64,000 nucleotides of DNA from Verrucomicrobiota bacterium (lineage in GTDB: Bacteria; Verrucomicrobiota; Verrucomicrobiia; Limisphaerales; PALSA-1396). Both the position numbers and the translations under genes were made by a program. A model generated the notes under the pieces. That model saw only the letters and a list, made by a program, of their open reading frames with translations. It had not been told where the DNA came from and made no database searches. Below, piece after piece: positions 1-64,000 of this stretch (positions within the stretch are counted from its first letter, which is position 1; the number at the start of each line of letters is the position of its first letter). The stretch lies in NCBI GenBank assembly GCA_016200005.1, contig JACQFP010000024.1, positions 1-64,000 on the forward strand, given 5' to 3'.

Positions 1-1
1 C

Positions 2-163
2 ACTCCTGCGTCGTGGGGAGAGGAAGAAACAGCGCCAAGGTTTTGCAACAGCCTCACGGGTCTGGCGTTTGGTGATCTGGGTCAGGACGGTCAAATAGAA
101 CTGGTGTTGCCGAGTGACATTTCTGGTGCAACTGGAAGCAAAATCGGTACTGCGAATGTGATA
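2..163 (+). other. In-frame upstream segment resembling an FG-GAP/VCBS tail
   Basis: The reading frame of the following glycosidase is open to the left edge of the window. The residues it encodes (for example FGDLGQDGQIELVLPSD) resemble an FG-GAP/VCBS calcium-binding repeat, which fits the C-terminus of a secreted protein rather than random sequence. A clear signal peptide follows in the same frame. The segment is therefore either the end of an upstream gene that lost its stop or shifted frame, or part of a longer fused protein. The window does not show enough to decide. Confidence 0.35.
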
Positions 164-2794
164 ATGTTAAAGACTATGACTAAAATGATCGACCAAAGGC
201 CTCTTTTTATCCTCGTGCTGTGCCAAATGCTCTGGCAGCCCACATCATGGGCAGCCGATCAACCTTCGATTGAGGATTATGCCACCGTTGAGGCTTATGT
301 TGGGGATGTCCCTGTCTACGCCTTTGGCTACACCTATGTTTATGGTGTCAGCCCTGACTTAATGCCAGGGGCTGTGTTTCAGGAAGCCAACACGAACCTC
401 GTCTTGAAAATGGCACCCAAGAAATCTTGGGAAATAAAGCACAGCCTGTTTGGAACTACTCCGGCGCGTGAACCAAAAACTATGTGGAATGATGATCAAC
501 CGCTGTTGCCGCTTCATTTAATCGATGGCGATCCAGAAACAGCGTGGTCGAGCAGAGGGGGTAACGCCGCCGATGCCAATCCGGAATGGATTCGGATTGA
601 CTTGCCGGCCGAGAGCACGGTGGCGTCAGTTGTGCTGGTATGCAGCCGGATTGGTCCTTCGGGGTTCGGGCGCGTGGGAAAGGTTCTACCCAAGAAGTTG
701 ACTATCCGGTTAAGCAGAGACGCCCAGCAGTGGAATACAGTCTATACGAATGAGAACTTTACCGGACCAGATACTGGTCCGTCAGTAATTAACTTTGATC
801 CGCAGCGTGCGAAACAAATCTGGATCATAGCCGGCAACCTCCAGCAAGTTGGAAACTGGGGAAAGGGCCTTTCCATTGGAGAGGTGGAGGTGAGGGATCC
901 GGCAGGCAACAATCTGGCGCTAGTCTCGCGTGGCTCAGGCGTGCAGGTCTCGTCCACTTACTATGGTTACGGCATGGACCGGTTCACGCAGGACATGTTG
1001 TGGCCGATCCAGTATGACCTGGGGGTCAAGTGGCTGCGGGTTGGTTACGATATGGGGATGTATTTATGGTCCTATGTGGAACGGGAGAAAGGCAAGCTGG
1101 AGATTGACCGGCGGGCGGACGAGGTGATCACGGAGGCGGTGCGCAACGGGGTCAACGTGATCATGTGTTTAGACAAAGGGAACTGGTTGTATCGGAATCC
1201 GCCCCGGAAGGTGGAATGGAAGAAAGCGCGTACTCGGGAGATGATGGAAACGTACTACGACCATCAGGGGTGGCCGACGGACAACCCGGAGATGATGGCG
1301 GGCTATTTGAGGTATGTGGATTACATGGTTCGGCATTTCAAGGGCAGGGTGGCCTATTTTGAGATCTGTAATGAATGGCAGGCCGGGCCGGCAATTGGTG
1401 GAATAACGAATTACGTTAAGCTAGTTAAGGCCACAATCCCGGTGATCAAGAAAGCTGACCCAAACGCCCGAATCATGTTGGGTTCCGTTGGAGGTTTCGA
1501 TCAGGGAGCGATACTCGCGTGCCTGGGTGATGGGTCGGAGATCAAGAACGGAAACTTTGTAACCTTAGGTCGAACCATCGCGGTGGCAGAAGGCGCAAAA
1601 GAAAAAGACGTAACCGTGGGCGTAACCGCGCGAAGCAACGCAGAAGCAGGGATTATCCTTCGTTTCAAGGACGACAAGAACTTCCTCCTGGCCAACTATG
1701 CTCCCCAGAACAATGGCATGTATTTCCATGAAGTTATAGACGGCAATTACGGTCCGTTCCTCGCCCGCAAGGAGTTGGAAGGATTTGGTCCTAACATTCA
1801 TTTGACTGCCGCAGTTGAGGGGGTTAAAGCCACCTTGTCAGTATCTGATGGGAATAAAACTTTGACCACGAGTTACTCGATTCAGCGCCTTCAGGATGCC
1901 GGTGGCGTAGGTCTTTTCCACAACTTGGGCGCACGCCAGACCTTTGCTAAATTCCATGTGGCCGCCCCAGACGGTCGCACAATTTTGTCAGAGCAGTTCA
2001 ACAGCGCTGGTGGCAAGCTTTCCGGATGGAAACTCGTAGAGGGCTCTTGGAAGAACGCCTCAGAGAAAATCGTCGCGTCGCAGCTAGATGCGATTGGCTG
2101 GCATCCATTTTATCAAGCTGACCCAGGCGACCGAGGCAACTCCATTTTCTCCGACTACCGGAAAACGCTCGAACAGTTCAAACAGGAGTGTGATCTACTG
2201 GGCTTCAAGGGACAGTATGCGGCAACCGAATGGACGTGGGCAGCGCCCTATCCTCCTCCCACCTCCGGATTGGTTGTCTCCGAGATGCAGAAGGCTAAAT
2301 ACTCGGCTCAACTGATGACAGCTCATTCCGGAATGGACGTGATCTCGCTCTACAACGAGACTTTTCAGAGCGGCAAGTTAGACTGGGACTGTAACCTTCT
2401 TCGCAATGCCTTCCAGTCCGACCCGATCAGCTCTACCCAGCCTCAGCCAATTTATTATGTATTCAGAAACCTTTTTACTGCGTTGGATGATTTCCGGGCG
2501 GTTAACTTCCCTGTCAGATTCGGCACTCGAAAGGTATACGAATGCTACACTTTCAAGCGGGGAAGTGAGTCCCTTGTGGCGGCCTGGATTCCAGGACGGA
2601 CCGGCGACGGCATAGTTGAGGAGAAAACGGAAGTCACTTTGCCAGGACTCGAATGCAAGCGTGCTTGGGGTATTGACCCTATGAACGGAACCGAGCAAGA
2701 ACTTAATATCACTCATCGGGACAACGACACGGTGATCGAGGGGGTGCTGATCAAAGACTATCCGGTTTTCATTGAGGTCCAACCTAAAGATTAA
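164..2794 (+). CDS. Secreted clan GH-A-like glycoside hydrolase with F5/8-type-C-like and inserted beta-sandwich modules
   Basis: This is probably an exported retaining glycosidase acting on plant glycans. Starts at 164, 176 or 185 all lead into a signal peptide (FILVLCQMLWQPTSWA). Residues about 105-255 look like a discoidin/F5-8-type-C carbohydrate-binding domain (DGDPETAWSS, IRIDLP). A TIM barrel begins near residue 263. The NEW motif at about E404 is the expected GH-A acid/base after strand 4, and ATEWTW at about E689 the expected nucleophile on strand 7. Between them, residues about 457-640 form a separate LamG/concanavalin-like module that interrupts the barrel; a homologous module sits in the gene at 4743. 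The C-terminus is a small beta domain. The GH family (5, 39 or other) cannot be fixed by eye. It leads a three-gene plus-strand run, 30 bp before the next start. Confidence 0.7.
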   Translation: MLKTMTKMIDQRPLFILVLCQMLWQPTSWAADQPSIEDYATVEAYVGDVPVYAFGYTYVYGVSPDLMPGAVFQEANTNLVLKMAPKKSWEIKHSLFGTTPAREPKTMWNDDQPLLPLHLIDGDPETAWSSRGGNAADANPEWIRIDLPAESTVASVVLVCSRIGPSGFGRVGKVLPKKLTIRLSRDAQQWNTVYTNENFTGPDTGPSVINFDPQRAKQIWIIAGNLQQVGNWGKGLSIGEVEVRDPAGNNLALVSRGSGVQVSSTYYGYGMDRFTQDMLWPIQYDLGVKWLRVGYDMGMYLWSYVEREKGKLEIDRRADEVITEAVRNGVNVIMCLDKGNWLYRNPPRKVEWKKARTREMMETYYDHQGWPTDNPEMMAGYLRYVDYMVRHFKGRVAYFEICNEWQAGPAIGGITNYVKLVKATIPVIKKADPNARIMLGSVGGFDQGAILACLGDGSEIKNGNFVTLGRTIAVAEGAKEKDVTVGVTARSNAEAGIILRFKDDKNFLLANYAPQNNGMYFHEVIDGNYGPFLARKELEGFGPNIHLTAAVEGVKATLSVSDGNKTLTTSYSIQRLQDAGGVGLFHNLGARQTFAKFHVAAPDGRTILSEQFNSAGGKLSGWKLVEGSWKNASEKIVASQLDAIGWHPFYQADPGDRGNSIFSDYRKTLEQFKQECDLLGFKGQYAATEWTWAAPYPPPTSGLVVSEMQKAKYSAQLMTAHSGMDVISLYNETFQSGKLDWDCNLLRNAFQSDPISSTQPQPIYYVFRNLFTALDDFRAVNFPVRFGTRKVYECYTFKRGSESLVAAWIPGRTGDGIVEEKTEVTLPGLECKRAWGIDPMNGTEQELNITHRDNDTVIEGVLIKDYPVFIEVQPKD

Positions 2795-2899
2795 ATTCGA
2801 ATCAAACCTGAAAGTAAACTGAGAATGACTACACTAAAATTAACTCGACGGGATTTGCTGAAGACAGCCGGAGTATCGGCGGCGGCGATTGCCTTTGGT
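2785..2899 (+). repeat. Direct repeat, copy 1 (leader plus Tat-signal coding start)
   Basis: This roughly 115 bp stretch recurs at 4703-4817 with about 85-90% identity by eye. It covers the last codons and stop of the first gene, the 30 bp spacer and the first 25 or so codons of the GH127-like gene at 2825. Downstream the two genes diverge much more. Confidence 0.85.
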
Positions 2900-4648
2900 G
2901 GCTTGCCGAATGTTGGCAGCCGTGTCTGTCTGGCCGCGGAATCGAGGAAATTGAAAGGGAATGGAATTAGAAGTGCGTTCTACCAGGCCACGGTACCTGA
3001 CACGCTCGACCTTGCGCATAGGGCAAAGTGGGCAGAGAACGCGCTCACAGAGATGCTCGACCCGTCCGCGAACTGGGAGATTTATTTTGGCGGACATCTC
3101 GGCTCGCACGAATCGACCGGGTTACCGACCAACAACCCGAAGTATGCAGAGTCACTTCCGATGATGCGAGTGATCACGGGTGACGATTATAACCGAAATG
3201 TTGAACAAGGAATGACCGAGGCACTCGTTTCCTTGATCCAAAACGATGGGCTTTACTATGCGCCATACACCCCGAAGCGACCGTGGCATGGTGCAAACGA
3301 AGACTTCGCCAACGTTTACGGTCAGGCCAGATGCCTTCTGGCGATGATGGCCCGATACCAGGTGGACAAAGACAGACAGAAAGAATGGGACCAGCGGATC
3401 CGCAAAATGGTGGACCGGCTTGCCGAGATTGCTATCTACAAAGACGATTATGCCTACTTCCCAAAGTCAGGGTCGGATGGAATCGGGCTCGGAGAAGATT
3501 TCAGCTACCTCAAGAAATCAGGCTGGAGAAACACGGAAGAACCTCCAGCCGATATGTGGATGGCGATTTATACCGGAGGTGAAATCCGCGCTCTGTCCCG
3601 CTGGTACATTATGAGCGGTGACAAGAAGGCGCTCGATCTGGCCGGTAAGCTCACCAAGTTCATTATGCACAGGCCGAGCTTCTGGACAGCCGAGGCAGGC
3701 CCATCATTGATAGTCCAGAGCGATCATGGCTGGTGGAAAAGCCATTTCCACGGCTACACACTCACACTTCGCGGACTGCTGGAATACGCGACAGCCACGA
3801 GCAACATTCGGTTGAAGGAGTTCGTTCGCGACGGATATGAGTTTTCCCGCCTCTACGGCATTGCTAAGGTCGGGTATTTCCCGGAATTCAGCAACGTTAA
3901 GAAAAACGAGGCATGCGAACCCTGCTGCATAGCCAATATGATCGCTCTGGCGATCAAACTGAGCGACCTGGGGCTTGGAGACTACTGGGATCACGTGGAT
4001 CAGATTGTCCGGAATCATTTCATCGAGGCCCAGACCTGGTCGGATCAGTGCAACAAGATGTCCCCGTCAAAATATCCGAGGGATTCTGCCAAGAAGCAGG
4101 AATGGATGACACTGGGAGGATGGGGTGCGGGCTGCTGCACCGGTAACTCGAGCCAGGCGCTTTACTATGCGTGGTCCAGCATCGTTCGTTACAGGGACGG
4201 GGTCGCACAGGCGAATCTGCTTCTCAATCGAGCGTCAGAATGGCTGGACGTAAACAGCTATCTGCCGTACGAGGGCAAGGTCGAGATTCAGAATAAGAAG
4301 GCAGACAGAATCCAGGTTCGGATCCCGGCCTGGGTGGACAGGAAGATGGTCAAGTGCTCTGTACAAGGGAAACCCGTCTCTGCGGAATGGGCGGGCAACT
4401 ACCTCATCTTCTCCAAAGTGGGCAGGGATCAGAGAATCACGGTAGAGTTCCCGATGTCGGAATCCGTTGAAACTCTAAAGTATACGAATGCGGAATACAC
4501 GTGTCGGTTCCGAGGCAACACTCTGATATCGGCGACTAAGAAAGGTGAAGGCGCGTGGAACCCGCCCGACCGGAGTTCATACATGGGCGACAAGGCGCCG
4601 TTGAAGATGGTGACCAGATACGTTGCGCCGGTGCTAATCGAATGGTAG
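2825..4648 (+). CDS. Tat-exported GH127-like (DUF1680-type) glycosidase
   Basis: This is a 607-residue protein with a twin-arginine signal (RRDLLKTAGVSAAAIAFGG) and an alpha/alpha-barrel-type body. Two Cys clusters match the GH127 beta-L-arabinofuranosidase zinc site: E-x-C at about E365/C367 (ACEPCC) and CC at about C437/C438 (GCCTGN). In known GH127 enzymes one Cys is the nucleophile and the others, with the Glu, bind zinc. The segment LNRASEWLDVNSYLPYEGKV and the following beta-rich region fit the family's C-terminal beta-sandwich domains. Overall similarity to characterised GH127 is distant, so the substrate is open; beta-arabinofuranosides or related pentosides are a guess. It has a paralogue at 4743 and lacks the extra module found there. 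Confidence 0.65.
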   Translation: MTTLKLTRRDLLKTAGVSAAAIAFGGLPNVGSRVCLAAESRKLKGNGIRSAFYQATVPDTLDLAHRAKWAENALTEMLDPSANWEIYFGGHLGSHESTGLPTNNPKYAESLPMMRVITGDDYNRNVEQGMTEALVSLIQNDGLYYAPYTPKRPWHGANEDFANVYGQARCLLAMMARYQVDKDRQKEWDQRIRKMVDRLAEIAIYKDDYAYFPKSGSDGIGLGEDFSYLKKSGWRNTEEPPADMWMAIYTGGEIRALSRWYIMSGDKKALDLAGKLTKFIMHRPSFWTAEAGPSLIVQSDHGWWKSHFHGYTLTLRGLLEYATATSNIRLKEFVRDGYEFSRLYGIAKVGYFPEFSNVKKNEACEPCCIANMIALAIKLSDLGLGDYWDHVDQIVRNHFIEAQTWSDQCNKMSPSKYPRDSAKKQEWMTLGGWGAGCCTGNSSQALYYAWSSIVRYRDGVAQANLLLNRASEWLDVNSYLPYEGKVEIQNKKADRIQVRIPAWVDRKMVKCSVQGKPVSAEWAGNYLIFSKVGRDQRITVEFPMSESVETLKYTNAEYTCRFRGNTLISATKKGEGAWNPPDRSSYMGDKAPLKMVTRYVAPVLIEW

Positions 4649-4702
4649 GTGGATTAACGTGCAAGTTAAGAGATGGATAATGTGTTTTTTTAATAACCAA
4701 AG

Positions 4703-4817
4703 TAAAGATTAGATTCGAATCAAACCTGAAATTAAATTGATAATGACTAAACTAAAATTAACTCGACGGGATTTGCTGAAGATCGCCGGAGTATCGGTGA
4801 TTGCGATTGCCCTCGGG
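4703..4817 (+). repeat. Direct repeat, copy 2 (leader plus Tat-signal coding start)
   Basis: This is the second copy of the repeat at 2785-2899, offset by 1918 bp. It carries the same TTCGAATCAAACCTGAAA leader core and the same ACTCGACGGGATTTGCTGAA signal-coding core. Here it lies in a non-coding spacer plus the start of the gene at 4743. Confidence 0.85.
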
Positions 4818-7178
4818 CCTGCCGCGCTGGGCGTTGAACTCGGAGCATGGAAAGCCGAGATTGCCAAGAAGGAGCAGGCAATAGCCAAGCGACTCGTGCA
4901 GCCACCGGAGGGCAAGTTCTACGAGGCGGCCGTGCCGGACACGCTGGACCTGGCGGATCGCGCGGCGCTGGCCGCCAACTGCCTGACCGGGGCGCTTGAT
5001 CCGGATTATGGCTACGAGTTATACTTCTCGGTCGATTTCGCCAAGAACCCGCCCTACATGAACCACGATGCGACCGGCCTGCCGACCAACAATCCCAAGT
5101 TCGCCGAATCGCTGGCAATGATGCGCCTGATGAGCGGGAGCAAGCAAAGCCTCGATATCCAGCGCGGAATGATGGTCAGAACGCTGGCCCTGATCGCGGA
5201 TGATGGCCTGTACTACGCCCCGCTTCTTGGCCGACCCTGGCACCAGACCTGGGCTCGTGCCGATGATGACTTTGCCAACGTGTATGGAAATGGTCGACTG
5301 GTGCTCGCACTCCTGGCTTGGCACCAATACGACGGCAACCCTCTCTGGATGGAGTATGCGAAGAAGGTGGTGGCGGGGCTCCGCGGGATCGTCCGGGCGA
5401 AAGGCGACATAGCCTACTTCCCGGACCCCGGGATAGGCGAGTCGTTCAGCTATCCGAAGTCCGGTTACCCGGCGAACCTCCCGGAGCCGACCGAAGCCGG
5501 GTTTGGCATTCATATGTACCATTCCGGAGTGATCCGGGCCTTGGCGAAATATGCGGCGATGACCGGCGATAAGGATGCTTTGGAACTGACGCGGAAGCTC
5601 GTCAATTTCGTGCGCCAGCCAAAGATGTGGGGCGCAAGCGCTGAGCCTAGCGGCGTGACCGGAGCCGAAAAGGCGCATTTCGGGGGTCATTTCCACGCGC
5701 ACGTGGCGTCCCTGCGCGGTTTGCTCGAATACGCGATCGTGGCCAACGACGCCGATCTGAAGGAGTTCGTGAGAAATGGCTACGAGTTCGCTCGAAACTT
5801 CGGTATCGCTCAGGTCGGCTGGTTCCCGGAAAACGCCGGAACCGGCCAGTATTGCGAGTCCTGCGCCATCGCGGATATGGTCGCGTTGGCCGTAAAACTG
5901 ACGGATGCCGGGGTTGGCGACTATTGGGACGACGTCGATCGCTACGTCCGCAATCAACTGGTCGAACAGCAGCTCACGAGCAGGGATCTCCTTGAGAAGC
6001 TCGCCGCCGCCTCGCCGCCGCACAAAGCCGTTCCACCTGCCGAGACTGACGACCGGGTGATCGAGCGGAACATCGGAGGTTGGGTCGGCCATGGAGCCAT
6101 GCACACGCTGCCCAACACCTGGATCATGCACTGCTGCACCGGCAACGGGTCACAGGCCCTCTACTACGCCTGGGAGGGGATCGTCAGGGAGACGAGCGAT
6201 GGAGTCGTGCAGGTCAATCTGTTGCTTAACCGGGCTTCGAAATGGCTGGACGTCGATTCATACCTGCCACACGAGGGCAGAGTAGTCATTAAGAACAAGA
6301 CAGCAAAGAGGATATCGGTCCGTATGCCGGCGTGGGTAACTCGCCGGGATGTCCGATGTGCGGTCGCGTCCAAATCAGTCAGTGCTTCCTGGGTCGGCAG
6401 CTACCTTGTCTTCGACGGCCTAAAGCGAGGCTCCGATATCGAGATCGACTTTCCGGTGGTCGAGACGACTACCAAGGCCTCCCTGGATGGCGTAACTTAC
6501 ACGCTGAACTTCTGCGGCAACACTCTCGTTGGCTTCCCCTCACCGGATCAGCCGGCAGGAAAAATAGGAATCCAGGACGGCAGGTTGGGTCTCGCTGACA
6601 ATGGCAGAGTTGTTGCCAAGGGTGTGCAGGCTGCGGACGTCAGAGTAAGCGCAGACGCGAACAGCAACACGGAAGCCGGCATCATGCTCCGATACCAGAA
6701 TCCCGGCACTTTCCTCCTCGCCATATATGCTAACAAAGGTGTTTATTTCCACGAGGTCGTTAACGGCAGCTATGGCCCGCTGCTCGACTTTGTACCCGCC
6801 GACGGGTTTGGGTCGAGGATCAGTGTCGTTGCGGAGGTCACTGGATCTGACGCGACCCTGACGGTTACTGACGGGCAGAAGACGATAGCGACCAAACACA
6901 AGATCACCCGCAGTAACAATGCGGGGGCAGTCGGGCTTTTCAACAACCGGACGCCTGCCCAGATGTTCGACAACTTCCGCGTGTCCGATCCGAGCGGAAA
7001 GCTGGTATTCGAGGACATGTTCGACGATCCAAACGCCTCGTCGTCCCGCTGGGAAATCGCGATTCGCCGCGCGGGCAGCACGAATGACTATCCCATCTAT
7101 CGGCGGAGCTATTTGCGCGGCAAAGCGCCGCTGGTGAAGAAGACGCGTTACGTGCTGGAACGCCACATTGATGGATAG
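4743..7178 (+). CDS. Tat-exported GH127-like glycosidase with inserted LamG-like module
   Basis: This is an 811-residue paralogue of the gene at 2825. The ATG at 4743 is preferred over TTG at 4737 because it aligns with the paralogue's start. It has a Tat motif (RRDLLK) and the same GH127-type metal/nucleophile clusters: CESC at about E372/C374 and HCCTGN at about C464/C465. The extra length is a module at about residues 600-773, inserted between GNTLVG and RGKAPL. In the paralogue these two points are joined by a short loop. The module is homologous to the one in the first gene (shared EAGI.LR, FLL..YA, YFHEV, GLF.N). It closes the three-gene run of exported enzymes and is followed by a long non-coding gap. 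Confidence 0.65.
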   Translation: MTKLKLTRRDLLKIAGVSVIAIALGPAALGVELGAWKAEIAKKEQAIAKRLVQPPEGKFYEAAVPDTLDLADRAALAANCLTGALDPDYGYELYFSVDFAKNPPYMNHDATGLPTNNPKFAESLAMMRLMSGSKQSLDIQRGMMVRTLALIADDGLYYAPLLGRPWHQTWARADDDFANVYGNGRLVLALLAWHQYDGNPLWMEYAKKVVAGLRGIVRAKGDIAYFPDPGIGESFSYPKSGYPANLPEPTEAGFGIHMYHSGVIRALAKYAAMTGDKDALELTRKLVNFVRQPKMWGASAEPSGVTGAEKAHFGGHFHAHVASLRGLLEYAIVANDADLKEFVRNGYEFARNFGIAQVGWFPENAGTGQYCESCAIADMVALAVKLTDAGVGDYWDDVDRYVRNQLVEQQLTSRDLLEKLAAASPPHKAVPPAETDDRVIERNIGGWVGHGAMHTLPNTWIMHCCTGNGSQALYYAWEGIVRETSDGVVQVNLLLNRASKWLDVDSYLPHEGRVVIKNKTAKRISVRMPAWVTRRDVRCAVASKSVSASWVGSYLVFDGLKRGSDIEIDFPVVETTTKASLDGVTYTLNFCGNTLVGFPSPDQPAGKIGIQDGRLGLADNGRVVAKGVQAADVRVSADANSNTEAGIMLRYQNPGTFLLAIYANKGVYFHEVVNGSYGPLLDFVPADGFGSRISVVAEVTGSDATLTVTDGQKTIATKHKITRSNNAGAVGLFNNRTPAQMFDNFRVSDPSGKLVFEDMFDDPNASSSRWEIAIRRAGSTNDYPIYRRSYLRGKAPLVKKTRYVLERHIDG

Positions 7179-7609
7179 GCGGAACGGAAGAGTTGCGACA
7201 CGTCGGACCGCGGCTTCCCCACGGCGAATAACTGTATCATGGAGCAAGTTCGATTTACAAATAGCGGTGGCGCTTTAAAAGCACAGACGGAGGCACTTAC
7301 TAATCGTGTGGAACATAATTATTTGTGACACAATGTTACAAGCAAAAGCCGGACAGTCTTTATTGGAGTGGTAAACGGCCCTTTAAGTCCTTACACGCTC
7401 TCACCCTCGGCGGCCCGTGCGTTACGCAGCCTAGCCCGATGAGCTTGAGGAACTCCGCGCCGGCCGAGTCACCACACAAAAGCGACCGGGAAGAACTTCC
7501 CGGTCGCCTTCTGGAGTTCGAGATCGAGAGATCGCGCCGCGCAAAGAAAAGAGTTCGAATCCGCCTGGCAAGAATCACTTTAATTTAACACAGACGGTGA
7601 AAGCAAAAT
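7179..7609 (+). other. Intergenic region of 431 bp
   Basis: I see no convincing gene here. It holds the terminator-like hairpin at 7482-7507. A T-loop-like string (GTTCGAATC, near 7555) does not sit in a foldable tRNA. The promoter of the epimerase at 7610 should lie in its last 100 bp, but no clear -35/-10 pair stands out. Confidence 0.6.
7482..7507. terminator. Perfect 12-bp inverted repeat, probable transcription terminator
   Basis: GCGACCGGGAAG, a 2-nt centre AA, then CTTCCCGGTCGC: a perfect GC-rich stem. It is preceded by ACAAAA and followed by CTTCTGG, so the U-tract is poor on the plus strand and moderate (TTTTGTG) on the minus strand. It lies about 300 bp after the glycosidase run. 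Confidence 0.5.
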
Positions 7610-8599
7610 ATGGCACAAAAAACACTCGTAATCGGTGGTTCAGGTTATGTTGGTTTGGAACTCTGTCGGCAACTGAAGGAAAGAGGCGATCAGGTGGCTA
7701 CGCTGAATCGGTCCCGCGGTTCAGAGCGGCTCCCGGTTGAGACTATCCAGGCTGACATAACCGATCGAGACGAACTGAACCACGCGTTGAAAGACCGTCG
7801 TTTTGATGTGATTTATCACGTTGCGTCCTTGCCCGGCGACACTGGCGATCCCGTTCAGATGATGAGTGTCAACATCATGGGTCTCACGCATGTGCTTGAT
7901 TATGCAAGGCTGACCGGCATCAAACATTTCGTTCTCTCCAGCAGCATCTCCGCCTACGAATGGTATCCGGCGACCAAGTTTAACGCACCGGATCTTATGC
8001 CCGTGAATGAAGAGCACCCCTGCCGCCCGAAAGACCTGTACTCGTCCAGTAAGCGGATGCAGGAGATTTTGGCCCTGACGTTTTATCACCAGTATCAAGT
8101 GCCGGTTGTCGTGTTGCGCCTAACGGCTGTAGTCGGACCGGGTGGCCGAGGTGGGGGACGCGGCTGGCGCGAGTTTGCGCAGCAGCTCCACGAGGGCAAG
8201 TCGGTGCAGATTCCGCATTTCTCCCTCGATGAAGTTTGTCATTATGTTGACCTGCGCGATGTGGGCAGGATGCACATTATCGCCTCGGAACATCCGAATG
8301 CCGTTGGCCAGATTTTTAACTGTTGCGGCTCCAAGTCCACTTTGGGTCACGCGTTTGCCTCCATTTTGAAGCGTCATTTTCCCGGCATTCAAATTAAGAC
8401 CGGATTTCCATGGAGCATGGCACAAGGACACAAGATCGAGTTTGACATGTCGAAGGCCAAGCGACTTCTGAATTTCATACCAAGATACTCAATTGAAGAT
8501 TCGATTTTAGCAATCAAGCTATGGATCGAAAGCGGTGGGCTGGAAGAGGAAGCTACAGCCTTAGACAACACATTTGGCGCCGGTGTGCAAGCCGCTTGA
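7610..8599 (+). CDS. NAD(P)-dependent epimerase/dehydratase (extended SDR)
   Basis: This 329-residue protein has the length of sugar-nucleotide epimerases and 3-beta-HSD-like enzymes. The N-terminal GGSGYVG is the Rossmann motif, LSSSISAYE supplies the catalytic Ser region, and DLYSSSKRMQ is the YxxxK pair (Y-S-S-S-K). DLRDVGRMHI matches the conserved substrate-domain start of this family. The protein should be cytoplasmic, oxidising or epimerising a sugar or a sugar-nucleotide. It stands alone: there is no close co-directional partner, and the next 4 kb is decayed DNA. The substrate is unknown. Confidence 0.75.
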   Translation: MAQKTLVIGGSGYVGLELCRQLKERGDQVATLNRSRGSERLPVETIQADITDRDELNHALKDRRFDVIYHVASLPGDTGDPVQMMSVNIMGLTHVLDYARLTGIKHFVLSSSISAYEWYPATKFNAPDLMPVNEEHPCRPKDLYSSSKRMQEILALTFYHQYQVPVVVLRLTAVVGPGGRGGGRGWREFAQQLHEGKSVQIPHFSLDEVCHYVDLRDVGRMHIIASEHPNAVGQIFNCCGSKSTLGHAFASILKRHFPGIQIKTGFPWSMAQGHKIEFDMSKAKRLLNFIPRYSIEDSILAIKLWIESGGLEEEATALDNTFGAGVQAA

Positions 8600-8670
8600 A
8601 AATTTTTATGACGAGAAAAACACAAATCCACAGATTCGTTGTATGCACGACCGCGGTCTTTCTTTTGCCG

Positions 8671-9280
8671 TTAATTGACCCGGTTGATTTGTCGGCTGCG
8701 CAAATCAACCGCTCCGTAGCGGGTTGTTGTGAAATCCACGTTGTCCCTATTGTGGACAATGAGCGTATCCTGCCCGAGAAAACCTGCGTGCAGGGGCTTG
8801 GTCTTGAACCCCACCCCGTAGCCGCTGAAGAGAATGCGGCTGCCAATCATATCCACGGTTCCAACGATGACCGCTGGTCGGCACGGGTCAGCCGACCATT
8901 CGCGGTTATCTGCAAATTAACCACGAAGCGTGCTAACTGCCAGGACAACCGCACTCGATGGCGCACAGATTCCTCAGTGTGGCATCCAACCCGGCGGCGG
9001 CAAAATTACGCCGGAGTTTCTCCACCTCCTCGGTTGTTTGATCGACGACGGTTCGTCGATTCACGACATAAACCAAGCGTCGCGGAACTTTGCCTGGATG
9101 CTTGGCTACAGCAATAAACCAGAGGGCGACAACGGAAGTTTTTCCCAAACCAGTTGGAAGATCGCAGCACAGTGGAATATCACCTTTCTCAAACCGCAAA
9201 AAGAGCTCCCTCTGCCAAGGGAATGGCTCCTCAACACCTGTGAGAGTTGTGAAGAGGTGTTGAAATTCCTTGGAGTTCAT
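8671..9280 (-). pseudogene. cas3: Decayed, truncated cas3 helicase (type I-G/I-U-like)
   Basis: Reading from 9280 down, the residues EFQHLFTTLTGVEEPFPWQ, then CDLPTGLGKTS (Walker A) and RRLVYVVNRRTVVDQ match the N-terminus of the compact Cas3 of type I-G (formerly I-U) CRISPR systems. The frame breaks near 8936-8950 and ends at a TAG (8933-8935). The shifted frame carries ADNREWSADPCRPAV, GTVDMIGSR, YGVGFK and PLHAGFLGQD, which is the continuation up to motif II. It contains a stop at 8917-8919. Homology ends after LIVH at about 8745; the DEAH box and everything after it are gone. No cas1, cas2, effector genes or repeat array are nearby, so this is an orphan relic. Confidence 0.75.
8681..8711. 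repeat. Perfect 10-bp inverted repeat
   Basis: CGGTTGATTT (8681-8690) pairs with AAATCAACCG (8702-8711) around an 11-nt loop. It lies at the point where the cas3 relic loses homology, so it could be a terminator or a scar of the truncation. It has no U-run. Confidence 0.5.
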
Positions 9281-9310
9281 ATTCAAAGCAGGCGCGCTGT
9301 TCAGCGACAA

Positions 9311-9678
9311 TGCGGGCGAACGGAAGTCGGCTCACGATTCACCGCCTTCTCGACGTGTTGGTGCAAGGTGCCTGGTCATTGACTGCCTTTGTTAATTTGG
9401 CGTCGCACAAAGGCCAAATCCGCACTGCATCTTCCCCGGCGGGTTTCATGTTTGTATCAAACCCCGCTCCCTACGGCGAGCATGAAAAGTGCGCTGCGCC
9501 ATGATTGTTCAGGTGCTTCGGTTGGGATGTTGGCTGCCAGAGAACGGCGCGTTTCCTCCATGAAGCGTCTAGCGGAATGGTGGAAGAGGCGGAGAGACCG
9601 GAGCCAAGCTCCCAACGGAAGCGTCGCGCGACTGCGCGCCAACCAAACCGTGACGAGCGCGCGTTGGTCACGGCGGTT
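9311..9678. other. Non-coding or unrecognised stretch between two relics
   Basis: Open frames exist on both strands but they are Arg/Ser-rich and look like shadows. No CRISPR repeat unit or known gene is visible. A short imperfect inverted repeat (GTGAC...GTCAC) sits near 9650-9675. Confidence 0.5.
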
Positions 9679-11068
9679 TCAGATGTGAACGCGGTTTTTT
9701 CGCTTTGAAGCTCGCTCCGGTTTCTCCCGTTGGATATTCGACTCCTCTTGAACCTCGTTCGCTTCGGCGGCAGTCGCTTCAAGTTGGTTGGATGCTTGGT
9801 TCTTATTGAGGTCGAGCTTGCCAAGGATTTCCTGTTGCCGCTTCTGCAACGACGTGAGTTGGCTGGCATATTCAAAGGGAGCGCCGATTTTCGGTTCGAG
9901 GTCGCGCAGACGTTTTTCCGAATCTTTGATATTGGCGGACACGTTGTTGGCGGTTTCCTCGAAGGTTTGAACCGTGTGTTCCAACGAACGAATCGTGCCG
10001 TGCGGCGAATCGGTCACGCTCGCCTGATGAGTCGCCGCTCCCTTCACAAGCAGTGCTGGGAGTTGCAATCCCCAAGCGATCCACAAATCAAAACCCGCGA
10101 AGCGCCCGACGCGCTCGTCCACGCCAGTCCGTCGAACACGTTCGCCGTGTCGAATGAGCAATTCACCGGCGATGCCACGGTCGCGGATTTCCTGGCCGTC
10201 AATTTCGATGACAAAGGCATCGCCCTGTGTTCTGTCGCGTGGCGATGTCGGTTTGAACGGCGGCAAGACGTTTTTGATAAACGGGGATTTCCTCCGTCGT
10301 CCGCCGCAGCGTCGAACGCAGCCGATACTGCGTGTCGTTGTGTTGGGATTGCAGCCGCGTGAGACGTAAAACCTCCGTATCCACTTTGGCCTTCTCCATG
10401 ACGAGTGGGTTGCCAGAAGCAATCGCTTTCACCTCGGCGTAGGTCAGCGCGGCGGAATCAACGTCCTCGATGCGCCGGACGCTGGTGTCGCCGGACATGA
10501 CTTGATGAATGAACTTCGCCTTCGTCTCCAGCGTTTGCCACATGTAGGCGTCGAAGCTGCCTTCGGTGACGTAGCGGAAGATTTGCACGCTCGCGTTGGT
10601 GTTGCCTTGACGAAGGATGCGGCCTTCGCGTTGCTCCACGTCGGCGGGCCGCCAAGGGGCGTCAAGATGATGCAACGCGACGAGCCGCTCTTGCACGTTT
10701 GTGCCCGAACCCATTTTCTGCGTGCTGCCAAAGAGAACGCGCACTTTTCCCGCGCGCACGTCTTTGAAAAGAGCAAGTTTCGCGGCGTCGCTGTCGTAAT
10801 CCTGGATGAACGCGATTTCGTGATCGGGAATTCCTTTCACTACGAGCTTCTCGCGCATTTCATTGTAAACGGAGAACCCTCGTTCCTTGGGTGTCGAGAG
10901 GTCGCAGAAGACCAGTTGCGCCGAACGCTTTTCCGCTGTGTCGAGCCAGATTTCGTAAATCTGCGACACGGCCATGTTGCCCTTGCTGTCGGGATGGTCG
11001 CGCGCAGTTAGGTCAATCAACCGCAAATCGAGCGCGGCCTTGCGACCCTCCGACGTGATCTTGGGGGC
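9679..11068 (-). pseudogene. C-terminal remnant of a mobile-element SNF2-type helicase/methylase
   Basis: The text GRKAALDLRLIDLTA, then LFGSTQKMGSGTNVQERLV, LDAPWRPADVEQREGRILRQ and FRYVTEGSFDAYMWQTLE is the helicase C-terminal domain of the very large DEAD/SNF2 helicase-methylase proteins carried by plasmids and integrative elements. Motif VI is intact (Q-R-x-G-R-x-x-R). The frame breaks near 10232-10240 and resumes as GDAFVIEIDGQEIRDRG, ending in a Gln/Glu-rich coiled coil at 9679. The N-terminal part (motor domain 1, and the methylase if present) is missing: at 11068 the sequence switches directly into an IS110 relic. Confidence 0.75.
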
Positions 11069-11726
11069 GATGATTTTCAACCAGCGCATCCCCAGGCCAT
11101 GTAGCGCGCACACATGGCTCTGGCTTTTTTTCCTGTGGGCGTAGTAGTAAATTCGCGCCCAGTCGCAGTAATGACGGCTCAGATCAACCCACAGGTGGAT
11201 GGTGTGTCACAGGAAGGGGTTGAATTGGGGGCGCAGACATGCGACGGATACTTTGCCCGATCGATAGCTTACTGGCGCCACGCCGGGGCTTGCGGTTGGT
11301 GCGCCAGCGATTGCGGGGCGACGAGTTCGCCCATAGAAGGGGAAGCCAGTTTCGGGCCGGCGCCGGGCAGTGATTGAAAAAGCGTGCGCGCGATGCGCGC
11401 GGAAACACTCATCAATCAAAACGCGATACCTGACTGGGCAGTTTGAGGGTGCGATACGACTTGGAACTGCAGGGATGTACTGCATAAACGCGATAGCCCA
11501 GCATCACCAACAGCTTGATGCCCGCGTTGTGGCCGGATTCAATCGCGACGGCCAACTGCGGAAACCCCACCAGCTTTTGGCGGCATAACGCCCAGCCTTT
11601 CGAGGTGTGTTCAAACCGAAACTCGGTGGCGACTTTTCCAGTGCCGTTCAAAACGAGCACATCGTGATGATCTTTGGCCCAATCGAATCCAGCGAAATGA
11701 GTGACTTCAGCCCAGGTTGTCTGCAT
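11069..11726 (-). mobile_element. IS110-family transposase remnant, internally deleted
   Basis: From 11726 down: FAGFDWAKDHHDVLVLNGTG is the first Asp motif of the DEDD domain, followed by AVAIESGHNAG and YAVHPCSSKSYR. The frame is lost near 11412-11430. Pieces of the C-terminal Transposase_20 domain then appear in other frames (LFQSLPGAGPKL, APVSYRSGK, and finally CALHGLGMRWLKII), with a stop and frame changes between them. About a third of the usual 340-residue protein is missing from the middle. Both ends are cut, and the left end is fused to the helicase relic. It cannot be active. Confidence 0.75.
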
Positions 11727-11789
11727 ACGGAATGTCGGCTGTTGGAAGTTTTGCAGACAATGTCCGTCGATAATATTCAATAACCTCAC

Positions 11790-12059
11790 TTCATGCGTTT
11801 GCAGCGAAATACCGCATCTGGTGGTCTTGAAGGGGATGCATGTTGAACCAATACATGTCAGCGAGAATATCGCATCTGTGCAATGTCGAACCGTCGCTTT
11901 TCGACATAATTTCTTTCACTTTTCCAAAAGGCTCCCCTGAGAAAGTGAGTATTACTCTTGGTCGTTGTGTTATGGACATCGCCCTTGAAAGAGCGGCGAT
12001 CCAGCACGGAAACTTTTTGCTTTTTGCCCGGAAAAACCGCGGCGCATGGGTATCCGGAA
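11790..12059. other. Unrecognised stretch
   Basis: I recognise no gene here on either strand. It is AT-richer than its surroundings (TTTTTGCTTTTTGCC near 12015) and may be debris between the IS110 relic and the larA fragment. Confidence 0.4.
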
Positions 12060-12695
12060 TCACGTAGCGCGTAGCGCTGGGGCTGTCGTTCGTAGAAAAG
12101 CCGAGTATTGTTGGCCGGCCTCTTCCGAGGACAAGTACGGGATGGTCATCGGCCCTTGTGGCAATACGGCAACGCGGGCGTCCGGCCCCAACCTGATCAG
12201 ACATTCATCAACGAGCGCAGCAATCTCAGCACAAGGAGTCAAATGCACAGCACAAACAACTTCATCAGGAAGTCTGCTATGAATCAAAACATTCGCCCGG
12301 CGTTGAACGAGCGCAAGAATTTGGGCCTGCCACTGTTCCGGACGACGAAATCCTGGTGACGCCAGCATGGCTAGTAATTCGGCAGGCGAGGAAACCTCAC
12401 GCAAGAGCTTATCCAGATGACTATTGGTCGGCACTCCTTCGCGACATTCAGCGGCAAGAATAATGGTTCCGCCCGGTTTAGGAATGCGAGCGCCGGCACT
12501 TAATCCTTTCACGCCTTGGTAGAGGTCTTGGTCCAGTGGATAGCCACTGTTGGTGGTAACCACGACGTCGAATAAGTGCGGCACAGGTTGCATCGCCGCC
12601 CTGCGAACAAACTCGATCCCTGTCTTGTGCGCACCAACCAGATCACCGGCGAACACGCCGGTAATCTGCCGTCGCTCGTTCAGGGCAACGTTCAT
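12060..12695 (-). pseudogene. larA: C-terminal half of a LarA-type nickel-dependent racemase
   Basis: The residues ITGVFAGDLVGAHKTG, VVTTNSGYPLDQDLYQGVKG, GGTIILAAECREG and RVAVLPQGPMTIPYL are typical of the C-terminal domain of LarA (lactate racemase and related nickel-pincer racemases). The family is about 420 residues; only about 211 remain, so the N-terminal domain is absent. The first ATG overlaps the stop of the AraC gene (ATGA), so the fragment could still be translated by coupling, but without its other half a working racemase is unlikely. Treat it as a 5'-truncated gene. Confidence 0.65.
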
Positions 12696-13627
12696 TTCAC
12701 AACCTGCGAGTCTTTCGCCCGCCCGTAATCCTTCGGGGAAACCCCCATGAAGGAACGGAACGTGACGTAGAAATGGCTTGGGCTGTCGAACCCAACCATC
12801 AGCGCAGCTTCGGTAACGTTGTGTCCTCCCTCATTGAGCAACGCTGCCGCCCGGTGGATGCGATAGCCCTGAAGGTATTTCACCCATGAAATCCCGAGTG
12901 CCTGTTGGAAGACGTACTTCAATCGCGATTCACTCAACCCAACTGCGCGAGCCATCTTTTGAGCGTAAACCGGTTCGGCGTAATTCTCTCGCAGATACTT
13001 GAGAGTCTTGAGGATCGGCTGCCAGTTAATTTCCAGTTCACCGCCGCCGATATTGCGGCCCAGCGCTTGTTCCCAGCGCAGCAACCGCACCAGCATCTCC
13101 ATGAGCACGGTGCGCAACCTCACCTCCCGCCCGAACCCCGGTTGTGAGAACTCGTGGTGGATTTCCTCGAAGCGATGGCGGAATTCATCACGGTATCTTG
13201 GTGGAAAACGGACCACGCGCTGGGCCGCAGGTTGCTGTGCTGTGAAGCGCCGGAGGATTCGAACTCCGTCGCTTTCCGGCCCCATCTCCACCAGCACCCA
13301 CGGTAGAAAATAGACCGTGATGAAGCGCAACGGAAATTTCTCAATCACGCCCCAGTGCGGCAGTCCCGGCCCCAGCAGCAGCAACTCTCCAACCCCGCGA
13401 CGAACCTGCTCTTTTTCTATCATGGAAAAGCCACTCCCGCCCTGCAACAAGATGCTGATTTCGCAGTACGGGTGGCGCTCAGGATGAGGAGTGGGTGGCC
13501 CCTCAGTCACGGTTGCGCTGCGGACCCAAACCGGACTGGATTCGCTCAAAGGCTGTCGCGATTCAGTCACGTCCAGCAACCAGGCGAGGTCTTGAAAGCG
13601 ACCTTTCTCATTCTTCTTCTGGCTCAT
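12692..13627 (-). CDS. AraC-family transcriptional regulator with cupin sensor domain
   Basis: About 311 residues from the ATG at 13627 (MSQKKNEK). An upstream in-frame ATG at 13705 would overlap the preceding gene and adds unlikely sequence. The N-terminal half is a cupin-like AraC_binding domain (HPYCEISILLQGGSG, LLGPGLPHWG) that should bind a sugar or sugar acid. The C-terminal 100 residues hold two helix-turn-helix units (YAQKMARAVGLSESRLKYVF and VTEAALMVGFDSPSHFYVTF), the last with the signature F.....G.SP.DY. It is the last intact gene of the minus-strand sugar operon and is likely its local regulator, with the 20986-21263 gap as the obvious target. Confidence 0.85.
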   Translation of the reverse strand: MSQKKNEKGRFQDLAWLLDVTESRQPLSESSPVWVRSATVTEGPPTPHPERHPYCEISILLQGGSGFSMIEKEQVRRGVGELLLLGPGLPHWGVIEKFPLRFITVYFLPWVLVEMGPESDGVRILRRFTAQQPAAQRVVRFPPRYRDEFRHRFEEIHHEFSQPGFGREVRLRTVLMEMLVRLLRWEQALGRNIGGGELEINWQPILKTLKYLRENYAEPVYAQKMARAVGLSESRLKYVFQQALGISWVKYLQGYRIHRAAALLNEGGHNVTEAALMVGFDSPSHFYVTFRSFMGVSPKDYGRAKDSQVVK

Positions 13628-13701
13628 GGTCGGCGATATTTTAGATCCATCGTGAGGAAACATTAATTCATGACGGGCAGTCTTCAGAGGTTGAACACGC
13701 T

Positions 13702-14505
13702 TCAAGTTCGCGCGAATTTGAATGGGACGCCCTGCTCAAGCAGTCGGTACGAGCCGCCCATACCCTGCAACTTGAGATTCGTATGCAACATTTGGGGTGG
13801 CTGGCAGTTGTCGAGAAAGAGATCGTGGTGGCAGGGAATGACAACTTTAACTTTCAATCGCTTGGCCAGCGCCGCCGCCTCGGCGGAACCGAGATTGCGA
13901 AACGCACCGTTGATCACGGCCGCGAGCAAGTCCGGCTTGTGCGGCGCGACGGCATCTGCAAGCAAGTCATGGTAGGCCGTGTCCCCTGTGAAATAGAGAG
14001 TCGGCCCGCTCTTAACGAACACCAGGTAGCCCACATGGGTGAGATCGTCGCCGCCGAATGGAATGGCAAACGTCGCGCGCACCGTGAGGTCGCCAACGGT
14101 CACGCTCTTGTTCGGCCAAACCATCGTCATTTCCCCTTCCGGAACTCCGATCGAATGAAGACGTTCAATTGCTTCGGCGGGCGCGACGAACTGGCCATGT
14201 CCACCGGCTTGGCGATAGGGCCCGATGGTTTCCGGATCGAGATGATCCTGGTGACTGTGGGTCATCAGGTAGAGATCAATGCCGACCAGGTCTTTGGCCG
14301 CCAGCGGCGGAGGCACCTGGCGATCCATGCGAAAGCCGTGCTGTTCGCCGATCGCTTTGCAGGAGTTGGAGAGGTACGGGTCAAGCGCGGCAATTTTGCC
14401 GCCCGGGGTCTTAATAATGAAACCCGCCTGGCCCAACCACCAAATCGCCACCGATCCGCGCGGCACCCGGTGGGCCTTGATCTGCTTCATCGTCATTCGT
14501 TTCAT
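13702..14505 (-). CDS. UlaG-like metallo-beta-lactamase-fold lactonase
   Basis: About 267 residues from ATG 14505; a TTG at 14538 overlapping the upstream stop is the alternative. The MBL motif MTHSHQDHLD (HxHxDH) and later TGDTAYHD and IPCHHDLF supply the metal ligands. The opening WWLGQAGFIIKTPGG and DPYLSNS match the L-ascorbate-6-phosphate lactonase (UlaG) family. In this operon, beside two dehydrogenases, a sugar-acid lactone hydrolase is the natural reading, but the substrate is inferred. The protein should be cytoplasmic. Confidence 0.75.
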   Translation of the reverse strand: MKRMTMKQIKAHRVPRGSVAIWWLGQAGFIIKTPGGKIAALDPYLSNSCKAIGEQHGFRMDRQVPPPLAAKDLVGIDLYLMTHSHQDHLDPETIGPYRQAGGHGQFVAPAEAIERLHSIGVPEGEMTMVWPNKSVTVGDLTVRATFAIPFGGDDLTHVGYLVFVKSGPTLYFTGDTAYHDLLADAVAPHKPDLLAAVINGAFRNLGSAEAAALAKRLKVKVVIPCHHDLFLDNCQPPQMLHTNLKLQGMGGSYRLLEQGVPFKFART

Positions 14506-14534
14506 AGGAAGATTTCGTGGCTCAGGGTTCTTGG

Positions 14535-15320
14535 TCAAAAGTCCCGGAAAAATCCGCCCGCCGTCCAGCCGCCGTCAACGCAAAGGATTTGGCCGGTGAC
14601 GTAGCTGCTCTCCGGCGCGGCAAAGAAGAGCACCGTGTGAGCGATCTCCTCCGGGGTGCCGACCCGGCCCAGCGGGACGTGACTTAGCATCCGCTGCGCC
14701 CGATCTTTCATGAGCGCATCGTCGCCGTAAAATAACGACTTCGTTCCATCGGTGAGGGTCGATCCGGGGGCGACGCAGTTGACGAGAATGCCGCTGGGCG
14801 CAAGCTCGATGGCCATCGCGCGCGTGAGTTGCACCACGCCGGCCTTGGCCGCCGCAAACGCGCATTGCAACCGCGCGGGCACGACGCCAATGGCCGAAGC
14901 AATGTTGACGATGCGGCCGCTCTGCCTCGGAATCATCGCCCGGCTGGCCGCGCGACTGACGAGGAACAGCCCGGTCAGGTCCACATCGAGGATGCGCTGC
15001 CACTCGGCCAGCGGGAATTGGTCAATGTTCACCCGGTGCTTCGCCGTGTTGATGCCCGCATTGTTCACGAGGATGTCGAGGCGGCCGTGCTGCTGGAGCA
15101 CTTGCGCGACGCCGGCGTCCACCTGTGCCTCGTTGCTCACGTCCATCGCCAGGGCCGTGCCGGACGGGGACCGGGCGGCGGAAATTTTCGCCGTCTCGAA
15201 ATCAATGTCCGCATACACCACTCGCGCGCCATTCTGCGTCAGCAGGTCGGCGATTGCCTGGCCGATGCCACGGGCGGCGCCCGTGACGAGCGCCACCTGA
15301 CCGTTAAGATCAACTCTCAT
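14535..15320 (-). CDS. Short-chain dehydrogenase with Tyr-to-Phe change at the catalytic position
   Basis: 261 residues from ATG 15320 (MRVDLNGQVALVTG). TGAARGIGQAI is the NAD(P) motif, NNAGIN the structural motif, and IASAIG holds the catalytic Ser. Where classical SDRs have YxxxK, this protein reads CAFAAAKAGV, that is FxxxK: the codon is TTT, so the general acid/base Tyr is missing while the Lys is kept. The C-terminus (VTGQILCVDGGW) is normal. It may be an altered or inactive enzyme, or a binding subunit. It sits between the lactonase (29 bp away) and a gene of unknown function. Confidence 0.8.
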   Translation of the reverse strand: MRVDLNGQVALVTGAARGIGQAIADLLTQNGARVVYADIDFETAKISAARSPSGTALAMDVSNEAQVDAGVAQVLQQHGRLDILVNNAGINTAKHRVNIDQFPLAEWQRILDVDLTGLFLVSRAASRAMIPRQSGRIVNIASAIGVVPARLQCAFAAAKAGVVQLTRAMAIELAPSGILVNCVAPGSTLTDGTKSLFYGDDALMKDRAQRMLSHVPLGRVGTPEEIAHTVLFFAAPESSYVTGQILCVDGGWTAGGFFRDF

Positions 15321-15464
15321 GGTGTTCTCAGACTGACACTGTTGGCATCCATGACTCAAACTGTTTTCTGAAGATTTTCAGCGATTTGACGAAGGAAACG
15401 AAACTGATTCTCGCCCCGCAATCAAAACGCTGTTGGCCCTTTCTCTCCGCCAGACACACGATTT

Positions 15465-16541
15465 TCATTCCTCCTCTTCTACCCACGGCGTCGGCGTGAG
15501 CAAGGTTTTGGCGATCAGTTCGATTTCCGCCTTCCGTCCGCGAAAGGCCCAGACCTGCGCCTCGTCATCGCGGCGCGTGCAACCCGTGCCATGGCCGATG
15601 GCGGGGCTGTGGTATTCCAATTCACTGAACGCGCCGAGTTGACTGTTGATGTTGCACGCCTGCACCGCGAAGCCGAAGTCGTCCGTTTCCGTCCACGGCA
15701 CGTCCACGTATTCGCCCGAAGGATTCACGACAAAGTTGCGGATGATCAGAGCCCACTGGTCGCCGGCTCGATGGAGATAGCCGATGCGGTTGCAAACCGA
15801 GACCGCGCGGATGCCGATCTTGTGCTCGCCTTTCTGCCTCATGCGATAACGGATCAGGTGGTCCGTCGTAATCAAATCCTGCGGCGGGATGGTGCCCACG
15901 GTGCTAAAGAGTTGGCGCGGTTTGGAGCGGCTGAAAGTCGGGATCAAAAGGTCGCCGCCGTGCGGCATCTGGATGAGATTCCAAAGCCCGACCTGGTCAC
16001 GCGTTCGCCGACTCGCCCCGACGAGTTCCAGCGACGTGGATTGGGTGTAGCCGGCATACGCGATGCCTTGGAGCTTCAACCCGCGCTCGTGGCGCAACGG
16101 ATTTGCCGCCGGACCAAAGCTTTTTGTGATCTTGAGACGCAAGTCCTTCTTCGACCGCGAAAGATTTACGGTCAACCGGTTCACTAGCTGGAAACCGTTC
16201 TTCGTTGCCACCGCCTGATAGCGACCTGGATCAAGCGAGCGTTGCTGAAAGTATGGGTCGAGCTTCGGAAAGTTCGGGAAGAACAGGTCCACTTCCGACG
16301 CGAGCCAGGTGCGGTCACCGCCCGAGTTGTGCCACTGATCGCTGGCATAGAAATCCCTGGCCGACTTCACGGACTCCAGCGCCGGGTGCGTCCAATAGAA
16401 GTTTTCATCGCTCTTCGCTGGGAACAAGCCGAGCGCGCGGCCGCCGTAGGGCAGCACCAACAGGCGCGCGCCATCCGAAGTCGTGTAAACCTTCGTCGGC
16501 TTGCCGACTGTCCTCAGAACATGGTTCAGCTTCTTCATCAA
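15465..16541 (-). CDS. Conserved protein of unknown function, possibly galactose-mutarotase-like
   Basis: 358 residues, no signal peptide or membrane segment. It is rich in beta strands and aromatic residues, with features recalling aldose-epimerase-like beta-sandwiches (YGGRALGLFP near the start, VNRLTVNLSRSKKDLRL, FGFAVQACNINSQLGAFSEL, LEYHSPA). I cannot name a family with certainty. It lies 19 bp downstream of the ABC ATPase in the sugar operon, so a role in handling the imported sugar or its anomers is a reasonable guess and no more. Confidence 0.6.
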   Translation of the reverse strand: MMKKLNHVLRTVGKPTKVYTTSDGARLLVLPYGGRALGLFPAKSDENFYWTHPALESVKSARDFYASDQWHNSGGDRTWLASEVDLFFPNFPKLDPYFQQRSLDPGRYQAVATKNGFQLVNRLTVNLSRSKKDLRLKITKSFGPAANPLRHERGLKLQGIAYAGYTQSTSLELVGASRRTRDQVGLWNLIQMPHGGDLLIPTFSRSKPRQLFSTVGTIPPQDLITTDHLIRYRMRQKGEHKIGIRAVSVCNRIGYLHRAGDQWALIIRNFVVNPSGEYVDVPWTETDDFGFAVQACNINSQLGAFSELEYHSPAIGHGTGCTRRDDEAQVWAFRGRKAEIELIAKTLLTPTPWVEEEE

Positions 16542-16560
16542 GTCTGGCCGGCGCCGCGGT

Positions 16561-18129
16561 TCACGAGGCCGAAGGGCTCGTCAAGTCTTGGCTGGTGGGG
16601 AAATTTTGGCGGCCCTGGGTCAGTCCCGTCGCGGCCAGCATGAGGCGGTGTTCGCTCGCCTCGGCTTTGGTGAATTGGTCGGCGAGTTTTCCCCGGGTCA
16701 GAACGATAAACCGATCACAGAGCGCCAGCAGTTCGGGCAGTTCCGAGGAGATCACCACCAGAGCGATCCCCTGGCGCACGAGGTCCATCATCAGTTTGTA
16801 AATCTCGTTCTTCGCGCCCACATCCACGCCCTTGGTTGGTTCGTCGAGCAGGAGCACCTTCGGATTCGGCAGCAGGACCTTGGCGAGCACGACCTTCTGC
16901 TGGTTGCCGCCGCTCAGCGTCGCAACGGACGTGGCGACAGATGGCGCGCGAATGGCCAGCCGATCTTTGTAGTCGTTGGCCAACTGGGTTTCGCGCTTCC
17001 GGTCCAGCACCTGAAACCGCGAAACCGCCGCCAGACTGTGCAGGGTCACGTTCTCCCGGATGGCGAAGTTGAACAACAACCCGTCTTGTTTGCGCTCCTC
17101 GGTCAGCAGGCCGATGCCGTGGTTCTTGGCATCACGCGGATTGCGGATCCTGACCTCACGGCCCTCGATGAAAATCCGCCCGCTACACGGGAGGCGGCCA
17201 TACAAGGCGTTCACAATTTCGCTCCGACCGGAACCAACCAGCCCGCCGATGCCGAGAATTTCCCCACGCCGCACGGCGAAGCTGACGGCCTCAACGACGT
17301 TCTTGTTGGCGATGTGGGGATGAGGCACGGTGAGGTTCTCGACGCGCAGCACTTCGTCCCGGCCGACGGCGGAGTCGCGGGCGGGATAGAAGTTTTCGAT
17401 TTTGCGTCCGATCATCGCCGACACGATGTCGTTTTCGTTGAGCTGGCTCCGGTCAAAATGCGCCACGACGGCGCCGTCACGCATCACCGTCGCCCGGTCG
17501 GCCAGTTCAAAGACCTCGCTCAGCTTGTGAGTGCTGAACAGCGAGGTGACACCTTGTTGTTGCAGGAGGCGCAGGATGCGAAACAAATTCGCCGCTTCAT
17601 CCTGCGTCAGGCAGGCCGTGGATTCGTCAAGAATCAGCACGGAGGGGTTCGTGGACATGGCCCGGGCGATCATCACCAACTGCCGCTGACTGGCGTTGAG
17701 CGAAGACACCAACCGATGGGGATCGAGATTGATGTTGATCTGTTTTAGGAATTGCGCCGCGCGCGCAAAAAGATTCCGGAAACTGACGAGGATTCCCCGA
17801 GCCGCCCAGTGGCCGACGAAGATATTCTCCGCCACCGTGAGACCTTCGATGACGGTGATCTCCTGCGGGACGTAACCGATCCCCTTGCGCTGGGCGTCAT
17901 GCGGCGAGTGGAGTTGGATGGGCGCGCCCGCCAGAATGATCTCGCCCTGAAAAGTGCCGGCGGGATAAACGCCATCGAGAATCTTCATCAGCGTGGACTT
18001 GCCGGCGCCATTCTCGCCCAGCAACGCATGGATGTGCCCGCGCCGGACTTGCAGCGTCACGTCATCGAGCGCCCGCACTCCCGGGAACTCCTTGGTGATG
18101 CCGCGCATCGTCAGGATGTCCCCAGCCAT
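16561..18129 (-). CDS. Sugar ABC transporter ATP-binding protein (RbsA/XylG type)
   Basis: The double ATPase of a ribose/xylose-type importer. The ATG at 18129 gives about 522 residues; a TTG at 18168 overlapping the upstream stop is possible. Domain 1 has Walker A GENGAGKST, signature LNASQRQLV and Walker B ILDESTA. Domain 2 has the degenerate P-loop GLVGSGRSE typical of this family, the strong signature LSGGNQQK and Walker B LLDEPTKG. It works at the inner face of the membrane with the permease (19189) and binding protein (18165). Its length is normal for the family. Confidence 0.9.
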   Translation of the reverse strand: MAGDILTMRGITKEFPGVRALDDVTLQVRRGHIHALLGENGAGKSTLMKILDGVYPAGTFQGEIILAGAPIQLHSPHDAQRKGIGYVPQEITVIEGLTVAENIFVGHWAARGILVSFRNLFARAAQFLKQININLDPHRLVSSLNASQRQLVMIARAMSTNPSVLILDESTACLTQDEAANLFRILRLLQQQGVTSLFSTHKLSEVFELADRATVMRDGAVVAHFDRSQLNENDIVSAMIGRKIENFYPARDSAVGRDEVLRVENLTVPHPHIANKNVVEAVSFAVRRGEILGIGGLVGSGRSEIVNALYGRLPCSGRIFIEGREVRIRNPRDAKNHGIGLLTEERKQDGLLFNFAIRENVTLHSLAAVSRFQVLDRKRETQLANDYKDRLAIRAPSVATSVATLSGGNQQKVVLAKVLLPNPKVLLLDEPTKGVDVGAKNEIYKLMMDLVRQGIALVVISSELPELLALCDRFIVLTRGKLADQFTKAEASEHRLMLAATGLTQGRQNFPTSQDLTSPSAS

Positions 18130-18164
18130 CTGGTCCGAGCCATTGGTCACGCGGCTGTCCACGG

Positions 18165-19151
18165 TCAACGATGGATGGCCGCCTCAACCTTGTCGAGGAG
18201 GGTGTAGTAGGGCTCAAGTTTGTCTTTAGTGATGAACGCGGATGGTAGCTTCGTCCACCAGGGAATCTTCTCGCCGCGCACAACTTTGTCGAGCAGTTCC
18301 GCCGCGCCGAAAGACTCTTCCCACAACTGCTGACTGACCACCGCATACACGGCACCGTCTTTCACCAGATCCAAATTGACCCGCATGTAATCCATGCCCA
18401 CGGCAATGATCTTGCGTCCGGCCTCCTTTTGCGCCCCCGCGCAAGTTGTCGGGCCGCCGCCCGTGGTCGAGAGAGCCGCCACTACGTCCGGATGGGCCTG
18501 CAGCATTGAAACCGCTTTCGAGATCGCCTTGGCGGCATCGAATCCTTCTTCCTCGGGTGCCAGCACCTTCACTGCGGGATACAAATCGTTCATGGCTTTG
18601 GTGAAGTTCTCGGATACCGAATTCTCGGTCGTGTTAAAGGAACCTTGTGTAATGGCGACAGTGCCTTTGCCGCCGATGGCCTTGCCAATTTCCCGCGCCG
18701 CTTCCTTTGCATACGCCGCCGGATCACAACTGATAATACCGGTCGCGCCCGGCACCGAGCCTTCGGGTATTGGGAAGTGCGGAAGAATAATTGGCAGTCC
18801 GGTCTTACCAACCTTCTCAATGAGAGGATTCCAAGCAGGACTTCCGGTCCAGATGGCGATGCCCGCCGCGTCGCCCTTGGCCAACGCCTGTTCAGCCAGC
18901 GCAATCGTGCCGGCAACATCCGGGCTGTCTGTACCGATGATTTCCACTTGGTAGCCAAGCTTCTTGCATCCCTCGCTAAAGCCGATCTGTGTCAACTGAT
19001 GGGTCGGATGACCCTTCATCGGCTGCACCCAGTAGAACTTCTTTCCGATCGCTTTTGGTGCTGAGGACTCTGGTGATGGTTTGTCGCAGCCACTCAGCAG
19101 CGCGACCAATCCAACCACCCCAAACCACTTCATGCTTCGTATCATCTTCAT
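18165..19151 (-). CDS. Periplasmic sugar-binding lipoprotein of the ABC importer
   Basis: 328 residues from ATG 19151, chosen because GGAAGGAAG lies just upstream and it opens directly on a lipoprotein signal (FGVVGLVALLSGC, lipobox LSGC). The body is a type I periplasmic-binding fold of the ribose/xylose group (VQPMKGHPTHQL, GTDSPDVAGTIALAEQ, TTGGGPTTCAGAQ, VGMDYMRVNLDLV). It captures a sugar outside the membrane and hands it to the permease. The ligand cannot be read from sequence. Confidence 0.88.
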   Translation of the reverse strand: MKMIRSMKWFGVVGLVALLSGCDKPSPESSAPKAIGKKFYWVQPMKGHPTHQLTQIGFSEGCKKLGYQVEIIGTDSPDVAGTIALAEQALAKGDAAGIAIWTGSPAWNPLIEKVGKTGLPIILPHFPIPEGSVPGATGIISCDPAAYAKEAAREIGKAIGGKGTVAITQGSFNTTENSVSENFTKAMNDLYPAVKVLAPEEEGFDAAKAISKAVSMLQAHPDVVAALSTTGGGPTTCAGAQKEAGRKIIAVGMDYMRVNLDLVKDGAVYAVVSQQLWEESFGAAELLDKVVRGEKIPWWTKLPSAFITKDKLEPYYTLLDKVEAAIHR

Positions 19152-19188
19152 ATTGCTTCCTTCCATTAAGTTACCGACCACGTCACCT

Positions 19189-20139
19189 TCACGATATCTT
19201 GGTGCGCCGCCGCAGGAGATCAACGCCCACCGCGAGGATCATGATCACGCCCACCGCCACGGTTTGCCAGTGGGTGTTGACGCCCGTGACCACCAAGCCG
19301 CTGCGGACGACCTGCATGATCATCAAACCCAGAAACGTCCCGGTGACCGTCCCGATTCCGCCGAAGAGGCTGACGCCTCCAATCACCACCGCGGCGATGA
19401 CATCCAGTTCCCAGCCCACGCCGATCTCCGGCTGGCCGACATTGAGTTGGGCCATCAGGAGCATGCCCCCGATCCCAGCCAGCGCGCCGGTCAGCATGTA
19501 ACAGTTCAGCTTCACCCAATCGGTGTTGATCCCGGCGATGCGCGCCACTTCCTTGTTGCCGCCGGTCGCGTAAACCATCCGGCCGAATACCGTCTTGCGC
19601 AGACAGAAATCACCGATCAACACTGCGCCGATAAAAATGACAAACGCCCAGGACAAACCCAGCGGTTCGGCCCGGCCAAACGCTTTCAACGAATCAGGAA
19701 TGGGATAGATCGGATAACCTTTGCACAGGAGATAATTGAAGCCGCGCGCGATGTAGAGCATGCCCAGGGTGGCAATGAAGGCGGGGATGCCAAATCGAAC
19801 CGCAACGATTCCGTTGATCAATCCGGCCACGCATCCGAGCAGGATTCCAGCCGCCAAACCGGCTTCGACCGGCCAACCCGCATGTTTCATGAGCCACGAC
19901 GACACGACCGCGCACAAACCCGCCACCGAGCCGACCGAAAGATCAATCTCGCCCGCGATCATCAGCCACGTTTGCCCCACCGCGATGATGCCGACAAAAG
20001 CCATGGCCCGCAGCATCGAAGCCACACTGTTGTGGCTTAGAAATGAGTGGCTCATGCCATAGAACACCAACGTGCAAACCACGAGCGGGACGAGCACGCC
20101 CAGTTCGGGAACCGCCCATAATTTACGCAGGGTTTTCAA
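19189..20139 (-). CDS. Sugar ABC transporter permease (RbsC type)
   Basis: 316 residues with about eight to ten hydrophobic helices, of BPD_transp_2 type. The conserved stretch SVGSVAGLCAVVSSWLMK (after LMIAGEIDL) and the coupling region VFGRMVYATGGNKEVARIAG are diagnostic for ribose/xylose/galactose permeases. It lies 9 bp after the SDR stop and 37 bp before the binding protein, with the ATPase next, so the importer is complete. Confidence 0.9.
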   Translation of the reverse strand: MKTLRKLWAVPELGVLVPLVVCTLVFYGMSHSFLSHNSVASMLRAMAFVGIIAVGQTWLMIAGEIDLSVGSVAGLCAVVSSWLMKHAGWPVEAGLAAGILLGCVAGLINGIVAVRFGIPAFIATLGMLYIARGFNYLLCKGYPIYPIPDSLKAFGRAEPLGLSWAFVIFIGAVLIGDFCLRKTVFGRMVYATGGNKEVARIAGINTDWVKLNCYMLTGALAGIGGMLLMAQLNVGQPEIGVGWELDVIAAVVIGGVSLFGGIGTVTGTFLGLMIMQVVRSGLVVTGVNTHWQTVAVGVIMILAVGVDLLRRRTKIS

Positions 20140-20148
20140 TCGGGTAAT

Positions 20149-20985
20149 TCACACTCCCGGCACGTAACCGGCGCCGAATTTAGCGGTGGAAGGATTCCGA
20201 AAATCCGAAATCAGCGACATCAACGCCGTCGTGCCCCCGTCGGCAATGATCGTCTGCCCGATGATGTAGCCCGCCGCATCGGAGCAGAGAAACACGGCCA
20301 GTTTCGCGATCTCGACTTTTTCGCCGGAGCGGCCCAACGGGACTTTTTCGTAGGCGACCTTGCGCGCGTCCTCTTCGTTGAAGCCAGGAATCGCCATGGC
20401 ATAATTTTCCACCGTCACCCACCCAGGCGCGATGGCGTTGACGCGAATGCCCTTGTGCGCCAGTTCGACCGCCAGGGAGCGGGTGTAGGCGATGATCGCC
20501 CCCTTGGTGCCGGCATAGACTGAATGTTCGGGTGCGCCGGAGACGCCGTGGATGGAGGTGATGTTGCAAATCGCTCCGCCGCCATGCTTCAACATGTCTT
20601 CCGCCACGACTTGGGTGAGGAAGAACTGCCCGCGGATGTTCACATGGTAAACCGCGTCGAACTGCTTCGGGGTCACGGTGAGAAAGGGCCGGTTGAAAGT
20701 GATGCCGGCGTTGTTCACGAGGCAATCCACGCTCCCGAGAAAGTTAATGGCCTGTTGGCCCAGGGATTGGGTCTGCGTCACGTCGTTGAAGTCGGCCCGG
20801 AACGCCTCCGCGCGCCGGCCCAAGGCTCGAATTTCCTGGATTGCCGAACGCGCACCCTCGTCGTTGCGCGAGTAATGGAGCGCCACATCCGCGCCTTGGC
20901 GGGCAAACTCCAGCGCGATTTCCCGGCCGATACCCGTACCGGAGCCGGTTACCAACACCCGTTTGGAGATCTTTGTTTGATTCAT
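20149..20985 (-). CDS. Short-chain dehydrogenase/reductase, first gene of the sugar operon
   Basis: 278 residues. TGSGTGIGREIA binds NAD(P), NNAGI is normal, Ser is in ITSIHGVSG, and the active pair is intact in SVYAGTKGAI (YxxxK). GQTIIADGGTT closes the Rossmann fold, with a roughly 20-residue tail. It probably oxidises the imported sugar, or a derived alcohol or acid, in the cytoplasm. As the first gene after the divergent promoter region it should be the best expressed of the operon. Confidence 0.82.
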   Translation of the reverse strand: MNQTKISKRVLVTGSGTGIGREIALEFARQGADVALHYSRNDEGARSAIQEIRALGRRAEAFRADFNDVTQTQSLGQQAINFLGSVDCLVNNAGITFNRPFLTVTPKQFDAVYHVNIRGQFFLTQVVAEDMLKHGGGAICNITSIHGVSGAPEHSVYAGTKGAIIAYTRSLAVELAHKGIRVNAIAPGWVTVENYAMAIPGFNEEDARKVAYEKVPLGRSGEKVEIAKLAVFLCSDAAGYIIGQTIIADGGTTALMSLISDFRNPSTAKFGAGYVPGV

Positions 20986-21263
20986 GCTCTTCTTGGAGTT
21001 CTCCCTTGAATAATATGATTTCCCCAGCGCCCGGACAAAGCTGGACCATATCCCGATTCTTGATTCAACTGAGTCATCTTCTGTTAGTTAAACAGCGGTC
21101 AGCGCCAATCGCCTGCTTTTTTCGGCTGTATTTCTCTTTTTTCCCCTGCCTTTCGACAGCACCTTTCGAAGCGGGAAAAACGTCGAAAAAATCGGTTAAA
21201 ATAACAGGCGGCCCGTTGCGAAAGAGTTAACATCAACTTCAATCGAAACAACCAAATTAAATT
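20986..21263. promoter_or_regulatory. Divergent promoter/operator region between two catabolic operons
   Basis: This 278 bp gap separates the minus-strand uptake operon from the plus-strand catabolic run, so it should hold both promoters. Candidate operator features are TTTCGAC (21151-21157) facing GTCGAAA (21182-21188) and the palindrome TTCGAA (21165-21170) between them. These are seen; binding by the AraC protein at 12692 is inference. Confidence 0.45.
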
Positions 21264-22250
21264 ATGAGCGTCGCCAAACCCGAAGTCGTCATCACCGACT
21301 GGACCTTTACAGACCTCAACATCGAGAATCAACTTCTCCAATCGAAGGACATCGAACTGGTCAGCAAACAATGCAAAACCGAGGCCGAACTGATCTGGTT
21401 AGTCTCCGACGCCGATGCTGTCATCACGCAATTCGCCAAAATCAATGCGAATGTCATTGGCGCGATGAAGAAGGCACGGGCCATCGTCCGCTACGGGATC
21501 GGCGTGGATAATGTGGACCTCGAAGCGGCGCGTAGCCGCAATATCCCGGTCTGCAATATTCCGGACTACTGCATGGATGAAGTCGCCGATCACACGCTGG
21601 CTTTCGTTCTTGCCACCACGCGACAGGTTGTTCCGAACACGCTCCATCTGCACGAGGGGAAATGGGGGCTGCCCGTTCCATTGACAGCCATGCAAACTCT
21701 CAAGACCCTGACCGTGGGTGTGATTGGATTCGGCCGCATCGGTCGGGAGGTCGTGCGCCGGTTGCTGGCGTTCAAGTGCCGCGTGCTTCTGTTTGACCCG
21801 GTCGTTCCGGCAACGGAAATTGCCAAAGCCGGCGCGGAAGCCGCCGCTTCGCTGGACACACTCCTCGCGCAAAGCGACATTGTCACCCCCCATTGCCCCT
21901 CCACACCAAAAACCCGACACATGTTCAACACAGAAACGTTCGTGCAGATGAAATCCGGCGCCATTTTCATCAACGTTGGCCGTGGTGACCTCGTGGACAG
22001 CAACGCACTCGTGACGGCCTTGCAGAGTGGTAAGTTAAGCGGTGCGGCGCTGGATGTGTTCGACCCGGAGCCCATTCCAGCGAACAATCCGATTCTCAAG
22101 ATGCCAAACGTGATTCTCGCAGCGCACATCGCCTCGGCCAGCCCGGCGGCAGTGAAGCGGCTGCGCGAAACTGCGGCCAGCATTGCTGCACTCGCTGTTC
22201 AGGGGCAGCCGCTGCCCAATATTGTAAATGGAGTAAAATCGCGGGCTTGA
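21264..22250 (+). CDS. D-isomer-specific 2-hydroxyacid dehydrogenase (CtBP-like)
   Basis: 328 residues, full length for the family. RYGIGVDNVDLEAA is the conserved catalytic-domain entry, GVIGFGRIGREVV the NAD motif. The catalytic triad is visible as Arg in NVGRGDLVD, Glu in DVFDPEPIP and His in AAHIASASP. It reduces a 2-oxoacid or oxidises a D-2-hydroxyacid. First gene of the plus-strand run; two further family members lie at 23629 and 58614, which suggests several hydroxyacid steps or a broad substrate set. Confidence 0.85.
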   Translation: MSVAKPEVVITDWTFTDLNIENQLLQSKDIELVSKQCKTEAELIWLVSDADAVITQFAKINANVIGAMKKARAIVRYGIGVDNVDLEAARSRNIPVCNIPDYCMDEVADHTLAFVLATTRQVVPNTLHLHEGKWGLPVPLTAMQTLKTLTVGVIGFGRIGREVVRRLLAFKCRVLLFDPVVPATEIAKAGAEAAASLDTLLAQSDIVTPHCPSTPKTRHMFNTETFVQMKSGAIFINVGRGDLVDSNALVTALQSGKLSGAALDVFDPEPIPANNPILKMPNVILAAHIASASPAAVKRLRETAASIAALAVQGQPLPNIVNGVKSRA

Positions 22251-22298
22251 CCATAACGGACGGCGCGACCGCAAATCCCATTGCTCGCGTCACAATGT

Positions 22299-22322
22299 TG
22301 GCATGCTGGCATTCTGGCATTC
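22299..22322 (+). repeat. Tandem repeat, 8-bp unit, three copies
   Basis: TGGCATGC, TGGCATTC, TGGCATTC in direct succession in the gap between two dehydrogenase genes. It may be slippage-prone; no function is apparent. Confidence 0.7.
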
Positions 22323-22489
22323 TGACCAATAAAATAATCACGATTGCGTGAGTCAACTGCAAAAAGAGTTGAAAAACAGACGAAAAGCAAAGGCACAGCA
22401 GACCCCCCGCTTTACAATCGGAGCATGTGTCATGCGCTTGAAACAAGTTTACGCCGCATCGGCGAGCATCTTTGCACGGCAACTCTTTT

Positions 22490-23584
22490 ATGATCAGCAG
22501 CACGCCAAAAGCACCAAGCTCGAGCTCTATTGTCTCCTACGAGGCGTTGCATCGCTTCACCACGAAGGCATTTCAGCGAGCTGGCTTGTCCGAGCCCGAT
22601 GCCAGGACCGGCGCGGATGTGCTCGCGCTCACCGACGCTTGGGGAACATTCACCCACGGAACGAAATGTCTCCGCGGTTATTTGCGCCGGCTCAAAGCAG
22701 GTGGCTTGCGCGCCAGTGCCCGACCTGCGATCTCTGCCGAAGGCCCGGCATGGGCCATCGTCAACGGTCACTCCGCTCTCGCAATGGTCACGTCAGTCTT
22801 CGCGATGCGCACCGCGATTGCAAAGGCGAAAACCTGCGGCATTGCTTATGTCGGCGTTCGGAACAGTTGCCACTACGGTGCGGCCGGCTACTACGCATCA
22901 TTGGCGGCAGATGAGGGACTCATCGGTCTGAGCATGGCCAACGACATTCCGTCAGTGGCCGCCCCCGGCTCGCGCGGCGCAATTACCGGCAGCAACCCCA
23001 TTTCTTATGCGGTGCCAGCGGGTAAACATCGTTCCATTCTGCTCGACATGTCCGTGGCCACTGTGGCGGGAGGGAAGGTTTACGCCGCCCGCACGCGCAG
23101 TGAAAGCATTCCGAACACCTGGCTCATTGGCAAAGACGGCAAACCCACGACTGATCCGAGCGGTTACCCTGAAGTGGGTGCGCTTCAACCGGCCGCTGGC
23201 CACAAAGGTTACGGCATTGCGTTGCTCATCGAGACCTTGACGGGAATCCTGAGCGGAGCATCGGTGACTTGGAAAGTGGGCAGTTGGTTGTGGGATGACG
23301 GCACGAAGCCCACTGATCACGGGGCGGCCTTCATCGCAATTGACGTCAACACCATCATGCCTGCCTCAGAATTCACACGACGCGTCGAAGCGCTCGTGGA
23401 TGAGATTCACCGAGCCCCTCGAGCTGACAGCGTCGAACGTCTCTACGTGCCGGGTGAAATGGAATGGGAACGACATTCCCGCGCCGTGCGGGAAGGCATT
23501 GTGCTGCCATCGGATGTCGTAGATAGCTTGAGGGACTCGGCGGCGATGGTTGGGCTCAAGCTCGAAGAGTATTTGAAAATCTGA
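22490..23584 (+). CDS. Malate/L-lactate dehydrogenase family (Ldh_2) oxidoreductase
   Basis: 364 residues from ATG 22490; a TTG six codons earlier is less likely. Family hallmarks are visible: TFTHGTKCLRGYLRRL, then NGHSALAMV, VRNSCHYGAAGYY, ITGSNPISYAVPAG, LLDMSVATVAGGKV and AAGHKGYGIALLIETL. These enzymes use NAD(P) with a fold unrelated to classical LDH and act on L-2-hydroxyacids, ureidoglycolate, sulfolactate or 2,3-diketogulonate. In this context a sugar-acid-derived hydroxyacid is likely. Confidence 0.85.
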   Translation: MISSTPKAPSSSSIVSYEALHRFTTKAFQRAGLSEPDARTGADVLALTDAWGTFTHGTKCLRGYLRRLKAGGLRASARPAISAEGPAWAIVNGHSALAMVTSVFAMRTAIAKAKTCGIAYVGVRNSCHYGAAGYYASLAADEGLIGLSMANDIPSVAAPGSRGAITGSNPISYAVPAGKHRSILLDMSVATVAGGKVYAARTRSESIPNTWLIGKDGKPTTDPSGYPEVGALQPAAGHKGYGIALLIETLTGILSGASVTWKVGSWLWDDGTKPTDHGAAFIAIDVNTIMPASEFTRRVEALVDEIHRAPRADSVERLYVPGEMEWERHSRAVREGIVLPSDVVDSLRDSAAMVGLKLEEYLKI

Positions 23585-23628
23585 CGCGACGTCTTGACAG
23601 TTTAGCAAGAAGCGGGACAAGAAACCAT

Positions 23629-24432
23629 ATGCATACAATCAAGCCCCGTGTTGCCATCATTCGAAACTGCGTTGGGCTCGAATCGGTCGATATCGATGCA
23701 GCAGAGAAGCGCCGAATTGCGGTCTGCAATTTGCCCGCTTCCGGGACTCAAGAGGTCGCCGACCACGCAATCATCTTGGCGCTGGCATTTTGCCGTCGAC
23801 TTTGCCCGAGTGAAGCCGAGTCGAAGAAGGTGGGCGGGCTCATCAAGGATGAATCACAAATGCTGCGGTTGCGCGGGTTGACTTTTGGAATCATTGGCTT
23901 GGGCCGCATCGGCACCGCCACAGCACTGCTGACCAAAACCTTTGGCTTTAAGGTTTGCTTTTACGATCCTTATCTGCCGACCGGAGAGGATAAGGCGGCG
24001 GAAATCGTCCGTTCTCGCACACTTGAGGAACTCCTCCGTCACGCTGACGTAGTATCCCTGCATTGCCCTTTGACCCGGGAAACCCAACACATGATTGGCG
24101 AGCGCGAGATGGCATGGATGAAGCCAACTGCTTTCATTGTCAACACGGCGCGCGTGGCGATCATCAAGAAGGCTGCAATCCTGGCTGCCTTACGAGAGGG
24201 CCAGTTGGGCGGCGCTGGTTTTGGCGTGACTGAAGATGAAGCGTTTGAAGCATTCAGTTCCCCGGAAGAGGCGACCACACCAAATCTGATCGTGATCTGT
24301 CACGCGGCGTTCTCCTGCGTTGAGGCAAAAAAGGAAATGAGAACCACTTCGGCTCGCATTGCGCATGCGACGGTTTGGGGCGAGAGCCTTGAGAACGTCG
24401 TGCATGCAAAGCAGATGCAATCCAGAAAATAG
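23629..24432 (+). CDS. 2-hydroxyacid dehydrogenase missing its N-terminal part
   Basis: 267 residues against about 320 for the family: it starts at RVAIIRNCVGLESVDIDAA, so the first 50 or so residues of the catalytic domain are absent. GIIGLGRIGTATAL binds NAD. The Arg (NTARVAIIKK), Glu (VTEDEAFE) and His (ICHAAFSC) positions are kept, but their surroundings are unusual: the normal Gly after Arg is Val, and D-V-x-E is G-V-T-E. It may be a decaying duplicate or a specialised short form. Adjacent to the SDR at 24447 (14 bp). Confidence 0.65.
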   Translation: MHTIKPRVAIIRNCVGLESVDIDAAEKRRIAVCNLPASGTQEVADHAIILALAFCRRLCPSEAESKKVGGLIKDESQMLRLRGLTFGIIGLGRIGTATALLTKTFGFKVCFYDPYLPTGEDKAAEIVRSRTLEELLRHADVVSLHCPLTRETQHMIGEREMAWMKPTAFIVNTARVAIIKKAAILAALREGQLGGAGFGVTEDEAFEAFSSPEEATTPNLIVICHAAFSCVEAKKEMRTTSARIAHATVWGESLENVVHAKQMQSRK

Positions 24433-24446
24433 CTAATTTAAAACTT

Positions 24447-25217
24447 ATGTTCTCACTCCAAGAGAAAGTCACCATCGTCACCGGTGCCGGGTCGGGCATC
24501 GGAGCGGCCATTGCAGAATGCTTTGCCAAAGCCGACGCGCTGGTTTATGTCGCCGATTACGATGAAGCCGGTGGCGGGAAAATTGTGTCCAGAATCGAAA
24601 AAGAGGGCGGCAAGGCGAAGCTCGCGGTTGTGGATGTCACGAAGGAAGCCGAGTGCCAAACGCTCGTGAAACGTGTGCTGGCGGAAAATTCCAGTCGGTG
24701 CGATGTGCTGGTAAATAACGCGGGCGTCGGTCACGTGGGCACAATCCTCACCACCGAACCCACAGATCTCGACCGACTCTGGAAAGTCAATGTTCTGGGC
24801 ACCTATTTTCTCAGCCGCACTGTACTGCCATCAATGATCGAGCGCCGCGCCGGCTCGATCATCAATCTTGGTTCCGTCGCAGCCGTCATCGGCATGGAAT
24901 CCCGCCTCGCTTACACGGTTACCAAACATGCGGTCCTAGGCATGACTCGTGCAATGGCCATGGATCATGGCGCGACGGGCGTGCGGATCAATTGCATCTG
25001 CCCCGGGCGCACGCAGACCCCGTTTGTGGAGAAGCGTTTGCGGGAATACGCCGACCCGCAGGAGTACATGAAACAAATGGTCGCGCCCCACGCGCTTAAG
25101 CGGCTTGCGCAACCCGCGGAGATCGCAGCCGCGGCACTCTTCCTCGCGAGTGATGAATCCGCCTTCGTCACTGGTAGCGCCTTCGCTGTGGATGGAGGTT
25201 ACACGGCAGGCAAGTAA
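24447..25217 (+). CDS. Short-chain dehydrogenase (3-oxoacyl-ACP-reductase/2-keto-3-deoxy-fuconate-dehydrogenase type)
   Basis: 256 residues with all classical SDR elements: TGAGSGIGAAIAE, VDVTKEAEC, NNAGVGHVG, LGSVAAVIG, the YxxxK pair in LAYTVTKHAV, and CPGRTQTPFVEKRL. PGRTQTPF and the general look resemble the SDRs that pair with an FAH-fold hydrolase in non-phosphorylating L-fucose/L-rhamnose/L-arabinose routes. The FAH gene follows 29 bp later. NAD preference is suggested by Asp at the end of strand 2 (VADYDEAG). Confidence 0.82.
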   Translation: MFSLQEKVTIVTGAGSGIGAAIAECFAKADALVYVADYDEAGGGKIVSRIEKEGGKAKLAVVDVTKEAECQTLVKRVLAENSSRCDVLVNNAGVGHVGTILTTEPTDLDRLWKVNVLGTYFLSRTVLPSMIERRAGSIINLGSVAAVIGMESRLAYTVTKHAVLGMTRAMAMDHGATGVRINCICPGRTQTPFVEKRLREYADPQEYMKQMVAPHALKRLAQPAEIAAAALFLASDESAFVTGSAFAVDGGYTAGK

Positions 25218-25246
25218 CGATTTCTAATCAACTCATACTCAAATAA

Positions 25247-26053
25247 ATGAAAATCATCCGTTATCAAACCACACAGAACGAAATAAATTACGCATCCCTG
25301 CAACCCGACGGCAGCACGCGAGAAATCAACGGAGACATCTTCGGACAGTTTGAAGTCACGGGAAAAACCGTGAAGCCCCATAAGCTGCTTGCCCCGGTCG
25401 CGCCAGTGAATCTTTTATGCATCGGGTTGAATTACCGCCGGCACGCCGAGGAGGGAAAAGCACCCATTCCGGAGCGTCCAGTATTGTTCATGAAGGCCAC
25501 GTCTGCGGTGCAAAACCCAGGCGACCCCATCGTCCTGCCCAGGCATCTCCGCAGCGACGAGGTGGATTACGAGTGCGAACTGGCCGTCGTGATTGGCAAA
25601 CGTTGCAAGAATGTATCGCGCGAAAACGCCCTAGACTATGTGTTCGGCTACACTTGCGCCAACGACGTCAGCGCCCGCGACTGGCAGATCAAGTGGGGCG
25701 GCAGCCAGTGGTGTCGCGGCAAGACCTTCGATACTTTTGCGCCTCTCGGCCCCTGCCTTGTATTAAAGGATGAGATTCCCGATCCGGCTGCATTAAAGAT
25801 CCGCACTGTGCTCAATGGCCAAGTGATGCAGGACTGGCGCTGCGACGACTTCATTTTCGACGTACCCTCGGTCATTGCCTTCCTGAGCGGCAGCACAACG
25901 CTGCTGCCCGGCACGGTGATTCTCACGGGCACCCCGCACGGCGTCGGATTCGCCAGAAAACCTCCGGTGTTCCTCAAGCCCGGCGACAAAGTGACCATCG
26001 AGATTGACCGAATCGGCGCTTTGAACAACCCGGTTATCGCGGAGGATGCATAA
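25247..26053 (+). CDS. Fumarylacetoacetate-hydrolase-family protein
   Basis: 268 residues. LLCIGLNYRRHAEE, DPIVLPRHLRSDEVDYECE and ELAVVIGK carry the acidic metal ligands (E..E then D in FGYTCANDVSARDWQ). TGTPHGVGFARKP and LKPGDKVTIEIDRIG complete the fold. Family members cleave C-C bonds of acylpyruvates or dehydrate/hydrolyse 2,4-diketo-3-deoxy sugar acids. Next to an SDR and hydroxyacid dehydrogenases, cleavage of a 2,4-diketo-3-deoxy sugar acid to pyruvate plus a hydroxyacid is the best inference. The stop is nested in the start region of the next gene. Confidence 0.83.
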   Translation: MKIIRYQTTQNEINYASLQPDGSTREINGDIFGQFEVTGKTVKPHKLLAPVAPVNLLCIGLNYRRHAEEGKAPIPERPVLFMKATSAVQNPGDPIVLPRHLRSDEVDYECELAVVIGKRCKNVSRENALDYVFGYTCANDVSARDWQIKWGGSQWCRGKTFDTFAPLGPCLVLKDEIPDPAALKIRTVLNGQVMQDWRCDDFIFDVPSVIAFLSGSTTLLPGTVILTGTPHGVGFARKPPVFLKPGDKVTIEIDRIGALNNPVIAEDA

Positions 26054-26054
26054 C

Positions 26055-27005
26055 ATGTCCACATGCCTGATCACAGGCGGAGCAGGCAACCTGGCGTGCC
26101 AGTTGTCCTGGACGCTGTCGCAGCAATTCGAGCGCATCGTTCTGTTGGATGTTGCCCCAGCGCCGATTGGCAGCGTGGCACCGAACGCGGAATTCGAGCG
26201 CGGTGATCTGCTCGATTCGAAACAACTCGATGGGGTATTCGACCGCCTTCAGCCAGCCACGGTGATTCATCTGGCCTCATTGCTTTCCGGAAACTGCGAG
26301 CAAAACCGCGTGCGCGGCTGGCAAGTAAACATGGACGGCACCTTTGCGCTGTTCGAGACTGCACTACGTCATAAACGCCCGACCGTGCTATTTGCAAGCA
26401 CCATTGCCGCTTTTGGTGGCCAGCTGCCAGAAGTTCTGACCGACGACACACCGCAATGGCCGGACGGTCTGTATGGGGTCACGAAAATGGCTGCCGAAAG
26501 GCTTGGGGTGTATTACCACCGGTGCCACGGACTGGACTTCCGCTGCCTGCGTCTGCCAATCACCGTGTCGCGGCACGCGCCCCCCGGTGCTGCCAGCGCA
26601 CTGGCGTCGCTCGCTTTCATCGAGGCGGCGCGGAACGCGCAATTTACTTTCCGATCGCGTCCGGACTCGAAGCTCGCACTCATCTACATTCGCGATGTGC
26701 TTTGCGGCTTTGCCGATCTGCTAGCCACTCCCGCTTCCCACCTTACGCAACGCGTATACAACATTGGTGCCATGACCGTCACGCCGCGCGAGATCGCCAA
26801 CGCAATCCTTCGCCGCCTTCCAGAGGCCGTGCTACGCTTTGAACCGGAGGAAACAGTCGCCGCGTTGCTCGCAAGCTGGCCCGGGGTGATCGATGACAGC
26901 GCCGCGCGTCGCGACTGGAACTGGCATTTTGAGTTTGACCTCGAACGCACGGCAGATGATTTTCTCTCCCAGCTTCGACAGGAGTTCACACCCAAGACTG
27001 CCTGA
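26055..27005 (+). CDS. NAD-dependent epimerase/dehydrogenase (extended SDR, L-threonine-dehydrogenase/DenD-like)
   Basis: 316 residues from ATG 26055, preferred over 26046 because GGAGG at 26041-26045 is then 9 nt away. ITGGAGNLACQL is the Rossmann motif, STIAAFGG gives the Ser/Thr site, and GLYGVTKMAAERLGVYYH the YxxxK pair and following helix typical of the UDP-glucose-epimerase-like dehydrogenases that include L-threonine and D-erythronate dehydrogenases. LRLPITVSRHAPPG is a family landmark. It probably oxidises a sugar acid at C2 or C3. Translation is likely coupled to the FAH gene. Confidence 0.8.
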   Translation: MSTCLITGGAGNLACQLSWTLSQQFERIVLLDVAPAPIGSVAPNAEFERGDLLDSKQLDGVFDRLQPATVIHLASLLSGNCEQNRVRGWQVNMDGTFALFETALRHKRPTVLFASTIAAFGGQLPEVLTDDTPQWPDGLYGVTKMAAERLGVYYHRCHGLDFRCLRLPITVSRHAPPGAASALASLAFIEAARNAQFTFRSRPDSKLALIYIRDVLCGFADLLATPASHLTQRVYNIGAMTVTPREIANAILRRLPEAVLRFEPEETVAALLASWPGVIDDSAARRDWNWHFEFDLERTADDFLSQLRQEFTPKTA

Positions 27006-27029
27006 CATACGAGGCCTAGCACCAGACCA

Positions 27030-28271
27030 ATGAACGACGTTTGCAAAATCAGCCGACTTCGGATGCATCCGAATTATGAGCGACTCGCCGACCTGACCTG
27101 CGACAGCCATGTTCGCGGGCGCGCTCCTTCGGGGATTAATGACCGTGACATCGCCTTGGCGCGGCTTTACAGCCACGCCTTTCGCGGCCAAGTCATAGGC
27201 GCATTTCACGCCACTCGCCGTGCTCTGGAGAGGATTCCACCCAATGATCGCTTGGCGGCAGCCCACTTGTTGCGCGCCGATGAGTTGCTGGCTGATCTTG
27301 CCAACCGTTCCATGGACACGGTGGGGAATGACGTGCGTGCGCTTATCTCCACTTTCCATCATTATTGCACACACGTCGCCCGTACCGTGGACGCGCTGGA
27401 CACGGCCTGCGAACTGGAACGCAATGCCGGGTTGCGGCGCATCCGCGATCTTTTCGTGGGACACATGGAAGCGATCACCGCCGGTAACAGCCTGCGTCTC
27501 ACGCGCGATACCGAGGCTCCAGAACAAGGCAGCTTCGTGGTTCCGAACCTTGGCATCACGATTGTGCCGCTCGTTTATGGCGACCACCACTCGTGGAATC
27601 TCGCGTGGCTTGACGGCGCACGTTCAGATGTTCCCTACCACCTCCACCGGGAAGGTGTGGAAATCCATCTCGGCTACTCGCCCATACATGGCTACACTGT
27701 TCTCGGCGACTACAAGGCTGAACTCACGGAGGGTTATGCGATGCCAATTCCGCCCAACACGCGACACGGCTACACCAACATCGGCAGCCAAACGCATCAC
27801 GTTCCATTCATCTTCGGTTCGCTCACCTGCGGTGGTTGGGGCGTATTCCTCGACGTCGAGCCGCAGCCCTGCGAACTTGACCAGCTTGAAATAGCCCCTC
27901 TGCTCAGCCACAAGCTCAATGGGACCGTCCATTTGGAGCGCGAAATCGCCAAAGTCGTTGACCGTTACTCCAGCGTCCGTTACCCGATCATTCCTGCGGA
28001 AAGGACAGACCGCGATGGCGTGGGCGGACTCGAACTTTCCATCGCCCGGGTGACCGCGCGAGGGATTGAACTGCGCCCGGATCGATTCTGCGCCGTTTCC
28101 GTGGTCCGCGGTCGCGGCATACTCGTGATGGCCAATGAGCAAATCGAGATCGCCGCCCATGCCCATTTTGGCATCCCCGCCGGCCTCACGGCCACTATTA
28201 CTGAGGTTGGGACTGAACCTCTGGTGCTCCTCGACGCCATCCTTAGGCCCGCCGACCGACGGTCTCGATGA
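27030..28271 (+). CDS. Unrecognised two-part protein with a C-terminal cupin region
   Basis: 413 residues. The first 150 or so are predicted helical and match nothing I know (RLYSHAFRGQVIGAFHATRR, FHHYCTHVARTVDALD). From about residue 185 a metal-cupin pattern appears: YHLHREGVEIHLGYSP, then MPIPPNTRHGYTNIG, giving H-x-H...E...H. A second cupin-like barrel may follow (FCAVSVVRGRGILV, AHFGIPAGL). Context is the catabolic run, so a sugar-acid isomerase or dioxygenase-like role is conceivable but unproven. There is no signal peptide. Confidence 0.6.
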   Translation: MNDVCKISRLRMHPNYERLADLTCDSHVRGRAPSGINDRDIALARLYSHAFRGQVIGAFHATRRALERIPPNDRLAAAHLLRADELLADLANRSMDTVGNDVRALISTFHHYCTHVARTVDALDTACELERNAGLRRIRDLFVGHMEAITAGNSLRLTRDTEAPEQGSFVVPNLGITIVPLVYGDHHSWNLAWLDGARSDVPYHLHREGVEIHLGYSPIHGYTVLGDYKAELTEGYAMPIPPNTRHGYTNIGSQTHHVPFIFGSLTCGGWGVFLDVEPQPCELDQLEIAPLLSHKLNGTVHLEREIAKVVDRYSSVRYPIIPAERTDRDGVGGLELSIARVTARGIELRPDRFCAVSVVRGRGILVMANEQIEIAAHAHFGIPAGLTATITEVGTEPLVLLDAILRPADRRSR

Positions 28272-28367
28272 TGCGCGGACTATTGCCGACTCGAGTGCAT
28301 GACATGAAGCCAAAAGCGAGGAGTTGTCGGAGAGCTCGTGACGTTGAACCCAAGATAGGAGAAGATT

Positions 28368-29766
28368 ATGGAAAACTATGACATCGTTGTGATTGGAGCA
28401 GGTCCGGGCGGTTACCCGGCTGCGATTCGCGCCGCCCAACTCGGCGTATCGGTAGCCATCGTCGCGCGGGAGGAATTGGGCGGCACCTGCCTGAACTGGG
28501 GTTGTATCCCCACAAAACTTTTCATCGACTCGGCGAAACTCTGCCACTCGGTTTGCAAAGCGGAGTCAATCGGCATCAGGGCTGGGAGCCTCACACTTGA
28601 TTACCCGGCGCTGGCGAGCCACAAGGACAGAACAGCAGCCAAGTTACATGGCGGTGTTGGACAGCTTCTCAAAGCCAACGGCGTTAAGGCATTCAGGGGA
28701 ACGGCCTCATTTCAAAGTAGTGATCGCATCGGTGTTACTTCGCCAGGAGTGCCGCCAATCGAACTCGGCGCCGGAAAGTTCATCATCGCGACCGGCTCCA
28801 CTTCCTCTCTGCCCACTACACTTCCGAAGCACGAGAGTATTCTGGAGAGCCGCGCTTTTCCTGGCGCTGACGCAACTTCCTGGAAAACTGCTTGTGTTGG
28901 GTGGTGGTTACATCGGATGTGAACTGGCCTGCATGGCGGCACAGCTTGGGGTACAAGTGACGATTGTTGAGCTGCTGGAGGACATTTTGCCAGGCTCGGA
29001 CTCCGACATGCGCCGCGAAGTTCGCAGGTCAATGGAGGCGCTTCATGGTATTCGGATTCTCACCGGCAAACCGCTGGGCAATATCCAGACGACAACGAAC
29101 GGTGTTTCGGGGCAGTTCGGCGACCAGAAACTCGAAGCGGATCTATTGCTCGTAGCAGTCGGACGCAAACCCGTGACGGAAGAACTCACGCTTGAAAAGG
29201 CGGGTTTGCGGCCGAACGATCGTGGTTTCATTGAGGTCAATGAGTTTGGCCAGACCCGCGTTCCAAGAATTTACGCCATTGGCGACGTAAATGGCGGGAC
29301 GCAACTGGCCCATGCCGCCACCTCCCAAGGCATCATCGCCGCGCACGACGCCTGCGGCAGGCGATCCGGCCGAAATGAAACCGTGATTCCCGGCGTGATC
29401 TTTACGTCCCCGGAAGTCGGTGTTGTCGGCTTGAGCGAACTGGACGCGCAGAAACGCAGCATCCCGGTAAAGGTCGGCAGGTTCCCGTTCGGTGCGTTGG
29501 GTCGCTCAATTGCCAGTGGCAATGTGGTTGGCTTTGCCAAATGGATTGTCTGCGACCGCACCGATGCTCTGCTCGGCGCGGCAGTGGTCGGCCCCCATGC
29601 AACGGAGTTGATTGCCGAAGCGGCCATCGCGATCCGTGCAAAGCTCAAGGCCAGCGAACTCGGCGCGACCATTCACGCGCACCCAACATTCGGTGAGGCT
29701 TGGATGGAAGCCGCGCACTCGGTTTGCGGGGAGGTCATTCATGCACCCCCGGTCAAGAAAGCATGA
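28368..29766 (+). pseudogene. lpdA: Dihydrolipoamide dehydrogenase (E3) interrupted by one frameshift
   Basis: The start at 28368 has a GGAGAAG ribosome site. FAD motif [12 protein letters not shown], redox pair [13 protein letters not shown], then the frame is lost after about residue 165. Removing one C in TTTTCCTGG at 28858-28864 restores reading through [20 protein letters not shown] (the NAD motif), AIGDVNGGTQLAHAA and the C-terminal catalytic His-Glu segment HAHPTFGEAWMEAA. Except for that base the gene is complete (about 465 residues). It would serve the E1/E2 encoded at 32445-35747. Either a real recent mutation or a sequencing/assembly error. Confidence 0.85.
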
Positions 29767-29941
29767 ACAGCTAATAGGCGGCCGACGTGCTAAGTATCGT
29801 ACAAAAGAACTAACAATCCAAATCCTGATTCTGGCCCGTTTCTCCCGGCTCGAAGTGTTGAACCGTCTTGTGCATCTTGGTCTCGTACCTGTGTTCTGTA
29901 AGCCTCCGGTGAGCTACAGGCTACAGCCTTGGCGACCGAAG
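29767..29941. other. Short non-coding gap
   Basis: Nothing recognisable apart from the near-repeat GAGCTACAGGCTACAGCC close to the IS66 tail. Confidence 0.4.
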
Positions 29942-30142
29942 TCAGGCAGGTTTCCAGTGGGCGGGCAGGAGCGTGGACAGCTCGGACTGTTTCATCGCCG
30001 GCAGACGCTGCAACACGTCGGCAGATACTCCCACGGTTCTATCCCGCGCCGGCGACAACTGACGATGAGCGTGTAGATCACCGCCGCACGCCAAGCGGCT
30101 TCGGGATGCCCGATGAACAACCAGTTCTTTTTTTATCGAAAG
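29942..30142 (-). mobile_element. IS66-family transposase C-terminal remnant (minus copy)
   Basis: Read downward from the palindrome: KKNWLFIGHPEAAWRAAVI, YTLIVSCRRRGIEPWEYL, then after a frameshift ADVLQRLPAMKQSELSTLLP and a stop at 29942. This is the last 65 or so residues of an IS66 transposase (IS66_C tail). It lacks the DDE core, so it is dead. It is joined head to head with a different IS66 tail at 30143. Confidence 0.75.
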
Positions 30143-30161
30143 CTTTCGATAAAAAAACTGG
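30121..30161. repeat. Near-perfect palindrome at the junction of two IS66 tails
   Basis: CCAGTTC, T7 and ATCGAAAG face CTTTCGAT, A7 and CTGG, with only a TTC extra on the left. The centre is AAGCTT. Each arm encodes the same K-N-W-L-F start of the IS66 tail, so the palindrome is the meeting point of two homologous sequences in opposite orientation. Confidence 0.85.
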
Positions 30162-30371
30162 CTCTTCGTCGGCGAGGCTGAGGCCGGAGCACGCAGCGCC
30201 ATCATTTACACCGTCATTGAAAGTTGCCGCCGTCGTGGCCTGGATCCCTATGCTTATCTGCGTGAAGTGTTCACCCGCCTGCCACACATGACCAACCGGC
30301 AAATCCCGGAAGTCACCCCAGAAGCCTGGAGTAAGACACGGCATTCGCTGCAACGGCAGGCAACATCATAA
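30143..30371 (+). mobile_element. IS66-family transposase C-terminal remnant (plus copy)
   Basis: Plus-strand text KNWLFVGEAEAGARSAIIY, TVIESCRRRGLDPYAYLRE, VFTRLPHMTNRQIPEVTPEAW, ending at a TAA (30369-30371), is the C-terminus of an IS66 transposase from a different subgroup than the minus copy (GEAEAG and MTNRQ against GHPEAA and MKQSE). No core domain, no helper ORFs: a fragment. Confidence 0.75.
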
Positions 30372-30473
30372 ACGTCAGAGCATAGATCTCCCGCCTCTAT
30401 GACTCCGCTGCTCTGACTCGTCAAGACGGTCCTCCGCGTGACGCTTACAGGACATTTGCGTTGCGGGCTCAAG

Positions 30474-30720
30474 CGGTGGCACACCGGCGGACATTGCCGA
30501 GACCCTACGACTAACTTCGAGCGAAGCAATCGAGGTCAGCCGGCACATGACCATGGTGGGCAGCCTGGACCAGTTCCCACGCGCACTGGAGCTGATCAAG
30601 AACACCGAAACAGATGGCAAAATTGTGCTTTATCCACAGATTCGTTCGACCTCGCTTCGCCCTGCGAAGAACTGGACCAAGGCGGATGAAGAATCATTTC
30701 TCGCTGAGCGTACTCGGTGA
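30474..30720 (+). pseudogene. C-terminal fragment of a zinc-type alcohol/polyol dehydrogenase
   Basis: From about 30474 the frame reads GGTPADIAETLRLTSSEAIE, HMTMVGSLDQFPRALELIKN, TDGKIVLYPQIR and WTKADEESFLAERTR, then stops at 30718-30720. This resembles the last 80 residues of a medium-chain (zinc) dehydrogenase. The 5' portion including the catalytic zinc site is missing. Fourteen bases later a truncated MFS gene begins from the opposite strand. Confidence 0.55.
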
Positions 30721-31052
30721 TTCCTTGGTTGGATGGTCTGCACGAACACGGTAAGCACCAAAATGAAACCCCACGCGATGAGGATGCGCGCAAACCATTT
30801 CCACGCGCTACACCGTTCGACGAGCAGCACACCGGGGATTTCCAAAATGAGATAGCCGATGAAGAAGATACCGATGCCCACGTCGAAGACTTCCTCGCAA
30901 AACTTCAGGTCGTCGGCCATGCGCAGCTTGGCCAAGCCGACCTTGGCGCGGTCAAAACACGTTGCAATGTAGAGGAGAAACACCAAGGGCCGCACGGACC
31001 ATGGAAACTTGCGGCGTAGCGCATTGACCTCTCGCGGTGTGATGAGTGTCAT
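30630..31052 (-). pseudogene. Truncated MFS transporter (N-terminal third)
   Basis: The first 106 residues are an anion:cation-symporter-type MFS N-terminus (VFLLYIATCFDRAKVGLAKL, FFIGYLILEIPGVLLVER). They align closely with the intact transporter at 39022 (same MADDLKF and FFIGYLILEIPG). Homology ends at about 30735, where the frame runs into the dehydrogenase fragment and stops at 30630. The start overlaps the upstream esterase stop (ATGA), so it once formed an operon with it. Confidence 0.8.
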
Positions 31053-31963
31053 GTGCCCCGATTTTGCAAATACCTGTCAAACCAATCGACAAATGCATTA
31101 ATGTCTTCGGTAGACTTCCAAAATTCTCCCCAACCATGTCCCTTCCCGGGCCGCGCAAGTAATTCGACATGCACTGCACCCGCTGCCCTGGCACACTGCG
31201 CAAAACTTTCTGACTGCTGGATTGGAACCCCCGGGTCCGCGTCGCCATGGATGATCAACGTCGGTGGCAGATTCGAACTGAGAAAGTTGATAGGAGAAAT
31301 TTCTCGGCCCAGTTCTTGCCGTCCGGCCGGCGTGGAGGCGCGGGGGCCAAAGGCGGCCCGCATCGATGCTATTGTGCCAAGTCCGACGGCATCGATTCCA
31401 AGGCCGCCCCAATTCAGGAAATCAGTCGGCGGAAAGAAGCAGGCTACCGCTTGCACGGCACTGCTCTCGCGCTCAATAGGGTCTGGTGAATCTTTAATTC
31501 CTGCTCTGCCTTGGGCCGCGATCATGAGCGATAAATGTCCTCCGGAACTGGATCCCGTGATACTCAAACGATCGGGTCGGATGTCAAACTTTCCGCTATT
31601 ATGCCTTACGAAGCGGACGGCCCGATTCACATCTTCGATTATCTCGGTGATTGTGAATTTCGGCTGCGAACTAGTCACAACGGCAAAAACGGTGTACCCG
31701 CGGTCGAGGAACGGACGATAGTAATCCGGTTGGATCGTGACCATGTTCGGATTGGCCTTGCTGGACATCCAACCACCGTTGACTAAAAAGATAATGCCAC
31801 AGGCATTCGCGTTGGTTGGCTGGAATACATCCATCGTGAGAACTGTCCCAAACTTGCGGCCATAGATCACATCCTCCGTGCGGTGGACCGCCGGGCCGCA
31901 CCACGCGGTACTCCACGAACACGCCAACAGCATACTGATCCAGCCTCGAGTGGATTTTTTCAT
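31049..31963 (-). CDS. Secreted alpha/beta-hydrolase (esterase of the BD-FAE/acetylxylan type)
   Basis: 304 residues with a signal peptide (ISMLLACSWSTAWCGPA). The core has FLVNGGWMSSK (oxyanion region), nucleophile GSSSGG, acid in IHGDADPGVP and His in GKGHGWGEFW. It probably removes acyl or feruloyl esters from plant polysaccharides, but it could be a general carboxylesterase. It sits between two broken genes and still looks intact, so it is either under selection or recently stranded. Confidence 0.8.
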   Translation of the reverse strand: MKKSTRGWISMLLACSWSTAWCGPAVHRTEDVIYGRKFGTVLTMDVFQPTNANACGIIFLVNGGWMSSKANPNMVTIQPDYYRPFLDRGYTVFAVVTSSQPKFTITEIIEDVNRAVRFVRHNSGKFDIRPDRLSITGSSSGGHLSLMIAAQGRAGIKDSPDPIERESSAVQAVACFFPPTDFLNWGGLGIDAVGLGTIASMRAAFGPRASTPAGRQELGREISPINFLSSNLPPTLIIHGDADPGVPIQQSESFAQCARAAGAVHVELLARPGKGHGWGEFWKSTEDINAFVDWFDRYLQNRGT

Positions 31964-31975
31964 AAAGTTATGATT

Positions 31976-32401
31976 TCAACACCATACCGCCACTCCTCGC
32001 GACCATTCGCGAGAAGTGCGAAGTATGGCGGGCGTTGGAAACCGTAAGCAACCAGACGAGAATCGTAAGCGCCCGCCCTTCGAAAGCATATTCATATCTG
32101 ATTTACCAAGATTACCAAATTGGAATAAAATGAACTCGACCTCCAGCCCGGCGGCGCGGGCCAGCGTCACGGCGTGATCGCGCAGCGCGTCACGCAGAGG
32201 TTCGGCGAAAACGCCCAGGTCGAAGCAGCGGATGCCGGCTTGGTGGAGCTGTCACTCCAAAGCGGCGGTATGACAAACGTCCAGCAGGCTGCCGGTGATG
32301 ACCACGCGATCAAAACAGCCGAGTTGACCAGCGATCTGCGAGGCGTAACGGGAAACCAGCGCACTGGGTTCGGAAATGGCAGTGGCAGCGGTCGTTTCCA
32401 T
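31976..32401 (-). pseudogene. Broken N-terminus of a conserved protein of unknown function
   Basis: From ATG 32401: SALVSRYASQIAGQLGCFDR, VVITGSLLDVCH, a TGA at 32252-32254, then QLHQAGIRCFDLGVFAEPLR and DHAVTLARAAGLEVEFI. I recall this opening (R-Y-A...F-D-R-...G-T-L...F-A-E-P-L-R) from multi-copy hypothetical proteins of planctomycetes and verrucomicrobia that may be mobile-element-linked. After EVEFI homology is lost. A nonsense mutation plus a 3' truncation make it dead. Confidence 0.55.
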
Positions 32402-32444
32402 ATCGCCCAATTTGCCCCAGCCTCTTGGTTCCGGCTACGCCGCG

Positions 32445-33707
32445 TTAGTGTCTCGCTCCGTCGTCAACCAGCGCTTTCGGGGCTTCCAGCAACTCTACGA
32501 TCCGCCCCAGGAACTCGGCGGCTGGCCCCCCGTCCAAGACACGATGATCCACCGACAGGCAGAGCCAGATGGTGGTGCGGATTTCGAGACGACCTTCCAC
32601 GACATAGGGCCGCGGTATGGCACGCCCCACCGCCAGCATGCTACTTTGGTGCGGCGCGATGACGGCCGCAAATTCGTCGGTGCGTGTGGTGCCAAGATTT
32701 GAAATACTGGTCGCACCCCCTGCAAGCATCTCGGCGTTGAAGCGGCCTGTCCGCACAGCTTCGACCAATCGCGCCCGCTCTTTGGCGAGTTGCACGAGGG
32801 ATAGTTTCTGGGCGGTGCGAATGACTGGTATCAACAATCCATCAGGCAACCCCACGACCACGCCGACGTCGGCGTCGGCATAGTGCTCGATGCCGTTTTC
32901 CTGCCAAACTGCGTTGGCCGCCGGGAAATCGCGCAGTGCGAGTGCCTGTGCACGCAAAAGAAAATCCGTCACCGTAACTCTGACACCGCATTCTCTTTCC
33001 ACAACTTCGAGCAGGTGCTCCCGCATTTTGACGAGTTCAGTCGCGTCCACTTCTGCGCGGAGGTAGAAGTGGGGAATCGTCGAGAAACTCAGCGCCGTGC
33101 GCTCGGCGATGCTACGGCGCATGATCGAAACCTGGCCAACGCTGGTGGGAGCAGCTTTACGGGCCGGTGATGCAATCGCAGCCGTGCCCTGACTAGCGGC
33201 TGCCTTCAACACATCGGACTCGATGATCCTCCCTGTGCGTCCGCTGCCCTGCAGGCGGGTTGGGTCCACCCCAAGCTCCGCTGCCCGGCGACGCGCGCGC
33301 GGACTGATAACGGGCGCTACCGCCATTTCCGGATGCTCGATCGTGGCTGGGAGTGAAACGACGAGAGGAATGACCGAATCAACTTCTGGCGAATCGTTGC
33401 GTGGTTTTTCTTTCTGCGCAGGCGATCCTTGGGCTGGTGTTGCGCCACTCTCAACGGTCTCATTTTCCGCAACGAGATAGCCGATGCACTGCCCCACTTT
33501 TACCACGGCACCGGGTTGCGGGGCATCCTTCGGAATACGCAACACTCCGCTGTCCGTGGCTTCAACATCTTGGGCGGTTTTTTCACTCTCCAAGGTAAAC
33601 AGCGGCTCACCGCTTTTGACTTGCTCGCCATCTTGCTTGAGCCAGCCCACGAAATTGCCTTCATCCATGGACCAGCCGAGCCGCGGAATTATGATTTCGA
33701 TGGGCAT
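32445..33707 (-). CDS. 2-oxoacid dehydrogenase complex E2 (dihydrolipoamide acyltransferase)
   Basis: 420 residues. Lipoyl domain at 1-78 with the lipoyl-Lys in LESEKTAQDVEA (about K43). An Ala/Pro-rich linker is followed by a peripheral-subunit-binding domain near 125-165 (ISPRARRRAAELGVDP). The catalytic domain (about 200-420) has HRVLDGGPAAEFLGR with the active His and Asp. It forms the core of a pyruvate-, acetoin- or branched-chain-type complex. It lies 18 bp after the fused E1. The partner E3 is probably the frameshifted lpdA at 28368. Confidence 0.9.
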   Translation of the reverse strand: MPIEIIIPRLGWSMDEGNFVGWLKQDGEQVKSGEPLFTLESEKTAQDVEATDSGVLRIPKDAPQPGAVVKVGQCIGYLVAENETVESGATPAQGSPAQKEKPRNDSPEVDSVIPLVVSLPATIEHPEMAVAPVISPRARRRAAELGVDPTRLQGSGRTGRIIESDVLKAAASQGTAAIASPARKAAPTSVGQVSIMRRSIAERTALSFSTIPHFYLRAEVDATELVKMREHLLEVVERECGVRVTVTDFLLRAQALALRDFPAANAVWQENGIEHYADADVGVVVGLPDGLLIPVIRTAQKLSLVQLAKERARLVEAVRTGRFNAEMLAGGATSISNLGTTRTDEFAAVIAPHQSSMLAVGRAIPRPYVVEGRLEIRTTIWLCLSVDHRVLDGGPAAEFLGRIVELLEAPKALVDDGARH

Positions 33708-33725
33708 AACAGTTTCGGTCCCCGG

Positions 33726-35747
33726 TTATTCGCTGCACAGATCACGGATGGCCTTCGCGATCGCGTCAACGTCGGGCACCACCGCGCTTTCGAGCGAAGG
33801 ACTGTACGGCGTGGGGGTGTGCGCGCCGTTAAGACGGCGGATGGGAGCATCCAACTCATCAAAGCCACGATCGGCGAGTTGCGCCGCGATCTCCGCGCCG
33901 ATGCCGCAGGGCCCAAACGATTCATCCACGATCAATAGCCGTCCGGTCTTGGCCACGGAGTTCAAAATGGTTTCGACATCCAACGGCGCAACGGTGCGCG
34001 GATCAAGCAACTCAACCGAGATGCCCTCCCTGGCCAGAACTTCACACGCCTGAAGCGTCTTATGCACCATCAACGCCAGCGCGACCACCGTCACATCCGT
34101 TCCCTCGCGAACCACCGCTGCCCTTCCGAATTCGATGAAGTATTCCCCGGTTGGAACCGGGCCTTTCACGCTCAGGAGTTCGCGATGTTCGAGGAAGAGA
34201 ACCGGGTCGTCGCAATTGAGCGCCGTCTTCAGCAAACCTTTGGCGTCCTGCGGGGTCGCGGGCACCACAACTCTGAGTCCGGGAAAGTGCGCATACATGG
34301 AGTAATAGCTGCCCGAGTGGTGCGTGGCCGCCGAGTGGCCGATGCCAATGCAACCCCGCAATAAGATCGGCATCTTCAACCGACCGCTGCTCATGTATTG
34401 CATCTTGGCGATTTGGTTGATGATTTCGCCCGCCGCATCCAGAATGAAATCCGCGAACATGAAATCCACGACGGGCCGGGTCCCGCTCATCGCAGCGCCG
34501 CAAGCCAGTCCCATGAAGCCGCGCTCGCAGATCGGCGTGTCGCGTAGGCGCTCGGGTCCATAAATATCAAACAGCCCGGCCGTCGTGGCAAAATTGCCGC
34601 CGCGGTGACCGATGCCCTCACCCAGCACAAAGATTTTCGGATTTTTTGAGAATTCTTCGGTTAACGCCTCCAAGGTGGCTTTCATGTACGTCAGCACCCG
34701 ATCCGATTTCGAGGGCTTGGGCAAACCCTCATCGCCGTTACGAGAAATTGGCCTTGGAGAGGAAACTGAAAAAATATGCTGGGTGGCTGATTCGGCGGCA
34801 GGTACCGGGCTGTTTTCGGCAAACTTGTGCGCTTCGTCCACGAACGCATTGATCTCCTTATCAATGCAGGCAAGTTCAGCCGCTTCCGCCAGTTGGTTTT
34901 GCAGCAAATAATCCTTGAAAAAGGCGATGGGGCATCGCGTCTTCCACTGGTTGACTTCTTCGCGTGTCCGATAGCCAAACTCGCCCATTCCTTCGGCGTG
35001 GGCGCGAGTCCGATAAGTCTTGCACTCGATCAAGGTTGGACCGCCGCCGCTCCGCGCGCGATTTACCGCCTCTTGCGTGGCTTCCTGCACTGCCAGCACG
35101 TTGTTTCCGTCCACTGCCACGGCGGGCAGGCCATAGGCTATCCCATGCTCGGCTACGTGTGGGTTGCCGGCCGAATAAGCAAATGGGACCTCCGTTGCGT
35201 AATGATTATTCTCACATACGAATAGCAACGCCAGCTTCCAAATGCTGGCCATGTTTAGTCCCTCATGAAAGGCCCCGTTGTTGACGGCACCATCGCCAAA
35301 AAATGCCACGGCAACATGATTGCTCTTCAGCAGTTTGAAGCTGTAAGCCGCACCTGCCGCTTGCAGAATACACGGTCCGACGATGCCGCTGGTGCCCATC
35401 ATTCCGACTTCGGGCGCGAACAAATGCATGCTACCTCCCCGTCCCCGAGAGCACCCCGTTGCCCGGCCATACAGTTCCGCAAAGAGTTGTTGCGGTTCAA
35501 GGCCCTTGACCAGCGCGTGCCCGTGTCCGCGATGAGTGCTGAAGACCATGTCGCCCTTGTTCAGTTCGGCGCTGACCCCAGTAGCAATCGCCTCCTGGCC
35601 AACATAGGTATGGCAAGCCCCGTGGATTAAACCGCGCTGATGCGATTTGGCGAGCCGTTCTTCACAAAGCCGGATCAAAACCATCTGACGATAAAGTTTG
35701 ACCAAACCCGATTTCCTAACTGGTGGTTCAAGTATGGTTGCTGACAT
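33726..35747 (-). CDS. 2-oxoacid dehydrogenase E1, alpha and beta subunits fused
   Basis: 673 residues. The N-terminal 330 or so are E1-alpha (MVFSTHRGHGHALVKG, RGGSMHLFA; the TPP motif starts GDGAVNNGAFHEGLN and ends ENN). After a Ser/Pro-rich linker, residues about 350-673 are E1-beta (LGEGIGHRGGNFATT, ADFILDAAGEIINQIA, RGCIGIGHSAATHHSGS, LDPRTVAPLD). The subunits are usually separate genes in this lineage type, but the fused form is known. The enzyme decarboxylates a 2-oxoacid with TPP. Which acid is unclear; pyruvate or acetoin are the usual substrates of this clade. Confidence 0.9.
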   Translation of the reverse strand: MSATILEPPVRKSGLVKLYRQMVLIRLCEERLAKSHQRGLIHGACHTYVGQEAIATGVSAELNKGDMVFSTHRGHGHALVKGLEPQQLFAELYGRATGCSRGRGGSMHLFAPEVGMMGTSGIVGPCILQAAGAAYSFKLLKSNHVAVAFFGDGAVNNGAFHEGLNMASIWKLALLFVCENNHYATEVPFAYSAGNPHVAEHGIAYGLPAVAVDGNNVLAVQEATQEAVNRARSGGGPTLIECKTYRTRAHAEGMGEFGYRTREEVNQWKTRCPIAFFKDYLLQNQLAEAAELACIDKEINAFVDEAHKFAENSPVPAAESATQHIFSVSSPRPISRNGDEGLPKPSKSDRVLTYMKATLEALTEEFSKNPKIFVLGEGIGHRGGNFATTAGLFDIYGPERLRDTPICERGFMGLACGAAMSGTRPVVDFMFADFILDAAGEIINQIAKMQYMSSGRLKMPILLRGCIGIGHSAATHHSGSYYSMYAHFPGLRVVVPATPQDAKGLLKTALNCDDPVLFLEHRELLSVKGPVPTGEYFIEFGRAAVVREGTDVTVVALALMVHKTLQACEVLAREGISVELLDPRTVAPLDVETILNSVAKTGRLLIVDESFGPCGIGAEIAAQLADRGFDELDAPIRRLNGAHTPTPYSPSLESAVVPDVDAIAKAIRDLCSE

Positions 35748-36429
35748 AAATTAAATAGGATTCTCCAGCAGCGCCTTGGCTGCCGGGCGAATGGTGGAAG
35801 GTGAATGACGAAAAGTCCAAACTTGGCTGGTGTCTTCGCAAAAGCCTTCGCCGTAATGCGACCGAGGCGTCATGCCGCTTGTAAGGACTGGCGAGAGGCA
35901 ATTCAACTCGTTGAAGTCGCCCGAAGCGCGGCTCTTGCTGTGTGGTAGACACCTTGATCCATTTTATGCTCCAACATGTCATATTGGTTCCAGTGTAAGT
36001 TCTGCATATATAAACCGCCTATGTTTTTAGGCGATTTCCATATCATTTTTCACCGAAGACCCATGTCGCAAACCGTGTCTTACCGGGTTCATTTTTCTGG
36101 GTCACCTCGTATGTGACCCGATATCGAGTGTTCGATGCCGTCTCGCACTTTGGGACGGGTTGGATCAAATCCTACCGCTCCGCACGCTGCCGCAGACAGA
36201 CCCAACCGGTTCGAACGCCATCCATTGGCGACTGGTGGATGAATGATGTCTCATGTCATATGTTGGACCCCATGCACTCTGACGGTCTTACCGAATGGCA
36301 TCGCGGATTCCCGCGAATGGAGAAGCGTGGGAAGAATATTACGAACCTTTGCCGCTACACAGTCGCTGGTCAGCTTATAACGCCTGACTGGGAAGCGGAC
36401 GTCTTCAGGGGGAGGGGTTCGGACGGAAC
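35748..36429. other. Intergenic region of about 680 bp with small hairpins
   Basis: It contains the upstream region of E1 and an AT-rich patch. Hairpins: CGCCTA/TAGGCG (36016-36033) and GGGTCAC/GTGACCC with a 7-nt loop (36099-36119). A 117-codon plus-strand frame starting at 36113 has no ribosome site, no recognisable content and an unnatural composition, so I do not call it. Confidence 0.5.
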
Positions 36430-36463
36430 AAAAACCCCTTCCGCGGAGATACTGCGGAAGGGG
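36430..36463 (-). terminator. Rho-independent terminator after the short peptide gene
   Basis: On the minus strand a perfect 10-bp stem CCCCTTCCGC/GCGGAAGGGG with a 9-nt loop is followed by TTTTTG. It starts 26 nt after the stop of the 19-residue reading frame, so it suits termination of that transcript. Confidence 0.85.
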
Positions 36464-36488
36464 TGAACCCAGACCCATGAACCCAGAC

Positions 36489-36548
36489 CTAGTTACAAAT
36501 CATCTCAACTGCGGTTTCCTTCTCTTGGCCAGAGTACACATTTTTCAT
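36489..36548 (-). CDS. Candidate 19-residue peptide gene
   Basis: ATG at 36548, stop TAG at 36489-36491, product MKNVYSGQEKETAVEMICN. A good ribosome site (AGGAG, 7 nt spacing) precedes it and a textbook terminator follows. The 3' spacer repeats GGTCTGGGTTCA twice. I know no family; the peptide is mixed-charge with a single Cys three residues from the end. It could be a leader peptide, a modified-peptide precursor, or the stub of a lost gene. No maturation enzyme is adjacent. The IS element at 36681 lies 132 bp upstream and may have cut its promoter. Confidence 0.45.
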   Translation of the reverse strand: MKNVYSGQEKETAVEMICN

Positions 36549-36680
36549 AAGATTGCTCCTGATTACTGATGTGGTCGTTTCTGGTCGTTTCACTGTGGTA
36601 GCACCACAACACAACGACCGTTGGTCGTCTCCCGTTTTTCGTTCATTTTTCGTTCTTTTTTCAACGTGTAAGAGTACTAA
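36549..36680 (-). promoter_or_regulatory. Leader of the peptide gene with short direct repeats
   Basis: On the minus strand it carries GAACGAAAAATGAACGAAAA (two GAACGAAAA units) and GAAACGACCAGAAACGACCA (two 10-mers), ahead of the AGGAG site. The 4-bp duplication CTAA (36677-36680) marks the IS insertion point. The hexamer TACTCT (36671-36676) could be a -10 element. Confidence 0.4.
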
Positions 36681-38723
36681 CCCAAATTTCATGGATGAGG
36701 TGGGGGTGGAGGCGTAAGGCGTTAATTTGCAGGTCAACCTTCAAAAAGGTCTCCACTACATTTTTGACTTCGTCTCGCGGCGTTTTCTCCCCGGACCAGT
36801 CGGCGCCGAGCGAATGCGCGGCGGGGGTTGCGGCGGTAAGTCCCAGCCGATTTTCTCCAGCACCAACCGTTGCGCCGGCTCGGGTTGGGTGTAGCGCGGC
36901 AGCACCAGTTCCCGTCCGTCGGCCAGCGGCAGATGCACGTCCAACATCAAGATCGCCGAGAGCGTCGCCAGCACTTCCCGCGGGGTCAGGCCCGGCGCGT
37001 GGGCTTCCAGGCGCTTGCGCAACGTGACCTGCAGGCAGTAGGCCAGAAAGCACACTAGGATGTGCGCCTCGATCCGCGGCTCGATGTGGTGACGGACCGG
37101 GCGCAGGTGCAGGTCGCTCTTCAAGGTCTTGAAGACGCCTTCGATCTCGCCCAGTTGCAGGTAGCGTTCCCAGAGCGGTGCGGCTTGGTCGCCGGCGCCA
37201 AAGGCGCGCAACAAGGTGTAGCCGTCGCGTTCTTGGGCTTGCTTCAACTTGTCTTTCAACAACTCAAACTGGAAGGTGTCGGGGTTGACCGGCTGGCGCG
37301 CCTTGGGCAGGGTGATCTTCACGAAGCGCCACGCGCCGCCGGCTGCTTGGTGCGCGGCGCCCAGTTTGTGCAGCAGGGTGTCGCGTTTCCAGGGGCGCTG
37401 GCGCACACGACGCAACGCGCGCAGGGTGCGCAAGAGCCGCGCGAGTTTGCGTCGGCGCATCGCCACTTCTTTGGCGCGGCGGTCCTGGCTTTGGACCAGC
37501 ACATACATTTCTTCGCCGTGGGCCAGGAGTTTGACTTCGATCCCGTCGCGCAGTTTTTGCCAGGGAACTTTTTCGAACTCGGCGGCAAATTGTTTCCAGC
37601 GGGCGCGCGGCGCGCCGACCAGATAGGAGACGGGCGGATCGCTGGCGCGCATTTCGGCCAACACTTCTTCGGTGGGAATGCCCCGGTCCATGACCCAGAT
37701 GCGGTGGGCCTTGCCGTATTGGGCTTCGATCTTTTGGAGGAACAGGCGCAGCGTGGTTTTGTCGCTGGTGTGGCCGGGCATGATTTCGTAGGCCAGCGGA
37801 AAGCCTTCGGCGCTCAGGACCACGGCGATGACCACCTGCCGACAGTCGGGACGCCGGTCGCGGCTGTGACCGTGTTTGGCCTTGGGCGCTTGCTCCATCT
37901 GGCCTTCGAAATAAGTGCTGGTCAGATCGTAAAGCAGCAGATCGTAGGTGGCGCCGAAGAGGTCCTTCCAGCGGGCTTGCAAGTGCGTGAACAGCGCGGC
38001 GCGGTGCGCGTCCAGGCGGTCCAGACATTCGTAGAGGCGGTTCTTGGCGGCGAGGGCGAAGTCCTCATCCAGCAACTGGTCCATGGCGCTGGAGAGAAAC
38101 CAGCGACGATGCAAATGCCACTTGCTGCCGGGAGACACCAGTTGGCGCAGGGCCAGCAGTTCGAGGACTTTGAACCACGGCACCTGGGCTTTGCCGTCGG
38201 GCAGGCGCTCGCGCCAGAAGGGAGTCAGTTGAAGTTCATCCCACAAACGGCAGGCCAGCCAGCAATCGCCGAAGGCGCGCGGCTGTTCGAGGGTCAGTTC
38301 GGAGAGTTTGACCTGGAGGCCGTTGAGGATGTCGGGCGGGATGGTGCGGTCTTCGGGGAAGAGACAGATTTGTTCGGTGAGCTGGGTGGCTTCGTTGAGC
38401 GCGTCCAGACTCTTGCGCCAGCCGGCCTGCTGGGTGTCATTGATCTCGCCGAGATACAGGACCGTGCGTTGCGTGGTGTGACCGGCGCGCAGGCGGCGGT
38501 TCTCGACGACGCTCCAGTAGCGATGCGTCTTGCCGTCCTTTTTGCGGGTGTTGAAACGCAGGAACATCTTTTGGCGGGCAGCGTATCATGGCGGCGGCCC
38601 GCGATGGAAGGGGCTGGGTCTCCACTTGGGGGTTTTGGAAAAGGCGGGGCTTGTCGTGCAAGCCGTTGCGTCGCGCGAAAGGCGAAAAAAACTGAAAACC
38701 GCCTCGCATCCATGAAATTTGGG
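36681..38723 (-). mobile_element. Intact IS1634-like insertion sequence, about 2.04 kb
   Basis: The ends are 17-bp inverted repeats CCCAAATTTCATGGATG (36681-36697) and CATCCATGAAATTTGGG (38707-38723), perfectly complementary. They are flanked by a direct CTAA duplication (36677-36680 and 38724-38727). One full transposase gene fills the element. Sharp ends plus an uninterrupted gene point to a recent, probably active insertion. Confidence 0.85.
36756..38567 (-). CDS. IS1634-family DDE transposase
   Basis: 603 residues. LLLYDLTSTYFEG contains the first Asp of the IS4/IS1634-type DDE site, and IWVMDRGIPTEE the second. Near the C-terminal YLQLGEIEGVFKTLKSDLHL gives the Glu in the Y-(2)-R/E context, followed by VRHHIEPRIEAHILVCFLAY. 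The N-terminus (MFLRFNTRKKDGKTHRYWSV) is characteristic of this family. It moves the surrounding element by cut-and-paste. The very GC-rich body differs from the AT-rich flank to its left. Confidence 0.9.
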   Translation of the reverse strand: MFLRFNTRKKDGKTHRYWSVVENRRLRAGHTTQRTVLYLGEINDTQQAGWRKSLDALNEATQLTEQICLFPEDRTIPPDILNGLQVKLSELTLEQPRAFGDCWLACRLWDELQLTPFWRERLPDGKAQVPWFKVLELLALRQLVSPGSKWHLHRRWFLSSAMDQLLDEDFALAAKNRLYECLDRLDAHRAALFTHLQARWKDLFGATYDLLLYDLTSTYFEGQMEQAPKAKHGHSRDRRPDCRQVVIAVVLSAEGFPLAYEIMPGHTSDKTTLRLFLQKIEAQYGKAHRIWVMDRGIPTEEVLAEMRASDPPVSYLVGAPRARWKQFAAEFEKVPWQKLRDGIEVKLLAHGEEMYVLVQSQDRRAKEVAMRRRKLARLLRTLRALRRVRQRPWKRDTLLHKLGAAHQAAGGAWRFVKITLPKARQPVNPDTFQFELLKDKLKQAQERDGYTLLRAFGAGDQAAPLWERYLQLGEIEGVFKTLKSDLHLRPVRHHIEPRIEAHILVCFLAYCLQVTLRKRLEAHAPGLTPREVLATLSAILMLDVHLPLADGRELVLPRYTQPEPAQRLVLEKIGWDLPPQPPPRIRSAPTGPGRKRRETKSKM

Positions 38724-38727
38724 CTAA

Positions 38728-39021
38728 CCCGCTTCACGTCGAGTCAACCAATGCGAAAGTAAGAGGCGGTTAGAGCAAAGGATTTCTGATTTATTGGCAA
38801 CAGTTTGCGGTTCGAGTCGGGTGCATGAATACCAGAAGGGCCGTGCTTATGGCAGGTGCTTCAAGCGGATTCTGTCGGGCGACTCCTCCAAGTCGGAATT
38901 CATCTCGTCTCCGCACCATGATCCATTGCTCTTTCCAAAAGCTCTATCGGGCGCGGTGCTTTTCAGAACCACAATGACGCGAGCTGTGTGAATTCAACCA
39001 GCACGACAGGGCCTGAGGTCA
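38728..39021. other. Non-coding gap between IS and MFS gene
   Basis: No gene was found. It holds AGTCAA at 38742-38747 (TTGACT on the minus strand), a possible -35 element now separated from its -10 by the IS, and a tRNA-like string that does not fold (see rejected items). Confidence 0.45.
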
Positions 39022-40341
39022 TCACCCGCTCTTTCGATCAAGCGGACGGAAATCGCCAGGTCTGTCTCGCATCTCCTGGACAAATGACACGAGAACGCCG
39101 CCCAACAGGTAGCAGCCCGCGAGTAGTACAAGACACGCACGTTCACTGAAGCCGTGCGTTCTGAGCCAGCCAATGTTGTAGTTGCCGAGGTAGCCGGCGA
39201 GGTTGGCAGCCATGTTGATGAACCCAATACTGACTGCCGCGGCCGATGCTGTCAGCGTGACAGTCGGCAAGGTCCAGAAAGGTGAAGGCCAGGAGAACGC
39301 GGCGAATCCAGTAAGGCATAACCAGCCCATCACGAGCCAGAATGGCTGGCTGGGGATCGTGCTTCCGATCAGGAACAACGCCGTTAACTCCTGCCCCGCG
39401 ACGCAATGCCATTTGCGGTCGCCCGTCCGGTCGGAGGATTGGCCGGCGAGGAACACACTCAAGAGGCCACAGGTGTAGAAGAGGCCGCTGTAAAGCAGCG
39501 CGTCAGAAGTGGAACCGCGGGATAGACTCTTCACGGTCGTTGGCAGCCAGAAAGTCAGCCCGTAGCCGCCCACGTTCGTCGCGAAGATGCCGAGTGAAAG
39601 TAGCCACACGTTCCGCAAACGCAGTGCGTGCCAGACACTCACACGGCCCTTTGCCTCCTTGACCCGGGCTTCGGCTTCGAGTTCGGCGGTGAGATGATTT
39701 CGCTCCTCAGTCGTCAGCCACATCGCGTCGCGTGGACGGTCCGTCAGGTGGAACAGCGTCATCACACCGAGCAACACCGCGGGCAGACCTTCTAGAATGA
39801 ACATCCATTTCCAGCCAGCCAGTCCCAGCCAGTTCACTTTGAGCAACAGCGCCGACACCGGCGCGCCCAGTGCAAGGCTGAATGGCACCGCCATGACCAA
39901 GCCCGACAGCGCACGCCCCCGGTCACGGTTGGCGAACCAATGTGTGAAGTAGACGATGATGCCGGGAAAGAAGCCGGCCTCCGCCACGCCGAGCAGGAAA
40001 CGCGCGATGTAGAATTGCATGGGCGTCTCCACAAAGGCCGTCAACGACGAGATGAAACCCCACGAGATAAGAATCCGTGCAAACCACTTGCGCGCGCTCC
40101 AGCGTTCGACGAGTAAAGCTCCGGGGATTTCCAGGATAAGATAGCCGATGAAGAAGATCCCGAAGCCGAAGCCGAACACAGCCTCGGAAAACTTTAGGTC
40201 GTCCGCCATTGCGAGCTTGGCAAAGCCCACGTTTGCGCGGTCGAGGTAGGCGACAATGTAGAGCAGGAAAACGAACGGCATAACGCGCCACGCCACTTTG
40301 CGGCGGAGCGCGGCAGGATTGATGAGGGGAGATGAAGTCAC
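39022..40341 (-). CDS. MFS transporter (anion:cation symporter/sugar-acid type)
   Basis: 439 residues, 12 predicted helices. VFLLYIVAYLDRANVGFAKL and FFIGYLILEIPGALLVER (helices 1-2) and GVAEAGFFPGIIVYF (helix 4) are hallmarks of the ACS family that imports hexuronates, galactonate, tartrate or phthalate with protons. The central loop is Glu-rich. An MFS relic with the same N-terminus lies at 30630. It likely imports a sugar acid made or released by the surrounding enzymes. Confidence 0.85.
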   Translation of the reverse strand: MTSSPLINPAALRRKVAWRVMPFVFLLYIVAYLDRANVGFAKLAMADDLKFSEAVFGFGFGIFFIGYLILEIPGALLVERWSARKWFARILISWGFISSLTAFVETPMQFYIARFLLGVAEAGFFPGIIVYFTHWFANRDRGRALSGLVMAVPFSLALGAPVSALLLKVNWLGLAGWKWMFILEGLPAVLLGVMTLFHLTDRPRDAMWLTTEERNHLTAELEAEARVKEAKGRVSVWHALRLRNVWLLSLGIFATNVGGYGLTFWLPTTVKSLSRGSTSDALLYSGLFYTCGLLSVFLAGQSSDRTGDRKWHCVAGQELTALFLIGSTIPSQPFWLVMGWLCLTGFAAFSWPSPFWTLPTVTLTASAAAVSIGFINMAANLAGYLGNYNIGWLRTHGFSERACLVLLAGCYLLGGVLVSFVQEMRDRPGDFRPLDRKSG

Positions 40342-40519
40342 GAGGGGTCAACCACCGGAGACCTGGAACAAAGCGTCAATTGACGACTGGAACACGTGGG
40401 GTGGGCGATAGTTGCCGGTGAGGCTGGCTGATTGCCCATTTTTGTGCGATTCGTGGTAAGTTCTCACTACATGAGCTGCCGCCCATCACACGTGGGCCAA
40501 CGCAGAGAGCGGCGCAGTG

Positions 40520-40957
40520 TCATGGAGTTTTCTGATAGTTAATGATTCCTGCCTCAGCCGGTTCATTCTTGAATTCTTCACCGAGCACCGCATGCAAAAG
40601 AGCCAACCCACCCACGGCCCGCATGTTGTTGTCCGGCCCATCCACACCGTGTTGCTTTATGCTCGGCCAAGGAAAAGCCCGGCATTCGTGGCTCAATCGA
40701 AGTGTGGGTTGAAGTTCAGGCGTCATGCCCCATGGAATGCCCCGCTTGCTGACCCACCCTTTCCATGACTCGCGCGCCAGATCCATCGGATCGAGTGTCT
40801 TCGCGGCCGTGACGAACAAAGGCGGATACGAAAGAGGCTCCTTGACCGTGATACTCCGCAGCGCCGCAGAGTGCACCGGTGCGTCGTTGCCCTCCGCCAC
40901 ATGGCTCCACATGCAGCAATGGATCAAGAGTAGAAAGGCAACAGTCTCCTTATTCAT
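40520..40957 (-). CDS. Small secreted protein of unknown function
   Basis: 145 residues with a signal peptide (VAFLLLIHCCMWSHVAEG). The mature part (LARESWKGWVSKRGIPWG, PSIKQHGVDGPDNNMRAVGG, LALLHAVLGEE) belongs to no family I know. The start has no strong ribosome site. It begins 20 bp after the GH2 stop on the same strand, so it reads as the last gene of the glycosidase operon. The end (YQKTP) is abrupt, and a truncated larger protein is possible. Confidence 0.5.
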   Translation of the reverse strand: MNKETVAFLLLIHCCMWSHVAEGNDAPVHSAALRSITVKEPLSYPPLFVTAAKTLDPMDLARESWKGWVSKRGIPWGMTPELQPTLRLSHECRAFPWPSIKQHGVDGPDNNMRAVGGLALLHAVLGEEFKNEPAEAGIINYQKTP

Positions 40958-40977
40958 GACGGTCTGAACTGTATTGT

Positions 40978-43968
40978 TTAACGCTTGAATCGGGCTTCAA
41001 AATCATCCGGCACTGGCTCGAGTCCTTTTGTCGTATCCGGCTCTGCAAAACGGAGCATGTTGGCCAATAGCCTGTCCGCAGCGGGATGTTTCCCGAGATT
41101 CTCGCGGATGCGCAGCGTGTTCAGCACCACCCGGCCGGCTCCCAGTTCATCCACGGAAACCAGCACTCCTGAAGCATACCCGGTGAACGCAAAAACGGCG
41201 CCTGCCACCGTCTCGGTCGGCGCATCAGGCCGCGACCAGCCGACATTCGAGATCAACTCGCGATAAAACGTGTAGTCCATAAGCCCGCCCGACGGCAAAT
41301 CCGCAAAGATCGGATGACGCTTCGCCCAGTCATCCTTGTGATAAACATTGTTCTGCAGGTTGATAAGCGTCCCCTTCTGCCCGATCAATGCCAGATTCGC
41401 CAGCTGGCCTGCCGCAGCAAATACATTCGGATCCAGAAACACCGCCGACGAACCTCGCGTAATCCGCCCCGCCAGTTCCTTGAACGCCGGCGCGCCACCA
41501 GGCTGTGACACACCGCTGCCGACAAGAATAAGCTCGCGCCCGCTCTGCTGAGCAGCATCGAATTCACGGACCTCAACGTGTCGCTCGGCCAGCCATTTCT
41601 GCAACACATCATCTTTGCCCCAAAGCACCACAGGCGTTTTCAACTCGCACTTCTCCACAGGCTCAGAGATGTGGAATACTGCTTCTCCACCGGCCGCAGC
41701 CCCGCCTCTTTCAAACGTCGCAACGAAGCGGTACTTTCCAGCCGGCCAGTTGGCGCTGACTTCTTCCGTAAAAGCGGGGGTCGCGAACGGCGCTTCTCCA
41801 CCTGCGATCCGCACGTTCATCGCCTTGCTGAAAACTTTTTCGGCGTTGGGCCCGAACACTTCAAAACGAACCGGATACTCCCCGGCAGCCAATACGTCTT
41901 CATTTGCCAGCACAGCCTCCAATTTCACTTTCGCATTCCGGTAAACGTTCACCTGCTCCGCAAACAGGCACCAACGCAACGGCGCCAGCGCGTCGAACAA
42001 CGCATCCACCGTCCCGGGCTTCAACTCGCGGAAGGATGTCACCAGCCCTTCGCCCGTGTAGCCCTGGTCCACCGTGCCTGTCATGCTGAACCCCGGAAGC
42101 TGCGGATTGGCACGAAGGGCATTGAGGCCCAGCAACCGCTCCCCAGCCATCGCCTTCAAAGATTGCGCAAAATAATCTTCCGGACGGCCAAAACACTCCG
42201 CCATCTTCCACCGGTCCCAATCAACCATGAATTTGTCCAGCGCCTGCCGGTAGAACCGCCCCTCCCCGGATGCCGCCGCGCCGCGCTGTTCGTAATGCCG
42301 TGTCACGCGCACCAAATCCACCGCGCTCGCGATCCCATACTCGGAAACGAACACCGGCTGGGTGTCATGGCCAAGTTCGCGCAAAAATTTTATTTCTGGC
42401 GCGGTATGTGGGACCCACGGATACACGTGCGCATCACCCACCCCTTCAAAGTAAGCAGGCATGGGCGTCGGCTTCGTCTTGGGCGCGCCGGGACGTTCGG
42501 CTCCCAGCAGAAGCTCCCACTCCGGCGACCCCGGATTGGAAAGCGAGCCGATCGAAAGTTCGCCATCAAACCGTCCGCTGCTCAAGAGCACCATCCTGCT
42601 GTCATCCAAAGACCGGACAAGTGACAAGGTTTTCACCGCATGGCGGAACTGGGGGCTGTCGCCCGTCTCGTTCAGCAGTCCCCAGATCGCGACGCTCGCA
42701 TGGTTCCGGTCCCGCAGGATCATTTCAGATGTGGACTGGTCGAAACGCGCGGCCATCTGCGGCGAATCCGTATAAAGCTGGCTGGAAAAAGGCTCCTCGT
42801 AAACCAGCAGGCCGAGTACATCACACAGATTCAACTGATGCCGCGTCGGCAAGCCGTAAAATCTGATCGCGTTGAATCCCATCGTCTTCACATTGATCAG
42901 ATCGCGTCGAAGCCAGTCAGGGTCGTAAGCGACATGGATACCAATGGGTGACATGTTCCCGGAAACGGAACTGCGCAACAGGATGCGCCGGCCATTGAGC
43001 CGGAAATGGCCGTTCTTAAAACGGAAATCCCGAAAACCGCAACGAGCCGATTGTTCATCAAACCCGTCCATCCCCCGCCACTGCACTTTCACCGTCACAC
43101 GATAAAGATAGGGATTGTTCAATTCCCACAAACGGGGGTTTTCCACCTTCAATTGTTCCTTGACCAGGGTATCTCCTGATTTGATGGCCGTGACCACCCG
43201 TTTCGTCACGACCGTCTGGCCGCCCGCCGCCGGGGACATTGTGAATTCCACGGTTCCTTTATTGGACGAGGGCAACGCGTTTCGGATGTTGGCTTCCACC
43301 GAAATGATCCCCGTCGCCGGATTGGCGCGAACGTACATGTCCTGCACGCGCACAGCCGGAGCCGTGAACAATTCCACGGAATCCTCGATGCCACCGTGGT
43401 TGTAATCAGCTCCGCTGGAAAATGCGCTCGTCTTGTTCCGATGCGGCGTCTCCTGCAATGTAATGCCGTCGATGCGCTCATCCCCCGGGTTAAGGACGCG
43501 CACTGCGATGAGGTTGCTCGTGCCAGGTTTGATGGCCGTGGTCACATCCAACACGAACGGCGTCTCGCCGCCTTCGTGCCCACCCACGGAGACTCCGTTC
43601 ACCCAAACGTCAGCCTTGTAATCCACAGCCCAAAAACGAAGCAGGTAACGCCCTTTCTTGTGCGGATTGACGGGCGCGACGAACGAACGCCAATACCACG
43701 CCACGCCATGATAATCCGGAAAAACATCCTGAATCACCCACGGCACTCGGGTCGACCTGGCATCCACCGGCGGCGTGTTCGCCCATCCTTGATCACGTCC
43801 GACGTTTTTCGGGTCGATGCCGAGAAACCACTGCTTTCCATCAAGTGATAACAGTGTTCCGGTGCATGGAACTTCCTGTGACTTGCCTTCTGCGGACGTG
43901 GACATGCCAAAGGCAAGCCACACGACTAATAGAAAACTTTCCAGATAGATGAATTTACCCAATTTCAT
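40978..43968 (-). CDS. Secreted glycoside hydrolase family 2 enzyme
   Basis: 996 residues with a signal peptide (LVVWLAFGMSTSAEG). The N-terminal jelly-roll sugar-binding domain (WYWRSFVAPVNPHKKGRYLL, DVWVNGVSVGGHEGGETPF) and an Ig-like domain precede a TIM barrel. The acid/base Glu lies in WGLLNETGD and the nucleophile in FVSEYGIAS. The C-terminal roughly 350 residues add further beta domains and a Rossmann-like stretch that may be a catalytically idle glutaminase-like fold (ELILVGSGVSQPGG). Substrate could be a beta-galactoside, beta-glucuronide or beta-mannoside. Its start overlaps the stop of the GH36 gene upstream (ATGA). Confidence 0.82.
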   Translation of the reverse strand: MKLGKFIYLESFLLVVWLAFGMSTSAEGKSQEVPCTGTLLSLDGKQWFLGIDPKNVGRDQGWANTPPVDARSTRVPWVIQDVFPDYHGVAWYWRSFVAPVNPHKKGRYLLRFWAVDYKADVWVNGVSVGGHEGGETPFVLDVTTAIKPGTSNLIAVRVLNPGDERIDGITLQETPHRNKTSAFSSGADYNHGGIEDSVELFTAPAVRVQDMYVRANPATGIISVEANIRNALPSSNKGTVEFTMSPAAGGQTVVTKRVVTAIKSGDTLVKEQLKVENPRLWELNNPYLYRVTVKVQWRGMDGFDEQSARCGFRDFRFKNGHFRLNGRRILLRSSVSGNMSPIGIHVAYDPDWLRRDLINVKTMGFNAIRFYGLPTRHQLNLCDVLGLLVYEEPFSSQLYTDSPQMAARFDQSTSEMILRDRNHASVAIWGLLNETGDSPQFRHAVKTLSLVRSLDDSRMVLLSSGRFDGELSIGSLSNPGSPEWELLLGAERPGAPKTKPTPMPAYFEGVGDAHVYPWVPHTAPEIKFLRELGHDTQPVFVSEYGIASAVDLVRVTRHYEQRGAAASGEGRFYRQALDKFMVDWDRWKMAECFGRPEDYFAQSLKAMAGERLLGLNALRANPQLPGFSMTGTVDQGYTGEGLVTSFRELKPGTVDALFDALAPLRWCLFAEQVNVYRNAKVKLEAVLANEDVLAAGEYPVRFEVFGPNAEKVFSKAMNVRIAGGEAPFATPAFTEEVSANWPAGKYRFVATFERGGAAAGGEAVFHISEPVEKCELKTPVVLWGKDDVLQKWLAERHVEVREFDAAQQSGRELILVGSGVSQPGGAPAFKELAGRITRGSSAVFLDPNVFAAAGQLANLALIGQKGTLINLQNNVYHKDDWAKRHPIFADLPSGGLMDYTFYRELISNVGWSRPDAPTETVAGAVFAFTGYASGVLVSVDELGAGRVVLNTLRIRENLGKHPAADRLLANMLRFAEPDTTKGLEPVPDDFEARFKR

Positions 43969-46034
43969 TTATGATTCGATTTGTTATAAGTGATGAGGGC
44001 AGAGCCGGGTTGCCTTGAAATGCGGACTGCCAACCCTTTTTTCGATAGCTCGTAACCAGTCATTACTTGAGCAGATGCTTCATCAAGATTCCGCACTAGA
44101 TAGTGAGTCTTGGAATCGAGACCCCGTAGTTTAAATATGTTTTCGCTATCGCCGTTCTCCGCACGCCTGAACACCTGGACCATTCCTTTGCCGGCTTCAG
44201 GCCGATCAAACTGCCAGGCCATCCAGACATCGTTGCTCAAGCTGTAGCTGGTTAACGGGTAGTAGTCGCCGTAGTAATCCGGCGCAACCTGCCGCCACTG
44301 GGACACCAACCGACGCACCAAATCAATATTCCGTGGAGGAGTAATTGCCAACTTGAAGGCGACGGGGTCCCCTTCGCGGCGCAAGTCCCAGCAGGGGGTC
44401 AGGTGGATGGCCATGCTGCTTCGGAAAATGTAACGTTCTGTTTCTTGACCTGCCGCTGAACGCACCCCCGTGCCGTTGTACGGCATCCAGAGTGAAATCC
44501 CATACATGTGACACTGCTGCCCGACAGGTTCGAAGAGGTAGTCGCTACGAATAAAAGGCACAGCCCGACGAAGCGTTTCCAGATCATTCCGCCTGCCACC
44601 CTGAGCACACGAATCTATGATCATATCCGGATGTCTCCGGCGCAATTCGTCCCAGAAAGCCAGATATCCGACCACATGCTGGATTTCAGTCACTCCCTTG
44701 CGATCCGCAGCGTCATTGGCACGCCAAGAAGGCGTAGGATCCATGTTAAAATCCTGTCGATACAAATCCAGCCCTTGCCCAACAAGCAGCTTATCGAAAT
44801 GCTCGATCACCCACCGGCGAGCTTCGAGGTTGCCAAGATTCAGCAGTCCGCCGTTGGTGCCTCCCAATATCCATTCCGGATGGTTTTGGGCCAGCCAGGT
44901 ACCGCCGGAGACTCTCTCGGGCTCGAACCAGGCCAGGGTCTTTACGCCTCTTGAATGTGCGTGATCGGAGATGGCTCGCAGCCCGTGCGGGAACCTATTG
45001 GTGTCCACTTCCCAAGTACCCGTATTGGCCCAGTGCCCGACGTTCACGTACCAACCTGCATCCATCCACCAGTAGTCAGGTTTGAGTCCATTTTCAATAT
45101 AACGGTCGATAAACATCTTTTGATTTTCTTCGGTGGCGCCCTGCATCTCCCAGTATTGATGCGAACTACAGGGCGTGGAGAGAGGAGGCGGCAGTTCTCC
45201 GCCCGGCCGCGGTAGGTTGTGAGTGATCATCCAGCGTCGCCAAACATTCTGAGAGTGAATCCAGTCACCCTTCCAAAATTGCAGGGCAATCAGTGGAGCG
45301 CGGAGTTCTTCGCCGGGGTATAACGTGAAATGAGTCAAGTCCTGGCCGCCAGAAACACGAAGGGTACTATTACCAGTACGCGTGAACTTGGCAGACCATT
45401 GGCCGGGCCAGCCAATGACAACAATGACCCCCGCACCTTGCCACTCGATGTTAAAATACGGGAGGTAGGCGCTTGAGGGTCGCCCTCCTTCCGCAATAAA
45501 TTGTTTTTCGGTGCCTGGCCCTAATCTCGTCTCGAGCGGTTGATACTCGGATGCGATCATCTGACTTCCAGGTTGGTGATGAAGAACAAATTCGCCTTTG
45601 GACCCTCGCTCCAACTGAATATCCAGGGCTTTGATGTTTTCCAAAATCGGCGTATTCACATTGCCGGTGTTCTTGAAATAGAGCGTCCATTCGACGGTGG
45701 GGAAATCGGAATAAGTAACGGCTTCCAATCGTACAGACAAACCAGTCTCTGTGTCATTGTACGTTATGGTGTGCCCGGTCCGTAATTTATCCAGTTTTCT
45801 GGTCTCCCTTTTGACTTTCCATTTCCCGAGCAAATCCGCTGATGATTTGCCTCCGTAAACGAACGAGAACGGCGGCGGCTCCGCCCGCGCACTTAAGTTT
45901 CTCTTGACCCATTTTTCAGCGGTCGCCATTTCCTGGGCTGTTGACCAGGCAGCCGGTGACTGGCCAGCGTAAGTCGTAAAGGCACTTCCAAAAACGACCA
46001 CTATTAACGGCAAAAGGAGAATTGTGTGTTTCAT
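43965..46034 (-). CDS. Secreted GH36-like alpha-galactosidase, paralogue 1
   Basis: 689 residues, signal peptide (LLPLIVVVFGSAFTTYAG). N-terminal beta-supersandwich (SVRLEAVTYSDFPTVEWTLY), then TIM barrel: WWMDAGWYVNVGHW, EPERVSGGTW, the nucleophile Asp in YRQDFNMDP (about D428), and the acid/base region DSCAQGGRRNDLETLRRAVP to SDY (about D498). The C-terminal beta domain carries the recurrent FKLRGLD...ITYNK ending. It should hydrolyse terminal alpha-galactosides, though alpha-N-acetylgalactosamine or beta-L-arabinopyranose are possible. First of a set of homologues reaching to 63 kb. Confidence 0.82.
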   Translation of the reverse strand: MKHTILLLPLIVVVFGSAFTTYAGQSPAAWSTAQEMATAEKWVKRNLSARAEPPPFSFVYGGKSSADLLGKWKVKRETRKLDKLRTGHTITYNDTETGLSVRLEAVTYSDFPTVEWTLYFKNTGNVNTPILENIKALDIQLERGSKGEFVLHHQPGSQMIASEYQPLETRLGPGTEKQFIAEGGRPSSAYLPYFNIEWQGAGVIVVIGWPGQWSAKFTRTGNSTLRVSGGQDLTHFTLYPGEELRAPLIALQFWKGDWIHSQNVWRRWMITHNLPRPGGELPPPLSTPCSSHQYWEMQGATEENQKMFIDRYIENGLKPDYWWMDAGWYVNVGHWANTGTWEVDTNRFPHGLRAISDHAHSRGVKTLAWFEPERVSGGTWLAQNHPEWILGGTNGGLLNLGNLEARRWVIEHFDKLLVGQGLDLYRQDFNMDPTPSWRANDAADRKGVTEIQHVVGYLAFWDELRRRHPDMIIDSCAQGGRRNDLETLRRAVPFIRSDYLFEPVGQQCHMYGISLWMPYNGTGVRSAAGQETERYIFRSSMAIHLTPCWDLRREGDPVAFKLAITPPRNIDLVRRLVSQWRQVAPDYYGDYYPLTSYSLSNDVWMAWQFDRPEAGKGMVQVFRRAENGDSENIFKLRGLDSKTHYLVRNLDEASAQVMTGYELSKKGLAVRISRQPGSALITYNKSNHK

Positions 46035-46047
46035 AATTGTGTGTGTA

Positions 46048-46764
46048 TCATTGCTGCTTTTTATAAGTGATAAGAGCTGAATCGGACTGCCTTACAACAT
46101 GGATTTTCAGACCCTTTTCCATCAGTTCACGACCATTTATTTTCCGTGACTTGCCGGTATCGATATCCGTTACCGTGTATAGCGATTGTTCATCCAGTCC
46201 ACGAAGTTTGAAGACCATGGTATGTTGCGCGCTTTCCATACGCCGAAAGGCTTGTACCATGCCACTGCCCGTTTCAGGACGGTCAAACTGCCACGCCATT
46301 CACACATCGTTTTCAAGGCTGTAAGGTGTCAGCGGACAAAAATCCCCGAGGTAATTCGTAGCGGCTTGCTCCCGTTCGTGGACCAGACGACGGGCCAGCG
46401 GATAATCCAGGTCCTTCCGACGCAAGTCCCAGCCAGCAACAATCGCCGGACACATCTTGCTTCGAAAGGCATACGGCTCAATGGCTCGGATACAGAGGCC
46501 ATGCCACGGAATCCATGAAGTCAATCTGTAATTGTGGCATTGGTCGCCAATCGGCTCAAAATCCATTCCAAGAATCAACGGAGCCGCCCATCGAAGCGTC
46601 TCTAGGTCGATCCTGAAATAATCCAACCGCAGTTGCGGGTTGCGACGCATAAGATCGCGTTTCCGAACCTTCTGAAGCTCAAGCGAATGTTGGGATCCGG
46701 CTTTCCTATTCCAGACTTCAACAGCGTGCAGCCCGACCCGACGTGTCTGCCTTGATGGTTCCAT
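46048..46764 (-). pseudogene. GH36 pseudogene, 5'-truncated with a nonsense codon
   Basis: The frame from about 46680 down reads DYFRIDLETLRWAAPLIL, CHNYRLTSWIPWHGLCIRA, LDYPLARRLVHEREQAATN, PYSLENDV, then TGA (46300-46302) where all paralogues have the Trp of VWMAWQF, and continues in frame to 46048. It is a copy of the last third of the gene at 49691 (same DxFRIDLETLR lineage). The catalytic barrel is largely gone. A leftover of tandem duplication. Confidence 0.85.
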
Positions 46765-46822
46765 GCTATTCGCTTCCGAATGGCTCTATAGTCAATTGGC
46801 CTTTGGTTCACCTTAGGGCCTG

Positions 46823-49669
46823 CTAATCGCGCTTTAACAAAAGAATTTCCGACATGCCAGCTTTGGCAAAGGAAGTTTTGACACCCTCGGACATCAACTG
46901 CGCGCCGCCTGCTTTTTCTGACCTGCCGGTATTCAGGCTCGTCAGGGTATAGTGTGCATCTGCCTTCAGCCCCCGAAGCATGATGGTCCTCTCCAGTGCG
47001 GGCCGCGCGCTGCCGGCGGAGGACTTGGCCGCCGCCATCTTCTCCACCGCCATGATTGCCGTTTCAGTGTTGAGGTAAAAGCGGACCTCGGACAGACCGC
47101 AATCGCCAGCACCCCAAGTGCCGCTGGTCGCCATATCGCCGGTCAACGGATGAACGGTGATCACCACGTACTTTGCAGAGGCGCCTGCAAAATCCGGCCC
47201 GGCAAATCCCGCATACTTGGGTGCACCGGTCGCCTTCTTGAACTGGAAGTCGTCCAGTTTCTTCCATTTTCCGGGGTCGGCACCGCCCGTCTCGGAATAC
47301 TCAATGGTAACGTGATTGAGGCCAGTAGCATTACCGGCGCCTTCATTATTCCAGTTCCACACCCACGTCTTTCCCAAGGGATACGGCTTGTCAAAGGCAT
47401 AGGCGATCCAGTTCGCCCCTTTAGCTGTGCCCGGATGCGGGGCCGCACCTCCCCCAGCTGAACCCAGCCACATATCTTTCAAACCTGTCCCATGTCTCAG
47501 GCCAGTCCCGAAGTCGAGTCCTGCTCCGTTGCAGGTTCCTTGCGCGACGAAACCCCACTGCGAATCGCCAGATGTGCCAGTAATGTTCTTACTGTGCACC
47601 ACATCAGCAAGAGAGCTGTCGTCGAATGGTGTTGGATTGGGGGCATCATAGGCATTTCCATTCTGGAATACCATCACGACAGATTCCGAACCATCCCGTT
47701 TGCAGAACTGGATCGCATCACCCAGATTAGCGTCATCTGAAGCCGGCGGGAAGTGATATACATCCTCGAACAGCAGATGACGGTATTTCTTGTAGTCGGC
47801 GATGTTTCTTCTGACCGCTTTGATTGTTTCGGGGGGGTAAAGCGACAAGCGTTCGACCCCCTGAGGACTATTAATCAGGCAACCGAACCCGAAAGCACCA
47901 ATCATGCGACTACGGATGGTAGTGTTGAGGATATCAGGGTCCTTCTCTTTGTCAGTTTCGGGACCCTTGTACACCCAGGTTTCCAGATAGGGACTGGGAT
48001 AAACATAGGTGCCGTTGATGATTCTCCGGCGGACAGGCATTGCATCTCCGCTCGAGTCGTCGAGCCAGTTCGCCCGCATGTAGCGTGCTAAACCATAGTC
48101 TAAACGACTGCCATAACCGCACTGTTCGATGACGACGTCGGGGAATTTCTGATGGAGATATTGATAAACTTCGTACTCCCCTTGAATGGCGGCTAATGCT
48201 CCATCGCCTTCCTGGTGGCCATGATCTTTGCGGTTACAAACAATCCCAGGAAGCCCGGAACCGTCCATCTTGACCCAGTTAAGATCATACCTTTTAACCG
48301 CCGATTCAATGGAATCCTTCAAGAACTGCACAACTTTCGGGTCGCCTAGGCAGATTTGTGAGATGGTGCCTGTTACCAGGTTCTTGCCGTCGCGTTTCGC
48401 AACCCAACTGTCAGGTATTCGTCCGCCTATTAATGTGGAATCGACCATCTGCGGGGCGAACCAGAGTCCAAACTTCATCCCTGCCTGATGCACCTTCTCC
48501 GAGATATTGCCCAGCCCGTGCGGATACTTCCTGAAATCCTCGCGATGCCAGTTTCCCAGACCAGGGAACCAGTCGCCAGAGCCGTTGGTGCACGAACCTT
48601 CATACCAACTTGCGTCCACGTAGAAGAGTTCGATCCCCAGACCCGCTGTCAATGGAATCTCGTCGAGAATCGCTTTCTCGTTGCTCCCATCACCGGCCGT
48701 GCCCCAGATGTTATAAGTGACCCACGGGTAATTCGGCAACTTCGCCGGTATCACGTTCTGGCGAAGGTGGTCGTGCATATCCCGCAGCGAATCATCTATA
48801 TCCCCGTGTGACAAACCAAGAAAAACGCGTGGGGACAGCATTTCCTTGCCCGGCATCAGGTCGCGATCAAACCTTTCCAGCGTACATTCAAGTAATACTT
48901 GCGCCCCCTGCCGCCGGAGAGTCACCCGCCAGTAACTCTCCCATTTCACGCCCAGAAATAGGATTTCTTTTGTATCCACGTTTTCTATAGCCACCCAACC
49001 TGAGGATTCCGGCGCATTCCACGATCCGCCACTCACTGTAAAAGAATCCTTCAGAATCACTTCATGTCGCTTGTAAGTGTCTCGCCTCACCCAATGAACC
49101 TTGAGTTTGCCGGCATCACCACGCAGGCACAGGCGCAGCGGTCCGAATTCATGGACTTTGTTGATCGGTTGGTTGCCGTCGTTTCGCAGACGTGCTTGAA
49201 ACTCCAGAACACTTGTCTCGGGAAAGCTCCCCACCGTCCAGTTGAGTTTTGGGCCTTCGGAAATCGCCCATTCCGCCTTCCATTCCTCTCGGCCTTGCGC
49301 CGTCAGTCCGCGGGACTTATTCACTATCCGCAAATGGTCGGGCCAAGCAGTATCATTTCCAGAAAGACACCAAGGACCAACTGGACTGTCCGGGGCGAGC
49401 CAATTGAACCCCGTTGTGAGGTTGACCAGTTTTTGCCCCACCAGTTCTCCCTCTCGGACCTCAAAACGGGCAGCAACCCGCCCGCTTTTCACTGTGGTTT
49501 GGTTCCGGGCTGAGTCATGCTCGCCGGACGATTGGCACCCTGCATTGCACAGGATAAGGATCAGGCTGAGAGCAAAAGGAATGAACGGCAGCGAAGAGGA
49601 AGGCTGGATGATTTTCATAGCATTGAGTTTGGACGGCATTAGCTTTTTAGTTGTTTTTTGAGATTTCAT
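46823..49669 (-). CDS. Clan GH-D alpha-galactosidase-like lipoprotein with nested carbohydrate-binding domain
   Basis: 948 residues with a lipoprotein signal (FALSLILILCNAGC). The barrel has IELFYVDASWYEGSC, FGLWFAPQMVDSTL, nucleophile Asp in NWVKMDGSG, and acid/base candidates in EQCGYGSRLDYG and NWLDDSSGD. It belongs to a subgroup different from its neighbours. After VVMVFQNGNA an F5/8-type-C-like domain (KNITGTSGDSQWGF, WNNEGAGNATGLNHVTIEYS, SEVRFYLN) interrupts the C-terminal beta domain, which resumes as RTIMLRGLKADAHYTLTSLN. It lies 21 bp after the gene at 49691. It likely sits on the outer membrane. Confidence 0.78.
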   Translation of the reverse strand: MKSQKTTKKLMPSKLNAMKIIQPSSSLPFIPFALSLILILCNAGCQSSGEHDSARNQTTVKSGRVAARFEVREGELVGQKLVNLTTGFNWLAPDSPVGPWCLSGNDTAWPDHLRIVNKSRGLTAQGREEWKAEWAISEGPKLNWTVGSFPETSVLEFQARLRNDGNQPINKVHEFGPLRLCLRGDAGKLKVHWVRRDTYKRHEVILKDSFTVSGGSWNAPESSGWVAIENVDTKEILFLGVKWESYWRVTLRRQGAQVLLECTLERFDRDLMPGKEMLSPRVFLGLSHGDIDDSLRDMHDHLRQNVIPAKLPNYPWVTYNIWGTAGDGSNEKAILDEIPLTAGLGIELFYVDASWYEGSCTNGSGDWFPGLGNWHREDFRKYPHGLGNISEKVHQAGMKFGLWFAPQMVDSTLIGGRIPDSWVAKRDGKNLVTGTISQICLGDPKVVQFLKDSIESAVKRYDLNWVKMDGSGLPGIVCNRKDHGHQEGDGALAAIQGEYEVYQYLHQKFPDVVIEQCGYGSRLDYGLARYMRANWLDDSSGDAMPVRRRIINGTYVYPSPYLETWVYKGPETDKEKDPDILNTTIRSRMIGAFGFGCLINSPQGVERLSLYPPETIKAVRRNIADYKKYRHLLFEDVYHFPPASDDANLGDAIQFCKRDGSESVVMVFQNGNAYDAPNPTPFDDSSLADVVHSKNITGTSGDSQWGFVAQGTCNGAGLDFGTGLRHGTGLKDMWLGSAGGGAAPHPGTAKGANWIAYAFDKPYPLGKTWVWNWNNEGAGNATGLNHVTIEYSETGGADPGKWKKLDDFQFKKATGAPKYAGFAGPDFAGASAKYVVITVHPLTGDMATSGTWGAGDCGLSEVRFYLNTETAIMAVEKMAAAKSSAGSARPALERTIMLRGLKADAHYTLTSLNTGRSEKAGGAQLMSEGVKTSFAKAGMSEILLLKRD

Positions 49670-49690
49670 GGTAGTGAGGTATCCTTTCTA

Positions 49691-52546
49691 TTAGTTGTTC
49701 CTTGAGATTTTATGGTAACTAAGGACGACCGCTCCCGGTTTGGCCGCAATGGTGATGGGAAGTCCTTGCTCCATCAGTTGGCGGCCCTTCAGCACCTGCG
49801 GTCTCTTCCCGTCGAGGTTCGACACGGTGTAACACGTTTCGGGATCAAGGCCACGCAACTTGAATAACGCGGATTTTTGCACACTCTCCAAACGCCGAAA
49901 GGCCTGCACCATGCCGCTGCCTGCTTCAGGACGGTCAAATTGCCACGCCATCCACACATCATTTTCAAGGCTGTAAGGTGTTAGCGGATAAAAATCTCCC
50001 AGGTAATTCGTAGCCACTTGCTCCCATTCGTGAACCAGACGACGGGCCAGAGGATAATCCAAGTCCTTCCGACGCAAATCCCACCCTGTCACAATAGCCG
50101 GACACATCATGCTCCGAAAGGCATACGGCTCGATGGCTCGGATACAGAGGCCATGCCACGGAATCCATGAAGCCAGTCTGTAGTTGTGGCATTGATCGGC
50201 CACCGGCTCAAAACCTACTTCAAGTATTAACGGAGCTGTCCGTCGAAGCGTCTCCAGATCAATCCTGAAATGGTCCAGACGCAATCGCGGATTGCGGCGC
50301 ATCAGTTCATCCAGATACGAGAGATACCCCATTACGTGATAGATCTCGGTTATGCCCTGACGATCCTTTGCATCATTCGCCCGCCAGAATCCGACCGGAC
50401 CGATGTTCATGTCCTGCCGGTAGATGTCTATCCCCTCGTCCACCATCAATTTGCTGAAATGATCCACCGCCCATCGCCAGGCCTCGTGGTTGCCGAAATT
50501 CAGCAACTTATCGGCACCGTTATCGCCTAGAAGCCATTCAGGGTGGTTCTCATAAAGCCATGTCCCGGACGATGCCCTCTCGGGCTGACACCATAAAATA
50601 CTCTTGATCCCTTTCTGGTGTGCATGATCGGTGATGGCTCGAAGTCCGTTTGGGAACCGTTTTTTGTCAGCTTCCCACGTTCCCGTGATCCCCCATAACG
50701 CAACGCTGTTCTTGCTGATGTTGGGTGGGTACCAGCCGGCGTCCATCCACCAGAAGTCCGGCCGCAACCCTTCCTCCACATAACGATCGATGAAGTGCTT
50801 CTGGTTTTCCTCGGTCGCATTGACCATGTTGCCAAATTGATACGCACTCGACGCCGCGCGTTGCGGCCCCAACGCTTTGCCTCCGGGCCGGGGCATGTTG
50901 TGGGCGATCATCCAACGCCGCCAAACATTCTGCGCGTGGATGCGGTCGCCCGACCAGAATTGCAGCACGATCATCGGGCTTCGGACTTCTTCGCCGGGAT
51001 GCAATTTGAAGTGAGTCAACTCCTGCCCTGCCCGTACTCTCAGCCCGTTGCCTTCATCGCGCGTGAATTCGATCACAGGCTGTCCCGACCAGCTTAACGC
51101 AACGATGACACCGCCACCGGGCAACTCGATGTTGAAATAGGGAAACGGGTCCACCAGCCGACTCGAAAATTTCGGACCGAGTTTCGTTTCGAACAGACGA
51201 TTTTCCAGCATGCGATTTAAGACGAATTCCGCACCCGATCCACGTCCGATTTGCAGGTCCAACGCCTGGATGTTTTCAAGGATCGGCGTGTCCGCAGAAC
51301 CGGTGTTCTTGAAATAGATGGTCCATTCAATGGTCGGAAAATCCCGATATTCAACACCGACACAACGCACGACGAGGCCGCTCCGGGGGTCAGTGAATTC
51401 AACGGTACGCTCGACACGCTGATCGTCCAGCGTTCGGCTTCGATGCTCAGATTTCCATGTCTTTAAGAGTTCGGCGAAGGGCTTGCCGTCGTAGATAAAC
51501 GAAAAAGGCGGCTCATTGGAATGAGACCCGAAATCCGCGACCGCAATTTTCGGCGCGGCCTTTTCCGGATCGTCTTCAAATTTGGCGCCAATCCAGCGGC
51601 GTGCCGTGACCGCTTCATCCGGGAGCACAGCGACAATTGCCACCAGCCCCACACCTGGCAGCACCTGCTTGCTCTGCACTCCGAACTGGCGGTAGTTGAA
51701 ATTCGTGCCGGTCCCCACCGTGAGGTCGATCGTATCCCCCTGTTTCACGGAAAGTATCGCCGACCACTCCTGTTCAGGGAACTTTCCGATAAAATCATCG
51801 TTGTTGAGCACCGCCCGGCCCGCGAAACCGTCTATGTATCCATCAAACCGTGATGTGGAATTATGAAGCGCATGCACATCGGCGCGCACGCCGGAATCTC
51901 CCTGTATCCGCTGCCCGGTGAATCGCGCTTTGACGATCACTTTCCCGGTCACAGGCGAAGTCCACCGCACCACCGCCTTCGCATTTTTGCCATGCCCGCC
52001 CGGCGGCATCAAAAGAACCGCGCCCGGCTCCCAATAATAGCCCCATGAACCGAAACCTCCCGGCGAAGTGTTCTGGCTGACAAATCCCGATGGGTCCGGA
52101 TACGAAGGCAACCCCGCCGCCTGCCGCTTCACTTCTTCACCGGCAAAATTGGCCTCCACCCAATGGTCGGGATACGGAAATTCGCCCGGTGGAGGCAGTC
52201 GCGTCAGCATTTCATTCGTGTCCGAACGGGTGGCACACCAGGCACGCACAGGACCAAACCAGCCGGGAGCCCAAAAACCCTTTATCTGAACATCCTTCTG
52301 CGTTCCCCAAAGCAGGTCATAAGGGTTGACCTTTGCACCGGGCTTCTCCTGCCAGCCAAACGTCCACACGCCATTCGGGTTTTTATCAACGGAAAAATCG
52401 GTCGCAAGCTCCCAGACCTGCGCCTTGCCAAAAGAAACAAAAAGGAAAAGCAAACTCAGCAAAATCACGACCAGGGAAACTCCTCGCCCTTCTGGATTCA
52501 CCCCAATCACCGAACCATTGGTTGTTTTTGAGATCATAGGATGCAT
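49691..52546 (-). CDS. GH36-like protein with extra N-terminal domain and lost acid/base motif
   Basis: About 951 residues from ATG 52546 (TTG at 52555 overlaps the upstream stop). A signal anchor (LVVILLSLLFLFVSFGKA) is followed by a roughly 300-residue beta-rich domain (WELATDFSVDKNPNGVWTFG ... VKQGDTIDLTVGTGTNFNYR) and then the GH36 unit. WWMDAGWYPP, CQPERASSGTW and the nucleophile-bearing YRQDMNIGP are present. Where homologues have DSCASGGRR..DLET...RSDY, this reads DHFRIDLETLRRTAPLILEV: the CxxGGR loop is missing and the acid/base Asp is gone. It may be inactive, ligand-binding or altered in mechanism. Confidence 0.75.
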   Translation of the reverse strand: MHPMISKTTNGSVIGVNPEGRGVSLVVILLSLLFLFVSFGKAQVWELATDFSVDKNPNGVWTFGWQEKPGAKVNPYDLLWGTQKDVQIKGFWAPGWFGPVRAWCATRSDTNEMLTRLPPPGEFPYPDHWVEANFAGEEVKRQAAGLPSYPDPSGFVSQNTSPGGFGSWGYYWEPGAVLLMPPGGHGKNAKAVVRWTSPVTGKVIVKARFTGQRIQGDSGVRADVHALHNSTSRFDGYIDGFAGRAVLNNDDFIGKFPEQEWSAILSVKQGDTIDLTVGTGTNFNYRQFGVQSKQVLPGVGLVAIVAVLPDEAVTARRWIGAKFEDDPEKAAPKIAVADFGSHSNEPPFSFIYDGKPFAELLKTWKSEHRSRTLDDQRVERTVEFTDPRSGLVVRCVGVEYRDFPTIEWTIYFKNTGSADTPILENIQALDLQIGRGSGAEFVLNRMLENRLFETKLGPKFSSRLVDPFPYFNIELPGGGVIVALSWSGQPVIEFTRDEGNGLRVRAGQELTHFKLHPGEEVRSPMIVLQFWSGDRIHAQNVWRRWMIAHNMPRPGGKALGPQRAASSAYQFGNMVNATEENQKHFIDRYVEEGLRPDFWWMDAGWYPPNISKNSVALWGITGTWEADKKRFPNGLRAITDHAHQKGIKSILWCQPERASSGTWLYENHPEWLLGDNGADKLLNFGNHEAWRWAVDHFSKLMVDEGIDIYRQDMNIGPVGFWRANDAKDRQGITEIYHVMGYLSYLDELMRRNPRLRLDHFRIDLETLRRTAPLILEVGFEPVADQCHNYRLASWIPWHGLCIRAIEPYAFRSMMCPAIVTGWDLRRKDLDYPLARRLVHEWEQVATNYLGDFYPLTPYSLENDVWMAWQFDRPEAGSGMVQAFRRLESVQKSALFKLRGLDPETCYTVSNLDGKRPQVLKGRQLMEQGLPITIAAKPGAVVLSYHKISRNN

Positions 52547-52551
52547 GGGAT

Positions 52552-54801
52552 TCAACGGTCGGTGTTCTTGGTTTCAACTTTCGTGTAAGTCAGAAGGACG
52601 GCGTTCGGCTTGTCAGGGATTTGCACCACCAGCCCCTCTTGCATCAATTCACGCCCCGTGAATTGCCGGCTCTTGCCGCCATCAACGTTGGAGAATTTGT
52701 ACTTCGCCTTCGGATCAAGCCCTCGCAAGTAAAAACGGGACGTCTCGTAAGGACTGTTATGACGTCGAAACGCCTGCACCATTCCGTCTCCAGTTTCGGG
52801 CCTATTAAACTGCCACGCCATCCAGACATCCGTGCCTGTGCTATATGGCGAGAGTGGATAGTAATCTGCTAGGTAATAAGGTGACAACTGTTTCCATTGC
52901 GCAAACAGCCGCCGTAGTAACACATAATCAAGATCGTTCCTTCTGACATCCATACAACACGTCATGGACGGACACATGGCGCTCCGAAATGGATACCGGT
53001 CGTCCAGGCCGAACGCTTTTTCCCCGAAACGGTCCCTGCCAGACGTCATGATGGATTGCCCTTCCACGAACGGCGTCATGGACTCGGTCTGGCTCAAGAT
53101 GTTCCACAGATTCTCAAAATCCTTGCGCCGGTCTTTCGCACTGGTCACATCCATGAAACCCGTGCCGTAATAGGGAAGCCATAAAGCGATCCCGTAGGTA
53201 TGGCATTGCTCGCCAATGGGCTCGATGAGGTAGTCGCTGCGTGTCCGCGAAACGGCGCGGCGCATGGTTTCAAGGTCGTTACGCCGGCCGCCGCTCGCGC
53301 AGGCATCAATCGGCATGTCCGGATGTCGTCGCACAAGTTCGTCCCAATAAGTCAGGTGACCGGTGACATGCCTGATCTCGGTCATCCCTTGACGGTCAGG
53401 TGTATCACGGCTGCGCCAGAATCGGAGCGGGTCGATGTTGCTGTCCTCACGATAAAGATTGATCTGCTGTTCCGTGATGAGTTTGTCCACATGGTTGATT
53501 ATCCACCGCTCTGCTTCGGGATTACCGAAGTCCAACAGGTTGTGAGTCGCTCCTCCGCTCGTGGGTGTTGGGATGACCCAATCGCCGTGGTTCTTTATCA
53601 GCCACGTGTCCTGCGCAACCCGCTCGGGCTCGAACCAGACAAGTGTCTTCACACCGCGTGAACACGCGTGATCGTTGATCGCCTTCAATCCACGCGGGAA
53701 CCGTTGCAGATCGACCTCCCACGTCCCGACTTTCGCCCAGTTCGATGAGCATTGATACCAGCCGGTATCCATCCACCAATAATCAATCTTCAAACCTTCA
53801 TCGAGATAACGATCGATGAACTGCATCTGGTTCGCTTCATTGGCATTGATCATCTCGTTGAATTGATGCGAACTGCAGGCGAACATGGCGGGAGCCAGTT
53901 CCTTTCCGCCGGGTCGCGGCACGTTGTGTTTGATCATCCAGCGACGCCAGATGTTCTGAGCATCAATCCAATCTCTGCCGCCCCAGAACTGCAACACGAT
54001 GAGAGGCGAACGCATCTCTTCACCGGGATGCAGTTTCAGGTTCAAAATCTCCTGCCCGCCCCGCAAACGAAGGCCGTTGGTCACATCCCGCGAAAACTCC
54101 GCCACCCATTGCCCCGGCCACGCCACTACGGCGATCATCCCCTGCTGGTCCCACTCAAGATTGAAGTAGGACCAATCGGCGCTCGTAGGCCGTCCACCCT
54201 CGCCTTGGAACCGTTTGACTGCATTTCGCGGCAGCAACGTCTGATGCGGAGCGAAGTCGGTCAGGTTCGCCGGTGAACCTGTGGCGTGATGCAGCAGAAA
54301 CTCCGTTGCGCTCTCACGCTGCAACCGGATGTCGAGCGCTTGGACATTCGACAGGATCGGCGTGTCCTGCGTGCCCGTGTTCTTGAAGTAAAGCGTCCAT
54401 TCTACCGTAGGGAAATCGTTGTATTCGACGGCCACACACCGGATCTCCAAACCCGTCTTGGGATCGGTGAAAGTTACGGTCTGCTCACTGCGATTTTCAT
54501 CGGTGGCCCTGGAACTTTGAGCGCGTTTCCAATCAGCCAACAGATTGCTGGAAGATTGCCCGCCATAAACGAAAGAGAATGGCAAAGCGCTTATACCTTG
54601 AGCGAACGCGCCGGCACGCCAGCGTTGGGCAACGGTCAACTCGCCGACCGAGGGCGCGACCGGACGCGCTGTCTGAACCAGACCCGTCAGCAAGAAACTG
54701 ACGATACAAAAGCGAACAGAAGCAACACGGATCAACCTGCTCCCAAAGGTACGGATCGAAGTCGCCTTATTGAATCCGGTCCTGATGGTCTGGAAAATCA
54801 T
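52552..54801 (-). CDS. Secreted GH36-like alpha-galactosidase, paralogue 3
   Basis: 749 residues from ATG 54801; the frame is open further upstream but overlaps the pseudopilin gene. Signal segment VRFCIVSFLLTGLVQTARP. Motifs are complete: WWMDTGWYQCSSNW, WFEPERVAQDTW, LYREDSNIDPLRFW (the usual RQDFN is REDSN here, with Asp kept), DACASGGRRNDLETMRRAVS and RSDYLIEP. An extra loop of about 40 residues (DRRKDFENLWNILSQTES onward) lies before the conserved PFRSAMCPS. The stop overlaps the next start. An active glycosidase is likely. Confidence 0.8.
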   Translation of the reverse strand: MIFQTIRTGFNKATSIRTFGSRLIRVASVRFCIVSFLLTGLVQTARPVAPSVGELTVAQRWRAGAFAQGISALPFSFVYGGQSSSNLLADWKRAQSSRATDENRSEQTVTFTDPKTGLEIRCVAVEYNDFPTVEWTLYFKNTGTQDTPILSNVQALDIRLQRESATEFLLHHATGSPANLTDFAPHQTLLPRNAVKRFQGEGGRPTSADWSYFNLEWDQQGMIAVVAWPGQWVAEFSRDVTNGLRLRGGQEILNLKLHPGEEMRSPLIVLQFWGGRDWIDAQNIWRRWMIKHNVPRPGGKELAPAMFACSSHQFNEMINANEANQMQFIDRYLDEGLKIDYWWMDTGWYQCSSNWAKVGTWEVDLQRFPRGLKAINDHACSRGVKTLVWFEPERVAQDTWLIKNHGDWVIPTPTSGGATHNLLDFGNPEAERWIINHVDKLITEQQINLYREDSNIDPLRFWRSRDTPDRQGMTEIRHVTGHLTYWDELVRRHPDMPIDACASGGRRNDLETMRRAVSRTRSDYLIEPIGEQCHTYGIALWLPYYGTGFMDVTSAKDRRKDFENLWNILSQTESMTPFVEGQSIMTSGRDRFGEKAFGLDDRYPFRSAMCPSMTCCMDVRRNDLDYVLLRRLFAQWKQLSPYYLADYYPLSPYSTGTDVWMAWQFNRPETGDGMVQAFRRHNSPYETSRFYLRGLDPKAKYKFSNVDGGKSRQFTGRELMQEGLVVQIPDKPNAVLLTYTKVETKNTDR

Positions 54802-54913
54802 AAGGACAGTGTTGATTTGCAATTTGATTGTGTCACCGGTCACTTGGAAACCAGCCAGCCGGGGTCGAATCAAAACCGGTAGCGTAACCCTTTTGCGATG
54901 AGCATGCGCCGGG

Positions 54914-55783
54914 TTATTTCTGCGCGCTGCAACGTTCCTGGATCCAAGCAATATCGGGATTATTGGGTGAGTTGCCGTAGGTTGGTATCCACGCCCCTTT
55001 TACAATCGGTGGCTTGGTGCGAGGATCGATCCACTTTTTAATCTCCGCGTGGCCATCCGCGAAGGACAAACCACCGGCTCCATTATGATAGCTAGCAGGA
55101 TAATTTGCGATTTTGATGCTGCTCCCAACATCAACCATATCCACGCCAAAGTATCCATCATCAATGCTGTCCTCGCGCTCATCGATAAAGACGAACGCCT
55201 TGGATGGCGGAGGATTCATGATCTCTGTTAGCTTTCGGGGATTGTTGAATAGCTCAATTGGCGCATAGCCAAAATCAGAGCCATTTATCCTGCAGTTCAT
55301 TGAGACGCTACGAACTCGGGGGTAGGTCGCATTTTTGATCACGGCAACGCTGTTGTCACCCGGACATTTGTAGATGCCGACAGATGTGTTATAGGGCCAG
55401 AGCTTTCCCTTAGGAGGCATGAGGTTAGTCACATTAGTGTTATCGGGATTGTTTACGTAGGGAGCCAACCACCCAGCGCACCAACCTTCACCATAACCAT
55501 AGATGTTGTTGGCTACGAGTTGGTCGTTGTTGTCGCCCGAGTACATGAACCACGCCAACTGCAACTGCTTCAGGTTACTCATGCAGCTAATGCCCTGGGC
55601 CTTTTGTTTAGCCTTGCCCAGCACCGGCAACAACAGACCGGCCAGGATCGCGATGATGGCGATAACGACCAGGAGTTCGATCAACGTGAAGGCTATTGAT
55701 TCGAAAAACGCAAGGGCGCCGGGTTGACCTGGTTGAATCGGTTTTCTTTGCAATTTCACTTTCATTTCTCTCTCTAGCTCCAC
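54914..55783 (-). CDS. Type II-secretion-like pseudopilin with H-X9-DG motif
   Basis: 289 residues. [20 protein letters not shown] is the class III prepilin cleavage site plus the hydrophobic stalk, preceded by a roughly 30-residue leader. The C-terminal part has [16 protein letters not shown], an exact H-X9-DG signature found in the large pseudopilin sets of planctomycetes and verrucomicrobia. It is processed by a prepilin peptidase and built into a pseudopilus or surface fibre. Its position just before the GH36 run hints at a role in glycan contact or enzyme export. Confidence 0.85.
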
Positions 55784-55897
55784 AGTTTAGACATTCAATG
55801 TGCCCCGCTTCTGCTTCTGAATATTTTTGACCACCCGAGCGCGCTAGACGCGCCCGGCCCGATCGTGCTTCGATCCGAAAAACATCACGACCAATCG

Positions 55898-58126
55898 CTA
55901 TTGAGCAATTCGAAAAAACTGAGCCGTACCTGATGGCGCATTTGTGTACGGGCTGGTCGAGCCAGGGATGTCGGTGAACGGACCGGTGACCGCCGGTGCT
56001 GACTGTAAGACACCGCCACCCCACCAAGTCAGTACCACGTTGCCACCCGAGCGCGCGATGGCAAGCGTGGGGGCGCCCGCAAAATACTTCTGATACAGGT
56101 AGTTCTCAACACTGGCCCGTTGGGCGTCATCGACCTTTGAATAAACCAGAATCTCGGCAATGTCCCCCACGAGGAATTGTGCGCCACCGAAGAAAAGCAT
56201 TCCGACAACAGTGAATGTACTGCTATATGAGACTGTCAAGTTAGTCTCACTTCCCACCAGAGTCCCATTAACATAAAGCTTCTTGTTGCCATCAAAGGTG
56301 CCGGTGAGCTGAGTCGGAACGTGATTTCCAAGACTGGCGCCCACCGGTTCCATGCTGTGAACAGTAGTGCCGTCGAAGGTGACAAATTTAACACGCCCGG
56401 GGACTCCGTCACTGATGCCGAAGGCCAAACCGGCCCAGTTCGCGATGAACTCTGAGGAGGCGACGCCGTTATTGACACTGCCGACTACGTAAACGCTGAA
56501 TTGATTCAAATTGAAATCGGCGGGATTATCCAAGATAAAGCCGGAGGTACCGTCGAATCTAACTACCGGATTCGGGCCGGTGTTGAAGTTGGCCACCGCC
56601 AATTGGGGCGATCCCTGGGTATCGGCACCGGAGTGCTCTAGGGGCGCACCAGATAGATCGGTCCAATTGGTCGCGCTGTGCCCGTCCGGTTTGGTGGAAA
56701 CCCCCTTATCGGCTGCCAGCCACAACACCAGATCACTATTGACGGGCGGCAGGGCCGAGGAGGCAGGCACTGACACTATCACCTGCGAGTTGTTGGCAAT
56801 CGAATTGCCTAGCAAGTCTGTAACATGGTTGACCGTGAGGGTAGGAGCTGACATCGCCGCAATTCCGGCATTGAACCTCAGGACCACATTGCTCGCGTTC
56901 AGCCCCATCGTGGCTTGCAGAACCGTCAGGCCATTGTTGATGGAATAATTGGTAGCTACCGTAGCCGTAGCCGGCGAGACTGCCTCATCAAAAGAGACGC
57001 TTACTTGGGTGGGCTCCAAGTAAGCTCTCCGGGCCGAAACTAAAGTGGGCGGGGTGTTGTCCACAATGACCGTTAAAACCGCATTACTGCTAATCGCGCT
57101 ACTTGGCACGGAGTTGCTTAAGCGAGCCTGGAATAGACTACCTTGGTCCGCACGCGCCACGCTGGGAATAGTGTAAGCGGTGTTGGTGGCATTTGGGATC
57201 GGTTGGAAAGTGTTGGTGCCACCCAGATTTTTATACCACTGGATGCTCACTGGCGGAGCTCCATTGAAGCCCACCTCGAAAGTAACCGGCTGAATAATTT
57301 CGTTGACACTTTGACTCACTGGCTGGTGGTTGATAACGACCGGGCCTGAGCCCATCCCGAAGTATTTCTCATTCAGGTAGGCCCACACCTGAGCGTCCTG
57401 CGAGTCTGAAACGCCGGAGTAAATTAATAACTCGGCGATGCTGCCGTTCATACGTTGACCGCCAGCGTCAGTAAGCTGACCCACATTTGCATGAGTGTCC
57501 GAGCCATACGCAAGTACTACTCCCGTCTTGGATCCCACGACATTAGTTCCCACAAACAGTTGCTTAACGCCGCCAGCGCTCGCATAGGTGGCGGTCAGCA
57601 GGTAGGGCGTGCCGTCTGGGTTAAATACCGAGGCTCCGCCCGGCTCCATACTGTCATCCGGCGGTGCGGTATACCATTTCACATAGTCGGCCGCGCCATC
57701 ACTGATTCCCAGCGCCCATCCCGTACCAGGCTGATAATTGGAAACAAAAACTCTGGAGTAGCTGGACGCCGCTTCGCTGACGACGATGTAGATCGTCATA
57801 TCCGTCAATCGCAGATCAGCATCATTGAGCAGTGTAAAGCCGGTCGAAAGGCCATCAAAATTAACGACCGGGTGCGGACCATTGACGAAGTTATACGTGC
57901 CCAACGTCGGCGAGCCAACGGCGGTTCCATCGTGGTTGAGCGCGCTTCCCGCCTGGTCGGCCCAGGCGTTTGCGGTTCCATCGACATTCGTAATCAAGCC
58001 AGTGTCTGCTTTCAGCCAAAGTTTAAGGCCAGCGTTGGGTGGCTCGACCGCTCTAGCCGCCTGCAAGAAGAATAAGTTAAACAACATACTCGCCAAAAGT
58101 ACAATAATATTGGTATTAGTTTTCAT
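55898..58126 (-). CDS. Secreted protein with two LamG-like domains and an Ig-like linker
   Basis: 742 residues from ATG 58126 (GGAGG, 7 nt away; signal ILVLL-type IIVLLASMLFNLFFLQAARA). An in-frame ATG at 58201 also has AAGGAG and would add 25 residues. Two homologous LamG/concanavalin domains (GLKLWLKADTGLITNVDGTA and SDLVLWLAADKGVSTKPDGH) flank Ig-like and Big-like segments (VNHQPVSQ-type VVINHQPVSQSVNEI; FEVGFNGAPPVSIQWYKN). The end (FTDIPGSTSPYTN, AQFFRIAQ) is a common tail of verrucomicrobial surface proteins. Probably a glycan-binding exoprotein. Confidence 0.8.
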   Translation of the reverse strand: MKTNTNIIVLLASMLFNLFFLQAARAVEPPNAGLKLWLKADTGLITNVDGTANAWADQAGSALNHDGTAVGSPTLGTYNFVNGPHPVVNFDGLSTGFTLLNDADLRLTDMTIYIVVSEAASSYSRVFVSNYQPGTGWALGISDGAADYVKWYTAPPDDSMEPGGASVFNPDGTPYLLTATYASAGGVKQLFVGTNVVGSKTGVVLAYGSDTHANVGQLTDAGGQRMNGSIAELLIYSGVSDSQDAQVWAYLNEKYFGMGSGPVVINHQPVSQSVNEIIQPVTFEVGFNGAPPVSIQWYKNLGGTNTFQPIPNATNTAYTIPSVARADQGSLFQARLSNSVPSSAISSNAVLTVIVDNTPPTLVSARRAYLEPTQVSVSFDEAVSPATATVATNYSINNGLTVLQATMGLNASNVVLRFNAGIAAMSAPTLTVNHVTDLLGNSIANNSQVIVSVPASSALPPVNSDLVLWLAADKGVSTKPDGHSATNWTDLSGAPLEHSGADTQGSPQLAVANFNTGPNPVVRFDGTSGFILDNPADFNLNQFSVYVVGSVNNGVASSEFIANWAGLAFGISDGVPGRVKFVTFDGTTVHSMEPVGASLGNHVPTQLTGTFDGNKKLYVNGTLVGSETNLTVSYSSTFTVVGMLFFGGAQFLVGDIAEILVYSKVDDAQRASVENYLYQKYFAGAPTLAIARSGGNVVLTWWGGGVLQSAPAVTGPFTDIPGSTSPYTNAPSGTAQFFRIAQ

Positions 58127-58201
58127 ATGGGAACCTCCGAAAACTACTTTTCGGAGTTGGGTTGATCGTTGCAGTTCGATTTTCGGTGTGACTGATTTCA
58201 T

Positions 58202-58613
58202 AGCGGCTCCTTCCGTTCGTGTTCTCCTGACGTTAGATCCTTCGTGGTTGATTGGTTTTTGGTCGTTTCTGGTCTTAATCTTCGCTTTTCAGGCGGCGGT
58301 TCGTGGCAGCAGCTCCAACCGCACAATCTGTTCGTAGCGGGTCAGGTTGTAGATCAGGTTGATCAAGCCAATTGCCGCCGCAGGCCCTGTGTGAGCGCAA
58401 AAGTCTTGCCGAATGCAAGGACAAGGAACGGCAAAACGAATTATGGCTCACACAAGTCATGGTCGTGATGCTTACATTGCACGATTTATAAAGTGCGGCG
58501 TCCGTTTTTCGGCTGAATAACTTCTTTTTTCTTTCTTCATTTTGCGGGTGAGATTGCGGCTGAAAAATTGACGCGCGCCCCGTCTTCGGTGACCAGTGCG
58601 GCCAGATATTGAG
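58202..58613. other. Intergenic region with a transposase tail
   Basis: About 410 bp. It contains the short transposase remnant at 58289-58390 and, at 58260-58274, the 15-mer TGGTCGTTTCTGGTC that also occurs in the leader of the peptide gene (36572-36586). The remainder is unremarkable. Confidence 0.5.
58289..58390 (-). mobile_element. Probable IS5-type transposase C-terminal scrap
   Basis: Minus-strand frame AAAIGLINLIYNLTRYEQIV then RLELLPRTAA and a stop at 58289-58291 resembles the end of IS5-group transposases (...NL.YN..RYEQI.RL). Only about 30 residues remain. Confidence 0.45.
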
Positions 58614-59696
58614 CTAACCGTTGACCGCAAATCGCGCCAACTTTGACCTGAACCCGGACCGCGCCAACACTTCCGGGTTGACGACATTTTCCGGCGCTTC
58701 ACCGCGCGCGGCGCGGAGGATGCCTTCGGCCATCGCGACGCTCACCAGCCGCACTACGCGATGCGTCGTCGGCAGCCAGTGCGGAGTGAGGATGACATTA
58801 TCCAGGCCAGTCAGTGGATCCGTAGCGGCGAGTGGTTCATGCGCGAAGACGTCCAGCCCCGCACCGGCAATCCGCCGTTCCTGCAACGCGCGCACCAATG
58901 CGCCGTGTTGTACGAGTTCACCGCGTCCGGTGTTGATGAAATAAGCCGTGGGCTTCATCAGCCTGAACTCGCGTTCACCCATGAAGCCGCGCGTTGAAGC
59001 AGCGAGCGCGCAGTGCAGACTGACGTAATCCGACTCCCGCAGGAGCGCATCGAGACTTACCAGCTCAACCTTGTGTGCCGTCGCTTCCTCGGGGCGGCAG
59101 TGGCGCGAGTACGCCAGCACTCTCATGCCGAACGGCTCCAGCAGACGAATGAGTTCCCAAGAGATTCGCCCCAAACCCACGATACCGAGCGTCTGGCCCA
59201 CGAGGTCGTCACCCGTGACGTTCGCTTGGTTGCCCCAATTGCCGGAGCGGGCCATGCGTTCCTGGGCGGACAGTCGTTTCGCCAACGCGAGGATGAACAG
59301 CATCGCTGCGGACGCCGTGGAATGGGTGAGCGAGGCGGGCGCGTTAAACACGGCTACGTCGTTCTCCGTGCAAGCGGCGAGATCAATCTTGTCGGTGCCC
59401 ACACCGGCGCGACCAATGACCACGAGCCGGTCCGCCCCCTTCGCAAATGCCGCTCGCCGCACGTAGGGGCGGATGAGCACGATCCCGTCGGCCGCCGCCA
59501 CGTGGTGCGGTTCGAGTTGCATGTGGTAAAGCTTTTCCCCATAAGCCGCCCCAAGCGTGACGGGGGACTGGTCCATGAGGAATCCGTGGCGGACATGCGG
59601 CGCGGTTTGCAGCATGTCCTCACCGAAATAGCCCGTGGCGACTTTGCCGGTGGCATCCAGAAAATCACCGGAATAGAAAACTTCAAATGGGCGCAT
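58614..59696 (-). CDS. 2-hydroxyacid dehydrogenase (phosphoglycerate-dehydrogenase-like)
   Basis: 360 residues. GRAGVGTDKIDLAA, then the NAD motif GIVGLGRISWELIR, in which the third Gly is Ser. Catalytic Arg is in NTGRGELVQ, Glu in DVFAHEPLA and His in LTPHWLPTTH. The N-terminal domain is longer than usual (EVFYSGDFLDATGKVA). It is the last gene after the dehydratase (6 bp gap), so it probably acts on a 2-keto-3-deoxy acid derivative or its cleavage product. Confidence 0.83.
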   Translation of the reverse strand: MRPFEVFYSGDFLDATGKVATGYFGEDMLQTAPHVRHGFLMDQSPVTLGAAYGEKLYHMQLEPHHVAAADGIVLIRPYVRRAAFAKGADRLVVIGRAGVGTDKIDLAACTENDVAVFNAPASLTHSTASAAMLFILALAKRLSAQERMARSGNWGNQANVTGDDLVGQTLGIVGLGRISWELIRLLEPFGMRVLAYSRHCRPEEATAHKVELVSLDALLRESDYVSLHCALAASTRGFMGEREFRLMKPTAYFINTGRGELVQHGALVRALQERRIAGAGLDVFAHEPLAATDPLTGLDNVILTPHWLPTTHRVVRLVSVAMAEGILRAARGEAPENVVNPEVLARSGFRSKLARFAVNG

Positions 59697-59702
59697 GACC
59701 GG

Positions 59703-60980
59703 CTACCAGTTCTTGAGGTCGTTTTCCGTCGTGATCTCAACGCGCGCGTTCGGTCGCGACGTGAAATCATCGCGCAGCCGCGTGCCCAGACCGGGTTTTG
59801 CTGGCAGGGAAAGATGACCGTCCGCAATCGGGATGTGGTCCGTGACCACGTCGCCATACCAACCTTCCTCGTAGGTGTAACTGCGCACGGTTTCCATGAT
59901 CAGCGCGTTCGGGATGTGCAGCATCAGATGAGCGGCGGCCCACAGACCAACCGGCCCGATGGTGTCGTGGGACGTGATCGGCAGGAAGTAAGTATCGGCC
60001 AGGCTGCAAATTTTGCGTCCCTCGGTAATGCCGCCACCCCAGGAGAAGTCCGGCATGATGATGTCCGCGGCCGGTTTCTCGATCCATGGGCGGAAATTGT
60101 AGCGGGTGAAAACGCGCTCGCTCTGACAGATGGGAATCTTTGTGGCCTGCTTCAACCGCACGTATGCATCCACGTTGTCCGGCGGCATGATTTCCTCCAA
60201 CCAAAGAATGTCGTAAGGCTCGAGCGCACGAGCAATGCGGGTCGCGGTCGGCAAATCCCAGCGCGCGTGACCTTCAATGGCGATGGCCATGCGATCGCCC
60301 ACGGCGCGACGGATGTCCTCGACGATGCTCAACCCCTGCTTGAGGTCGTCGTTGGAAATCGCGTGGCCGAGCACACCGGCGGCGGTCTTGCCGCCCCAGA
60401 CGACGTAGGGCGCGCGCGGATCCGCCGGACCGGAGAGCGTGGCGCCGAACTGGTCAAACGGCCAGATTTTCATGGCCCGGATGCCTTGGCGGAGGAGGTC
60501 TTCCGCCAGTTCGCCCGCGCGCCCTTCCAGCCACAGGTCGAGGTCGGGATATTTTCCGTAACCGACACAGGTGTTGTAAATGGGCACGCGCTCGCGATTG
60601 CGCCCCCCCAGCAAATTGTAGATTGGCTGCCCCGTGTGCTGTCCTGCCAGGTCCCACAGCGCGATGTCCACGGCTGAAATGGCGCGCATCTCCGCGCCGG
60701 CGGAACCGCAAAAGTTCACCAGCGAAAACATGTTGTTCCAGTGGTTCTCGAGGTTGAGCGGGTCGCGGCCAATCAGCAGCGGCGCCAACACGTCGTGAAT
60801 GACCGCCGCCACCGCCCGTGGCGTGTAATAGGTTTCGCCGAGGCCCACGAGTCCGTCATCGGTGTAGATGCGGACCCAGAGATTGTTGGGCAGCGCCTGC
60901 CGGGAGCGGGGGTTGTGCTTCAACCATTCCGATTCCGGCACCGCCTGAAACCAGATGGTTTCAATCTTGGTGATGTTCAT
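59703..60980 (-). CDS. Enolase-superfamily acid-sugar dehydratase (mandelate racemase group)
   Basis: 425 residues. N-terminal capping domain (NLWVRIYTDDGLVGLGETYY), then the barrel with metal ligands in AIEGHARWDLP, LWLEEIMPPDN and CQSERVFTRYNF, and the His-Asp dyad region ADIIMPDFSWGGGITEG with SHDTIGP. E-G-H and the SHDTIGPVG loop are typical of galactonate/gluconate/mannonate-type dehydratases. It converts an aldonic acid to the 2-keto-3-deoxy acid with magnesium. Between an alpha-galactosidase and a hydroxyacid dehydrogenase, D-galactonate is a sensible but unproven substrate. Confidence 0.82.
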   Translation of the reverse strand: MNITKIETIWFQAVPESEWLKHNPRSRQALPNNLWVRIYTDDGLVGLGETYYTPRAVAAVIHDVLAPLLIGRDPLNLENHWNNMFSLVNFCGSAGAEMRAISAVDIALWDLAGQHTGQPIYNLLGGRNRERVPIYNTCVGYGKYPDLDLWLEGRAGELAEDLLRQGIRAMKIWPFDQFGATLSGPADPRAPYVVWGGKTAAGVLGHAISNDDLKQGLSIVEDIRRAVGDRMAIAIEGHARWDLPTATRIARALEPYDILWLEEIMPPDNVDAYVRLKQATKIPICQSERVFTRYNFRPWIEKPAADIIMPDFSWGGGITEGRKICSLADTYFLPITSHDTIGPVGLWAAAHLMLHIPNALIMETVRSYTYEEGWYGDVVTDHIPIADGHLSLPAKPGLGTRLRDDFTSRPNARVEITTENDLKNW

Positions 60981-61039
60981 GTTGTGACGGTTATGAGTTT
61001 AATGCTTTCAAGGGAGTGAAGCGACTGCCTTTGTCCGCG

Positions 61040-63121
61040 TCACTTCACCTGCTTGTAAGTGATGACCAACGCGCCGGGTCGTTCGCGGATCGTGACGAGC
61101 AGGCCGCGCTTCATGAGTTCCTCGCCGGTCAAGGTTTGCACCTCATCTGGGCGGTCGAGATCGGTCACAGTGTAGCGGGCGGCAGAATCCAGTCCACAAA
61201 GCTTGAAACGTCCCGCCTCGAAATTGGAATCCGGGCGGCGGAACGCCTGCACCACGCCTTCGCCAACTTCCGGACGATCATATTGCCAGGCCAGCCAAAC
61301 GTCATTCGCCAGATTGTAGGGGGTCAGCGGATAGAAGTCGCCCAAATAGTTCGGACCGATCTGTTTGAGTTGCGCAAACAGGCGGCGCGCGAGCTTGTAA
61401 TTCAGATCCTTCTTCCGCATGTCGTAGCAAAGGGTCAAACTCGGCGACATGTTGGCGCGGAAGCCGTACGCATCAACGTCGGCTTGGCCGTTTTGTCCAA
61501 TCGCTGAATGCCCGACCACATAGCCGGCACCGTGATACGGGATCCACGAGGCGAAGGCGAAGTGATGGTTCTGCTGGCTCGTCGGCTCAAAGAGAAAATC
61601 GCTCCGAATCAACGGCACGGCCCGCCGCAGGGTTTCAAGATCATCGCGCCGGCCGCCCGAGGCGCAGGAGTCAATGCGCAAATTGGGATGGCGCTGGCGG
61701 AGTCCGTCCCAGTAGGCGAGATAGCCCTGGACGTAGAGGTTCTCGGTCATGCCCTGGCGATCGGCGGAATCGGCCCCCAGCCAGAACGGGAGCGGATCCA
61801 TGTTGAAGTCCTGCCGGTAGAAATCAATGCCCTGTTCCCGCAAGGTCCGGTCCACATGATTGATGAGCCAACTCAACGCCTCGGGATTGCCGAGGTTCAA
61901 CAGACTGCCCGGACCACTGCCAAAGGCGCCACCTTGCGGCGCGGCGGGCGTCTTCGCCTTTTTCGAGAGCAACCATTCGGGATGATTCTTGCCGATCCAA
62001 GAGTTGGCATCACCCACCCGTTCGGGTTCGAACCAGACGATGGTTTTGATGCCTTTGGCGCGGGCGTGGTCGCTGACCGCGCGGAGTCCTTTGGGGAAAC
62101 GCGCCGCATCCGGTTCCCAAGTGCCGGTGTTCACCCACTCGCCGCCACAGGGATACCAGCCGGCATCCATCCACCAGTAGTCCAGTTTCATTCCTTCTTC
62201 GAGATACCGGTCCACGAACAACTTCTGGTTCTCCTCATTGGCCTGCGTCATCTCCTTGAACTGATGGGAACTGCACGCGACGATCTGCGTGGGTGGCAGT
62301 TTTCCGTCAGCCGTTCGCGGGAGATTGTGCGCGAACATCCAGCGTCGCCAGAGGTTTTGGGCCGTCACCGTGTCCGTTCCCTGCCAGAAGAGCATTGCGA
62401 TCAAGGGCGAACGGATCTCCTCGCCGGGTTTCAGGGACAGATGGGTGAGTTCCTGGCCGGCCGTAATGTGCAGACCACGCTCCGCGTCACGCACGAACGA
62501 ACCAGCCCACTGACCCGGCCACCCGATAGCGAGAAATACTCCGCCGCCTGGCATTTGCAGATTGTAGTAGGGAAAGGCGGCGTTGGTTGGTCGTCCGCCG
62601 AAGGGAGCAAACCGTTTGGTGGTCTTGGCTTCCAGAGTTTGGTGAAAAGGCTCGAAACTGTCGGTCGCGCACCAGTCGCCTTTGGTGCCATGAAGAACGA
62701 ACTCACCACCCGGACTTCGCTGGAAGCTGAGATCCAATCCATGCACATCTTGTATGATCGGTGTGTTCTGCTTGCCCGTGTTCTTGAAGTACACCGTCCA
62801 CTCGATCGCCTGGAAATCCTGATACTCAATACCAACGCAGCGCACCTGCAGCCCCGTTGCCGGGTCGGTCCAAACGATGCGTCGCTCCGTGCGTTGGTCG
62901 TCGAGCTTGCGCGAAGAACGCTCCTGTTTCCACTGCCGCAGCAGCTCATCTGAGGATTTGCCGGCGTAAGTGAAAGAGAAGAACGGTTCATCAAAATACT
63001 GGCCGCGTTTGAAATCAACCCTGAGCATCTGATCACCGGCGAACCCGACGATGCTCAAGCAGAAAATCAGACAAAACGTTGCGACGAAGAGCGGGAGCTT
63101 TTTTAGGCAGTTCATAGGCAT
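61040..63121 (-). CDS. Secreted GH36-like alpha-galactosidase, paralogue 4
   Basis: 693 residues, signal peptide (LPLFVATFCLIFCLSIVGFA). All motifs are intact: WWMDAGWYPCGGEW, WFEPERVGDANSW, YRQDFNMDPLPFWLGADSAD with the nucleophile, and DSCASGGRRDDLETLRRAVP followed by RSDFLFEP with the acid/base. The C-terminal domain ends in the FKLCGLD...VITYKQVK pattern shared by all copies. It heads a minus-strand unit with the dehydratase (59 bp) and hydroxyacid dehydrogenase, linking glycan cleavage to sugar-acid breakdown. Confidence 0.85.
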   Translation of the reverse strand: MPMNCLKKLPLFVATFCLIFCLSIVGFAGDQMLRVDFKRGQYFDEPFFSFTYAGKSSDELLRQWKQERSSRKLDDQRTERRIVWTDPATGLQVRCVGIEYQDFQAIEWTVYFKNTGKQNTPIIQDVHGLDLSFQRSPGGEFVLHGTKGDWCATDSFEPFHQTLEAKTTKRFAPFGGRPTNAAFPYYNLQMPGGGVFLAIGWPGQWAGSFVRDAERGLHITAGQELTHLSLKPGEEIRSPLIAMLFWQGTDTVTAQNLWRRWMFAHNLPRTADGKLPPTQIVACSSHQFKEMTQANEENQKLFVDRYLEEGMKLDYWWMDAGWYPCGGEWVNTGTWEPDAARFPKGLRAVSDHARAKGIKTIVWFEPERVGDANSWIGKNHPEWLLSKKAKTPAAPQGGAFGSGPGSLLNLGNPEALSWLINHVDRTLREQGIDFYRQDFNMDPLPFWLGADSADRQGMTENLYVQGYLAYWDGLRQRHPNLRIDSCASGGRRDDLETLRRAVPLIRSDFLFEPTSQQNHHFAFASWIPYHGAGYVVGHSAIGQNGQADVDAYGFRANMSPSLTLCYDMRKKDLNYKLARRLFAQLKQIGPNYLGDFYPLTPYNLANDVWLAWQYDRPEVGEGVVQAFRRPDSNFEAGRFKLCGLDSAARYTVTDLDRPDEVQTLTGEELMKRGLLVTIRERPGALVITYKQVK

Positions 63122-63313
63122 TGGCGGTGCGCGTTGTCGTTATTATTCAGCGACCGTAAGGAAAAGGCACGGCTGAAAATGTCACACCCGGACACTGGCC
63201 TGCGGGACTTCCGGGATTCAATATTGTGAGGATTAAAACCTAAGGCACTTTAGCACACCATCGGTTTCCGGCTGAATTCCTCCTGTTTTTCCGATCACGA
63301 TCGGAGCGATGGT

Positions 63314-64000
63314 TCACAGCCGACAATCCTGTTGTCCCGAACGGAGGTGAATGGTTTTCATCTCAAGGTCATGCACAGCCCGGATGTAGCGCACCGTGCG
63401 GCTGCGAGCGCGCATCAGAAGCGAGTGCGTGACCGCCGTTTTGCCGAGCAATTTGACGCCAGGAAGCAGCGGACTATCCGAGATGCCGGTGGCACAAAAA
63501 ATGGCACTTTCACCAGGCACGATTTCTTCCGCCCGGTAAACGCGCAACAACTCGGCGTCGGACAGGTTGCCGCGCAATTCCTTTCGCTCGGCGTCAGTGC
63601 GAAACCACATCCGCATCTGGATGTCGCCCCCCAAAGCGCGTAAAGCTGTGGCGGCCAGAATCCCTTCTGGAGTCCCGCCGATTCCGACGTAAAGGTCAAC
63701 GCCTGATTCAGGCAATGCCGGAGCGACGGCCGCAGCAATGTCGCCGTCAGATATCATGCGGAGTGTGGCCCCAGCCTCGCGGATTTGCTTCACGAACGTT
63801 TCGTTTCGTGGCCGGTCCAGCACCAAGACCACCAATTCAGGAATGCGCTTGTCGAGGAATCGGGCCATGAATTTCAGGGTCTCTGCCAGCGGCTGGTCAA
63901 GCCAGTTATTGGTTGGGCTGAAGCTCGCGATTGCTCGCGCAACATGCCGGCCGAAGGCCAGTTTGTGCGAGTAATATGCCGGTAATGCCAACATGCGCGA
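63314..64000 (-). CDS. glpX: Class II fructose-1,6-bisphosphatase, partial at window edge
   Basis: At least 226 residues are visible; the frame stays open to the edge, so the N-terminus lies outside. VVLVLDRPRNETFVKQIREA, RMISDGDIAAAVAPALPESG, VDLYVGIGGTPEGILAATAL and GGDIQMRMWF are diagnostic for GlpX, including the GGTPEG loop. It removes the 1-phosphate in gluconeogenesis, which suits growth on pyruvate-yielding sugar acids. The C-terminus has a normal tail. Confidence 0.88.
   Translation of the reverse strand, partial: SRMLALPAYYSHKLAFGRHVARAIASFSPTNNWLDQPLAETLKFMARFLDKRIPELVVLVLDRPRNETFVKQIREAGATLRMISDGDIAAAVAPALPESGVDLYVGIGGTPEGILAATALRALGGDIQMRMWFRTDAERKELRGNLSDAELLRVYRAEEIVPGESAIFCATGISDSPLLPGVKLLGKTAVTHSLLMRARSRTVRYIRAVHDLEMKTIHLRSGQQDCRL

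Follow-up and report, generated by a model that had tools for sequence, protein, structure and literature searches.

Near the start of the window, the 64,000-nucleotide stretch of Verrucomicrobiota DNA analysed here, three adjoining genes encode exported enzymes (P0001, P0002 and P0003; Table 1). Two of these, P0001 and P0003, appear to be glycosidases of unrelated fold, and yet they hold a common segment within their chains, which raises the question of what this segment is and how it came to lie inside both. The answer that we consider quite probable is that it is a CBM66/LamG-like module, nested in each enzyme, circularly permuted in the lineage of the window and presumably able to bind a glycan.

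Two exported enzymes with a common segment

P0001 is assigned to the GH-A type from barrel motifs picked out by eye (an acid/base-like NE and a nucleophile-like E), its match to the GH5-type Pfam model PF00150 (E 1.6e-4, 21.7 bits) lying beneath the curated cut-off of 23.5. For the GH127 model PF07944, P0002 exceeds the curated cut-off (27.6 against 24.9 bits) and P0003 falls below it (18.8 bits), yet the host part of P0003 is 46 % identical to P0002. A direct repeat of 120 nt (88 % identical, window positions 2779–2898 and 4697–4816) takes in, for both P0002 and P0003, the leader between the genes together with the beginning of the twin-arginine signal. The two proteins themselves are just 46 % identical, and the repeat may stem from gene conversion or from 5′ ends exchanged recently.

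Alignment of P0001 and P0003 by BLASTP joins residues 460–624 of the former to 610–772 of the latter with 42 % identity (E 3e-35), and reveals no other significant similarity between the two proteins outside of this segment. The homology claimed from short shared motifs in an earlier, sequence-only reading of this DNA is thus upheld, and the motifs quoted there are present. Searches of Pfam and NCBIfam returned no model covering the segment, and its base composition displays no notable difference from that of the host genes.

Table 1. Genes and module features of the locus, with positions in the window
Feature	Position (nt)	Strand	Remarks
P0001	164..2794	+	GH-A-type exported host enzyme; N-terminal F5/8 type C domain, residues 116–225
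P0002	2825..4648	+	GH127 paralogue of P0003, without module; empty site near nt 4553–4558
P0003	4743..7178	+	GH127-like exported host enzyme; orthologue L024 64.6 % identical, same insert
Nested module of P0001, predicted permuted	1535..2059	+	about residues 458–632
Nested module of P0003, predicted permuted	6540..7082	+	about residues 600–780
Putative moved first-strand pair of P0001 module, now C-terminal	1973..2047	+	residues 604–628, RTILSEQF...GWKLVEG; score of this copy alone modest
Putative moved first-strand pair of P0003 module, now C-terminal	6996..7061	+	residues 752–773, GKLVFEDMFDDPNASSSRWEIA; score reached by 0 of 300 shuffles

Empty sites in module-free relatives

With regard to the GH127-like host, P0002 passes from the strand GNTLI directly to the final strands bearing TRYV, as do two relatives encoded in other genomes (L052 and L053), and it is between these same elements that P0003 harbours approximately 180 extra residues. 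The claim that the gene at 2825 displays the uninterrupted host loop therefore stands for P0003, but does not extend to P0001: since P0002 is paralogous to the GH127-like host and not to the GH-A host, the insertion in the latter needed a control of its own. This is provided by P0001 relatives encoded by two further genomes of the order, L043 (38 % identical) and L044 (48 % identical), in which approximately 30 host residues connect the strands IMxG and DAIGWHP, as opposed to approximately 200 in P0001. The proposed location between the acid/base and nucleophile strands agrees with this comparison and, as judged from sequence motifs, the module probably occupies the helix-5 segment of the barrel, between the NE and E residues. 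A third, apiosidase-like host family (described below) also possesses an empty site, in relatives L074–L077. In all three host families (GH-A, GH127-like and apiosidase-like), then, the host is continuous in relatives that lack the module.

The orthologue of P0003 in a groundwater planctomycete MAG, L024, harbours the module at the same place, which disfavours an assembly artefact. That the segment is native to both folds, or that the likeness is one of chance, was considered and is refuted by the empty-site alignments, which are clean in the GH-A and GH127-like families, and by the strength of the pairwise match; no point in favour of either was found, and their probability is practically negligible.

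A rare module with further hosts

Within the whole genome from which the window derives, module copies were found in P0001 and P0003 only. A more distant relative (L023, G000:C50:17540–17827; E 4.9e-4) occurs in a 384-aa frame of the same genome; the strength of this match is within the weak range shared with L010, which, by type of fold, matches PF06439 and GH43_C2 best.

A profile search with the module alone, proposed in the sequence-only reading as a means of counting host families, extends the distribution to apiosidase-like, GH95-like and, as a distant pair, GH116 proteins. The core profile (A2) identifies 18 loci in a collection of 84,980 species genomes, 16 of which encode apiosidase-like proteins. 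One of these, L029, matches PF13204 at 2.4e-66, and the other fifteen share 48–85 % identity with it across the host part. Carriers of this type occur in Verrucomicrobiota, Planctomycetota, Armatimonadota and one MAG labelled Neomarinimicrobiota, and in each host the module is placed directly ahead of the last strand, SPQDWVLVLE. One such host, L035 (1079–4534; 1152 aa), continues for approximately 390 residues beyond the usual last strand, and this extension, by eye, resembles an esterase or hydrolase domain.

In the GH95-like example (L041, 5339–5758; identical in sequence to L014), a normal-order module interrupts a PF14498 protein behind position 105 of the 234 in the profile; the contig ends inside the module, and half of the nesting is visible. 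A GH116 protein (L016; G525, contig C21) possesses two distant module copies, arranged head to tail upstream of the GH116 domain. Loci L009 and L035 are likewise identical, and through these two pairs (L014/L041 and L009/L035) the window genome falls in one order with named Verrucomicrobia MAGs, a Pedosphaera MAG among them. Of 293 genomes of this order, 10 have matches (three of these weak), whilst a search of the phylum with the permuted profile returned the window genome only. The best reading of this distribution is of a rare accessory domain repeatedly inserted into host loops, and it adds a module without a Pfam model to the carbohydrate-active enzymes of Verrucomicrobiota and Planctomycetota.

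Predicted fold

Structural prediction of the isolated P0001 module with AlphaFold (pLDDT 86.2, pTM 0.83) used 20 rows, the C-terminal tail strand being covered by three of them only; that of the normal-order module of L034 used 17 rows (pLDDT 86.9, pTM 0.86). The module, of approximately 170 residues, is predicted to form a concanavalin-A-like (CBM66/LamG-like) beta-sandwich. The closest solved structure to the P0001 model is the CBM66 of SacC (4azz; Z 17.0, rmsd 2.3 over 143 residues), and the normal-order model matches 4azz/4b1m at Z 18.6–18.9. Taken with the empty sites, the models support the earlier suggestion of a LamG-like unit nested in two unrelated folds.

Despite this likeness, hmmsearch with the normal-order profile against all PDB sequences, 4azz and 4b1m included, matched no CBM66 chain to E 10. 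Filing the module within CBM66 was therefore rejected, since the fold agrees but similarity of sequence was looked for and is absent. A further candidate, PF06439 (3-keto-disaccharide hydrolase, DUF1080-like), has the same general type of fold, and 6 of 17 normal-order modules display sub-threshold similarity to it (best E 0.0012). The match is weak, with nothing above the curated Pfam cut-off among normal-order modules and no match for P0001 or P0003, and the context of the module does not suggest catalysis.

Evidence for a circular permutation

The order of strands appears to differ between the window modules and those of most other hosts. Normal-order modules in apiosidase-like and GH95-like proteins begin with a first strand pair (e.g. 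LLFADRFDDTGSSAWKDYGT) followed by the core GRLVGGKG...EAGIILRF...NFELS, with the nested module of all 16 apiosidase-like hosts opening on the strand LLFADRFD...WKDYG. The modules of P0001, P0003 and L024 instead open on the core, which is followed by a segment resembling the first pair (RTILSEQFNSAGGKLSGWKLVEG; KLVFEDMFDDPNASSSRWEIA; NALFEDAFAGPDGTPKGWKVV). A position-specific matrix for the first strand, derived from normal modules and built without P0001, P0003 and L024, scores the tails of these three at 8.1, 15.6 and 17.9, values reached by 2, 0 and 1 of 300 shuffles, respectively; for their heads, 61, 229 and 199 of 300 shuffles reach the score. Amongst the normal-order controls, heads score 20–62 and tails mostly <1, but two tails attain 8.4 and 8.5, and the P0001 tail is for that reason no proof alone. 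It does, however, fall within the segment homologous to P0003.

Comparison of the two models displays the same rearrangement. Thirteen strands, spanning 34–37 to 169–177 of the normal model and 11–14 to 145–153 of the window model, correspond in the same order at an offset of approximately 23, whilst strands 13–17 and 27–29 of the normal model correspond to 159–163 and 175–178 of the window model. When placed on PDB targets with a sequential aligner, the L034 model covers these from the first strand (4azz from residue 5, 1dhk from 1, 1g7y from 1 and 3zr5 from 471), whereas the P0001 model starts 9–17 residues later (16, 18, 18 and 480, respectively) and leaves its own tail unaligned, which is what a permutation predicts.

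It could instead be argued that no permutation occurred, the C-terminal strand pair having been added within the window clade, and the ancestral first strand either lost or provided by the host. The modest P0001 tail, with its two normal-order equals, would suit this explanation, as would an HMM test using doubled sequence, in which the alignment became no longer than before (a probable cause being how little information the first strand holds). Neither the scores of the P0003 and L024 tails nor the rotation of one strand series between the two models is readily accommodated by it, and the N-terminal first strand is absent in exactly those forms that have a C-terminal one; we thus regard it as distinctly improbable. 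The sequence tests, the two AlphaFold models and the alignments to common PDB targets agree in supporting a permutation, by which the first strand pair of the window-lineage module is predicted to lie behind the last strand. Neither this permutation nor the GH95-like and GH116 hosts had been noticed in the sequence-only reading.

History, spread and mobility

Phylogenetic analysis of the cores recovers the permuted forms as one clade (96/89); within it P0003 groups with L024 (93/87), and P0001 falls outside that pair, although the long branches in this tree advise caution. Most simply read, the permutation happened once, and the permuted module then came to be shared by GH127-like and GH-A hosts, no later than the time at which P0003 and L024 diverged. 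Under such a scheme the CBM66/LamG-like module would enter a host loop as a continuous nested domain, which it can do without breaking the host fold because its two ends are near one another in either permutant. Its ends would have moved once, before the two unrelated hosts came to share the permuted form, and transfer between these hosts might have proceeded by gene-level recombination. Duplication with deletion is one among the routes proposed for circular permutation (PMC2395249), and a tandem duplication with subsequent loss of the outer halves could account for the present case. The head-to-tail pair of L016 shows the wider family to contain tandem copies, and is the kind of intermediate that a duplication-and-truncation model requires; the pair is too distant to prove such an intermediate, but is possibly its relic or model. 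Together, the normal-order relatives, the empty sites in three families and this distant pair render the order of events testable.

The module had also been described as possibly mobile, and a true mobile element, for example one with a circular DNA intermediate, would explain the permutation as well as the patchy spread over phyla and host families. Mobility in the sense of an element is not supported. No DNA-level signature of mobility was found in boundary repeats, viral contigs or plasmids: the module edges display no repeat that holds up as a target-site duplication, and searches of viral contigs and plasmids returned no relatives. The identity between copies, at approximately 40 %, indicates old and rare shuffling, and each host family has one conserved position. 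Carriage by a mobile element is accordingly highly improbable. One candidate duplication, a 20-nt repeat at 1452 and 2115 (85 % identical), was rejected, as it encodes host residues (ADPxxR) of a kind present in module-free relatives.

A broader proposition, on which we remain evenly divided, is that of a CBM66-like family specialised for life inside enzymes, nested in unrelated glycosidase folds across several phyla and existing as two permutants, with the point of opening adapting it to host loops.

Putative function

Residues E494, R500, Y512, H522 and D562 (P0001 numbering) are invariant in 20 of 20 rows, permuted and normal alike, which fits a polar binding pocket. The module hosts all look like carbohydrate-active enzymes. 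From the CBM66-like fold, the invariant polar residues and these hosts, it seems likely that the module binds a glycan, and by so doing it would hold the catalytic domain on its substrate. This need not be a fructan: among the CBM66 members studied, binding is to the ends of fructans and, for one of them, to modified xanthan (PMC11002231).

Alternatively, the nested domain could be ligand-free, serving as a structural spacer or as a surface for protein contact or oligomerisation within the glycosidase. Concanavalin-A-like sandwiches are structural as well, those at the C-termini of GH43 and GH32 enzymes being amongst the matches, and between P0003 and L024 the module has diverged more rapidly than the host (44.7 % identity as against 69.3 %). 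That charged and aromatic residues are invariant across different hosts and both permutants, and that the closest fold is a binding module, nonetheless makes this explanation rather unlikely.

Comparison with known systems

For both forms of the module the top structural match is the C-terminal CBM66 of the Bacillus subtilis exo-levanase SacC (PDB 4azz, 4b1l, 4b1m). Both are non-catalytic sandwiches on glycosidases, but that of SacC is terminal and of normal order, whilst the present module is nested and, in the window, predicted to be permuted. Binding modules nested in catalytic barrels are known from CBM58 in SusG and from CBM4 pairs in GH10 xylanases (PMC7848910), which are likewise inserted within the enzyme rather than appended; these cases each involve one host family, and no permutation has been described for them, whereas the present family is nested in several unrelated folds. 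A naturally permuted jelly roll is known in the 1,3-1,4-beta-glucanase of Fibrobacter succinogenes (as cited in PMC2395249). According to that citation, it too is a concanavalin-A-like sandwich with circularly permuted strands, but forms a catalytic domain, whilst here an accessory module is nested in both its permuted and its normal form.

No publication describing a binding module with both properties, permuted and nested, or one nested across several unrelated glycosidase families, came up in a limited literature search. Nested carbohydrate-binding modules and permuted jelly rolls are each known, and it is their combination in one module that appears to be new. Work on nested accessory domains has usually been separate from that on circular permutation; the present module appears to combine the two, and gives enzyme engineering a naturally insertable domain whose ends can lie at either of two places.
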